From: a virus | Length of the DNA stretch: 37,294 nucleotides | IMG/VR virus record: IMGVR_UViG_3300030450_003059 | Span: 1-37,294 of that record | Strand: one strand, 5' to 3' | Shown: positions 1 to 37,294 of the stretch, one piece after another | Numbering within the stretch: position 1 is the first letter of the stretch | Layout: every line of letters begins with the position of its first letter | Notes under the pieces: model-generated | The model's database searches: none | What the model was told of the DNA's origin: nothing | Seen by the model: only the letters and a program-made list of their open reading frames with translations | Translations under genes and position numbers: made by a program

Positions 1-368
1 CAAGCCTTGCCGTAACTTCAGCGAGGATTGGTTTGGTTTATAATTCCGACATTCAGACCTTACCGCTCGCGATCGGAGATGTTCAAACGGCAACCTCGAT
101 CGGAAACAAGAAAAGGATCCACCGGATTGTCGTCAAGCTCCTGGATTCCATGTCGATCCAGTACGGCATGGATTCCTCGGATCTCACCGAAGAAGTCTTT
201 CGATCCGCTGGTGATGCGATCGGAGCAGCTCTTTCTTTCTTCACCGGAGATCGCGAGCTTGCCATGCCTGGGATTTATGACACCGAGGGAAAAATCTATC
301 TTCGTCAGAACGACCCGTATCCGTCGAATATTCTGATGATCGCAATCGACTACGAAACTAACGAGTAA
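1..368 (+). CDS. Tail nozzle (tail tubular protein B), C-terminal part
   Basis: The reading frame is open from base 3 to the stop at 366-368, so this is the 3' end of a longer gene cut by the window edge. It gives about 121 residues ending in DPYPSNILMIAIDYETNE. The mix of a conserved IHRIVVKLLDS strand and a closing segment on pressure points of a beta-rich tube resembles the C-terminus of T7 gp12-type nozzle proteins, which form the distal part of the short tail. The next gene, three bases later, is a gp14-like ejection protein, and in this phage type nozzle is normally followed by ejection proteins. The N-terminal part of a nozzle gene runs off the right edge of the window, so the two are probably one gene. 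Joining the edges directly does not keep frame, so some bases are missing. Family assignment rests on position and general resemblance. Confidence 0.7.
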   Translation, partial: SLAVTSARIGLVYNSDIQTLPLAIGDVQTATSIGNKKRIHRIVVKLLDSMSIQYGMDSSDLTEEVFRSAGDAIGAALSFFTGDRELAMPGIYDTEGKIYLRQNDPYPSNILMIAIDYETNE

Positions 369-370
369 CT

Positions 371-991
371 ATGGCAGATCCAGTATCTTGGTCAATATTT
401 GCTCTGCAAGTTGGTTCAACCTTGTGGGGCATGAACCAGCAGCAGAAACAATCCCGGTTTTCTGAATATCAGCTTCGCCGTCAAGCAGCTGCTCAAAAGG
501 CATTTGCGAACGAGATGTATGGACTGACCAGCGAGCAAGCAGCTGGAGTCCGAGGCCAGGGAGAACGAACCGCAAGGCAGCTTGAGATCCAGGGGAAATA
601 CAAGCTCATGTATATGGAGGATGCTTCCAAGCGAAGGATCGGAGACATGACCTCAAAAATAGGAGCATCGGGAGTTGTGATCAATCAAGGATCGGCCCGA
701 AACGCAATCCTTACTCAAGGCCGTGCGGATGCTCTTGGGATGAGACTGCAAGCAGCGGAAACAAAGCGCATGGCAGCCGAGACCCGTTACAGTGCAGATA
801 CCCAGGCTTATTACATGATGAAATCCGCTGGCATCAACCGCAGAAACTATATGGCATCGGCTTCGAACTGGAACCAGCAAGCAAACTTTTTATCTGCTTC
901 CAGACCTTATCAGATGATGGGTTCCTTGCTTTCCGGTTCTTCAAGCATCATCCAGACTCAATCGATGTTAGACAAACCTATCTGGTCATAA
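371..991 (+). CDS. Internal virion protein, gp14-like (206 aa)
   Basis: A 206-residue Ala/Gln/Met-rich protein. Its length is close to T7 gp14 (about 196 aa), one of the core proteins ejected into the cell envelope ahead of the DNA. The N-terminus has a hydrophobic stretch (WSIFALQVGSTLWGM, about residues 7-21) followed by long amphipathic helices with many Gln, Arg and Ala residues. A middle segment MTSKIGASGVVINQGSA is typical of this family in environmental podoviruses (Ser-Gly-Val followed by S..A). It starts two bases after the nozzle stop and ends one base before the next gene, so it is in the ejection-protein operon. Predicted role: channel-forming or adaptor component of the ejectosome. 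Assignment is by length, composition and position. Confidence 0.75.
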   Translation: MADPVSWSIFALQVGSTLWGMNQQQKQSRFSEYQLRRQAAAQKAFANEMYGLTSEQAAGVRGQGERTARQLEIQGKYKLMYMEDASKRRIGDMTSKIGASGVVINQGSARNAILTQGRADALGMRLQAAETKRMAAETRYSADTQAYYMMKSAGINRRNYMASASNWNQQANFLSASRPYQMMGSLLSGSSSIIQTQSMLDKPIWS

Positions 992-992
992 C

Positions 993-3900
993 ATGGCAAA
1001 ACTTCCTTTTCAGCAAACTCAGGTTCTTCCTGGAGCCGAGGTCGGAGCTTTCAAGACCTCCGGGATCACTCCTCCTCCGAGCCTTCAAGGTGTCATTGAT
1101 TCCGGCACACAGTTTTATGATGCTCAGATGGATGTTGCCGAATCCATGATGGATCTCGGTCAAACGATCGCGAAAGCGGTGATGATCGATAAGAACGAGA
1201 AGGAACGGAAAAGGAAGATTGAAGAAGACCAGTTTGAGGATGAAAAGCTTGGATTTATGGCAGAAAAGCTTTTTCAGCTGGAGAAGAATTATATTTATGA
1301 GCCTGAAAAATACGAAGCTGCTTCCAAAAAATTATTTCTTGATAGCAAAGAAGGATCCAAAAGCGTTTTAAGCGGATTTATCAATGATGCCAGAAAGCGC
1401 GGATTCAGCGAACCATTTATCGCCAGGTTGACACGAAACATTAAGTCGATGGGATTGCAATCCAATCGGGCAATGTGGCGACAAGCAATGGATCAAGATG
1501 AGTTTAAGTATAAAAGACAGCGTTCCTACCATGAGAACAAAGCGACCAATAAATATGTTCGTGATCTTTTTCGAACGGAACTTGATCTGACTATCGAAGA
1601 AAACGAGGTTTTAGATGATAACAGGATTGCAAAGATCGAGCGGGGTCTTCAACAAATCGCAGATCAGATTGTAACTGTCGGAAATGGATATACCGGGAAA
1701 GATTACCCGGATGATGAGGCAAGAACACTCGAAAAAGGCCGAATTGTTGAAAACCTTAGAAGAGAGTTAATAACGAGTGAAAATCGCTGGAATCACACTG
1801 CTTTACAAATAAGGCTTCGACGGGAAAACGAAGAAGAAAACCAGGCATATCTTGATGCAGAATTAGAACTGGTTCAAAGCTTCATTGATGCCCGGGTATA
1901 CGACATTGAGAATCTTTCTACGGATACATACGACCGGACAAACATCCAGGAGGACATAACTAGGATCGCTAGCGTTCATGCTTGGAAAACTTATCCCTCT
2001 AAAATGGTTGATGGCAAAGATGTGAATATCGTCAAGCGGTCCGAGTTTATGGAAGAAACGATTCGTGGATTGAACCGAAAGTTTGTTGAAGAGAATGGTT
2101 CTCTCAGAGTTCAGAATGCTCGCCGTGCTGCTCAAAAAGTCCTGGAAAATGAGCAGGAGGAAGAGCGGATCGCAGCACTAGATCAACAAAACCGGGAAAC
2201 TGAAGCAGCAAATGCTTTAAATCGAGAAATTTCTAAAATTAATTCTGCATTTATTAATGGTGACATCGATGCCGAAGAGGCGATAAAGCAAGCGGAAGAA
2301 TATAAAAAATTGGTGGTAGGCCAATACCAGCATAAATTGGATCATTTGATGGGGAAGGAGAAAGACAGAAAATCCCAACTAAATCGAAGACTTGTTGGAA
2401 ATCTTGAGACTTTGATCACTTCTGATGATCTCAGCTGGAGGGCTGCTGAAGCACAGAAAAAATTAACAGAAACACGCGAACAAAAAAGATTAGAAGCAAA
2501 TGAACGAGCAAAATATGTTCGCCGTGAAGTCGATCTTGCTGCATCCGAATATCTGGAATTAGCGAGCCAGCTTTTTCTTGATCAACAAAAAAATCCGAAA
2601 GACGATCGCGAGTTCAAGAATGCTTTAAATGGGGTACTTGACAAAATCATCATGGAGCGAGCCGGTGATGGTGAAGATTTTGTCGATGAGGAGCTCGCAG
2701 AAGCAATCGATAGTGAACTGAACAATGTCGTCATCCAGGATTGGTATCAAGTTGCATCTCGGCAACAATCCGATGCCATCACCCTAGAGGCTTCCCAAGC
2801 TTCGATCGATTACATTTATGGAAAAGATGGGAAACCTGGCTTAAACAGGATTCTTGAAGAGGCGTTTAACCGAGATGAATCATGGGAGAAAACGAGTCAA
2901 TACATTGATGGAGAAGTCGCAAAGCTTCAGCAAAGGACAGCTGCTGGTCTTAGTGAAGGAGCATTACAAAAATTTCAAAATAGTTCTGAATTCTTAGAAC
3001 ACAAAGAAGCAAAAGTTGAAACCCTCCGGAACCAGGTCACCGAACGAGAAGATGCAAAATTAAAAGTTTCACTCGAACGGCGCATGAACGATGTCGCGAC
3101 CGGTCGAGATCTTGGTCAATTCAAAGCCCCTCCCAGAACCTTCCGAGATGCTAAAAACCTTCTGACCAATCGCCAAGAGTCGGATTGGAGGATGGTTCAC
3201 ATTGCAAATCTCCTTGAAGAGCATGTCGGCGATGTCGATGGATTGTATTCCAGAGATGAAGCAATCCAAATTCTAGGAAAATATGCTGAAAGAATCGATC
3301 GGGCCGATGCCTTGGGATTGATCGATCGCGATCCGATAGCAGCTGAGGAAGCTTTAGCTCCGGTGAAGCAAGGTGATCTTGATGCGCTTTTTCCAAACTT
3401 GCAGCCCGATGAACGTGAGCGGTTAAAGATCCAGGCCGGGAATTCGATCCAGCAAGGAAGGATAGGAAGCAAGGCTGACATCAGAAACCGGTTTAATAAT
3501 GAGATCAAGCGAGTGCTCGCCGGAGATTATCAGTATGACGAAAGCTCCGAAATGCTTGACGGCTCGGATCCGACCTTCATGGAGCGGATTGTCAAGCCTC
3601 TGGTTGGAGATCCCGAGCAAGGAGGCCTTTACGAGCAATGGGAATATGAGGTCATGCAGAATAAAATGCAGTACGCCAAAGAAATCTCAAAAGCGGTTTT
3701 TGGCGGTAATGAAAAGTATGGGTCCGAGCGACTCGAATATAAAACCGCCGAGCAGCTGCAAGCACTCCTTGCCGATTTCAAACCTGGGACATTCGATGCT
3801 GATTTTGTAGAGGGTGACGTTCGTTACGATGTGGGTTTTATGCAAGAAGTCTATAACAGCTTTGCTCAAGTAGTTAATCAAATCTTGACAAAACGACAAT

Positions 3901-4976
3901 CGGACCCTGCGTTTTATCCTGCCGAACGATGGAAGGAAATGATGAAGGAACGCGGGGCCCAGGTGAATAAGTTTTCCAGAGAACGCGCCGAATACATCAT
4001 GGAACAACAGGAAGCCTTTGCACCTGGTTCAAGGCCGAAGCTCTTCACCAATGCCGAGCTCGAAGGCATCGATGCTGAGTGGAATGATGCTGATTCACTG
4101 GGTCGTGCCGGAATGCTGAACGAGATGCAACAGACTGTTTCTGATCCAACAATGTTTTCTCAAATGTTTGACGATGTCGCAGAAAACACTTCCATCAACT
4201 ATTCCGATCAGCTTTACCTCGAACACAAGGACAATGGCGCAATTCTGAGAAGGCTGCAAACCGCAAGGCAGCTAAATATGTCGGACATCAATACAAAACT
4301 CGGAACCTTAGAAACCGATCTTGAAACTTTTGATGTCGAGCTTTTTGAAAATGAAGAACTCAGTCATTTTCTAGCAGCATTTTCCGATGAGCCTAATCGC
4401 ATGGCTGATTGGTATCAGCTGGTCCGATCCTACGCCGTCACCGGAATGCAAGATGATGATTCTGACAAGGCGGTTACCGCATCCGTGCAGCAGCTGCTTT
4501 CGAGCAAATATCATGTTCACTCCGGAGATCCTTACGAGGACGACATCGAGGGAAGCTCGATCTGGATCCCAAAGCAGTTTATCCCGGATCGCCCTGCTGA
4601 CATGGGAGGCCTCATGGAAGAGCAAACCAAGTTTGAACCAATCACGAAGGACGATTTCACAAAAAGCCTTCAAAGGTTTGTCAAAGACGAAGTCCCGGCC
4701 CTGGTTGGCAAAAACACCTATGCTGCAACAGCTGCGGAAAACTTCCATTTTCGAAATTCGGATGACGGGCAAGGCCTGACTCTCCACTTTTTCAGCGAAG
4801 CCGGATCCTATCCCGTTCCTGACAAAGAAGGAAATGAGATTCAGCTGAATTGGGATCAGCTGATGAATCTTATTTTTGATGTTAGATCGCTGGGTTACAA
4901 AGCAGGAAGAATCCCGAAAGATCGTCCAAGGTTGAAGTCGTACCAGGAACAAATGCAGCTGCGAGGAGATAACTAA
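993..4976 (+). CDS. Large internal virion (ejection) protein, gp15-like (1327 aa)
   Basis: A 1327-residue, highly charged, almost entirely helical protein with many Glu/Lys/Gln/Arg heptad-like runs, especially residues 60-90 and 380-560. No signal peptide or membrane segment is seen. The opening LPFQQTQVLPGAEVGAF with an early PPPSL segment is common at the N-terminus of gp15-like ejection proteins in marine podoviruses. It lies directly after the gp14-like gene and its stop overlaps the next start (TAATG). T7 gp15 is shorter (747 aa), so this is a large member. Likely role: a component of the internal core that is ejected and spans the periplasm. No enzymatic motif was recognised. The gene is slightly more AT-rich around 2200-2520 than elsewhere. 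Confidence 0.75.
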   Translation: MAKLPFQQTQVLPGAEVGAFKTSGITPPPSLQGVIDSGTQFYDAQMDVAESMMDLGQTIAKAVMIDKNEKERKRKIEEDQFEDEKLGFMAEKLFQLEKNYIYEPEKYEAASKKLFLDSKEGSKSVLSGFINDARKRGFSEPFIARLTRNIKSMGLQSNRAMWRQAMDQDEFKYKRQRSYHENKATNKYVRDLFRTELDLTIEENEVLDDNRIAKIERGLQQIADQIVTVGNGYTGKDYPDDEARTLEKGRIVENLRRELITSENRWNHTALQIRLRRENEEENQAYLDAELELVQSFIDARVYDIENLSTDTYDRTNIQEDITRIASVHAWKTYPSKMVDGKDVNIVKRSEFMEETIRGLNRKFVEENGSLRVQNARRAAQKVLENEQEEERIAALDQQNRETEAANALNREISKINSAFINGDIDAEEAIKQAEEYKKLVVGQYQHKLDHLMGKEKDRKSQLNRRLVGNLETLITSDDLSWRAAEAQKKLTETREQKRLEANERAKYVRREVDLAASEYLELASQLFLDQQKNPKDDREFKNALNGVLDKIIMERAGDGEDFVDEELAEAIDSELNNVVIQDWYQVASRQQSDAITLEASQASIDYIYGKDGKPGLNRILEEAFNRDESWEKTSQYIDGEVAKLQQRTAAGLSEGALQKFQNSSEFLEHKEAKVETLRNQVTEREDAKLKVSLERRMNDVATGRDLGQFKAPPRTFRDAKNLLTNRQESDWRMVHIANLLEEHVGDVDGLYSRDEAIQILGKYAERIDRADALGLIDRDPIAAEEALAPVKQGDLDALFPNLQPDERERLKIQAGNSIQQGRIGSKADIRNRFNNEIKRVLAGDYQYDESSEMLDGSDPTFMERIVKPLVGDPEQGGLYEQWEYEVMQNKMQYAKEISKAVFGGNEKYGSERLEYKTAEQLQALLADFKPGTFDADFVEGDVRYDVGFMQEVYNSFAQVVNQILTKRQSDPAFYPAERWKEMMKERGAQVNKFSRERAEYIMEQQEAFAPGSRPKLFTNAELEGIDAEWNDADSLGRAGMLNEMQQTVSDPTMFSQMFDDVAENTSINYSDQLYLEHKDNGAILRRLQTARQLNMSDINTKLGTLETDLETFDVELFENEELSHFLAAFSDEPNRMADWYQLVRSYAVTGMQDDDSDKAVTASVQQLLSSKYHVHSGDPYEDDIEGSSIWIPKQFIPDRPADMGGLMEEQTKFEPITKDDFTKSLQRFVKDEVPALVGKNTYAATAAENFHFRNSDDGQGLTLHFFSEAGSYPVPDKEGNEIQLNWDQLMNLIFDVRSLGYKAGRIPKDRPRLKSYQEQMQLRGDN

Positions 4977-7843
4977 TGTTTTTTCGCAAACCTCGAAGGA
5001 TGGATCCAGGCGTTTTCAACCGCTGGGCTGAGAACTGGTCACCTTCGATCGGAACAGTCCTTTATCACGGCGCGAAGACTTCCTTCGAAACAAACTCGCT
5101 GGCCCTGGTCGGAAGCTTGATGCGGAACTCGGCTGCTCGTGGATCCGGGGATCACATGACAGAAGATACCTGGCGATCCTCAAAATATTACCGCCCTGGT
5201 CTTGAGTATGATGAGGACATGACGACCGATTTTGCCGAAGTCCTTGCCAATAGTTATGACACTCGAAGGGAATCGGAGCTCGTTTACGAAAGAACAGGAG
5301 CTCTCGGAGCAACAGCTTATTTTGGATCAGCCTTGATTGGAGCTTTACCGGATCCGATCAACCTGGTTCCTTTTATGAGATTTATTCCTGGTGGGGTGGC
5401 ATTACGATCGCGCATGGCTACCAATGCCCTGGGCCGTGTTGGGATCGGAGCTACCGAGGGAGGCATTGGTGCAGCCACCTTGCAGCCTCTTCTTGCAGCT
5501 GAACGCTTGTCTCACCAGGAGCGATACGATGCCAAGATGGCAGCAATCGACATCCTGGTTGGAATCGGTGCTGGAGGATTGCTATCGGGAGTCATGGAAG
5601 GTGGTCGCCTGGCATTGAAGAAATACCAGGTCAATCCGAACACCGGAGCCCAGACTCCGATCGAAGAGCCTCGAGTTCTCAGACAACTATTCCGCTGGCC
5701 TATTGAAACGCTTACCAAGTTTGGAAGAAGAGCCGTCATCCAGGTCGATGAGGGAAGGCCGGTCGATGTCGCAGGAACCGAAAACCCAGGAACCCCTGGT
5801 CCCACACACACACCAGAGCGGTCAACAGTGGATGGGATCGGAAGACTTAGAACGGATGTTGGAGATGTCGAAACTCGGTTTGAACTTGTTGAGCATGATT
5901 CCGTCATAGCTTCGAACCTGGATCGTGGGGATCGGCTTGAGCTCAATTCGAAATACGATCCGGAACTTCAACCAAGAGATCGCGATACTGCGGAATCTTT
6001 ATCACAGATCCAGGAAATCTCCGGAGAAAACTTTGATGCCAGGGAGCTCGTCTTTCCAGAAACCACCGGTAAACGGGGAGCCCCGGTCATCGGCCCGGAT
6101 AATATGGTCGAATCTGGGAACGGAAGGATCCTCGCTCTTGGTCGAGTCTATGACAACAAAGGGCCAAAGCTTGTTGATTACAAGAATACTTTAAAGCAGT
6201 GGGCAGCGATGTATGGCCTCGATCCGGCAAAAGTCGATTCGATGAAAAGGCCGATCATGGTTCGAAGAAGAACAACCGATCTGGATCGGGAGACCAGGGT
6301 ATTCTTCACGCAACGATCAAATTCCGATGAAATTGCAAGAATGCCAGCGGATGAAGTCGCGCTTGCTGACTCTGCTTTGATCGATGCTGAAATCGTTCGT
6401 TTGCTTAATGACACCGACATTGATCATTCCAGTAATTCAGCATTCGTCAACGAAGTTTTTGATCGGTTACCAGCTGCGGAACGCAAGGCTTTGACCACGG
6501 ATGGAAGAATCAATCCTGCTGGAGTGGACCGGATCGAGAATGCTTTGCTTGCAATGGCATATCATCGACCTGGGAAGCCGGAGTTTCTTAAAGCCATGAT
6601 CACGTTTGAAGGCGATGACTTTAAACAGATCTCAAATGCTTTGAAGAATGTTGCTCGTCGCTGGGTTTACATGAAAGGAAAGATGAGGTCCGGAGACTTC
6701 ATCGATGCAGATCCGACCGAGCACCTGGTCGATGCGATCTATATGTTCATCCAGGCAAAACGGGATCTCAAAGGAGGCAAGCAATCTTTCCGGGATTCTT
6801 TAAAAGATTATGTCAAGACCTTGCGTTTACAACATGGAATGAATCCCGAATTTGAATACAACGCAAGCACTGTCCTGTTTCTGGATTTCTTATCGGTTGC
6901 AGACACCCAGAAGAAACTGGAATCCGGCTTGAGGGCTTTCATCGATGACGTTGAAGCAAATCCTCCAGGCCAGGCTGGTTTTTTTGAGGCTCCAACAATG
7001 GAATCGATTCTCGATCGAACGATTGGAGCTCACCGGACGGAAGCAAAAGTCGAAGCTCAAACAGCTGAAACCCCCTCGAGACCCCCTGAAGATTTTAGTC
7101 CGGTAGAACTATTGAAAACAATAAAAGGGCTGATCACCAGCGGTAAGACTTCAAAGAAATATATATTTCACACAAGTAATACTTTGGAAATTATTCAAGG
7201 AGGTCTCAAAGTTGGAGGTTTTGCTGGATTGCCAATCGGAGATCGTGGTCTTGGCAATTTAGTTCATGTTTTTTTGAGATCAGATTTACCGAAATCTTTA
7301 AGAGATGCACCACCTCAAATGGTTGAATTGGAATCAGATTACAAACCAATTAAGCCAATTTGGACATTCCTGGCAGATGATTTAGAACTTGAGGATTCGT
7401 TTGGTTTTAGAAGTGAAGAGCTTGGGGATGGGCCTCAACCACCTACGGAAATTGATCCTGCAACACAAGCAGCAGAGCAAAAATTACAACAAGAAAGTCG
7501 CCAAGATGTAAAGGATATTTATGAAACTAGAGATGCTTTTGATGAAACAACGGCTCGTGAAGATATAGAAGCAGAGCAGATCCACGCCCAGGACGAGGAG
7601 ATCGATTACCGAACGAGGGAAGAGGATCCGGAAGACATCGAAATCGAAGAATCTGCTTATGGAGAACAAGGCCCAAGCGATGTGGAGCTCGATGCCCTCG
7701 AAGCCCAGGCTGATGCCGAGCTCGCCAACGATCCGACCTGGAATGCTGACAAGGAGCTCGCGGAGATTCGAGAACTCGAAAATATCGGAGATGCGATGGC
7801 TGAAGACTCTCCCATGATGAACTGCATACTCGGAAAACTGTAA
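4976..7843 (+). CDS. Ejected polyvalent-type virion protein with DdrB/ParB-like domain (955 aa)
   Basis: A 955-residue protein with three visible parts. Residues 1-230 are a Gly/Ala-rich helical part with hydrophobic segments (ATAYFGSALIGALPDP and AAIDILVGIGAGGLLSGV), suggesting contact with membrane or with the ejection channel. Residues about 290-480 resemble the DdrB-like ParB domain of phage polyvalent proteins: a preceding Asn-Phe-Asp-Ala-Arg segment, then PVIGPDNMVESGNGRILAL with the GNGR signature near residue 381. Residues about 715-830 form an AT-rich segment with a FHTSN...GGL pattern (near 731) that could be an ADP-ribosyltransferase-like or related fold. The acidic C-terminus (840-940) is low complexity. 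It sits between two other ejection proteins with TAATG overlaps on both sides, so it is probably packaged and injected. The ParB-like call is fair; the ART-like call is speculative. Confidence 0.65.
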   Translation: MFFRKPRRMDPGVFNRWAENWSPSIGTVLYHGAKTSFETNSLALVGSLMRNSAARGSGDHMTEDTWRSSKYYRPGLEYDEDMTTDFAEVLANSYDTRRESELVYERTGALGATAYFGSALIGALPDPINLVPFMRFIPGGVALRSRMATNALGRVGIGATEGGIGAATLQPLLAAERLSHQERYDAKMAAIDILVGIGAGGLLSGVMEGGRLALKKYQVNPNTGAQTPIEEPRVLRQLFRWPIETLTKFGRRAVIQVDEGRPVDVAGTENPGTPGPTHTPERSTVDGIGRLRTDVGDVETRFELVEHDSVIASNLDRGDRLELNSKYDPELQPRDRDTAESLSQIQEISGENFDARELVFPETTGKRGAPVIGPDNMVESGNGRILALGRVYDNKGPKLVDYKNTLKQWAAMYGLDPAKVDSMKRPIMVRRRTTDLDRETRVFFTQRSNSDEIARMPADEVALADSALIDAEIVRLLNDTDIDHSSNSAFVNEVFDRLPAAERKALTTDGRINPAGVDRIENALLAMAYHRPGKPEFLKAMITFEGDDFKQISNALKNVARRWVYMKGKMRSGDFIDADPTEHLVDAIYMFIQAKRDLKGGKQSFRDSLKDYVKTLRLQHGMNPEFEYNASTVLFLDFLSVADTQKKLESGLRAFIDDVEANPPGQAGFFEAPTMESILDRTIGAHRTEAKVEAQTAETPSRPPEDFSPVELLKTIKGLITSGKTSKKYIFHTSNTLEIIQGGLKVGGFAGLPIGDRGLGNLVHVFLRSDLPKSLRDAPPQMVELESDYKPIKPIWTFLADDLELEDSFGFRSEELGDGPQPPTEIDPATQAAEQKLQQESRQDVKDIYETRDAFDETTAREDIEAEQIHAQDEEIDYRTREEDPEDIEIEESAYGEQGPSDVELDALEAQADAELANDPTWNADKELAEIRELENIGDAMAEDSPMMNCILGKL
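5803..5813 (+). repeat. (CA)n tract 1
   Basis: An alternating CA run of 11 bases inside the 955-aa ejection protein gene, coding for Thr-His-Thr in a Pro/Gly linker. One of six such tracts in the window. Confidence 0.8.
7085..7520 (+). other. AT-rich domain insertion within the ejected polyvalent protein
   Basis: Inside the 955-aa gene this stretch is clearly more AT-rich and uses different codons (TTT, TTA, AAT, GAA) from its flanks, which favour GAC, ATC, GGA and CTC. It encodes residues about 704-848. The flanks end in the simple linker ETPSRPPEDF and restart at an acidic, Gln-rich stretch, so it looks like a module slotted between linkers. The encoded segment contains FHTSN followed about ten residues later by GGL and then a Gly-rich loop (GLPIGDRGLG). 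Function unknown. Confidence 0.45.
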
Positions 7844-10443
7844 TGGCAAAAGAACAAATGAAGCTTTTTGATCCCTGCATCAAGGTAGGTCGATCCGTGT
7901 TCAATCTTTCCGAGGAGGATGCAGCTGCGATCGTCGAACAGATGCGGAATGTCGCAAAGGGAATCACGCAAGGAGATGTCCAGGTTCGAGTGAAAAAGAT
8001 CATGCGAGCAGAATCCGCAATGCAGAAAAAATGGGCTCGTCAAAAACGGATCGCAGCAAAGCTGAATAAGATCAAAGACAAAAGAAACGAGGCCAGGATC
8101 ATGGATATGCTCGCGGAGCGTGAAGCATTGAAAGGAAAAACACTCTCGCTTTCTGATGAAGTCGTCGCTCGCTATACGGGATCCACGCGCCTGGGAACCG
8201 GTCGCCAGGATTCGGCTGCCGGAAGGATGCTTGCAGCCGAGCGATCGAACCAGACCTATATCTTTGGAATGATGATGCGCGAGCACAACATGACGGAGAA
8301 GGAACTTCACATGTGGATGAACGACGAGCAAAATTTGCGGGATGTGGTGACCGAGCAATTCGGCCCGAATGGAGAAGGATTCGACCTCGAAAATCCTACC
8401 CCACACACACAAAATGCGATCGCTCATACCTTCGCGAAAGCGCGTGTGATGCGGAAGAAATACTGGGTCGATGCAGCCAATGCCGAAGGTGCAATGATCG
8501 GATGGCTTCCAAACCATACTGTGACCCAATATCACGATCCTCTAAAAGTTCAGCAAGTCGGCAAAGATCAGTGGATCGCGGATCAGCTGGAATTCATCGG
8601 ACAAGGAACCGATGCCGAAGCTCAGACCTTCGGGCTGATGGATGATACCCAGAAAAGACAATTCCTGGATGCTGCCTGGAATAACATCGTCGAAGGCAAA
8701 CGAACCTCGATGGACGAAGCTCCGGAAGTGAAGGTTCCTGGGAACCTGGCAAAGCGGATGTCGCAGCACCGGAAGATCCATTACAAGTCGGACCAGGCCT
8801 GGCTCGATAACTTTAATAAATATGGTGGTGGCGACTTAAAGCTCGCGATGTGGACGGAGCTCAAGAACCTGGCTGATGATGTCGTCATGATGCAGGAATT
8901 CGGAACGAATCCGAAAGCCTCCCAGGAGAAGCTCTGGAAGAAGCTTGAAGCTCGAGCAAAGAATCCTACCGATGGCAAGATCCGGAATTGGAACCAGGAG
9001 CATGTCGAGAATCATTGGTCATGGGTTGATCAGAGCTCTTACCACATGGCGAACTCTGCTGGATACGGGCCGACCCTGGCTGGAGTGACTCAGGGATACT
9101 TGATGATACAGAACATGTCGAAACTCGGATCCTCCGTGTTCCCGTCTTTCTCGGATCTCTCAACCGCCGTCCAGACCTATCGTTATCATGGCGTGGATTA
9201 CCTTCAAGGAATGCACGATCACTTTAAATTCTTGATGAAGAATCTCACTCCGGATGAGCGGATCGAAGTGATGTATTCGGTTGGAGAATTCAACGATCTG
9301 ATCATCGGAGGCTTTCATTCCCGGTATGCGGTCGCCAATCCTCAGATCGGCATGATGTCGAAGATGGAGGATTTTTTCTTCAAGGTCAACGGCCTGGCTG
9401 GCTGGACATATAACAACCGAGCAGCTGCCCAGTTTGTGATCTCCGGAAACATTGCTAGGAACCTCACAAAAAGCTTTGACGAGCTCGATCCAGCCCTTCA
9501 GCGAGTGCTGAATCAGTACAACATTTCGGATACCGATTGGCAGATCATGCGAGATGCCGGTGTCAAGACCCTCGATGCCGAAGGCAATCTCCTCCCGGAT
9601 ACCGAGCCGTCCAGCGTGATGGATCTCGATCGCCGGCAATACTTCACTCCAGATCTTCTCGAGCGGATCGCGGATAACCCGGAGATGTCGCTTGCCGATC
9701 GCCAGGCTTACCGGAATCTTGCTTACAAGATGCGGAATTTTTATGTCCAGGAGGGACGGATCGCGATCCCGGAACCGGATGCAGCGGACCGCGCAATCAT
9801 GACTCAAGGGACTCAACGAGGGACCATCAAGCGTTCTGTTCTCGAGGCTCTCTGGCAATTCCGATCCTTTCCATTGACTTACATGAGAAGGCTTGGACCG
9901 AGATACGCGCATCAAGGAAAACTTTATACAGTTGGAAACCTTGCAGCCTTGACAGCGATCGGATATGTGTCGATGACAGCGAAGGATATTCTTAAAGGAA
10001 AAGAGCCGAAACCACTGGATAACCCGAAGACCTGGGCTGGTGCTTTTGTTTTCAGCGGAGCCGGTGGGATCCTGGGCGACTTCATCTTTAATGACTTCCG
10101 AGGCTACGGGCGAAACGTCCCAAGTGTGGTCATGGGACCGCTCGGAGATGAGCTTCAAAACTGGGGAGACTTTTTCACACGCCTGGTCACCGGAGATGAT
10201 GCAGCTGCTAAAGCATTCAACAACGTCATTCGAATGGCTCCGTTCGCAAATCTTTGGTTCACCCGAACGGCTCTCGATTACATGTTCATCTACAATATCG
10301 AGAATTTCTTAAACCCTGGTGTTCTTCGAAGGAGGGAAAAACGCATGAAGCGTGACTACGATCAACAATACATGAAGGGCATGAGGCCTTCGACTTCGAA
10401 GCTTCGCAAAGCGAGTCCACTTTACATGATGGGAGTCAAATGA
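7843..10443 (+). CDS. Large ejection protein, gp16/LPD38-like C-terminus (866 aa)
   Basis: An 866-residue protein. The first 120 residues are basic and helical (KKIMRAESAMQKKWARQKR), followed by an alpha-helical body. Residues about 670-750 carry a recognisable C-terminal pattern, WQFRSFPLTYMRRLGPRY, then a hydrophobic segment (GNLAALTAIGYVSMTAKDIL), then a KEPKPLDNPKTWAGAFVFSG stretch and GDFIF. This arrangement resembles the LPD38-type domain found in phage polyvalent and gp16-like ejection proteins; I cite that from memory. The final 40 residues are strongly basic. The start overlaps the stop of the preceding gene (TAATG) and the stop overlaps the fibre start (ATGA). Probable role: a DNA-ejection channel component or translocating motor in the inner membrane. 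I do not see a lytic transglycosylase signature. Confidence 0.7.
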   Translation: MAKEQMKLFDPCIKVGRSVFNLSEEDAAAIVEQMRNVAKGITQGDVQVRVKKIMRAESAMQKKWARQKRIAAKLNKIKDKRNEARIMDMLAEREALKGKTLSLSDEVVARYTGSTRLGTGRQDSAAGRMLAAERSNQTYIFGMMMREHNMTEKELHMWMNDEQNLRDVVTEQFGPNGEGFDLENPTPHTQNAIAHTFAKARVMRKKYWVDAANAEGAMIGWLPNHTVTQYHDPLKVQQVGKDQWIADQLEFIGQGTDAEAQTFGLMDDTQKRQFLDAAWNNIVEGKRTSMDEAPEVKVPGNLAKRMSQHRKIHYKSDQAWLDNFNKYGGGDLKLAMWTELKNLADDVVMMQEFGTNPKASQEKLWKKLEARAKNPTDGKIRNWNQEHVENHWSWVDQSSYHMANSAGYGPTLAGVTQGYLMIQNMSKLGSSVFPSFSDLSTAVQTYRYHGVDYLQGMHDHFKFLMKNLTPDERIEVMYSVGEFNDLIIGGFHSRYAVANPQIGMMSKMEDFFFKVNGLAGWTYNNRAAAQFVISGNIARNLTKSFDELDPALQRVLNQYNISDTDWQIMRDAGVKTLDAEGNLLPDTEPSSVMDLDRRQYFTPDLLERIADNPEMSLADRQAYRNLAYKMRNFYVQEGRIAIPEPDAADRAIMTQGTQRGTIKRSVLEALWQFRSFPLTYMRRLGPRYAHQGKLYTVGNLAALTAIGYVSMTAKDILKGKEPKPLDNPKTWAGAFVFSGAGGILGDFIFNDFRGYGRNVPSVVMGPLGDELQNWGDFFTRLVTGDDAAAKAFNNVIRMAPFANLWFTRTALDYMFIYNIENFLNPGVLRRREKRMKRDYDQQYMKGMRPSTSKLRKASPLYMMGVK
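8401..8411 (+). repeat. (CA)n tract 2
   Basis: An alternating CA run of about ten bases inside the 866-aa ejection protein gene, coding for Pro-His-Thr-Gln. In frame and far from a start codon. Confidence 0.75.
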
Positions 10444-11693
10444 CAGTTTCGGCAACAGTCCCAAGAGTCCAATATACCATTACTAGCTCGAATGTCACCT
10501 CGTTGGCATCCGATCCGGCGAGTGTAACTTTTAATGTAACTTTTAAATACCTGGCAACCTCTGAAGTGGTTGCAACGAAAACGAGCTCCGGGACTGATAC
10601 TGTTCTTACCGAAACGACTCACTACACGTTATCAGCTGCCGGGGCTTCAGGAACCTTTACCTTCACTGCGACTGGTGCAGCCTTGTTTGCAGCCGATGAT
10701 CTTCTGACTTTCAACCGGAAGATGGAACGTACTTCGGATACGTTTGATCAACTTTCTGATTATGCTCAAAACGATGCGCTTGATGCGGATACGTTAGAAA
10801 ACAACTTTGACAAAGCGATCATGATCTCGCAGCAGATGAAGGAAGCTGCGGATCGTCGGCTTCATTTCTCTGCAACATCGACTTTTGAAACAACCGGTGA
10901 AGCAGCTGCCAAGATCACGGCAACAAAAGCAGATCGTGCGAATAAATACCTCAGCTTTGATGCCAACGGAGACATTACCACTTCAACGACTGTTGAGGGT
11001 GCTTCTTATACCGAAACCTCGATTGCAGCCGGTCACATCCTACGCTATTCAGGATCGGCCTGGGTCAATTCCAGCATTCTTGCGTTAGATGATATCAAAC
11101 TCTATTTCGGAACCGATTCCGACACCAGTATAGAATGGGATACCACCGATACCGCATTACAGTTTCAGGCAAATGTCGAAGGTCAACCTTTAAGCATTGG
11201 GTTATATGCAGATCAAGGGGATGACAATATAGATAAGTGGAAATTGAGTGTTGCTGACGGGGGAGTAATGACATTCAATACCAAAGCTTCAGGATCATTC
11301 GTCCCACTACTAACCATCACCCCTCATGCAACAGCAACTTCCTCTTCAGTAGTGATTGCAGGAGATTTAACAGTTGACGGGACTACGACAACTGTAAACA
11401 CGGCAAATCTTCTTGTTGAAGATCCGTTAATTGTCCTTTCAAAAAACACATCTGGTGGTTCCCCCTCAAATGATTGTGGCTTAATTATCGAGCGTGGAGA
11501 TCTTACCAATGTCGGTATGATCTGGGATGAAAGTGCTGATGAGTTCGCCTTTCTTTCATCAACTTCAGAAGCAGGGTCAACTGCAGGAAATATCAATATG
11601 ACAACTTTTGGAGATGTTCGTACTGGTAAAAACTATGAAGAACGATCCTGTTATAAAAGAGGATTTCATCAATCATTAGTATTTGGATTATAA
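10440..11693 (+). CDS. Tail fibre with T7 gp17-like N-terminal domain (417 aa)
   Basis: The first 150 residues match the pattern of the T7 tail fibre N-terminal domain that attaches the fibre to the tail: a Thr/Ser-rich beta region, then LLTFNRKMERTSDTFDQLSDY and DALDADTLENNFDKAIMISQ, ending in a helix (QQMKEAADRRLHF). The shaft then shows Thr/Ser-rich beta repeats, including GDLTVDGTTTTVNTANL, a segment common in fibre-like proteins of environmental phages. The last 20 residues (about from GDVRTG) are atypical, and there is no obvious tip or chaperone domain, so the gene may be truncated, with the receptor-binding function moved to the small downstream genes. It begins with an ATGA overlap with the preceding gene. 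From about 11100 the DNA becomes more AT-rich, suggesting a recombined 3' part. Confidence 0.85.
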   Translation: MTVSATVPRVQYTITSSNVTSLASDPASVTFNVTFKYLATSEVVATKTSSGTDTVLTETTHYTLSAAGASGTFTFTATGAALFAADDLLTFNRKMERTSDTFDQLSDYAQNDALDADTLENNFDKAIMISQQMKEAADRRLHFSATSTFETTGEAAAKITATKADRANKYLSFDANGDITTSTTVEGASYTETSIAAGHILRYSGSAWVNSSILALDDIKLYFGTDSDTSIEWDTTDTALQFQANVEGQPLSIGLYADQGDDNIDKWKLSVADGGVMTFNTKASGSFVPLLTITPHATATSSSVVIAGDLTVDGTTTTVNTANLLVEDPLIVLSKNTSGGSPSNDCGLIIERGDLTNVGMIWDESADEFAFLSSTSEAGSTAGNINMTTFGDVRTGKNYEERSCYKRGFHQSLVFGL

Positions 11694-11702
11694 AGGAGAT
11701 TT

Positions 11703-12152
11703 ATGGCAGTACCAACAGGACCAGGAACCGAAACAATACACTCTCATTTATTTGCAGATGTAGATGCAGACCAAACTTTAATTCTAGGAGTGCAACATCA
11801 TATCTATACAGTTTTAAGTGTTATTGTTCATTGTAATGCATTAAATGCCACAGCAGATTACTTTTATTTAAGGCTTGTTGGATATGATTCTCATGGAGGA
11901 ACATCTGCTCAAACGATGACTGTTTTAAAACAAAACATAGCTGCAGGACAAACTTTTGTCTGGAATGATCGATTTTCATTTAATGGTTCAGAACCATCAG
12001 ATTTTGCCTCTGGAGGGTTAACAGTCGCAGCCGACCAAATTGCTTTAGCAGCACAAGGGAATTCTACTGTCCAATATTTACAAGCGGGCGTAACTCATGC
12101 AAATGATGATTTTGATGTGTATGTAACATACATAGATAACGATTTTACCTAA
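11703..12152 (+). CDS. Unknown small tail-associated protein (149 aa)
   Basis: Not recognised as a named family. It is a 149-residue beta-rich protein with Thr, Ala, Asp and aromatic residues, no signal peptide and no membrane segment, and a neutral-to-acidic charge. It has a strong ribosome binding site (AAAGGAG, seven bases before the ATG) and starts nine bases after the fibre stop. The following gene is a fibre-tip-like protein, so it may be a fibre segment, fibre-associated decoration or adaptor. The DNA is clearly AT-rich compared with the structural genes on the left, so it probably belongs to an exchanged host-range cassette. Confidence 0.6.
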   Translation: MAVPTGPGTETIHSHLFADVDADQTLILGVQHHIYTVLSVIVHCNALNATADYFYLRLVGYDSHGGTSAQTMTVLKQNIAAGQTFVWNDRFSFNGSEPSDFASGGLTVAADQIALAAQGNSTVQYLQAGVTHANDDFDVYVTYIDNDFT

Positions 12153-12160
12153 AATTTAAT

Positions 12161-12736
12161 ATGAGATCTGGAATTGTTGGCAATCAGTCTGTTCCATCTG
12201 GGTTAGTCGCTTATCGCGCTTCAGGAGGTTTAATTCCTGTAGGTTGGTCAGAATACACATCTGCAAGAGGAAGGATGGTCGTGGGACTTGTAAGTGGTGG
12301 AACCGATGGTGGAACTGTTGGTACTGCATTCACAGACGCACAGGATATGTCTGAGGAGCTAGCACATACACATACAATGAGTTCGCATACTCATACCATG
12401 AGTAATCACACTCATACTGGGGCTGACCATTATCACAAGATGGGTTTTCATGTAACGAGTGGAATTTATAATAATTCTACCCATCCATATGGTACGGAGG
12501 GGACTGTTAGTGTGAATTACGCTGGATCGGCTGGTGGGGCATCTGCTACTCCACCAGAAGCTAAAACTTCAACTGCTGCTGGTACAACAAGTGGGGTGGG
12601 TACTACTGGGTCTAATAATGATGCAACCTCTGGTCCGAGTACAGCAAACACAGGAGAGACTTCAGGATCAACTGTCACAGTCTCAACGTCTGACCTTTTG
12701 GCTTACATCCAACTGATGGCAATTAAAAAGGATTGA
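12161..12736 (+). CDS. Fibre-tip / tail-collar-like protein with His-x-His array (191 aa)
   Basis: The N-terminal 60 residues contain LIPVGWSEYTSARGRMVVG, a pattern typical of phage tail-collar domains. Residues about 67-90 hold HTHTMSSHTHTMSNHTHT, three HTHT units, followed by HYHKM. Arrays of His-x-His in trimeric fibre tips (T4 gp37 is the known example) hold a line of metal ions inside the needle. The middle is Gly/Ser/Thr-rich, and the C-terminus LLAYIQLMAIKKD is the usual ending of collar-domain proteins. It lies eight bases after the preceding gene, with no clear ribosome binding site before the ATG. Predicted role: distal receptor-binding tip. It is in the AT-rich cassette and is the best candidate for a host-range determinant. 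Confidence 0.8.
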   Translation: MRSGIVGNQSVPSGLVAYRASGGLIPVGWSEYTSARGRMVVGLVSGGTDGGTVGTAFTDAQDMSEELAHTHTMSSHTHTMSNHTHTGADHYHKMGFHVTSGIYNNSTHPYGTEGTVSVNYAGSAGGASATPPEAKTSTAAGTTSGVGTTGSNNDATSGPSTANTGETSGSTVTVSTSDLLAYIQLMAIKKD

Positions 12737-13218
12737 AAACTGAAGTAGAAAAAATAAATCCTTTCCCAAACGCATTAGTACCAAACGCAAAGGATCTGGA
12801 TTCTGTTTTTGAGTCATGGAAAGAAGCAGGGCTAACCCCAACCGAAGTTTCAGAAGAAGACTTCATCTCAGAAATAAAAATTGAAGCAGGAAAGCATAAT
12901 GGTGAATTAAAATGGAGTGTAGAAAAAGCGGATGGAATCCGGGCGTTGGGAATAATGGCAATCGTTATGCGGTCCATGTTTCAGGAATATTTACAGAATG
13001 GTGGCAGACACAAATTGTCAACAAATTCACCCGATACGAAAATCGCAATACAACTGTCAAAAAACTCTGTAAAAATTGCCTATAACCACAAACAAATAAC
13101 GACTGTTAAAGGGGTTTTGATGGCATCACTTTGGAAATTATTAGAAGAAACTGAAAAGGATGATATCCATCCGTTGGATAAATTCACAGGTGAACTTAAT
13201 TTTAAAATAAATGAATGA
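12733..13218 (+). CDS. Unknown protein in the fibre cassette (161 aa)
   Basis: A 161-residue mixed-charge protein with no recognised domain. The only sensible start is TTG at 12733, which overlaps the previous stop (TTGA), because no ATG, GTG or other good start occurs in frame for the first 70 residues. The protein has a helical, Lys/Glu-rich N-terminus and a C-terminal part with alternating strand and helix character. Position directly after the fibre tip is typical for fibre chaperones, but there is no sequence evidence for that. It may also be an AT-rich cargo gene. The stop overlaps the next start (ATGA). It is AT-rich like its neighbours. Confidence 0.6.
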   Translation: MKTEVEKINPFPNALVPNAKDLDSVFESWKEAGLTPTEVSEEDFISEIKIEAGKHNGELKWSVEKADGIRALGIMAIVMRSMFQEYLQNGGRHKLSTNSPDTKIAIQLSKNSVKIAYNHKQITTVKGVLMASLWKLLEETEKDDIHPLDKFTGELNFKINE

Positions 13219-13379
13219 CACTAGAAGAAATACAGCAAAAAAAATCAATTTTGGAAAAACAAATACAACAAATTCCATTATTGCAACAACAATATCATCG
13301 TTTATGTGGCATGGAAGAAATTCTTTTAGAACAACAAAAAGAATCTGAAAAGCCTGAATTAAAAGTAGCAAATAAATGA
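13215..13379 (+). CDS. Small Gln-rich coiled-coil protein (54 aa)
   Basis: An ORF of 54 codons between two genes, overlapping both by four bases in ATGA style at each end. This chain of overlaps is good evidence that it is translated. The product has helical heptads (EEIQQKKSILEKQIQQI, then LLQQQYHRL) with a single Cys near residue 31, and is rich in Gln, Glu and Lys. A short coiled coil in this position could be a fibre or lysis accessory, but I recognise no family. The DNA is AT-rich and contains several CAACAA repeats. Confidence 0.55.
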   Translation: MTLEEIQQKKSILEKQIQQIPLLQQQYHRLCGMEEILLEQQKESEKPELKVANK

Positions 13380-13855
13380 AGTTATTTTTTCCATTAGTAA
13401 CTATTTTAATCGTTGCTGTTTCTGTTTTTGCATCTGGGCATCACGCAAAACATCCGATGCAGGAGCAACTTGCTCAAGCCCAGGTTCCGGTGGATCCGAC
13501 AACTCCTCAGTTTCATCAATTCCAGGTGGTGCAGCCTCAACATACTAATTTAAATGAGTTACCGAATCAGATCATTGAAATGTTTATGGGCCAGGGGATC
13601 GTCGGAGCAATGCTCATTATTTTAGGATTCTGGTTTTACCGAACGGAAACTCAAGCTCGCCAGGATCGAATTAAACTAACAGATAAATTTGAAGACCTGG
13701 TGCGCGAGTCTCTCGACAAAACTGATTGGATCGAAGTGAAGTCAGGGATCTCAGCATTAGATGCCAGGATGCAGAATTTAGAACGAGAAGTTGAATCACT
13801 CAAAGATTTTGTTTTATCCGGAAGATTAGGAGGTAGCCGTGGCAGAAACGATTGA
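13376..13855 (+). CDS. Membrane protein of the lysis block, signal-anchored (159 aa)
   Basis: The first 20 residues (MKLFFPLVTILIVAVSVFAS) form a signal peptide or anchor with a possible cleavage site near AS-G. A second hydrophobic segment, IVGAMLIILGFWFY, lies near residues 75-88. The remaining C-terminal half is charged and helical (heptads LDARMQNLEREVESL), so the topology would be outside in the first half and a coiled coil inside. It is followed by a two-membrane-segment holin-like gene and an endolysin, so it could be a spanin-like, holin-related or antiholin protein. No lipobox is visible. It starts within the stop of the preceding gene (ATGA) and overlaps the next gene by 17 bases. 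Confidence 0.55.
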   Translation: MKLFFPLVTILIVAVSVFASGHHAKHPMQEQLAQAQVPVDPTTPQFHQFQVVQPQHTNLNELPNQIIEMFMGQGIVGAMLIILGFWFYRTETQARQDRIKLTDKFEDLVRESLDKTDWIEVKSGISALDARMQNLEREVESLKDFVLSGRLGGSRGRND

Positions 13856-14177
13856 AAAAATAACCAGGTCGGATCCACCCAAAAAAGGATCCGCAAATTA
13901 CAGCGTAACCGAAAAAATTGTTCTTCGAAGAGCGAGCTTTCGATTCCTGCTTGCGATCCTAATCCTGGGAATCTATGCGTTCACGATCTATTCGCTGATG
14001 TATCATCCTAGCGAGATGGATGACAAAACCTCGACGCTCTTGGTAAGTGTGATCGGTGCGCTGACTGTGTTAATTTCGCAAATCGGATCGTTTATGTACG
14101 GCGATCCCAAATCAGACACTAGCGAAAATGGTGACACCAAAAAAGAAAAGGAAGCAGATGCTCGACCGGCTGCTTGA
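13839..14177 (+). CDS. Holin-like membrane protein (112 aa)
   Basis: A 112-residue protein with two hydrophobic segments, LLAILILGIYAFTIYSLMY (about 37-55) and LLVSVIGALTVLISQIGSFMY (about 67-87), joined by a short acidic turn. It has a basic N-terminal tail and a highly charged C-terminal tail, a common holin layout. GTG start at 13839 with a GGAGG box at 13829-13833. It lies upstream of an endolysin, which supports a role in permeabilising the inner membrane at lysis. Its start overlaps the end of the preceding membrane protein, so the two may be co-translated. The assignment rests on topology and context, not on a recognised holin family. Confidence 0.55.
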   Translation: MAETIEKITRSDPPKKGSANYSVTEKIVLRRASFRFLLAILILGIYAFTIYSLMYHPSEMDDKTSTLLVSVIGALTVLISQIGSFMYGDPKSDTSENGDTKKEKEADARPAA

Positions 14178-14430
14178 TTGGATTCATGAATATTTTAAAC
14201 CCAAAACCTCTGATGAAAGGAGTGACAATATGCTTAATTTGGTTCTCCCATTCGTGGCAAATATGCTGCGCGATGTCGTGCTGGACAAAGCACAAAGCCT
14301 AGCTGTTGAGACGTTACAGCCTCACTTAGATAAGTTACCTCCGGATGTTAAAAAAGCTCTGGATGATGCTGTCGATGGCGATAATAGCCATGGGCATAGA
14401 AACCTCGCCGATCTTATCAAAGGGTCATGA
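14158..14430 (+). CDS. Unknown small protein of the lysis block (90 aa)
   Basis: A 90-residue protein between holin-like and endolysin genes. The start was placed at ATG 14158 because AAGGAAG ends four bases before it; an upstream ATG at 14128 would add ten residues. The middle segment MLNLVLPFVANMLRDVV is moderately hydrophobic and might be a re-entrant or amphipathic helix rather than a full membrane span. The C-terminus is acidic. It overlaps the preceding gene by 20 bases. It could be an antiholin, a pinholin or unrelated; no family was recognised. Confidence 0.5.
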   Translation: MLDRLLDWIHEYFKPKTSDERSDNMLNLVLPFVANMLRDVVLDKAQSLAVETLQPHLDKLPPDVKKALDDAVDGDNSHGHRNLADLIKGS

Positions 14431-14437
14431 TCTTCGG

Positions 14438-14983
14438 ATGAACGTATCCAAGAATTTCACGTTACGCGAACTCGTCCATTCGAATCACGCGATCCGCGCT
14501 GGGATCTCAGCTGAACAAGCCGAGGTTCCCAGGTCTGCGATCGTCGCCATGACAGCCCTGGTGCATAAGGTGATCCAGCCGGCACGCGATCACTTCGGCC
14601 CAATCATCATCAATTCGGCGTGGAGATGTAAAGAGCTTAATGAGCTTTTACATTCGAGCGCGAGCTCGGATCATTGTTGTGGCTGGGGTGATGGAGAGAA
14701 TGGTGACGAGCTCGTCGTCGCAGCTGCCGACATCGAAGTCAAGGATCCTAAAATTTCAAATTATGATCTCGCGGTTTGGATCCGCGACAATTTAGAATAC
14801 AAACAACTGATCCTGGAAAACTTTGATCCCGATCGGATCGGCTGGGATGGTAAACCGGAAGGAGGGAACTCCGGCTGGGTCCATATAAGTTATGATGCCA
14901 GCGACCGGAGAAACGAGAAGAAAAACCTGACAATGCGGATTGTTAATAAGAAAGCAAAATACTCTGAAGGGATCCAGGAATGA
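14438..14983 (+). CDS. Endolysin, peptidase M15 family (181 aa)
   Basis: Peptidase M15A-type (D-Ala-D-Ala carboxypeptidase-like) endolysin that would cleave the peptide part of peptidoglycan. Visible motifs are the N-terminal NFTLRELVHSNHA, the IIINSAWRC strand-turn (residues 56-64), SSDH with His79, AAADIE with Asp98, and WVHI with His149; His79, Asp98 and His149 are the expected zinc ligands. The stretch between the first His-x-x-Gly and the AxD motif is longer than usual, an insertion of about a dozen Gly/Asp/Glu-rich residues. The chosen start is ATG 14438. An in-frame ATG at 14345 would add a hydrophobic leader (LWMMLSMAIIAMG), which could be a signal-anchor, but it lacks a ribosome binding site and overlaps the preceding gene. 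Confidence 0.8.
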   Translation: MNVSKNFTLRELVHSNHAIRAGISAEQAEVPRSAIVAMTALVHKVIQPARDHFGPIIINSAWRCKELNELLHSSASSDHCCGWGDGENGDELVVAAADIEVKDPKISNYDLAVWIRDNLEYKQLILENFDPDRIGWDGKPEGGNSGWVHISYDASDRRNEKKNLTMRIVNKKAKYSEGIQE

Positions 14984-14992
14984 GCGTGATTT

Positions 14993-15012
14993 TTCGTGGC
15001 GATTCGTGGCGA
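14993..15012 (+). repeat. Left arm-type repeat pair of attP
   Basis: Two perfect tandem copies of TTCGTGGCGA, at 14993-15002 and 15003-15012. The shared GTGGCG core also occurs twice on the other side of the attP core, in the same orientation. Tandem repeats flanking a tRNA-derived core are typical arm-type binding sites of tyrosine integrases. Inferred from layout. Confidence 0.6.
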
Positions 15013-15023
15013 AACTATTTTTT

Positions 15024-15146
15024 AAACCGCAATCCCTGCGAAGCGTTGGAAAATGGTGCCTGGGGCCGGACTCGAACCGGCATGAGGTATTGCCTCGAGG
15101 GATTTTAAGTGTCTAGCAAGTGAGGCGCAAGAAGGGATTGCGGTTT
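15024..15146. repeat. Perfect 14-bp inverted repeat framing the attP core
   Basis: AAACCGCAATCCCT at 15024-15037 is exactly the reverse complement of AGGGATTGCGGTTT at 15133-15146. The two arms are 95 bases apart and enclose the tRNA-identical core. It could be an integrase or excisionase site, or a large stem in an RNA crossing the att region. Confidence 0.75.
15054..15109 (-). other. attP: attP core identical in form to the 3' half of tRNA-Leu(UAA)
   Basis: On the minus strand this reads from the anticodon loop (CTTAAAA, anticodon TAA) through the anticodon stem (TCCC), the long variable arm (GAGG-CAATA-CCTC), the T arm (GCCGG-TTCGAGT-CCGGC) and the acceptor strand to CCA. There is no 5' half of the tRNA: the sequence before the anticodon loop no longer pairs, so this is a tRNA fragment, not a tRNA gene. 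Such fragments are the identity blocks with which tyrosine-integrase phages replace the 3' end of the host tRNA gene. It lies just downstream of the integrase gene, as usual. Confidence 0.85.
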
Positions 15147-15148
15147 GC

Positions 15149-15169
15149 CGTGGCGTTTTGTGTGGCGTT
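15149..15169 (+). repeat. Right arm-type repeat pair of attP
   Basis: CGTGGCGTT (15149-15157) and TGTGGCGTT (15161-15169) share the GTGGCG core of the left-arm repeats, 12 bases apart. The second copy overlaps the integrase stop codon. Confidence 0.55.
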
Positions 15170-16328
15170 ACGATAAAAGATTTACAGTCTCAACCATATC
15201 GATATTTTCCCAATCGGTATAGTTTTCCAGAGTCACCTGGGTCGAGGAATGACCGGCCCATGCAGCGACTTTTTCTAGAGCTCCACCATTATCCAAAGCC
15301 TCGGTAATTCCAGACTTTCGCAAAGTGTGAAGCGGATCTCCCTGGAGGCCGAGCTTATCTCGATACCATTTGAAGGTTCGACTCAAAGCCGAAGGGCTTG
15401 TTCGCCAATGACCTCCTTTTCCATTATCGAGATACCAGGATTCTTTTTCAGACCTGGTCATCACATCTTTGTTTAAAAACTCATAAAGCTTTCGGCCCAT
15501 CCGGATATTCCGTCCTTGCCTTTTCTTGACTCTAAAATCCAGGGGAAGGACATCGCGAATCTGGATGATCTGACGATTCATATTAATACCGGCAAGCTTC
15601 GGATCGAGAGCCGTCAATGGCATCGACCAGATCTCGGAATTTCTCATCAGCGCATACCTGGCAAGCATGAAGATTCGAATGTGATGCGGATCATTGACTT
15701 CGAAGACCAGGTCTTCCAAAGCTTTCAGCTTCTCCTTGACCCATGAATGGGTTGGCTGCTTCGTGCATTCGATTTCCTCTAAGATGATCGGCTTTGGAAT
15801 CAGCTTTTTCTTGTAAAGCCATCCGAAGGCTGCATTAACATGGCCCTGGTGCTTATTGATCGTCGTATCCAGGAGGGGTTTGCCTCCATGATAGGTTAGC
15901 TTTCTCAGATAGTTCTCGAAGGCAAGCTCCATCAGATCGTTGTATCCACCGATCGGAAAGTTTCCGTTTGCTTCAATAAAATAGGTTAAGGATCCTTTGT
16001 ATTGAGTAAACGTGCCTTTCGATCTTCTTGGCTGAATGAAATCCCAAAGGTACTTATCAAAAAGAAACTGGATCGAATCTTCTTTTTTGAGCAATTTTTC
16101 TTGAGCTTTTTCACCTCTGTTTTCAACTAAGCGTTCTTGATAACGTAAATGTAAAAACTGAATATCTTTTTCAGTTAAAGTTTTTTCAGTTTTACCTTCA
16201 GTTTCAGAAAGCTTAGCGATAATAAAGCGATCAGCATTTCCCCATTTATTTATGTTTTTATGGTCTCTTCCCATCCAACCTTTATCCGGGGCTGGATCAA
16301 GCGACCAAAGTTTACGCGGTCTCCCCAT
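15168..16328 (-). CDS. int: Tyrosine integrase (386 aa)
   Basis: Site-specific recombinase that would integrate the circular phage genome into a host tRNA-Leu gene and, with an excisionase, remove it. The catalytic set is visible: Arg229 in ALMRNSEI, with Lys expected in the following strands, His334-x-x-Arg337 in HTLRKSGI, His360 in AGHSST and the nucleophile Tyr370 in LENYTDW. Residues 90-190 form the core-binding (SAM-like) domain, and the N-terminal 80 residues are a likely arm-binding region. Length is normal for phage integrases. A GAGGAG box precedes the ATG. The start overlaps the stop of the preceding 126-aa gene by 17 bases. It ends inside attP. The 5' part (16060-16300) is more AT-rich than the rest. 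Confidence 0.95.
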   Translation of the reverse strand: MGRPRKLWSLDPAPDKGWMGRDHKNINKWGNADRFIIAKLSETEGKTEKTLTEKDIQFLHLRYQERLVENRGEKAQEKLLKKEDSIQFLFDKYLWDFIQPRRSKGTFTQYKGSLTYFIEANGNFPIGGYNDLMELAFENYLRKLTYHGGKPLLDTTINKHQGHVNAAFGWLYKKKLIPKPIILEEIECTKQPTHSWVKEKLKALEDLVFEVNDPHHIRIFMLARYALMRNSEIWSMPLTALDPKLAGINMNRQIIQIRDVLPLDFRVKKRQGRNIRMGRKLYEFLNKDVMTRSEKESWYLDNGKGGHWRTSPSALSRTFKWYRDKLGLQGDPLHTLRKSGITEALDNGGALEKVAAWAGHSSTQVTLENYTDWENIDMVETVNLLS

Positions 16329-16692
16329 AAAGCTCCTCTTCTATAAGTTTTAAAGCTTGCTTTGATTTTGATCTGCATACGCAAGTTTTCTTGATTATAG
16401 CTTCATTAACCGGTTCAATGGAGACTCCAAAATCATGAAAGATTTTCATCGGTTTTATGACATCGTAGTGCTCTGCAATGATTTTAATATCCAATTCAAA
16501 GATATCTCCATCACAAGCCGGATTTTTTAATTTTCCATCGACTAATGGAGAATTGCTTTCCCAGGTTGTTAACCTTTTTAAGATGATCCAACCAAATTCT
16601 TCTCCAAATTTGTCGATTTCCAAAATTGCTTTCTCATACCTGGTTATCGAATTAACTCGATACTGTCTTACTAAACATTGACCTATTGACAT
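16312..16692 (-). CDS. Unknown protein between repressor and integrase (126 aa)
   Basis: A 126-residue protein of the leftward lysogeny operon. The start was placed at ATG 16692, because AAAGGAG lies three bases before it; the frame extends nine residues further upstream without support. It has a basic N-terminus (MSIGQCLVRQYR), several Ile/Glu/Lys-rich segments, and a C-terminus with CVCRSK. No known domain recognised; the fold looks alpha plus beta. The start follows by ten bases the stop of the shifted second half of the repressor, and the stop overlaps the integrase start. Possible roles are regulation or superinfection control, but this is only context. Confidence 0.6.
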   Translation of the reverse strand: MSIGQCLVRQYRVNSITRYEKAILEIDKFGEEFGWIILKRLTTWESNSPLVDGKLKNPACDGDIFELDIKIIAEHYDVIKPMKIFHDFGVSIEPVNEAIIKKTCVCRSKSKQALKLIEEELYGETA

Positions 16693-16702
16693 AATCTCCT
16701 TT

Positions 16703-16822
16703 CTATTTTTCCTTTCCAATAGCTTCCACCAAAAGCTCGCGAACTATTTCTAGTTTCGCCTTGAGTCGCTCGTTTTCGATTTTTAGCTGTTCGTTGATTT
16801 TCTCTCCGGGATCTCGTCCGAA
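16703..16822 (-). other. Leucine-zipper second half of the repressor, in a different frame
   Basis: Reading this strand one frame away from the repressor ORF gives GRDPGEKINEQLKIE, then NERLKAKLEIVRELLVEA and GKEK, ending in TAG at 16705-16703. The heptad leucines/isoleucines are clear and the stop is immediately upstream of the next gene's ribosome binding site. The G-R-D-P turn is where phage repressors have their G-x-x-P motif. It has no start codon of its own. Confidence 0.7.
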
Positions 16823-17007
16823 AAGATGTGATTGGCACAAATGCCCTGCTTTTCGCAGTAATCCATCAATGCCTCAAAGGGGAGTGATCCCCGTTGCTTG
16901 AAACCACTAAGCGATTGCTTCGTGATCCCAAGTTCCTTCGCGATCTGATCATCGCGATCGACGCCAAGCTTTTCCTTGATTCGTCTATAAACGTCTTTAA
17001 TTTCCAT
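16783..17007 (-). CDS. CI-like repressor, N-terminal HTH part ended early by a frameshift (74 aa)
   Basis: The helix-turn-helix pattern DDQIAKELGITKQSLSGFKQRGSLP (in pieces DDQIAKELGITK and SLSGFKQRG) matches the N-terminal domain of phage CI-type repressors; the segment ALMDYCEKQGICANHIF corresponds to the usual position of the NLDWLLFGxGP motif. In the frame as given the protein ends after SDEIPERKSTNS. In another frame, beginning at the same place, the sequence continues GRDPGEKINEQLK and a leucine zipper, giving a 101-residue product. One base appears missing in the T run at 16819-16822 (plus-strand AAAA). No ribosome binding site is seen before the ATG, so this may be a leaderless start. 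Role: maintaining lysogeny by binding the operators to its right. Confidence 0.8.
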   Translation of the reverse strand: MEIKDVYRRIKEKLGVDRDDQIAKELGITKQSLSGFKQRGSLPFEALMDYCEKQGICANHIFSDEIPERKSTNS

Positions 17008-17026
17008 GAATATGAATTTTTTTAAA

Positions 17027-17044
17027 GTGGGTTTTTCTAAACCA
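17027..17044. promoter_or_regulatory. Candidate operator, imperfect palindrome
   Basis: GTGGGTTT...AAACCAC: GTGG(G)TTT and AAACCAC are inverted copies with one extra G in the left arm, centred on TTCT. It sits between the repressor start and the rightward promoter. A repressor or Cro-type site is likely from position. Confidence 0.45.
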
Positions 17045-17058
17045 CGATCATTTTTTTC

Positions 17059-17086
17059 TTGACTGGGTATTTAATATGTTTACCAT
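17059..17086 (+). promoter_or_regulatory. Rightward early promoter (sigma70-like)
   Basis: TTGACT at 17059-17064, a 16-base spacer rich in A/T and TACCAT at 17081-17086. The -35 box has five of six consensus bases and the -10 box four of six. It drives the excisionase-like, Cro-like and recombination genes to the right. Confidence 0.55.
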
Positions 17087-17093
17087 GTCCATC

Positions 17094-17119
17094 AGATCAA
17101 CACTCGATCTGTTGAACAG
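17094..17119. promoter_or_regulatory. Candidate operators in the leader of the early operon
   Basis: Two overlapping palindromes: AGATC-N7-GATCT (17094-17110) and CTGTTGAACAG (17109-17119, perfect around a central G). The half AACAG is repeated at 17124-17128 directly before the first early ATG. These lie just downstream of the promoter, suited for repressor or Cro binding. Confidence 0.5.
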
Positions 17120-17129
17120 TTAAACAGTA

Positions 17130-17318
17130 ATGAACACCGCAATGCAAAGTCAAGATTTAATAGAGAGCCCAGAAGCTGCAAGGATCCTTGGCATTACAGT
17201 GGATCAGCTTCGAAGGCGTGTGAAGAACGGGAAAGTGATTCCCATTATTAGAAAGAGAAATATTTTACTCTTTTCCAGGAAGGAACTGAGTGACTCCATT
17301 TCAAAAGAGAATCCTTGA
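17130..17318 (+). CDS. xis: Excisionase / MerR-like HTH DNA-binding protein (62 aa)
   Basis: A 62-residue winged-helix-type protein with the pattern IESPEAARILGITVDQLRRR and VKNGKVIPIIRKRNILLFSR, which is the signature of the small helix-turn-helix family that includes excisionases (helix-turn-helix, a wing, then a strand). It is the first gene rightward of the divergent promoter, opposite the repressor and integrase operon, which fits a directionality factor for excision. It could equally be a transcription regulator, since these folds overlap. No ribosome binding site precedes the ATG at 17130; an in-frame ATG at 17142 is possible. Confidence 0.65.
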   Translation: MNTAMQSQDLIESPEAARILGITVDQLRRRVKNGKVIPIIRKRNILLFSRKELSDSISKENP

Positions 17319-17688
17319 ACTAGGATTCACTCACCGGGAGTTCGCGAGGCAGCTAGGACAGCCCAGGTCAACAGTCTCGGCATGGATCAACGGAGCCAGG
17401 AAGATTCCGAAGCTTCATGTCAGAAACTTTGCGCTTTTGCTCGATATTCCGGTAAGCGAAGTCTGGGATTGGAACAAGACCTTTGGCGAAAATATTTCTC
17501 GTCGCGAGCACATGGAGCTCGCAAGGAAATCGGCACACCGCCGGTATGCGAAGGTGACCAGGAAGGACATTGATGATGCTGTATCAAAGTATCTGGCAGC
17601 CGGCGGTACGATTAAAAAATTAGAAGATGGTCCGGAGAAGTCCCGGATCGAAAAAGAAATTGACGACATAGGAGGTCTATCAAAATGA
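17290..17688 (+). CDS. XRE-family HTH regulator, Cro-like (132 aa)
   Basis: The N-terminal 60 residues carry a clear lambda-repressor-like helix-turn-helix: THREFARQLGQPRSTVSAWI followed by NGARKIPKLHVRNFALLL. It starts with GTG at 17290, with AGGAAGGA upstream, and overlaps the preceding gene by 29 bases. The C-terminal part (70-132) is basic and helical with a Gly-Gly turn (LAAGGTIKKLEDG) and has no recognised domain. As the second gene of the early operon it could act as Cro, binding the operators near 17027-17119, or as an activator of later genes. It ends four bases into the nuclease gene. Confidence 0.7.
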   Translation: MTPFQKRILELGFTHREFARQLGQPRSTVSAWINGARKIPKLHVRNFALLLDIPVSEVWDWNKTFGENISRREHMELARKSAHRRYAKVTRKDIDDAVSKYLAAGGTIKKLEDGPEKSRIEKEIDDIGGLSK

Positions 17689-18518
17689 AACACTATTCTA
17701 ATTCAGCCCTCAGTAAAAGAGTCGATTGCGGTCAGGCGTTTAAATATAAATACATCGACCAGCAGCATGAGAAGACGAAACCTTCTCTGATCTTCGGATC
17801 CGCAATCGATGCAGCGATCAATGCCGTGCATTACAACATCATGCACCGAGATCTTCCCCAGCTGTATTACGATCAAATCATCCTTAATTATTTTAACCAG
17901 GAGAAGAACCTTTTAGAGCATGAGCTCGACAAGGAAGAGTGGAATGCCTTGGAGAACATGATCCTGAACATGATCGATCACCAGGTCATGCTTGAGTTCG
18001 AAGAGATCATCGATTACGTCCCAAAGGAGATCCAAAAAAAGATCACGCTGAAGATCCACGGGCTTGCGATGCCGGTGATCGGCTACCCAGATCTGATTGC
18101 AGAAAGAAGGGAGCCGGCATTCCAGGAACCAGGTCAGGAAGTTTTGATCATCGATGGAAAAACTTCAGGTCGAAAGATCAGCCAGGTTTCCCACGGCTAC
18201 AAGCAGCAGCTGTCCACCTACGCCCTCGCGATCATGCGTGAGAAGGGATTGAAGAACATTCCTTCCGCGGAGCTTCGAGTCCTCGTTAAAACCAAAAAAC
18301 CTTACTGGCAAGTCATTCCCGTTTTTCTGACCGCTGACGATCTGGGCCTCGCGATCGAAGCCTACCGCGAGCATGAACTTGCGATCGCTGCCAACTGGTT
18401 TCCTTTAAATCGCGGATCGGTGTTTTGTTCGAAGAAAAATTGTCGTTTCTATGAACAATGCCACGAAGAACATCGATCCGATCTTCATGAAATTCTTTCC
18501 CAGGTGAGTTATGCGTGA
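17685..18518 (+). CDS. PD-(D/E)XK nuclease, Cas4-like exonuclease (277 aa)
   Basis: The catalytic core is visible: Asp136 in IGYPDLIAE, Asp157-x-Lys159 in IIDGKTSG and Gln174 in KQQLSTYA, the motif II-III-QxxxY arrangement of RecB-like nucleases. A Cys at residue 15 (VDCGQAFKYKY) together with three Cys in the C-terminus (FCSKKNCRFYEQC) forms the pattern of the iron-sulfur cluster of Cas4 and AddB nucleases. It has a GGAGGT site nine bases before the ATG. It lies upstream of a Sak4-like ATPase and a DUF669-type protein, a combination known in phage recombination modules, in which it would resect DNA ends for annealing. Confidence is high for the nuclease fold, less for the exact function. Confidence 0.85.
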   Translation: MKHYSNSALSKRVDCGQAFKYKYIDQQHEKTKPSLIFGSAIDAAINAVHYNIMHRDLPQLYYDQIILNYFNQEKNLLEHELDKEEWNALENMILNMIDHQVMLEFEEIIDYVPKEIQKKITLKIHGLAMPVIGYPDLIAERREPAFQEPGQEVLIIDGKTSGRKISQVSHGYKQQLSTYALAIMREKGLKNIPSAELRVLVKTKKPYWQVIPVFLTADDLGLAIEAYREHELAIAANWFPLNRGSVFCSKKNCRFYEQCHEEHRSDLHEILSQVSYA

Positions 18519-18768
18519 AAAAGATCTGATTCAAATCATCACCAGCTTCGAAGATAGGCTTCGAGATCAGACCAACATCAATACGATGCTGATCGACAAG
18601 CTTGATCTGTTTTCCAGAACGATCCTCATGGTCTTAGAGACCCAGAATCGAATGATTGAAGTCATCCCCGGATGGATCGAACGGGCCGAAAAGGGAAATC
18701 CCATTTCCGATTCTGAGTTGAAGGACATCAATGCCTATACTGAGCAGCTGCTCAAGAAAGTGAACTAA
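18511..18768 (+). CDS. Unknown small helical protein (85 aa)
   Basis: An 85-residue helical protein with hydrophobic heptads (LIDKLDLFSRTILMVLETQNRMI) and a charged C-terminus. It overlaps the nuclease by eight bases and its stop overlaps the next start (TAATG), so it is in a tight translation chain. No domain was recognised. It may be an accessory of the recombination module. Confidence 0.55.
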   Translation: MREKDLIQIITSFEDRLRDQTNINTMLIDKLDLFSRTILMVLETQNRMIEVIPGWIERAEKGNPISDSELKDINAYTEQLLKKVN

Positions 18769-18926
18769 TGAAAGAAGGCGATCAGTTCCGTGTCCTGGTC
18801 AAAAGGATGCGCGAGATCCAAAAGCGTTACTTCAAGGAAAGATCTCCGGATCTTTTAAAACTATCGAAAGACCTGGAGAAGAAGGTCGATGCGGAATTAA
18901 CCGGACAGCAGGAAATGAAAATATGA
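18768..18926 (+). CDS. Unknown basic small protein (52 aa)
   Basis: A 52-residue ORF, MKEGDQFRVLVKRMREIQ and onwards, strongly basic with KRYFKERSPDLLKL. It begins on the last base of the preceding stop (TAATG) and ends ATGA into the next gene. The chain of overlaps and regular codon use make it likely to be real. Function unknown. Confidence 0.55.
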   Translation: MKEGDQFRVLVKRMREIQKRYFKERSPDLLKLSKDLEKKVDAELTGQQEMKI

Positions 18927-19159
18927 ATGATCTTATAAGTCAAAAACCTGAAATGGAACAATTGATTGAAGCCGTGTTTCAGATCAAAGACCAGCTTCAA
19001 GGTGATTATTATGAAGAAGATGACATTCAAAACATAACTGAATGTATCCAAAAATTTACTGCGGTTTATGAATCTCAAACAGAAACAATGAACGATCACT
19101 TGGAAAAAATAACGAAGGTGTTGGCTGACATCTCTGCACAGATTTACAACTTACAATAA
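18923..19159 (+). CDS. Unknown acidic helical protein (78 aa)
   Basis: A 78-residue acidic protein with a Glu/Asp patch (YYEEDDIQN) and coiled-coil-like stretches on either side. ATGA overlap with the preceding gene. The next gene is a Sak4-like ATPase seven bases later. It is more AT-rich than its neighbours. No family recognised. Confidence 0.55.
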   Translation: MNDLISQKPEMEQLIEAVFQIKDQLQGDYYEEDDIQNITECIQKFTAVYESQTETMNDHLEKITKVLADISAQIYNLQ

Positions 19160-19166
19160 AAACGAT

Positions 19167-19934
19167 ATGAGCCTAAAAGACATTGTCATCACAAAACCTG
19201 ACTTCGACACCTATCGAGCGATCATCTACGGAGTCGGAGGGATCGGGAAATCCACGCTCGCCAGCAAATCAGAGAAACCGATTTTTCTCGACATTGAAGG
19301 AGGCCTCAGCTGCATCGAGGTTCCAAGCATTCCATTGATGAATATTAATCCTCCGGAGGCTTACGAGAAATTCATTCAAACCCTCGCGATGCTTTACGAA
19401 GAGGATCACGACTACAAAACCCTGGTCATTGATTCCTTAGATTGGCTTGAGCGGATCGTTCATGCCCATACATGCAAAACCAAAAAGATCGATGACATCG
19501 CGACCCTGGACTTCGGTCGAGGCTACGTTGCTGCACTCGGATTCATGGAGCAGATCATCAACAAGCTGGAGAAGCTTCGATCGAAGAAAAAGATGAACAT
19601 GATCCTCATCAGCCATGCAGCCCAGGTGACAGTCGGAAACCCTGGTGAAGAAGAGCGCATGAAATGGGATTTACAGCTGCACAAGAAAACGACCGCAAAG
19701 TTTTATCAATGGTCAGACATGTGCCTGTTTGCCAATTACGAAGTTCGAACGACGAAGGAGTCGGCTTCCTTTGGCAAGCAGCGCATCATCGCGCATGGAT
19801 CCGAGCGGATTCTCCATACGAGAGATAACGGAAACCATGCAGCGAAAAACCGCCTGGGTCTTCCCGATCCGATGGAAATGGATTGGGATTTAATCCAGGA
19901 ATTTATCAATAACGCTAAGAAGAAAGGGAAATAA
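19167..19934 (+). CDS. RecA-like/Sak4-type ATPase (255 aa)
   Basis: An AAA_24-type P-loop ATPase. Walker A GVGGIGKST at residues 22-30 and Walker B TLVIDS at 85-90 are followed by DWLERIVHA; a sensor-like strand MNMILISHA lies near 150. Such proteins (Sak4 family) act as phage single-strand annealing or RecA-like recombinases. The next gene is a DUF669-type partner and the nuclease upstream completes the typical set. Length is normal. There is no clear ribosome binding site before the ATG. It would promote annealing of replicating DNA and double-strand-break repair. Confidence is good for the fold; the recombinase role is inferred from family context. Confidence 0.85.
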   Translation: MSLKDIVITKPDFDTYRAIIYGVGGIGKSTLASKSEKPIFLDIEGGLSCIEVPSIPLMNINPPEAYEKFIQTLAMLYEEDHDYKTLVIDSLDWLERIVHAHTCKTKKIDDIATLDFGRGYVAALGFMEQIINKLEKLRSKKKMNMILISHAAQVTVGNPGEEERMKWDLQLHKKTTAKFYQWSDMCLFANYEVRTTKESASFGKQRIIAHGSERILHTRDNGNHAAKNRLGLPDPMEMDWDLIQEFINNAKKKGK

Positions 19935-20402
19935 ATGGGATTTTTCGACCCTGGAGAAACTTTCGATACGGCTTATGGAGACATCCCGGAAGGGGAATAT
20001 CCAGCCGTTTTGAATAGTTGGAATTGGAAAGCAACCAAGGCAACCGACGAGACTACCGGGAAGCCGAAAGGGCATTACCTCGAGCTCGAATTCATCATCG
20101 TCGATCATATCTTGATGAATCGAAAACATTGGGAACGCCTCAACCTGGACAACCCAAACGAGAAAGCTGTCGGGATCGCTCGAGAGCTATTAAACAAGTT
20201 CTTAAAAGCATTACCCTGGACGGATCCGATCGGAAACGAAGAAGAGCTCTTTGCAGCGATGGGAGACATCCAAGGAAAGAAGATCAATATGGTGATCAAG
20301 CATCGCAAGAAACAAGATGGTGAAAAGGAAGTTCAAATAAAAAACTTTAAAGAGTACGAGCGACCCAGTAACAGTCCACCATCAGATGAAATCCCATTTT
20401 GA
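19935..20402 (+). CDS. DUF669-type single-strand-binding-like protein (155 aa)
   Basis: MGFFDPGETFDTAYGDIPEG, followed by YLELEFIIVDHILMNRKHWERL, is typical of DUF669 proteins: an OB-like fold found next to Sak4-type ATPases. The C-terminus is acidic and ends in SNSPPSDEIPF, resembling the partner-binding tail of single-stranded DNA binding proteins. Start follows the previous stop directly, with AAAGGG upstream. Probable job: single-strand binding, handing DNA to the recombinase. Confidence 0.8.
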   Translation: MGFFDPGETFDTAYGDIPEGEYPAVLNSWNWKATKATDETTGKPKGHYLELEFIIVDHILMNRKHWERLNLDNPNEKAVGIARELLNKFLKALPWTDPIGNEEELFAAMGDIQGKKINMVIKHRKKQDGEKEVQIKNFKEYERPSNSPPSDEIPF

Positions 20403-20415
20403 TTTTCTTCGCGCC

Positions 20416-20551
20416 CAGCCGGCGGTGGCGCGGTTCCCAATAACACCGGCTGCTAAATCCATATATTCCTTAACCGGCTCTTTCTCATATGGGGAGCCGG
20501 CGAGGATTGGACGTTTCTCCTCTTTGCAACGGCCTCAATCTTGGGGCCGTT
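20416..20551 (+). promoter_or_regulatory. Three consecutive hairpins before rusA (switch-like leader or small RNA)
   Basis: The gap between the DUF669 gene and rusA (20403-20591) holds three stems: CAGCCG(GCG)GTG...CAC CGGCTG (20416-20452), CCGGCTC...GAGCCGG (20474-20500) and AACGGCC...GGCCGTT (20528-20551). Arms of the first two are interchangeable: the first stem's right arm (CCGGCT) can also pair with the second stem's right arm (AGCCGG). This is the architecture of alternative folding. No ORF fits the gap, and no T run follows any stem. Confidence 0.5.
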
Positions 20552-20591
20552 CCTGCTTATGAAATGGAATCATTCAGTACCTTGGGAGATC

Positions 20592-20957
20592 ATGATTGAT
20601 TGTCCCTGGCCTCCCAGTATCAATCGTTACTGGCGAGCCTGGAACAATCGCATGGTCGTATCGACCGAGGGGAAGGAATACAAGGCTCACATGAAAAAAC
20701 ATCTGCTTTCACAGCTGGATGTTAGGGATCTACCCTTATTCCCAAAACCAACCAAGCTTCAATGCAGCATAAGAGCGTATCCTCCGGATCGTCGAGGCCG
20801 AGACCTGGACAACATCCAGAAAGTGCTCCTGGACTGCTTCTCGAAGATTATCTGGGAGGACGATGTCCAGGTTCACGCGATCCATGCAGAAAAAATCTAT
20901 GACGAACAAAACAAAGACAAAGGTTACTGCGAAGTAGCCATCAAGGAGATGGAGTGA
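20592..20957 (+). CDS. rusA: RusA-family Holliday junction resolvase (121 aa)
   Basis: The signature is MIDCPWPPSINRYWR at the start, then the catalytic acidic core DLDNIQKVLLDC (Asp71, Asp73, Lys77, Asp81) and WEDDVQV (Asp90/Asp91). RusA-type enzymes cut Holliday junctions made during recombination and replication, fitting the upstream nuclease/annealing set. The start at ATG 20592 was chosen because GGGAGA lies before it and the family begins just here; in-frame TTG 20541 and ATG 20559 lie inside or next to the third hairpin. The stop is overlapped by the next GTG start (GTGA). Length normal for the family. Confidence 0.9.
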   Translation: MIDCPWPPSINRYWRAWNNRMVVSTEGKEYKAHMKKHLLSQLDVRDLPLFPKPTKLQCSIRAYPPDRRGRDLDNIQKVLLDCFSKIIWEDDVQVHAIHAEKIYDEQNKDKGYCEVAIKEME

Positions 20958-21118
20958 GACTCTGCTCAAGATGCTGGTCAAAGATCGATGACGAGGACGA
21001 AGAAGCAGCCTATCTGGGGTTATCCGTCGAGGCACTCAGAAGCATCAGAAATTACAAAAAGAAAAGAACTCCCGGAAGAAAAGTACGAGGAAATAAATAT
21101 GTCAAATTTTGGAGATAA
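20954..21118 (+). CDS. Small Cys-containing basic protein (54 aa)
   Basis: A 54-codon ORF with a GTG start overlapping the RusA stop. It reads MRLCSRCWSKIDDEDEE and ends in KRTPGRKVRGNKYVKFWR. CxxC near the start suggests half of a zinc-binding site, followed by an acidic then strongly basic part. A stop just before the O-like gene, and the overlap, suggest real translation. It may be an HTH or DNA-binding accessory; no family recognised. Confidence 0.55.
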   Translation: MRLCSRCWSKIDDEDEEAAYLGLSVEALRSIRNYKKKRTPGRKVRGNKYVKFWR

Positions 21119-21120
21119 TC

Positions 21121-21732
21121 ATGAAAAAAGACATCCCGATCCCAGCTGAAATCTTTTACGATAAACGGCTCGGTCACTCTGAGCGGATCCTCCTGGTCAC
21201 GCTTTTTTCTTACTCGAATCCAAAGACGATGATCGCGAAGCCGTCACTCAAAGGCCTCGCCCTTCGAGCAGGATTCAAGTCAGTTTCAACAGTAAAAACA
21301 GTCTTGTTGAATCTGAAAAAAACAGAGTGGATCCAGGTCGAAGAAAAGAAGGGATCTGCGAATATTTACAAGCTTTCAACCCAGCCAGTTTTTGGGGGGA
21401 CTGTAGAAGAAGGAGCATTACCTAGCTCTACCTTTACCCTCTCTAAACTAAACCCAACTAACTCTAACACACACACACAAGGTAGAGAACAACATGCAAG
21501 TAGAGAAAGAACATTCCAATATCCAGGCCATAGCGAAGCCAACGGAGCTCGCGAAGAAAATTCTGAAAAAGTTCAACGCGCCGAGAACGAAACCGATCCA
21601 GGTCACGCCGGATCTCCTCGAAGTCTGGGAAGACACCCTTTCGCTGTTATTGGAGAGTTACTCCGAAGAGCGCGTTTTAGAAGCAGCAACCAGGGCTCAA
21701 ATGAGAACGAGTCACTTTCCCCAGCCAAGTAA
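21121..21732 (+). CDS. Winged-helix replication initiator, O-like (203 aa)
   Basis: The first 90 residues show a winged-helix layout: IPAEIFYDKRLGHSERILLV, then LKGLALRAGFKSVSTVKTVLLNLKK, then IQVEEKKGSANIYKL. This is the pattern of replication-initiator or phage replisome-organizer proteins. It is followed by a P-like helicase loader, so the pair is like lambda O and P, and it could bind an origin within its own gene. GGAGA lies five bases before the ATG. The second half (after about residue 115) reads as low-complexity, out-of-frame-like text that runs 239 bases into the next gene. Losing one AC unit in the tract at 21467 would instead end the protein at TAG 21483, ten bases before the next start. 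The true C-terminus is thus uncertain. Confidence 0.75.
   Translation: MKKDIPIPAEIFYDKRLGHSERILLVTLFSYSNPKTMIAKPSLKGLALRAGFKSVSTVKTVLLNLKKTEWIQVEEKKGSANIYKLSTQPVFGGTVEEGALPSSTFTLSKLNPTNSNTHTQGREQHASRERTFQYPGHSEANGAREENSEKVQRAENETDPGHAGSPRSLGRHPFAVIGELLRRARFRSSNQGSNENESLSPAK
21467..21479 (+). repeat. (CA)n tract 3, at the O-like/P-like junction
   Basis: An alternating AC run of 13 bases just upstream of the P-like start. Its sequence CACACACACACAAGGT is also present, on the other strand, at the start of the HTH gene near 22250. The number of units sets the reading frame of the end of the upstream gene. Confidence 0.85.
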
Positions 21733-22192
21733 CGTCCTCGAGCAGCTGGAAGACATGGAAGCTCCTTCAGTCAAAGATGTCACTTTGGTAGAGTATCGAA
21801 GGCAAGTCGCCGGGATCTCTCAGTTCTGGTGGACGGCCTATCGTCACGCCGATCCAGCGATCCAAGGTCAGTGTGATCGGATCATGCGTGAATGTCACGT
21901 TGAAGGAGTCCCGGCTGATGATTGTTGTAGAAAGTTTCGAGAGTTACTCTTAGAGGCCCATCCGCTCGCCAAGACGGGTTCCCTGGAGAACTCCGACCAA
22001 GCGGATGAGCAGCGAAATATACAACGGAATACGCTTATTCCCAGCCTCCCAGTGGTAGAGCATCATGTGGTCGGAGAGTCCCAGGAGGCGAGCGAACGAG
22101 CGGATCGAGACACCCAGACGTTTACGAGTCTCGCGGAGCTCCTCCGGGGTCATCCGGATCGGCCCGTCCTTGATTCTTCCACCACGGATTAA
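21494..22192 (+). CDS. Helicase-loader-like replication protein, P-like (232 aa)
   Basis: Residues 20-100 carry the typical pattern of lambda P-type loaders and related replication proteins: LLEVWEDTLSLLLESYSEERVLEAATRAQ then SHFPQPSNVLEQLED. In such proteins this helical region holds DnaB or the initiator. No helicase gene is seen in the window, so it would recruit host DnaB. The start is ATG 21494, with AAGGTAGAG before it. The last 80 residues, from about AHPLAKTG, lie antisense to an HTH gene and read as possible frameshadow; the true stop could therefore be earlier than 22192. It overlaps the O-like ORF by 239 bases in a different frame. Confidence 0.75.
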   Translation: MQVEKEHSNIQAIAKPTELAKKILKKFNAPRTKPIQVTPDLLEVWEDTLSLLLESYSEERVLEAATRAQMRTSHFPQPSNVLEQLEDMEAPSVKDVTLVEYRRQVAGISQFWWTAYRHADPAIQGQCDRIMRECHVEGVPADDCCRKFRELLLEAHPLAKTGSLENSDQADEQRNIQRNTLIPSLPVVEHHVVGESQEASERADRDTQTFTSLAELLRGHPDRPVLDSSTTD

Positions 22193-22255
22193 GTGTTGTG
22201 GGTCACGTTCATCCATCGGATCCACCTGGTCGTGACCTTGTGTGTGTGTGGTCAT
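21950..22255 (-). CDS. HTH regulator of the leftward operon (101 aa)
   Basis: A compact helix-turn-helix protein. The core MTPEELRETRKRLGVSIRSF and ARLLGLSDHMMLYHWEAGNK has the two helices and the W-E-x-G turn typical of phage XRE-like regulators in the same class as those with a DPQHLIRGGRIKDGPIR preface. The start ATG 22255 lies directly before a (CA)n tract (MTTHTQG); an alternative ATG at 22216 would follow a GGTGG box and give 88 residues. It is the last gene of the leftward operon, transcribed towards the O/P genes and overlapping the P-like 3' end in antisense over 243 bases. It may switch between leftward accessory and rightward replication transcription. Confidence 0.65.
   Translation of the reverse strand: MTTHTQGHDQVDPMDERDPQHLIRGGRIKDGPIRMTPEELRETRKRLGVSIRSFARLLGLSDHMMLYHWEAGNKRIPLYISLLIRLVGVLQGTRLGERMGL
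22239..22250 (-). repeat. (CA)n tract 4, start of the HTH gene
   Basis: An alternating CA run of 12 bases on the minus strand, directly after the HTH start ATG (codons Thr-Thr-His-Thr). A one-unit change would shift the frame from residue 6 on. Confidence 0.8.
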
Positions 22256-22293
22256 GGTTTTTTCTTTTTAGGTTTGTTAAAGTTTTATTCCTT

Positions 22294-22358
22294 CCTCAAG
22301 TGTCCTTGAGGTGATGGGCCTCGGGCTTGAGCTTTGCCGAGCGTTTGAAAGCCCGAGG
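22294..22358 (-). promoter_or_regulatory. Degenerate hairpin module with nested CGGCAA loop and masked AAGGACA
   Basis: On the minus strand a 10-bp stem CCTCGGGCTT...AAGCCCGAGG (22319-22358) contains GCT-CGGCAA-AGC. It is followed by CCTCAAG-GACA-CTTGAGG (22294-22311), a perfect 7-bp stem holding AAGGACA, the Shine-Dalgarno form used in this operon. No gene starts within reach. On the plus strand the 10-bp stem is followed by TTTTCC and could terminate rightward transcripts from the O/P genes. Confidence 0.5.
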
Positions 22359-22369
22359 TTTTCCATTAG

Positions 22370-22783
22370 TTAGTATTTTTTGTTTAGTGGGATGATCCTC
22401 TTTCCCATTTTCTTCAGAACCTTGACAGCCCTTCGGGCGTAGTCCTGGGCGCACTTCCCAGCACAGAACTGACCTTCATCCAGCCATCCGAATCCAATCA
22501 GATCATTGTAGTCTGAACGGGCCCGGATCCCATCATCAGCCTTGATGATTTCCTCGACTTCTTCACCCCATCCATTGAGCTTAGTCTCGACACTTTCCGG
22601 AGTCGGATCCTGAACCTGGACCAAGACCTGGTAGAATTTGGCGGTTAGTTGTTCCCCACAATGGAGACAATGGGGGCGTTTGTCTTTCCACTCTTCATAG
22701 AAAACACTCCGGGAGACTTTCTGTTCTTCCCGGGTTAGTACACACTTTTCCTTGTCCCTTGGGTTTATCAAATAATAATTCAT
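22370..22783 (-). CDS. Unknown protein with two Cys pairs (137 aa)
   Basis: A 137-residue protein with HCLHCGEQL (residues about 39-47) and FCAGKCAQDYAR (about 107-118), so two CxxC-like pairs for a zinc site. Charged helices connect them. The start ATG 22783 follows AAAGGAAAAC. It lies after a short gap with an imperfect palindrome at 22812-22832 and before the degenerate hairpin module. It belongs to the leftward accessory operon. No enzymatic motif is seen; nucleic-acid binding is possible. Confidence 0.6.
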   Translation of the reverse strand: MNYYLINPRDKEKCVLTREEQKVSRSVFYEEWKDKRPHCLHCGEQLTAKFYQVLVQVQDPTPESVETKLNGWGEEVEEIIKADDGIRARSDYNDLIGFGWLDEGQFCAGKCAQDYARRAVKVLKKMGKRIIPLNKKY

Positions 22784-22811
22784 ACTGTTTTCCTTTCATG
22801 TTCGTTTTTTC

Positions 22812-22832
22812 CCGACCTAAGGCTTAGCTCGG
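22812..22832. promoter_or_regulatory. Imperfect palindrome between two leftward genes
   Basis: CCGA-C-CTAAG-G-CTTAG-C-TCGG, 21 bases, with a symmetric C/C mismatch around a central G. It fits a protein-binding palindrome or a short hairpin. No T run follows on the transcribed strand. Confidence 0.45.
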
Positions 22833-22833
22833 A

Positions 22834-23172
22834 TTATTCGTTGTGCCAGTAAAGCTGCCCGTTATCGTCGATCATCCGCTCGGTTCGGATCTCGTCCTCG
22901 TCGAGCTTGTCCCGGATGTCACGTTCCTCATCTTCGTCAACCAACCAAGCTTCAATCTCTTCGAATTGCATTAAAAAACTTCGAAGGTTTTTCTCGGTCT
23001 GCTCGTCGGCAAACTCCATGTCCTCGATCGGGGTCGGGTTCAGCCAGTCCGGCTCGCCATCGGTAAAGGTCGGAAAGCCGATCCAGTCGCATTCCGCATC
23101 ACTCCAGACATAAGAATGCCCGTCATTCTCGTTATAGATTACAGTTGCTTTAGTTTTCATTTTGATTTTCAT
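22834..23172 (-). CDS. Unknown acidic protein (112 aa)
   Basis: An acidic protein of 112 residues. The start was set at ATG 23172, one base after the stop of the GP88-like gene (TAAAATG), so the genes are translationally coupled. The first residues MKIKMKTKATVIYNENDG are basic, then the charge turns acidic (WLVDEDEERDIRDKLDEDEI), and it ends GQLYWHNE. Trp-rich sites (WSDAECDWIGF) suggest a small beta-sheet domain. No family recognised. Acidic proteins of this size in phage accessory operons can be DNA mimics, but nothing here proves it. Confidence 0.6.
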   Translation of the reverse strand: MKIKMKTKATVIYNENDGHSYVWSDAECDWIGFPTFTDGEPDWLNPTPIEDMEFADEQTEKNLRSFLMQFEEIEAWLVDEDEERDIRDKLDEDEIRTERMIDDNGQLYWHNE

Positions 23173-23173
23173 T

Positions 23174-23812
23174 TTAATGCCTCGGATAGCTGACATTGAT
23201 CACGCCAGGATCCCAGCACCGCCGGCAGTCCAAGCATTGATTTTTTTGACTCTTTGCCGGGCATGTCCAGCCTCGAGTCACTACAGTCGATGTGCCGAGC
23301 CCGTACTTGCGAGCAAGCTTCTCCGGACCTGGTTCGTTGATCATATGGGCGGATAATCGGATCATAAGATTTGCCGGGCATGTGACCTGGTTCAAAACCT
23401 TCGAAACGATCCGATATTCCCGGGTCGGTAACCAATGCCGAACGTGTGGAGTGAGCTCGCAAACTTTGATGATGCGCTTTAACATGCGCTCGCTTTGCAG
23501 GTCTCCGGAGTCAAGCCAGCGGAACCAGGTTTCGCGTTCGAGGCTCTTCACCATCAAATCAATCCAGGCAACGCCGGTGCGTTCGAACCTGGCTTGTCGT
23601 CGGTTCTGCGCGTTCTGGACGTTGTCGAAGCCGTACCGGCCTTTTAATGCATAACATGAAGAGCAAACCGAGCCCTCGATCTTTCGAAGCTTTGCGCCGG
23701 TCTTGCAATTCCTGGCTGATATTGACCAGCCGGATCCCGGCATTTTGCCAGGGTTCGAGAGTCCACCGACTAAAACCTGGGCCTCTCCTGGTGTTGTGAA
23801 TTCATCAAGCAT
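23174..23812 (-). CDS. GP88-family protein (212 aa)
   Basis: Strong match by eye to the family named after mycobacteriophage L5 gp88: CKTGAKLRKIEGSVCSSCYAL, KGRYGFDNVQNAQNRRQARF, FRWLDSGDLQSERML, VRHWLPTREYRIV, LMIRLSAHM and a C-terminal CPAKSQKNQCLDCRRCWDPGV, ending NVSYPRH. There are at least eight conserved Cys in three groups, which suggests an iron-sulfur or zinc core; an enzymatic role is not known to me. The start was placed at ATG 23812 with AAAGGAC six bases before it, so the family motifs begin near residue 20. The upstream gap holds a two-hairpin module. It is translationally coupled with the next gene. Confidence 0.85.
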   Translation of the reverse strand: MLDEFTTPGEAQVLVGGLSNPGKMPGSGWSISARNCKTGAKLRKIEGSVCSSCYALKGRYGFDNVQNAQNRRQARFERTGVAWIDLMVKSLERETWFRWLDSGDLQSERMLKRIIKVCELTPHVRHWLPTREYRIVSKVLNQVTCPANLMIRLSAHMINEPGPEKLARKYGLGTSTVVTRGWTCPAKSQKNQCLDCRRCWDPGVINVSYPRH

Positions 23813-23836
23813 GTTGTCCTTTTGATGATGGTTTTC

Positions 23837-23902
23837 ATCCGCATTGCCGTGCGGATCCCGATCGAAATGACCAGGCGCGGAGCCTCTCGATTGAAAGGCT
23901 CC
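23837..23902 (-). promoter_or_regulatory. Two-hairpin leader module of the GP88-like gene
   Basis: Minus strand order: GGAGCC-TTTCAATCGAGA-GGCTCC (23879-23902, with CCTGGT/ACCAGG flanks), spacer, then ATCCGCA-CGGCAA-TGCGGAT (23837-23856), then AAAGGAC and ATG 23812. The second stem is a perfect 7-bp stem with a six-base loop. The same loop occurs in other leaders of this operon. The module lies directly after the preceding stop codon. Confidence 0.65.
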
Positions 23903-23910
23903 TGGTCTGA

Positions 23911-24429
23911 TCAATAATCGACTAAGTGTTGCCTAATCGCTCCCTGGTCGTCGCTTGGAAAATAATCATGACGAGCGGAGAAAATCGAAACCGGCTTGCC
24001 GTCATAACGTGGCTCAAGTTGCTGGATCATTTGAACCCGTTCGTCAATGTCCATGCCGGACCAGGTCTCGTTTGCTTCCTCTTCTTCGAGCTCGGAAAAG
24101 TGCATATCATCGATCACCGGATAATTGGAAAGAGCGTTTTCTGTTTCCCGTGCCAGTGTCTCCGCTTCGGATCCTGGTTTGATCGTGAATATTTCGAACC
24201 ATCCGCAAGCCCAATGCCCGAACCGGTGAATCTGCCAGGTGTTGCCCTCGTCCTCGATGTCTTCCAGGTATTTTTGAAAGCATTCGAAGTTCGAACGCGC
24301 CAAGCATCCGGAGTCCCGGTTTTGTGATATTCCAGGGACTAACCACTCGGCTTGATCTTCCATGTTGTGATGGATTCCGAGCCCTGGTCGGTCAAAGCCG
24401 GTCGGCTGGTAGTCTTTATATTTTTGCAT
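23911..24429 (-). CDS. Unknown acidic protein (172 aa)
   Basis: A 172-residue protein. The start was fixed at ATG 24429 because AAAGGAGG lies three bases before it, and the stop of the preceding gene overlaps it (TAATG). Conserved-looking segments are HHNMEDQAEWLVPGISQNRD, ARSNFECFQKYLED and HWACGWFEIFTIKPGS; the last looks like a folded beta core with Trp, Gly and Phe. The C-terminal third is acidic. It belongs to a protein family I have seen in other environmental phages but cannot name. Followed by the two-hairpin module before the GP88 gene. Confidence 0.6.
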   Translation of the reverse strand: MQKYKDYQPTGFDRPGLGIHHNMEDQAEWLVPGISQNRDSGCLARSNFECFQKYLEDIEDEGNTWQIHRFGHWACGWFEIFTIKPGSEAETLARETENALSNYPVIDDMHFSELEEEEANETWSGMDIDERVQMIQQLEPRYDGKPVSIFSARHDYFPSDDQGAIRQHLVDY

Positions 24430-24821
24430 TATGCCTCCTTTGTTGATTGCTGGTGTGCATGGTGGCAGGATCCGCAAGCGAGAAAATAATCTCGATAGAT
24501 TTCAAAGATGACCTGGTGCTCTTCCTTGTTGCATTTCCTGGTCGCTCCGTCATACCAATCAAGGAAAGCGTACTCGATATGGTGAGCGTTGAACTCCGGA
24601 TCCGTGTAGAAGCGGAATTCATCGCTTGGGCCTCCATAGGAAAGCTGGTATCGAAAATATCCGCTCTCCTGGTCGTTGAATGTACCAGGTGCGACATAAT
24701 CGAAACTAAGCCCGTATTCATGGAATTCTTGCTGATCTTCGGCGTAATACATCCGCTCAAGATCTTTGATGGTATCCGCAAGCATTTTGTCAATACGCTC
24801 TTCGCATGTTGGTTGTGGCAT
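24429..24821 (-). CDS. Unknown protein (130 aa)
   Basis: A 130-residue protein with a helical N-terminus (CEERIDKMLADTIKDLERMY), a Tyr/Phe-rich middle (FRYQLSYGGPSDEFRFY) and a C-terminus with a Cys-His cluster (FLACGSCHHAHQQ) that could bind a metal. Start ATG 24821 with AAAGGACATATC just before, the common leader form in this operon. The stop overlaps the start of the next gene (TAATG). No known domain. Confidence 0.55.
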   Translation of the reverse strand: MPQPTCEERIDKMLADTIKDLERMYYAEDQQEFHEYGLSFDYVAPGTFNDQESGYFRYQLSYGGPSDEFRFYTDPEFNAHHIEYAFLDWYDGATRKCNKEEHQVIFEIYRDYFLACGSCHHAHQQSTKEA

Positions 24822-24849
24822 GATATGTCCTTTCGTTCAGTTGATGGAT

Positions 24850-24926
24850 CCAGCCTTGCCGGGCTGGCCTAGTCTGATTGACCAGGTGCGCCGGCACTCG
24901 AGGGAATGCCGGCTGATCTAGTCAAT
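24850..24926 (-). promoter_or_regulatory. Two-hairpin leader module of the 130-aa gene
   Basis: Minus strand order: ATTGAC/GTCAAT outer pair, GCCGGCA-TTCCCTCGAG-TGCCGGC (24890-24913, perfect 7-bp stem), GCACCTGGTCA, then CCAGCC-CGGCAA-GGCTGG (24850-24867, perfect 6-bp stem), then AAAGGACATATC and ATG 24821. It has the same order of parts as the GP88 leader module and the same hexaloop. Confidence 0.65.
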
Positions 24927-25414
24927 TAGCTGGCAAGTTCTTCAAGATGATCTTGCATGGTTTTCTGGTCTTCTCTCTTGCGTTCCTCGTTGATCAATCG
25001 AGCTCGCTTTGACCAGGGCTCGCCGGTTTCGATCAAATACTGGTCGCTTCGGTAAACTCTGCATTCCAGGTTCGCAGCCTGGGCAAGCTTTGCGTAAATC
25101 TCGGCAAATTCCTTGCGGAGCTTGTTTTCTATGCTCCTGGACTGCCAGCGGTCCGCGTTCGGATCGTCGATCATGGAAGGAACGTAGCCGTGATCAATAT
25201 AACGTCCGAGCAGTTCCTCGATGCCGTGGTGATAGACCAGCTCGAGCTCTTGCATAATGTAGTTAGCGTGATCCAGTAAGGCGTTGAGCTCGTTGTGCTG
25301 GTCCGGATGGGATTCCGTGTCCAGGCGTTCGATGAACATCTCAGCATACTTTAAAGCCTCGTTGGTTCCGGTTGGGGCTTTGCCGAGTCGATATTTTGAA
25401 ATAATTGCGTACAT
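24926..25414 (-). CDS. Unknown helical protein (162 aa)
   Basis: A 162-residue protein, helical and mixed charge, with hydrophobic heptads (ELNALLDHANYIMQELELVY) and a basic C-terminal part (EPWSKRARLINEERKRE). Start ATG 25414 is preceded by AAAAGACATATC, the same leader form as the 130-aa gene but with one base less suited for Shine-Dalgarno pairing. The 26-base gap before it has no hairpin. No family recognised. Confidence 0.55.
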   Translation of the reverse strand: MYAIISKYRLGKAPTGTNEALKYAEMFIERLDTESHPDQHNELNALLDHANYIMQELELVYHHGIEELLGRYIDHGYVPSMIDDPNADRWQSRSIENKLRKEFAEIYAKLAQAANLECRVYRSDQYLIETGEPWSKRARLINEERKREDQKTMQDHLEELAS

Positions 25415-25440
25415 GATATGTCTTTTCGGATGATGGTTTT

Positions 25441-26196
25441 TTATTCGAACAAACTGAGCTGTTTGCTCTTGTCGTGAATAAACGTGGCCTTGCCGGGCTC
25501 ACGTTCGAAGGTTTGGATCGGAACATCGTCGAGGAACGACGGCTGCACGATCGTTGAAGGAAAGACCGATACTCGAGGGCATCGGATGGGATCCGGTTCC
25601 GCAATTGGTTCCGGGGCTGGTTCTGGATCGGGCTCGACCTGGTCGGACCAGTGATCGATTTCAATCCAGCCTTTTTTGGGTGTGTGGCTGTATTCAATAA
25701 ATAAAGATTTGCTGCGACCTCGACCGCATGAACCGCAAAGATGAGAAGTGATCTTGCCGTCTTCGATCGTGTACTTGTCGAGCTCTTTGCTGGTGATCAC
25801 TGGATCCTCTTTTTCGCATTTAGAACAAAGGATCCAAGCAACTGGGCTCGACCAGGTACAGTCATGGCATCGCTTCGGATCCGCTCCGAGCTCAATCATT
25901 TTGTTTTTCCACTTGGTTCCGTGGTGCGCTCCTGGTGTGAGTGCGTGGGCAATCTCGTGGATGATGGTTTGCTTGAGGTCGTCGGGGCTTGCCGTGAGTG
26001 CATATGGCTCGGTGATGCCTATGATTTGATCCCTGTATCTGCACACACCAGCCCGGCGTGTTGACCTGGTGCGCTCTAGCTTAAATGTCCAGCCGTCAAG
26101 GCCGTGATAGTTCATAAGCTCGGTTGCTTGCTCGATCACCTGGTCCCTGGTGCGTAGCTCTGGATTCAGAAATAAATGATATTCGTTGATTCTCAT
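25441..26196 (-). CDS. SprT-like zinc metalloprotease (251 aa)
   Basis: The active-site motif HEIAH (residues 80-84) followed by GAHHGTKW supplies the third ligand His near 91-92, as in SprT/SPRTN proteins. A CxxC pair at 110-113 and 124-127, and another at 154-157, form the zinc-ribbon that SprT-type proteins carry behind the protease domain. The final 80 residues are Pro/Glu/Asp-rich, with a C-terminal KQLSLFE. Hosts use SprT relatives to cut DNA-protein crosslinks, though a phage function is unknown. It is the first gene of the leftward operon, 17 bases after a CGGCAA hairpin. ATG 26196 has AAGGACA before it. Confidence 0.85.
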   Translation of the reverse strand: MRINEYHLFLNPELRTRDQVIEQATELMNYHGLDGWTFKLERTRSTRRAGVCRYRDQIIGITEPYALTASPDDLKQTIIHEIAHALTPGAHHGTKWKNKMIELGADPKRCHDCTWSSPVAWILCSKCEKEDPVITSKELDKYTIEDGKITSHLCGSCGRGRSKSLFIEYSHTPKKGWIEIDHWSDQVEPDPEPAPEPIAEPDPIRCPRVSVFPSTIVQPSFLDDVPIQTFEREPGKATFIHDKSKQLSLFE

Positions 26197-26214
26197 ATTG
26201 TCCTTGATTCGATG

Positions 26215-26230
26215 AGGGCTTGCCGGCCCT
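26215..26230 (-). promoter_or_regulatory. CGGCAA-loop hairpin in the operon leader
   Basis: On the minus strand AGGGC-CGGCAA-GCCCT: a perfect 5-bp stem with the six-base loop, located between the predicted transcription start and the AAGGACA box of the SprT-like gene. Confidence 0.6.
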
Positions 26231-26240
26231 GGTTCAAATA

Positions 26241-26257
26241 GTATGGATATACCATAC
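26241..26257. promoter_or_regulatory. Palindromic operator overlapping the -10 box
   Basis: GTATGG-ATATA-CCATAC, perfect inverted repeat of 6+5+6 bases. It covers the -10 element of the leftward promoter, the classic position for repression. Confidence 0.65.
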
Positions 26258-26279
26258 GATTTTTCCAGGTCTCAGTCAA
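26251..26279 (-). promoter_or_regulatory. Leftward promoter of the accessory operon
   Basis: On the minus strand TTGACT, a 17-base spacer and TATGGT (plus-strand AGTCAA at 26274-26279 and ACCATA at 26251-26256). The -35 box is identical to that of the rightward early promoter. Transcription would begin near 26244, with the CGGCAA hairpin close to the 5' end of the message. Confidence 0.65.
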
Positions 26280-26581
26280 GATAATATTTACCAGGTCCGG
26301 ATTTGATCGTTTTAATCAGGCTATCCCCCTGGTCGACGACCTCGAACCAGGCCCGCAAGGGATCAGCGACCCCTTGAGCCCCTTGATCTTTAAAGGAACG
26401 CGCGAGGCGTGGTGATACTCCGTGGTTTTTCCTGCTTGCAGTCCTGGATCGGATCGAGTAAAGGTCCAGAAAAATGAACGCGCGAAAAGCCTAGTCAACC
26501 GAAATCGACCCCGGGGCAACAAAATCAGCCTCGTCACACAGCTAGGTGGTCTCGTCCCTCTCCACGGGGAGAAATAACGCT
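26280..26581. other. About 300 bases without a gene upstream of the small terminase
   Basis: No convincing ORF in this gap. It holds a CAAGGG-N9-CCCTTG hairpin (26356-26376), two copies of GAACGCGCGA (26396-26405 and 26476-26485, 80 bases apart) and CCCCGGGG near 26508. Its place immediately before the terminase genes makes a pac/cos or terminase-binding function possible. A late promoter should also be here, but I see no good -35/-10 pair. Confidence 0.45.
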
Positions 26582-27058
26582 TTGCCAAACACCACCACCA
26601 CCTCTTCATCGAAGAAACTGCGCGTTCCCAAGATCAAGAACCGGCCTTTGGAGCACCGGGATCCCAACGGAATGGTTCGCAAGGAAGAGACCCAGGAGTT
26701 CATCCAGAAGGCAGCGTTACTCACACCTTCGGAGCGAGATCAGTTGCTCACCCCGTCCGAGAAGGTCAAAGCACACCACCTCAAGACTCAGATCGAAGAA
26801 CAAGTTCGAGCGAACCTCGGCAAGACAGCCGGGCTCGCCCTGGACAACCTGGTCAAGCTCGCCTTTCATGCAGAGTCGGAACAGGTTCGAGCTCGCTGCA
26901 CGATCGATCTCCTAGACAGGGCCGGCTTCAAACCGGTAGAGAAGGTTCAGCACCTCAAAGCTCCGCGTACTCCGGAAGAGGTAGAAGCAGAGCTCGCAGC
27001 AATCGTCGGCAAGGATCAAGCAGAGATCCTTCTCGGCAAACGGAAGATGATTAACTGA
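26582..27058 (+). CDS. terS: Small terminase-like protein (158 aa)
   Basis: The protein has a basic N-terminus (MPNTTTTSSSKKLRVPKI), helical segments and a conserved segment TAGLALDNLVKLAFHAESEQ then RARCTIDLLDRAGFKPVEKV, resembling the DNA-binding small terminase subunit of related podoviruses. It would recognise the packaging site and regulate the large subunit. The start was set at TTG 26582 with GGGGAG eleven bases before it; GTG 26546 is in frame upstream but has no ribosome binding site. The stop overlaps the next gene (TGATG). It lies two small genes upstream of the large subunit. Confidence 0.65.
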   Translation: MPNTTTTSSSKKLRVPKIKNRPLEHRDPNGMVRKEETQEFIQKAALLTPSERDQLLTPSEKVKAHHLKTQIEEQVRANLGKTAGLALDNLVKLAFHAESEQVRARCTIDLLDRAGFKPVEKVQHLKAPRTPEEVEAELAAIVGKDQAEILLGKRKMIN

Positions 27059-27540
27059 TGAGACCTGGAGGAACGATCTTGACAAGGCCGAAGGCTCTTG
27101 AGTTTTCTTCCGGAGTTATAACGGATGATGCGACTTTTGGCTTTTTAGGGATGTACAGCGTTAATGCCCCTTATGGAGAAGAAATTGATATAACCAAAGC
27201 TGCAAAAGAAGCAGAGGAATTTAGGACTCAGCTGAACATGGGAAGAAATAGATACAGTTATTCTGAGGAGTATTCTTCTGGGAGTCATCGTGCTCTTGAC
27301 CGCTTACTTGGTACAGAATCAAACAAAGAAATCGAAAGCCTTACCATGTTTCAAAGGAAACTTGCTCCACCGCTTGCTGGAGAGTTTGAACCACCTGGTC
27401 GATTTAACTATGAGGATCTGACGGAGGAGCAAGCTGGTCGAGAATTAGAGAGGATTCTTCAAGGGATTGAAGAACGAGGTGAGGGATTAAGAACTTGGAT
27501 CAAGGTAAAGAAAGCACAACTTTTAAACAAAAGGAAATAA
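27058..27540 (+). CDS. Unknown protein in the packaging block (160 aa)
   Basis: A 160-residue protein with an N-terminus of TILTRPKALEFSSGVI and charged helices (EEAQAGRELERI-like) in the second half ending in basic KVKKAQLLNKRK. Start overlaps the small terminase stop (TGATG), so it is in the operon. No domain recognised. Slightly more AT-rich than its neighbours. Confidence 0.55.
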   Translation: MRPGGTILTRPKALEFSSGVITDDATFGFLGMYSVNAPYGEEIDITKAAKEAEEFRTQLNMGRNRYSYSEEYSSGSHRALDRLLGTESNKEIESLTMFQRKLAPPLAGEFEPPGRFNYEDLTEEQAGRELERILQGIEERGEGLRTWIKVKKAQLLNKRK

Positions 27541-27541
27541 A

Positions 27542-27589
27542 ATGGCTTACGGCAAAGGCAAAGGTCCGAAGAAACCACCAAAACGCTAA
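27542..27589 (+). CDS. 15-residue basic micro-ORF
   Basis: MAYGKGKGPKKPPKR, starting right behind the preceding stop (TAAAATG) and ending eleven bases before the next start, whose GGAGGG box lies in between. It contains seven Lys/Arg in 15 residues. Its fit between two genes suggests translational coupling. Similar very short Lys/Gly peptides occur in pelagic phages, as far as I recall. Confidence 0.4.
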   Translation: MAYGKGKGPKKPPKR

Positions 27590-27599
27590 CGGAGGGAAT

Positions 27600-27761
27600 A
27601 TGCCCAGTTGGAAAAGAGCATCCGGCAAGAAGGTAAAGCTTTCGAACCCGGAAACCAAAAAGACAGTAGAAGTCGTTGAAAACTCAGATGAGCATCGAAT
27701 GCTTTTAGGGCATGGATACTCTACTTCAAAAAAGGCGGGTCGTCCGAAAAAGGATGATTGA
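27600..27761 (+). CDS. Small basic protein (53 aa)
   Basis: A 53-residue protein with start ATG 27600 and a strong GGAGGG box six bases before. MPSWKRASGKKVKLSNPETK has a short beta-like look, then ENSDEHRMLLGHGY and a basic end KKAGRPKKDD. It might be a head-associated or DNA-binding small protein. No family recognised. Confidence 0.55.
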   Translation: MPSWKRASGKKVKLSNPETKKTVEVVENSDEHRMLLGHGYSTSKKAGRPKKDD

Positions 27762-27798
27762 AAGTTTTACGGGAACTGGCCTGTTCTCAGATACGATG

Positions 27799-27817
27799 AG
27801 TTGCAAGTGTAGCAACT
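27799..27817 (+). terminator. Short hairpin AGTTGC...GCAACT
   Basis: A 6-bp stem with a seven-base loop in the gap behind the 53-aa gene. No T run, so any terminator function is weak. Confidence 0.3.
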
Positions 27818-27826
27818 GTAGCTTGT

Positions 27827-27839
27827 ATGTGTGTGTGTG
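27827..27839 (+). repeat. (TG)n tract 5, at the start of a small ORF
   Basis: An alternating TG run of 12-13 bases beginning inside ATG 27827 and ending at ATG 27840. One added TG would put ATG 27827 in frame with the ORF behind. Confidence 0.8.
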
Positions 27840-28025
27840 ATGAAGATTTTGTGTTTAGCAGAAATTGAGTCAAAACCGATCGAGATGTATGTGTTGCAAC
27901 AAGATGACACCGGTTCTCGTTATTGGACGAGTGAGAGTAGTTTTCAGTTAAGGCAGAAAAGCCGTGGCAGTGTTGAGCTAAAAAGACAAAAGGAGAGTCC
28001 GTTTGGAAGCTTTACTGGAGAATGA
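27840..28025 (+). CDS. Unknown small protein before terL (61 aa)
   Basis: A 61-residue ORF (MKILCLAEIESKPIEMYVL, then RYWTSESSFQLRQKS) ending 23 bases inside the large terminase. There is no ribosome binding site before ATG 27840; the region directly upstream is the (TG)n tract. It could be translated from GTG 27831 or after slippage in the tract. Unknown; modest support. Confidence 0.45.
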   Translation: MKILCLAEIESKPIEMYVLQQDDTGSRYWTSESSFQLRQKSRGSVELKRQKESPFGSFTGE

Positions 28026-29469
28026 TCAAGTCCGTGACCAGGTCGTCGATCTTTTGACGGAGCATGTCGAGATCCTGGAAACGAATCAGCTTCAAGCGTA
28101 CTCGCCTTACGATTACCAGCGTAAATTCCATGCCGGTAAAGACGAGCAAGGAGGAGTCGCTCGACAGCGGATGCTGATGGCTGGGAACAAGACAGGGAAG
28201 ACCTATTGCGGAGCGATGGAGCTTGCCTACCACCTGACGGGACTCTACCCGGATTGGTGGGAGGGGAATCGCTTTGACAAGCCGATCAAAGCCTGGGCAG
28301 CTGGGAACACTTCGAACAACACTCGCGACATCGTCCAAAGCGAGCTATTGGGAGAGCCTGGGGATCCAGAAGAGTTCGGCAAAGGAGCAATCCCGAAGCA
28401 CTTGATCGTTTCCACAGAAAGACAGCCTGGAGTTCCGAACGCGATCGCCCAGGTGGTTGTCAAACATATCTCCGGAAGAAACTCGAAACTTCAGCTAAAA
28501 AGTTACGAGCAAGGCAAGCAAGCCTGGATGGGAACCGCCGTTCAATGCTGCTGGCTCGACGAGGAACCTCCGCAGGATATTTATTCCCAGGCATTGAGAG
28601 CTTCTTTGAAAACGGGAGGCCTGGTCTTCATGACCTTCACTCCGGAGAGTGGGCTCACCGATGTCTGCGCTCAGTTCATGAATAACATCAAACCACACCA
28701 GGCGTTATACCGGGCGACCTGGGATGATGCACCTCATTTATCGAAAGAAGTTCAAGATGAGATCCTTGCAGCGTTACCACCGCATGAAAGAGAAATGCGT
28801 TCAAAAGGTATCCCTGTCCTGGGATCTGGTTTGGTCTTCCCGATTCCGGAAGATCAGATCGCGGTTCCAAGTTTCTCGATTCCTCCGCATTGGGGCCGAA
28901 TCTGTGCGATCGATTTTGGATACGATCATCCGACTGCGGTTACCTGGCTCGCGCACGATCGGGACAGTGATGTCATCTACGTTTATGACTGCTACCGCGT
29001 CGCTGGCAATACTCCTGTCATTCATGCCCAGGCGATCAAAGACCGAGGCTCCTGGATCCCGTGCGCCTGGCCTCATGACGGGCATGTCCACGACAAGGGC
29101 TCCGGAACCCCTTTGGCATCTCAGTATCGCCGTTTGGGAGTTGAGATGCTGGGAGAGCATTTCCAGAATCCGACAGGCGGTATCAGCGTGGAGCCTGGCA
29201 TTATGGAGATGCTGCAAAGGATGGAATCGGGCCGATTCAAAGTCTTCGGACATCTGAATGATTGGTTCGAGGAGATGCGGATCTATCACAGAGTTGACGG
29301 CAAGATCATCAAGAAACATGACGATCTGATGGCATCGACTCGCTACGCCGTTCAATCCATTCGTTATGCAAGAACACTATCGTTTGAACCACGCGCCAGG
29401 TTTGCGGAAGGATCCTACAACTGGAAGCCGTTCGCTCAAGAATTTGAAATGGAGGGATTACCGGCATGA
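28003..29469 (+). CDS. terL: Terminase large subunit (488 aa)
   Basis: ATPase and nuclease that pumps DNA into the procapsid and cuts it. Walker A GNKTGKT (61-67) and Walker B WLDEE (184-188) form the ATPase; nuclease residues are Asp304 (AIDFGYDHP), Asp359 (WPHDGH) and the KHDDLMASTRYA stretch (Asp440/441). Length and order are normal for a podovirus large terminase. The TTG start at 28003 has AGGAGAG five bases before it. It overlaps the preceding small ORF by 23 bases and the next gene by four (ATGA). Confidence 0.95.
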   Translation: MEALLENDQVRDQVVDLLTEHVEILETNQLQAYSPYDYQRKFHAGKDEQGGVARQRMLMAGNKTGKTYCGAMELAYHLTGLYPDWWEGNRFDKPIKAWAAGNTSNNTRDIVQSELLGEPGDPEEFGKGAIPKHLIVSTERQPGVPNAIAQVVVKHISGRNSKLQLKSYEQGKQAWMGTAVQCCWLDEEPPQDIYSQALRASLKTGGLVFMTFTPESGLTDVCAQFMNNIKPHQALYRATWDDAPHLSKEVQDEILAALPPHEREMRSKGIPVLGSGLVFPIPEDQIAVPSFSIPPHWGRICAIDFGYDHPTAVTWLAHDRDSDVIYVYDCYRVAGNTPVIHAQAIKDRGSWIPCAWPHDGHVHDKGSGTPLASQYRRLGVEMLGEHFQNPTGGISVEPGIMEMLQRMESGRFKVFGHLNDWFEEMRIYHRVDGKIIKKHDDLMASTRYAVQSIRYARTLSFEPRARFAEGSYNWKPFAQEFEMEGLPA

Positions 29470-30221
29470 CTCTTTTAACAAGAATTCATAATCTCAAATC
29501 GAAGTATTCTGAAACGGCAGGATTGATGATTGATGAAGGGCGGACCTTTTCAAAACTTCAATCTAAACGCCAATCTGCATTCAAGGATTGGGAAGGAAAA
29601 AGCAATATCTATGAAGAGAAAAAAGGAGCTTTTGAAACCCTTACCGGAGAATTTACAGGTCTTGTAAAAGGCTTTCGTGAAACCTATGGCCCAAGCCTTT
29701 CCGAAGACACCCCACTCGATCAATACGGGGATTCTTTTTATAAAGCGAACTTTGAAAAATTCTCACAGACAGAAGGTTATCAGGATTGGGCAATTTACAT
29801 GTCTGCAATAGAGCGAATACAGAATAAGCCTTCTGGTTTCAATACGGGGCTTATGTTGCAGAAATATGCTGAAAGAGCAAAGCAAGGAATAGCAGATTTC
29901 AAAAGACTTGTAACAGATCCGATGGAAAAACTCGGGACAGATTTTAAAAATATAGGATCCTTTGAACCAAGATTAGAAACCGCAGAAGGTGAAGTCGAAA
30001 CAGCTTTTAAAGAGCAAAAAACCTATGCGGACACACTTTCGAGCTTTGACGACCAACTAGAATCATCCATGAAAAGAATGCGTAGTTATGGAGTTTCACA
30101 ATCACAGATTCAAAGCAGGATCCAGGAAGCCCAATATGGAATGGAAAAAAGGAAACGAGGAACCCGGGGATCCGCGTTCCGAACTACGACTTTGACGAGT
30201 CGATCACCTTACCGATTTTAG
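29466..30221 (+). CDS. Unknown helical protein between terL and portal (251 aa)
   Basis: A 251-residue mostly helical protein with coiled-coil stretches (EEKKGAFETLTGEFTGLVKG; ELETAEGEVETAFKEQKTYA-like) and a basic C-terminus (MEKRKRGTRGSAFRTTTL). ATGA overlap with the large terminase. It could be a head-internal or head-tail accessory protein. No domain recognised. The C-terminal KRGTRG/FRTT pattern is reminiscent of a motif found near portal genes. Confidence 0.55.
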   Translation: MTLLTRIHNLKSKYSETAGLMIDEGRTFSKLQSKRQSAFKDWEGKSNIYEEKKGAFETLTGEFTGLVKGFRETYGPSLSEDTPLDQYGDSFYKANFEKFSQTEGYQDWAIYMSAIERIQNKPSGFNTGLMLQKYAERAKQGIADFKRLVTDPMEKLGTDFKNIGSFEPRLETAEGEVETAFKEQKTYADTLSSFDDQLESSMKRMRSYGVSQSQIQSRIQEAQYGMEKRKRGTRGSAFRTTTLTSRSPYRF

Positions 30222-30228
30222 GAGGCTT

Positions 30229-30825
30229 ATGAGTTTTACTTTTCCATGGGGTGGATCTGGAAGAATCAACCTTGGAGACTATTTTGATACTGAAGATTTG
30301 TGGAACAAGAATTGGGGTGGTGGTAACTGGATGGGCCGGTTTGGCGTTTCTGGAAGTTTTGATGATTCTTGGGGAGGAGGTAACTGGAAAGATCGTTGGG
30401 GAGGTGCAAATCCTAAAGGATTAAGTGGCTTAGGAGATTATTTAACAAAAACACAGAAATGGTATGACCAAGCTGGAGGCCGTGAGTTCGACGAGGCCTG
30501 GGGAGGAGGAGCCTGGTGGAGTGATCGTGCTGGTAAAGGAGACAGACAATTTTCAATAGCAGCCCTTTTAAATATAGGAACAGAAAGTGGTAGTAGTGGT
30601 GATAGTGATAGTGATACTGGTAGTGGTGATGTAATACCTAACACTCAAGAAGATGCCGAAAAGCTCGCAAAAGGCTTCGACCTTGGAGGCGAGCAGGAAG
30701 AACGCGATCGCCTTGCCAGAATGCGAAGAATGCTTGCCGGTCGATACGGCAGAGCGGAAACCAACCTCACCGGAGGAACCGGCTTTGGAACGGGATCCCA
30801 GAGAACTCTTGGAGGATTTAGCTGA
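30229..30825 (+). CDS. Trp/Gly-repeat protein before the portal (198 aa)
   Basis: The N-terminal 90 residues are unusual: repeated WGGGNW units (NWGGGNWMGRF, SWGGGNWKDRW, AWGGGAWW) separated by Asp/Arg-rich turns. Then follow a Ser/Asp/Gly-rich linker (SGSSGDSDSDTGSGD), an acidic helix and a C-terminus AGRYGRAETNLTGGTGFGTG ending TLGG. This ending (R-x-GRA-x-x-LTGG...LGG) is found in small proteins encoded before podovirus portal genes. AGGAGG precedes the ATG. Role unknown; possibly a structural or assembly protein. TGATGG overlap with the portal start. Confidence 0.6.
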   Translation: MSFTFPWGGSGRINLGDYFDTEDLWNKNWGGGNWMGRFGVSGSFDDSWGGGNWKDRWGGANPKGLSGLGDYLTKTQKWYDQAGGREFDEAWGGGAWWSDRAGKGDRQFSIAALLNIGTESGSSGDSDSDTGSGDVIPNTQEDAEKLAKGFDLGGEQEERDRLARMRRMLAGRYGRAETNLTGGTGFGTGSQRTLGGFS

Positions 30826-32537
30826 TGGCAATGGCAGAATCCTTCTCATTCCAGGAGCGACAACCGACTCCGGAAGAACGCGAGCTCGCAACCCAGATCT
30901 TTCAAGAATTCTCCGAGATCGAATCGGAACGACATAACTGGGAGAACTATTGGCAGGAGATCGCGGAATACATGATCCCACGCCGAGCGGATTTTACGAC
31001 TCAGTATTCTCCTGGAGAAAAACGCCGTTCGAAGATTTATGAAGGAACCGCGGTTCGTGCGTTGACCCGGTTTGCCAGCGGTCTTCACAACACGCTCACC
31101 AGTTCCGCATTGTCCTGGTTCCAGCTAAAGGTTCCACGGCCTTTGATGCAGGATCGTGAAGTCCAGCTGTGGATGGAAGAAGCTCAAAGGCTTTGCCTGG
31201 AAGTCTTCAATCGACCGCAAGGAAACTTTCATCCTGCTGCTCATGAGTTCTATCTCGATCTTGGAGCATTCGGGACTGCCGTCATGCAAGTCTATGATGA
31301 ACCAGGTGTCGGCCCGATGTATCGGACTTTCCATCTTGGAGAATGTTTTCTTCAGATGAATTACCTCGGTCGGGTGGATACGATCTATCGGAAGTTTTCT
31401 CATACCGCAAAAGCCCTAGTCGAACAATTCGGACTCGAGAATCTTCCGGAGGGAGTCGCCAGATCCTACCTCGAAGGCAATCCTTACAAAAAGTTCGAAT
31501 GCCTTCATGTTGTCAAGCCTCGGAAAAATAGGAACATCGGAGAACCCGGACCGCAGAACATGCCGTTCGAGAGCATCTACATGCTTTATGATTCGAAGTT
31601 CATCACCTCGATCTCCGGATACGAACAGTTTCCTTTCTGCATCTCGCGCTGGGAACGTCAAAGCCAGGAAGTCTATGGTCGTGGTCCCGGTATCGAAGCA
31701 GTCGCAGATACGAAGATGCTGAACAAGATGGAGGAGCTCGGACTGAAGTCTCTCGCAAAGATGGTGGATCCTCCGTTGCTCGTTCCCGATGACGGATTCC
31801 TTTCTCCGATCCGGACACAACCTGGTGGATTGAATTACTTCCGCGCCGGTTTGAATCAAAACGATCGGATCCAGCCTTTAGAGACTCGAGGACGACCGGA
31901 CCTCAATGAAGCGAAAATGGGCCAGGTGCGCGATGCGATCAACCGCTCGTTCTACCTCGATCTTCTCGAGCTTCCCGGGCCGACCGCAGCAGACGGAGAT
32001 GTGCTCCGATTTTCTGCAACCGAGATCATGCAACGGCAACGCGATCGGCTTTCGATCCTCGGCCCGATTGTATCTCGCCAGGAAGTTGAATTCCTCGGTC
32101 CATTAGTGGAACGAACCCTATTCATCATGGTGAAAAACCAGATGCTTCCTCCACCTCCGGAGATCCTCGTTGAAGCGGATTTCCAGGTCGAGTATTCGAA
32201 CCCGGTCGGGATCTCCCAGAGAGCCGGTGAAATGACATCGATCTCGAGCTTGATGCAGTTCTTGACCCCAATAGCCCAGATCGATCCTTCGGTCATGCGC
32301 CGTCTGGATCCCGGCCAAGTTGCAGCCCTGGCAGCTGAGATCCTTCGCGTTCCAGCTTCAGTCTTTAAATCAGAAGAAGAGTTTGCCGCGGAAATGGAAG
32401 CAGAAGCACAACAAATGGCGATGCAGTCCCAGATGCAAGAGCAGATGGCAGTCGCTGAAGCCGATAACCTGGTATCGATGGCAGATCGCAATCGAGCCCA
32501 AGCATCACTGAACCTTGCTAAGACGGAAGCAGCTTAA
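30825..32537 (+). CDS. Portal (head-to-tail connector) protein (570 aa)
   Basis: The 570-residue sequence has the pattern of T7 gp8-like head-tail connectors: FSEIESERHNWENYWQEIAEYMIPRRADF near the start (here in pieces SERHNWENYW and AEYMIPRRAD), LTSSALSWFQLKV, GTAVMQVYDE, YGRGPGIEAVADTKMLN and SILGPIVSRQEVEFLGPLVE. The dodecameric portal is the gate for DNA and the base for the tail. Length is normal. The C-terminal 60 residues are Gln/Met/Ala-rich. It overlaps the preceding gene by one base and the Bbp19-like gene by 23. Confidence 0.93.
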   Translation: MAMAESFSFQERQPTPEERELATQIFQEFSEIESERHNWENYWQEIAEYMIPRRADFTTQYSPGEKRRSKIYEGTAVRALTRFASGLHNTLTSSALSWFQLKVPRPLMQDREVQLWMEEAQRLCLEVFNRPQGNFHPAAHEFYLDLGAFGTAVMQVYDEPGVGPMYRTFHLGECFLQMNYLGRVDTIYRKFSHTAKALVEQFGLENLPEGVARSYLEGNPYKKFECLHVVKPRKNRNIGEPGPQNMPFESIYMLYDSKFITSISGYEQFPFCISRWERQSQEVYGRGPGIEAVADTKMLNKMEELGLKSLAKMVDPPLLVPDDGFLSPIRTQPGGLNYFRAGLNQNDRIQPLETRGRPDLNEAKMGQVRDAINRSFYLDLLELPGPTAADGDVLRFSATEIMQRQRDRLSILGPIVSRQEVEFLGPLVERTLFIMVKNQMLPPPPEILVEADFQVEYSNPVGISQRAGEMTSISSLMQFLTPIAQIDPSVMRRLDPGQVAALAAEILRVPASVFKSEEEFAAEMEAEAQQMAMQSQMQEQMAVAEADNLVSMADRNRAQASLNLAKTEAA

Positions 32538-32781
32538 ACAGGACTATGAATCCACGTTCGGCAGCGATGCCGGAAAACGTGTGCTTGCTGACCTTTGCGG
32601 TCGGCATTTTATTTTCTCCAGTACCTTAATGCCTGGAGATCCTTATCACACACACACCAATGAGGGACGAAGGTCCGTAGTGGTGGACATCATCAATTAT
32701 TTGAGTGTGTCAATCGGTGAACTTGAACAATTAGAGAGACAATCGCATGACAGAGAACGCGACCTCAACTCCGAGTATTGA
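32515..32781 (+). CDS. Bbp19-like small protein (88 aa)
   Basis: An 88-residue protein with DYESTFGSDAGKRVLADLC and MPGDPYHTHTNEGRRSVVVD, the pattern of the Bbp19 family, which is found between portal and scaffold genes in T7-like and related phages. Its function is unknown, possibly an assembly factor. The TTG start overlaps the portal C-terminus, and the stop overlaps the scaffold start. It contains one of the (CA)n tracts within the HTHT segment. Confidence 0.75.
   Translation: MLRRKQLKQDYESTFGSDAGKRVLADLCGRHFIFSSTLMPGDPYHTHTNEGRRSVVVDIINYLSVSIGELEQLERQSHDRERDLNSEY
32647..32657 (+). repeat. (CA)n tract 6
   Basis: An alternating CA run of 11 bases inside the Bbp19-like gene, coding for His-Thr-His-Thr. 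Confidence 0.75.
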
Positions 32782-33595
32782 AGCTCCAGCGGAAACGCCT
32801 CAAGCCATGCCAGGCTCGATCCTGGGTGGTGGAGAGACTCCGATTCCTGGATCTGAAGAAAGTTCTGGATCTTTCAATCCGGACACATTACCCGTTGAAT
32901 TACGGAACGAACCTTCTTTGAGGAATTTCAAGTCCGTGGATGACCTTGCAAAGTCATACACGAACCTGGTTCATAAGCTTGGAGCTCCCAGTGAAGAACT
33001 CGTCCGGGTTCCGAAGAATGGTGACAAATCGGAGGTTTACGATCGACTTGGTCGTCCTGAATCTCCGGAAGCTTATCAATTCGTCGGGGAAGCTCCGGAT
33101 CACTTCAGAAGTTTCGCTCACGAAACCGGCCTCTCTCAAGAACAAGCCGGAAAGTTTTATGATTACTTGTCCGAACAGGCCAGAACGGATAACGACAACG
33201 CCCGTAAGGCTTACGAACAAGAGCAGCTGAACTTTCAGCAGGATCTCTCTAAAGAATGGGGAGATGAGTACAGTAAGAACTCTGAGCTTGCCAGAAGAGC
33301 TTTTCTGCAATTTGCAGATAAGAACGATGTCAAATTCATGGAGGAGTCGGGACTCGGAAATCATCCAGGTCTCACCAAGATGTTCTCCAGGATCGGCAAA
33401 GCCATGAGTGAAGATGGAAGACTGATGTCTGGCGACGATGGTCGGATCGGAGGAATGTCCTCAACGACCGCGGAAGCCAAGATCAAAGAATTAAAAGCTG
33501 ATGAAAACTTTCAATTAGCTTACAACAGCGCGACACATCCGAAACACGCAGATGCTGTAAAAGAACTGACGAATTTATATCAATACCTGGGATAA
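32747..33595 (+). CDS. Capsid assembly scaffolding protein (282 aa)
   Basis: The protein has a Pro/Glu/Ser-rich N-terminus, the segment LPVELRNEPSLRNFKSVDDLA (in pieces ELRNEPSLRNFKSVDDLA) followed by SYTNLVHKLGAPSEE, a helical and acidic middle, and a C-terminal stretch (YQYLG). This is the typical pattern of scaffold proteins in T7-like podoviruses (gp9-type), which guide capsid assembly and leave the head before DNA entry. Location between portal/Bbp19 and the major capsid gene supports it. ATG start 32747 overlaps the preceding gene by 35 bases. Confidence 0.85.
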   Translation: MTENATSTPSIEAPAETPQAMPGSILGGGETPIPGSEESSGSFNPDTLPVELRNEPSLRNFKSVDDLAKSYTNLVHKLGAPSEELVRVPKNGDKSEVYDRLGRPESPEAYQFVGEAPDHFRSFAHETGLSQEQAGKFYDYLSEQARTDNDNARKAYEQEQLNFQQDLSKEWGDEYSKNSELARRAFLQFADKNDVKFMEESGLGNHPGLTKMFSRIGKAMSEDGRLMSGDDGRIGGMSSTTAEAKIKELKADENFQLAYNSATHPKHADAVKELTNLYQYLG

Positions 33596-33693
33596 ACCAG
33601 GTCAATCCCCTGCTCTCGGTTTTTAGGCTCGGATAATTCCTTCGAGAACCCTAAAGCTTTAAGAGCCCACAAGACGGAGCCTCTCCAGAGACA

Positions 33694-33733
33694 ACTCCAG
33701 TGAATTGGCAGGATCAACCAATCGCATTGGAGT
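33694..33733 (+). promoter_or_regulatory. Hairpin masking the capsid-gene ribosome binding site
   Basis: ACTCCAGTG (33694-33702) pairs with CATTGGAGT (33725-33733), including one G-U pair, and ATTGG (33704-33708) pairs with CCAAT (33718-33722). The right arm contains GGAG, four bases before the capsid ATG 33737. Folding would block the Shine-Dalgarno sequence. Confidence 0.6.
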
Positions 33734-33736
33734 TTT

Positions 33737-34693
33737 ATGTCTGTAAACATAACCACTGCTTTTACCAAGCAGTATTCCGATAACATCATCTCCCTGGTGC
33801 AGCAGCGCGGATCTCGTCTGAGAAACGCAGTGACTGTCGAAACCGGGAAGCGTGGTGAAGAAGTCTATATGGAGCGAATCGGCTCCGTTACCGCTCAAAA
33901 GGTAACCTCCCGTCACGCGGATTCTCCGCAGATCGATACACCGCATTCCAGGCGTAGAGTGACTCCGGTCTCCTACGATTGGGGTGATATGATCGATGAT
34001 GTCGATCGCGTTCGAATGCTGATCGATCCTACTTCCGTTTATGCACAAAACGCAGCCAGCGCAATGGGTCGAGCGATCGATAATGAGATCCTCGATGCCA
34101 TGAGTGGAACCGCTGCAACGGGTGCTGACGGATCTGGATCCGCATCATTGTCGAACACAGTTGCCGTCAACTCAGCAACCTACGGAAACTCATCCGGAGA
34201 CTGCGGTTTGACAGTTTCAAAACTCGTCGAAGCCCGTCAAAAGATCAATGCCGGTGAAGGTGATGATCGTGATCTGGAAGGAAACCCGAACATTTATGTT
34301 GCGGTCAATTCCTTACAGCTTGCTCACTTGCTTTCCGATATTTCCTTCGGTCACAAGCATGGTGGAACGATCACTGTCACCAGTGGTGGTGCTGGATCCC
34401 AAATGGGCGCAGACATGAGCCAGGTCCGATCCCTCGCAATGGGAGAGATCACGGATTTCATGGGAATGCGGTTCATCCGAACAGAACTCCTCAATACCGA
34501 TTCCAGTGACGATCAACTCGTCATGATGTGGCATCGGGACGGAATGGGGCTCTGTGTCTGGGATGACATCCGAGCGAGAATTACCGAAAGGGCTGACAAA
34601 CGATTCAGCACCTACGTTTATTTCTCAATGACAGTCGGATCCGTCCGATTGCAGGAAGAAAAGGTCTGTTCAATCGCCTGTCATCCTGCTTAA
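33737..34693 (+). CDS. Major capsid protein (318 aa)
   Basis: The product has the layout of podovirus major capsid proteins with HK97 fold: N-terminal FTKQYSDNIISLVQQRGSRL, GEEVYMERIGSVTAQKVTSR, an RMLIDPTSVYAQNAASAMG helix with long spine helix, SGDCGLTVSKLVEARQKINA, and a C-terminal strand region RITERADKRFSTYVYFSM. Length 318 is near the usual 330-350. It follows the scaffold gene by 141 bases, including the hairpin before the start. The hairpin may make expression of the abundant capsid timed or scaffold-dependent. Confidence 0.9.
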   Translation: MSVNITTAFTKQYSDNIISLVQQRGSRLRNAVTVETGKRGEEVYMERIGSVTAQKVTSRHADSPQIDTPHSRRRVTPVSYDWGDMIDDVDRVRMLIDPTSVYAQNAASAMGRAIDNEILDAMSGTAATGADGSGSASLSNTVAVNSATYGNSSGDCGLTVSKLVEARQKINAGEGDDRDLEGNPNIYVAVNSLQLAHLLSDISFGHKHGGTITVTSGGAGSQMGADMSQVRSLAMGEITDFMGMRFIRTELLNTDSSDDQLVMMWHRDGMGLCVWDDIRARITERADKRFSTYVYFSMTVGSVRLQEEKVCSIACHPA

Positions 34694-34700
34694 TCAATAG

Positions 34701-34724
34701 CGACCACCTCATGAGGGGTGGTCG
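34701..34724 (+). terminator. Strong hairpin after the capsid gene
   Basis: CGACCACC-TCATGAGG-GGTGGTCG, a perfect 8-bp GC-rich stem with an eight-base loop, seven bases after the capsid stop. No U run follows (TCCTTA), so it may be an mRNA-stabilising or attenuating hairpin rather than a full terminator. The next gene starts 31 bases later. Confidence 0.45.
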
Positions 34725-34755
34725 TCCTTAAACCGCCAGCTGAAAGGAGTAAGTT

Positions 34756-35253
34756 ATGGCAGTAGTAAACTTAGTAGGAACCAAGACCACCGACCTGGTG
34801 GCAACGAAGCAAACCTTCGTGGATTCCCGGTATCATTACGGGAGAGTGCGATGCACTTTTGATGTGGTTGAGACCAATAATGATGATTCGATCAACTCGA
34901 CTTATCATCTGGCTCGTTTGCCTTCGAATGCCGTGATCCTTCCTTCGTCAACGATTTATTTCGATAACGTAGGTGGATCCGGAGCAACCGCTGACATTGG
35001 AGTCTATGCGGTCGATGGAAACCTCGCGAATGCTGATGATGTTGATGCTATCAATGATGGCATTTCAGTAGCAACCGCAGGATCTGCATCCGTCATCAAG
35101 GACTTTGCCACTTCGGCAACAGCCCTTTGGGACTATGTCGCTTCTGAGTCAAGCGATCCAGGAGGACTCTTGGATATTAAAGTTGCATTGCTCGATGCTG
35201 CGACTGATGCAGCTGGTTCAATCGCACTAGAGCTCTTCTACGTTGTCGATTAA
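34756..35253 (+). CDS. Virion structural protein after the capsid gene (165 aa)
   Basis: A 165-residue beta-rich protein, MAVVNLVGTKTTDLVATKQT, then YHLARLPSNAVILPSSTIYF and DIGVYAVDGNLANADD. Proteins of this type are encoded between capsid and tail tubular A in many environmental podoviruses and have been called head decoration or structural proteins. Strong AAAGGAG site. The stop overlaps the next gene (TAATG). Confidence 0.65.
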   Translation: MAVVNLVGTKTTDLVATKQTFVDSRYHYGRVRCTFDVVETNNDDSINSTYHLARLPSNAVILPSSTIYFDNVGGSGATADIGVYAVDGNLANADDVDAINDGISVATAGSASVIKDFATSATALWDYVASESSDPGGLLDIKVALLDAATDAAGSIALELFYVVD

Positions 35254-35813
35254 TGACCTCTGTTGTCGAGATCTGCAATATAGGCTTGACGAACCTGGGC
35301 GACCAGAAGATCTCAAGCCTAACTGACAACAACGAACGAGCACGGCTTTGCAATCTTCGTTATGAAGATACTCGCGATGCCGTGCTCCGCTCGTATCCTT
35401 GGACTTGCGCGGTGACCAGGGCAAAGCTTGCTCGATCGTCAACCGATCCGGTCTGGGGATTTTCTTATCGATACAAGCTTCCCAGTGATTGCCTGAGAGT
35501 CTTGGACCTCTACGATTGGGATGATGAGCATTACATCGAAAACGGATTCATCGTCACCGATTCCGAACAAGCCTGGATCAAATACATCAAACGGATCGAG
35601 GATCCGAATGAGTTTGATTCATTATTGATTCATGCGATCGGATTACGGCTTGCGATGGAAATCGCGGAATCCTTGACAGGCCGACCGGAGCTTCGGAACA
35701 ACATGCTTGGGAAATACAATACCATCCTCGCGGAAGCCAGGAGTGCTGACAGTTCCGAGCGTGGCAATGTGAATACGATCTATGCAGATGTTTTTCTCGA
35801 AGCCAGGAGATAA
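35253..35813 (+). CDS. Tail tubular protein A (adaptor) (186 aa)
   Basis: Resembles T7 gp11: EICNIGLTNLGDQKISSLTD, then NERARLCNLRYEDTRDAVLR, SYPWTCAVTRAKLA, YRYKLPSDCLRVLDL and a C-terminal helix region SSERGNVNTIYADVFLEARR (in pieces). The dodecameric adaptor connects portal and nozzle. Length is typical. ATG overlaps the preceding stop, and the stop is directly followed by the nozzle ATG. Confidence 0.9.
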   Translation: MTSVVEICNIGLTNLGDQKISSLTDNNERARLCNLRYEDTRDAVLRSYPWTCAVTRAKLARSSTDPVWGFSYRYKLPSDCLRVLDLYDWDDEHYIENGFIVTDSEQAWIKYIKRIEDPNEFDSLLIHAIGLRLAMEIAESLTGRPELRNNMLGKYNTILAEARSADSSERGNVNTIYADVFLEARR

Positions 35814-37294
35814 ATGCCTCGAGTCCAAGCCGTCCAGACATCATTTGCGGATGGTCAAATCTCTCCGAGAATGCAGGGATATGTTGATCTTCCCAGCTAC
35901 AAGAATTCTTTAAAAGTTTGTCAAAATTACGTTCCTCTCCCTCAAGGATCGGTTGCTAGACGACCTGGATCCTACTTCGTTTCCAGAACGAAGGACAACG
36001 CCAGCGTTCGACTCGTCCCTTTCAATTTCGGTCAGGGGCAAAGCTATATTCTTGAGTTCGGCAATTTATATGTCCGATTTTATCGAACCGATGCTGTTCT
36101 CACGACCTCGATTACTGACGGAGGTATATCCTCGGTCAATACCTCGACGAACACGATCACATTAGCAGGATCAGGCCACGGCCTTTCCACGGGTGATGAA
36201 GTTTATCTGACCCTCGGCACTGGAGCAGCTGCCCCAGGTGGTCTCGAGACTTCCCAAAGATATTTCATTCATTATGTTTCCGGAGCGACGATTCGGCTTT
36301 CTCTGGCAGACAATACCCTTGGATCCGCATACAACATCACTTCCGCTGGTTCCGGGACGAGAACCTTCGTCAAACCACTGGAGGTGACAACAACCTACAC
36401 CACTTCAGACTTGGATGATCTTTATTTCACACAATCCGCTGATGTGCTTTTCATTGCTTCTCCAGACTTTGCACCACGGGAATTAAAAAGAACGGCTGAT
36501 ACGACCTGGACTTTGACGACGGATCTCAAAGACGGGCCTTACATGCCGGTCAATACCGAGGTGACGACAGTGACAGTCGCGAGGAATTCCGATGATGCTC
36601 TGATCAAGTCCCTGGTTGATGCGGATATTGATGCAAGCGCGAACTCGTTCACGATCCCGAATCACGGCCTGGTCGATGGACAAACAGTGGATTTTACGGG
36701 GTCTGATTTGCCAAATGGGATAAACGCATCTGGAACAACCTCTCCTTATTATATAGTCAACGCAACTTTAGACACATTTAAAGTAGCTACATCTTATGGA
36801 GGAACAGCTGTAACTTTTTCAGATATTGGATCCGGAGATCGAGAGATTTTTTATGTTGATTACGGATTCAACCTGGCGACCGAGATCTCCGGAGTATCAG
36901 CCTCGATGTCAGATCATTCCTTTACTTCGACCGGACATCCCTTGGTCAACGGGCAGCAAGTCTTTTTTCGAGGTGGTGAAGGAGAACAGGCTGGTCAATT
37001 CGTTGATGGTGATGTGACGACAGGAACTGATACGATCGCGCTATCTGGGCATGATCTGGAAAACGGGGATGTGGTCAATCTTTCAAATAGTGGGGGAGCC
37101 TTACCAGGAGGATTAAATAATACAGCAAATTACTACATTGTTGATAAAGCGACAGATTCAATAAAATTATCATTATTAAAAGGTGGAACTCCGGTTGATA
37201 TAACTTCTGCTGGTGGTGGTGGAACTCATACCATCACTTTCAGTGGTATCAAAACGATCACCGCCGGCACGATGTATTATGTCGTGGCAGCAAC
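35814..37294 (+). CDS. Tail nozzle (tail tubular protein B), N-terminal part with beta repeats, runs off the edge
   Basis: The first 90 residues are typical for gp12-type nozzle proteins: SFADGQISPRMQGYVDLPSY, NYVPLPQGSVARRPGSYFV and VPFNFGQGQSYILEFGNLYV. From about residue 109 on, the protein carries repeat-like inserts with G-H-x-L near the start, YFIHY/YYIV in the middle and a Gly/Thr-rich close, at about residues 109-188, 274-348, 360-405 (partial) and 401-478. The reading frame is open to the last base (two bases of a codon remain). The matching 3' end lies at the left edge of the window. The extra beta domains may decorate the nozzle and contact the host surface. Confidence 0.85.
   Translation, partial: MPRVQAVQTSFADGQISPRMQGYVDLPSYKNSLKVCQNYVPLPQGSVARRPGSYFVSRTKDNASVRLVPFNFGQGQSYILEFGNLYVRFYRTDAVLTTSITDGGISSVNTSTNTITLAGSGHGLSTGDEVYLTLGTGAAAPGGLETSQRYFIHYVSGATIRLSLADNTLGSAYNITSAGSGTRTFVKPLEVTTTYTTSDLDDLYFTQSADVLFIASPDFAPRELKRTADTTWTLTTDLKDGPYMPVNTEVTTVTVARNSDDALIKSLVDADIDASANSFTIPNHGLVDGQTVDFTGSDLPNGINASGTTSPYYIVNATLDTFKVATSYGGTAVTFSDIGSGDREIFYVDYGFNLATEISGVSASMSDHSFTSTGHPLVNGQQVFFRGGEGEQAGQFVDGDVTTGTDTIALSGHDLENGDVVNLSNSGGALPGGLNNTANYYIVDKATDSIKLSLLKGGTPVDITSAGGGGTHTITFSGIKTITAGTMYYVVAA
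36139..37245 (+). repeat. Divergent tandem beta-domain repeats within the nozzle gene
   Basis: At least three full and one partial copy of a 70-80-residue unit with the shared pattern (hydrophobic)-x-GH-x-L-x-x-G-x-x-V, PGGL or NGI, YYIV/YFIHY, a short strand with IKL/IRL/FKV and a closing ITSAG-x-G. Protein-level similarity is clear and DNA-level similarity is low. This may be a reason for an assembly break at the window edge. Confidence 0.6.

What the first reader, a model, noticed from the sequence alone, without database searches (positions are those of the whole stretch)
22294..26230. Family of leader hairpins with an identical CGGCAA hexaloop in the leftward operon
Four sites on the transcribed (minus) strand have different stems but exactly the same six-base loop CGGCAA: AGGGC/GCCCT before the SprT-like gene, CCAGCC/GGCTGG before the 130-aa gene, ATCCGCA/TGCGGAT before the GP88-like gene, and GCT/AGC nested in a longer stem after the 137-aa gene. 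Compensatory stem changes with an invariant loop are the mark of a structured RNA element. Each is followed by the same AAGGACA ribosome-binding form, and in three of four by a start codon within about 40 bases. A loop-binding protein or host factor, or an RNA-processing enzyme, could set translation of the genes together. I know of no described element with this loop.
Basis: partly seen in the sequence, partly recalled or inferred. Interest (0 to 1): 0.78.

Follow-up and report, generated by a model that had tools for sequence, protein, structure and literature searches.

The report
Phage leader hairpins, conserved CNGCAA loop
Several genes of a temperate marine phage and its relatives are preceded by small RNA hairpins whose stems keep changing in step while the loop stays fixed, which points to an undescribed regulatory RNA element recognised through its loop.

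Summary
All four CGGCAA hairpins lie on the minus strand, before the blocks of a leftward accessory operon in a podovirus-like temperate phage record. In related contigs the same leaders keep the CGGCAA loop while their stems change with compensation. At the GP88 leader all 24 pairs of a two-hairpin structure are kept in 7/7 phages, 6 of them through double changes. Invariant U-G pairs point to minus-strand RNA. More distant relatives have the same anatomy with another loop: CTGCAA (about 86% terminase identity) or CCGCAA (about 70%). The loop is thus C-N-GCAA, with N fixed per clade (clade 2 rests on two sites). It lies 21-37 nt before the start codon. A second covarying hairpin precedes it at two sites. 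The leaders stay 73-95% identical while unrelated genes replace each other downstream, so the element bounds exchangeable gene blocks. Rfam has no match, and the paper searches found no description. Best explanation: a cis-acting mRNA leader recognised through its loop by a trans-acting factor, co-regulating translation of the blocks. The structure is shown; the partner and the direction of regulation are inferred.

The parts
26215..26230 (-). Hairpin B1 (AGGGC/CGGCAA/GCCCT), leader of the SprT-like gene
   Evidence: covariation in orthologous leaders
24850..24867 (-). Hairpin B2 (CCAGCC/CGGCAA/GGCTGG), leader of the 130-aa gene
23837..23856 (-). Hairpin B3 (ATCCGCA/CGGCAA/TGCGGAT), leader of the GP88-like gene
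   Evidence: 7/7 phages keep every pair
22319..22358 (-). Hairpin B4, nested: GCT/CGGCAA/AGC inside a 10-bp outer stem, after the 137-aa gene
24878..24925 (-). Hairpin A2, two-tier hairpin with 4x4 internal loop directly 5' of B2
23868..23913 (-). Hairpin A3, two-tier hairpin with 4x4 internal loop directly 5' of B3
22294..22311 (-). Hairpin C, holds AAGGACA of site 4 (CCTCAAG-GACA-CTTGAGG)
26199..26205 (-). AAGGACA Shine-Dalgarno form, SprT-like gene
24826..24832 (-). AAGGACA Shine-Dalgarno form, 130-aa gene
23815..23821 (-). AAGGACA Shine-Dalgarno form, GP88-like gene
26251..26279 (-). Promoter-like TTGACT-17-TATGGT just upstream of B1, overlapping the palindrome GTATGGTATATCCATAC (26241-26257)
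   Evidence: consensus match only; palindrome seen in relatives by eye
25441..26196 (-). SprT-like protein gene, 251 aa (block 1)
   Evidence: Pfam PF10263
24926..25414 (-). 162-aa unknown gene (block 1, no leader hairpin of its own)
24429..24821 (-). 130-aa gene (block 2); replaced by unrelated genes in relatives
23911..24429 (-). 172-aa gene (block 2)
23174..23812 (-). GP88-like gene, 212 aa (block 3)
   Evidence: Pfam PF17338
22834..23196 (-). 120-aa unknown gene (block 3)
22370..22783 (-). 137-aa unknown gene (block 3)
21950..22255 (-). HTH regulator gene at the end of the operon, homologues in all three clades

Best explanation
A family of cis-acting mRNA leader hairpins. Each gene block of the leftward operon is headed by a hairpin (B) with a C-N-GCAA hexaloop on a stem free in sequence, then a mostly unpaired linker, a Shine-Dalgarno sequence and the start codon. 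A trans-acting factor, more likely a protein than an RNA, recognises the loop and so sets translation or survival of the blocks together, in the manner of known phage translational operators. Shown here: the structure, its covariation, the strand, the invariant loop, its position and, within the window, its restriction to this operon. Inferred: the factor, its identity (phage or host), and whether it represses or activates. At sites 2 and 3 a second hairpin (A) lies 5' of B; I infer it is a processing or insulation hairpin that leaves B near the 5' end of each block's mRNA, as B1 probably already is, next to the promoter.
For: Orthologous leaders covary: GP88 site 24 pairs, 100% of cells paired in 7 phages, 6 pairs with double changes, slid controls at most 51%; site 4, 95% paired, 5 pairs with double changes; SprT site, 3 pairs with double changes; pooled hairpin B, 84.5% paired against 42% in shuffles and 16.8-32.3% in slid controls (the pooled sites were partly chosen for having a stem). 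CGGCAA ranks first and CCGCAA second among all hexaloops by number of different stems before a ribosome-binding site and start, in 87 relative loci (CCGCAA ties with CTTCGG and AAGAAA at four stems). With the first two loop bases left free, 17/17 distinct clade-1 leaders read CG and 3/3 in clade 3 read CC; a change at all sites of a genome at once, on different stems, argues for a shared trans-acting partner. Loop-to-ATG is 21-37 nt in accepted sites. Within the window, model matches lie only on the minus strand of this operon. Invariant U-G pairs and C-G/U-G changes would be mismatches in the opposite-strand RNA. Control: 121 unrelated CGGCAA..AAGGACA..ATG matches in IMG/VR, none with a stem of 4 bp or more.
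Against: No partner has been found and no binding, expression or probing data exist. Site 4 has no start codon close by and its AAGGACA lies in another hairpin, so a pure translation role does not fit every copy. Not every gene of the operon has the hairpin. Clade 2 rests on two distinct sites and one has an 8-base loop by mismatch (CCTGCAAT), as has one clade-1 site (L128). Some clade-3 leaders have five-base CGCAA loops instead.
Confidence: 0.5

Rival explanations
1. mRNA processing and 5'-end stabilisation without a dedicated regulator: hairpin A is cut by RNase III, as T7 early mRNA is, and hairpin B then protects the new 5' end.
For: Hairpin A has 7-8 bp, a 4x4 internal loop and about 10 bp, and is kept with compensation; B1 is already next to a promoter-like site. 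The resemblance to T7 RNase III sites is from memory.
Against: Protection alone does not explain an invariant loop that changes clade by clade; A is absent at sites 1 and 4, and one clade-2 leader has A without B.
Confidence: 0.2
2. Transcription antitermination site (nut-like or HK022 put-like) that lets polymerase pass terminators in the operon.
For: Tandem hairpins A-B with a conserved loop, repeated along one operon of a temperate phage.
Against: No boxA-like sequence next to the leaders and no excess in the window; no convincing intrinsic terminators in the gaps between blocks; copies sit next to each start region, not only near the promoter; loop is not a GNRNA pentaloop.
Confidence: 0.1
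3. Recombination anchor: conserved leaders mainly serve homologous exchange of gene blocks, like PeSLs of T4-type phages.
For: Leaders 73-95% identical while downstream proteins are unrelated: four different genes at site 2, two at site 3.
Against: Anchoring needs conserved sequence, but stems change while pairing and loop are kept; at most a by-product of a conserved leader.
Confidence: 0.1
4. The loop pairs with an RNA partner (phage or host small RNA complementary to the loop).
For: Loop position 2 varies between clades, as a pairing partner could.
Against: No such partner was identified; this was looked at only by inspecting TTGCCG positions in the window, not searched in host genomes.
Confidence: 0.08
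5. Chance recurrence of a common hexamer.
For: CGGCAA is over-represented in the window (42 against 20 expected).
Against: 0 of 300 shuffles reach three hairpins with one loop; covariation and clade-wide conservation.
Confidence: 0.02

Closest known systems
T4 gene 43 translational operator
   Different: One site, in front of the gene of its own binder; here four or more sites in one operon with different stems, unknown binder, other loop.
PeSLs (promoter early stem-loops) of T4-type phages
   Same: Repeated regulatory stem-loops between accessory genes, linked with shuffling of those genes (PMC4503421, PMC3950731; original papers not held).
   Different: PeSLs pair a promoter with a terminator stem-loop; here sites 2-4 have neither by consensus scan.
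T7 RNase III processing sites (from memory)
   Same: Hairpin A has two stems split by an internal loop between cistrons.
   Different: Hairpin B with invariant loop has no counterpart; no cleavage data.
lambda nut boxB / HK022 put (from memory)
   Same: Small RNA hairpins with conserved loops in early phage transcripts; tandem hairpins in put.
   Different: No boxA, hexaloop C-N-GCAA, several copies per operon close to start codons.
PyrR-binding hairpins, loop CNGNGA (from memory)
   Same: Hexaloop beginning C-N-G read by a protein.
   Different: Loop ends CAA, no pyr genes or purine-rich bulge seen; similarity of letters only.

Membership tests
PeSL | Promoter within each element | tested here: not met
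   promoter-like match only at site 1; none in leaders 2-4
PeSL | Stem-loop is an intrinsic terminator with T run | tested here: not met
   no terminator-like match at hairpins A2, A3, B1-B4
PeSL | Flanking accessory genes exchanged between relatives | tested here: met
Phage translational operator (gp43 kind) | Hairpin upstream of the start with conserved loop | tested here: met
Phage translational operator (gp43 kind) | Specific protein binder that changes translation | not testable with these tools
   No binding or expression data
lambda nut site | boxA next to boxB | tested here: not met
   91 near matches against 99 expected, none next to the hairpins
Any Rfam 15 family | Score at or above the gathering threshold | tested here: not met
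   no match in window and L125-L130
RNase III processing site (hairpin A) | Long double-stranded hairpin between cistrons | tested here: met
   7-8 bp, internal loop, 10 bp
RNase III processing site (hairpin A) | Cleavage by RNase III | not testable with these tools
   Needs RNA 5'-end mapping

The most novel reading that the evidence does not exclude
A new phage post-transcriptional regulon: one RNA-binding protein reads a C-N-GCAA hexaloop on stems of any sequence, its specificity at the second loop base has shifted between phage clades together with all sites of the genome, and any gene block that recombines in behind such a leader comes under its control.
Probability: 0.3. Interest if true: 0.8.

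Novelty: new variant of a known kind. Interest (0 to 1): 0.58.

Why it matters
If true, it gives a plug-in regulatory leader that lets a temperate phage swap accessory genes and keep them under common control, with natural loop variants in sister clades for studying how RNA-protein specificity shifts. Such RNA-protein pairs are also useful tools. It is directly testable with short RNAs.

Tried and rejected
Named phages (Pelagibacter Baldr and HTVC203P, Roseobacter CRP-171, Vibrio 1.262.O and 1.182.O) show no repeated C-N-GCAA leaders; 1.182.O has one isolated site. More distant terminase relatives (68% and below, e.g. L166, L171, L175) had no convincing R1 match. DNA cruciform or opposite-strand RNA: disfavoured by invariant U-G pairs. 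Antitermination: no boxA. Host: not identified; no integrase match in plasmids or phages, and the one genome-contig scan found only distant SprT relatives. Defence-system link of the cargo: no convincing PADLOC match for the window genes. R1 hits in relatives are largely the sequences it was built from, so they are not counted as independent proof; extra low-scoring clade-2 hits at L155 8814-8833 (and copies) are within coding sequence and were discarded.

Full report
What the window is. The record is a 37,294-base IMG/VR virus sequence with small and large terminase matches, head-tail adaptor, major head protein, endolysin, integrase, exonuclease and Sak4-like genes: a temperate podovirus-like phage. 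The finding lies in a leftward operon (about 21.9-26.3 kb) placed between rightward recombination genes and the rightward packaging and structural genes. It codes for an SprT-like protein, a GP88-like protein, an HTH protein and small unknown proteins.

Check of the observation. The four hairpins, their shared loop and AAGGACA are as described. No other hexaloop occurs three times on one strand with stems of 5 bp or more, and 0 of 300 dinucleotide shuffles do so. Every gap of about 98 bases or more between genes of this operon holds one of the hairpins; genes that overlap or lie close together do not. So each hairpin heads a block: SprT + 162 aa; 130 aa + 172 aa; GP88 + 120 aa + 137 aa; HTH.

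Relatives, clade 1. SprT and GP88 searches in IMG/VR gave L125-L130 and L134, terminase gave L149, and DNA patterns from hairpin A gave L269. All carry CGGCAA hairpins at homologous leaders. At the GP88 position stems read ATCCGCA/TGCGGAT, ATCCGGA/TCCGGAT, ATCCGCG/CGCGGAT, ATCCAGA/TCTGGAT and ATTCGGA/TCCGGAT. This comparison follows position, not choice by stem: 24 pairs over two hairpins, 100% of cells paired, 6 pairs with changes on both sides. Site 4 shows inner stems GCT/AGC, GCA/TGC and GTG/CAC around the same loop and three double changes in the outer stem. The SprT site ranges from AGGGC/GCCCT to GATCGA/TCGATC. Invariant U-G pairs and C-G to U-G changes fit the minus-strand RNA; on the other strand they would be A-C mismatches.

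Relatives, clades 2 and 3. Terminase relatives at about 86% (L152, L154, L155, L222) and about 70% (L157-L164) share gene order with the window but lack CGGCAA leaders. Ranking all hexaloops without preference put CGGCAA first (10 distinct stems) and CCGCAA joint second (4 stems, tied with CTTCGG and AAGAAA) by number of different stems before a ribosome-binding site and start. Clade 2 leaders carry CTGCAA (two sites), clade 3 leaders CCGCAA (six distinct sites), and some clade 3 leaders five-base CGCAA. Loop to ATG is 21-37 nt in these sites; three rows of that table on the other strand with much longer or shorter distances (L158 and L159 plus strand; L155 13588) are not accepted as members.

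Controls. 121 CGGCAA..AAGGACA..ATG matches in unrelated IMG/VR contigs have stems of 0-3 bp. The covariance model R1 finds 32 places at 19.6 bits or more in about 1.04 Mb of relatives, all leaders, against one in 0.71 Mb of unrelated contigs; most of the former are its training sequences or copies of them. Rfam 15 has no match.

Second hairpin. Directly 5' of B2 and B3 lies hairpin A: 7-8 bp, a 4x4 internal loop and about 10 bp, with compensatory changes. B1 has instead a promoter-like TTGACT-17-TATGGT just upstream, so B is probably near the 5' end of the primary transcript. One clade 2 leader has an A-like hairpin without B, so the two are separable. That A is a processing site is inference from shape.

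Gene exchange. Leaders at site 2 are 73-93% identical between contigs, yet four unrelated proteins follow (MPQPT..., MSAYL..., MPIQT..., MELLT...); at site 3 leaders are 73-95% identical and two unrelated proteins follow, with unrelated genes before as well. The element stays and the cargo changes.

Interpretation. An invariant loop on freely changing stems, fixed before the ribosome-binding site, limited to one operon and changing its second base at all sites of a clade together, is best explained by a trans-acting partner that reads the loop. A protein acting on translation initiation is the most likely form, by analogy with the T4 gene 43 operator, whose hairpin lies about 40 bases before the start codon and keeps its loop bases (PMC3014915). 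Repression or activation cannot be told. Site 4, where AAGGACA is inside another hairpin and no start is close, does not fit neatly. Paper searches covered open-licence papers only and found no description of this loop.

Limits. The host is unknown, the relatives that carry the element are metagenomic contigs, clades 2 and 3 rest on few sites, and nothing here measures RNA. Confidence is high for the RNA structure, moderate for a loop-reading partner, and low for which process it controls.

Noticed in passing
window 15054-15109: Next to the integrase lies a sequence like the 3' end of a class II (leucine-type) tRNA ending GCCGGTTCGAGTCCGGCCCCAGGCACCA on the minus strand, probably attP. ARAGORN calls no full tRNA; it could be used to find the host.
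   Followed up: partly
window 17290-17688 +: Predicted protein with an HTH_3 domain and a weak match to the SutA RNA-polymerase-binding domain (PF20661, 9e-6 but below the curated cut-off).
   Followed up: no
window 26241-26257: Palindrome GTATGGTATATCCATAC overlaps the -10 of the leftward promoter; relatives have altered but still palindromic forms (GTATGATAATACCATAC in L130), so probably an operator.
   Followed up: no
window 25490-25495 -; L126, L127, L128, L129: Inside the conserved 3' end of the SprT gene AGCC-CGGCAA-GGCT forms a 4-bp CGGCAA hairpin in four relatives (3 bp in the window), upstream of the next gene. Coding constraint (EPGKA) may explain it.
   Followed up: partly
L264 7056-8156, L265 6155-7465, L266 3774-5039: In clade 3 the first hairpin-led gene is not SprT but an AAA_5 ATPase, with a weak Rho_N match in one, followed (checked in L264) by a DUF7192 gene.
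   Followed up: partly
L265, L266 leftward cluster: Other clade 3 leaders carry hairpins with a CTTCGG loop before an ATCGGAGAATGA ribosome-binding form.
   Followed up: no
L230 28171-28176 +: Vibrio phage 1.182.O has a single 7-bp CGGCAA hairpin (GCTCTG/CAGAGC core) just before the annotated gene NVP1182O_40.
   Followed up: no
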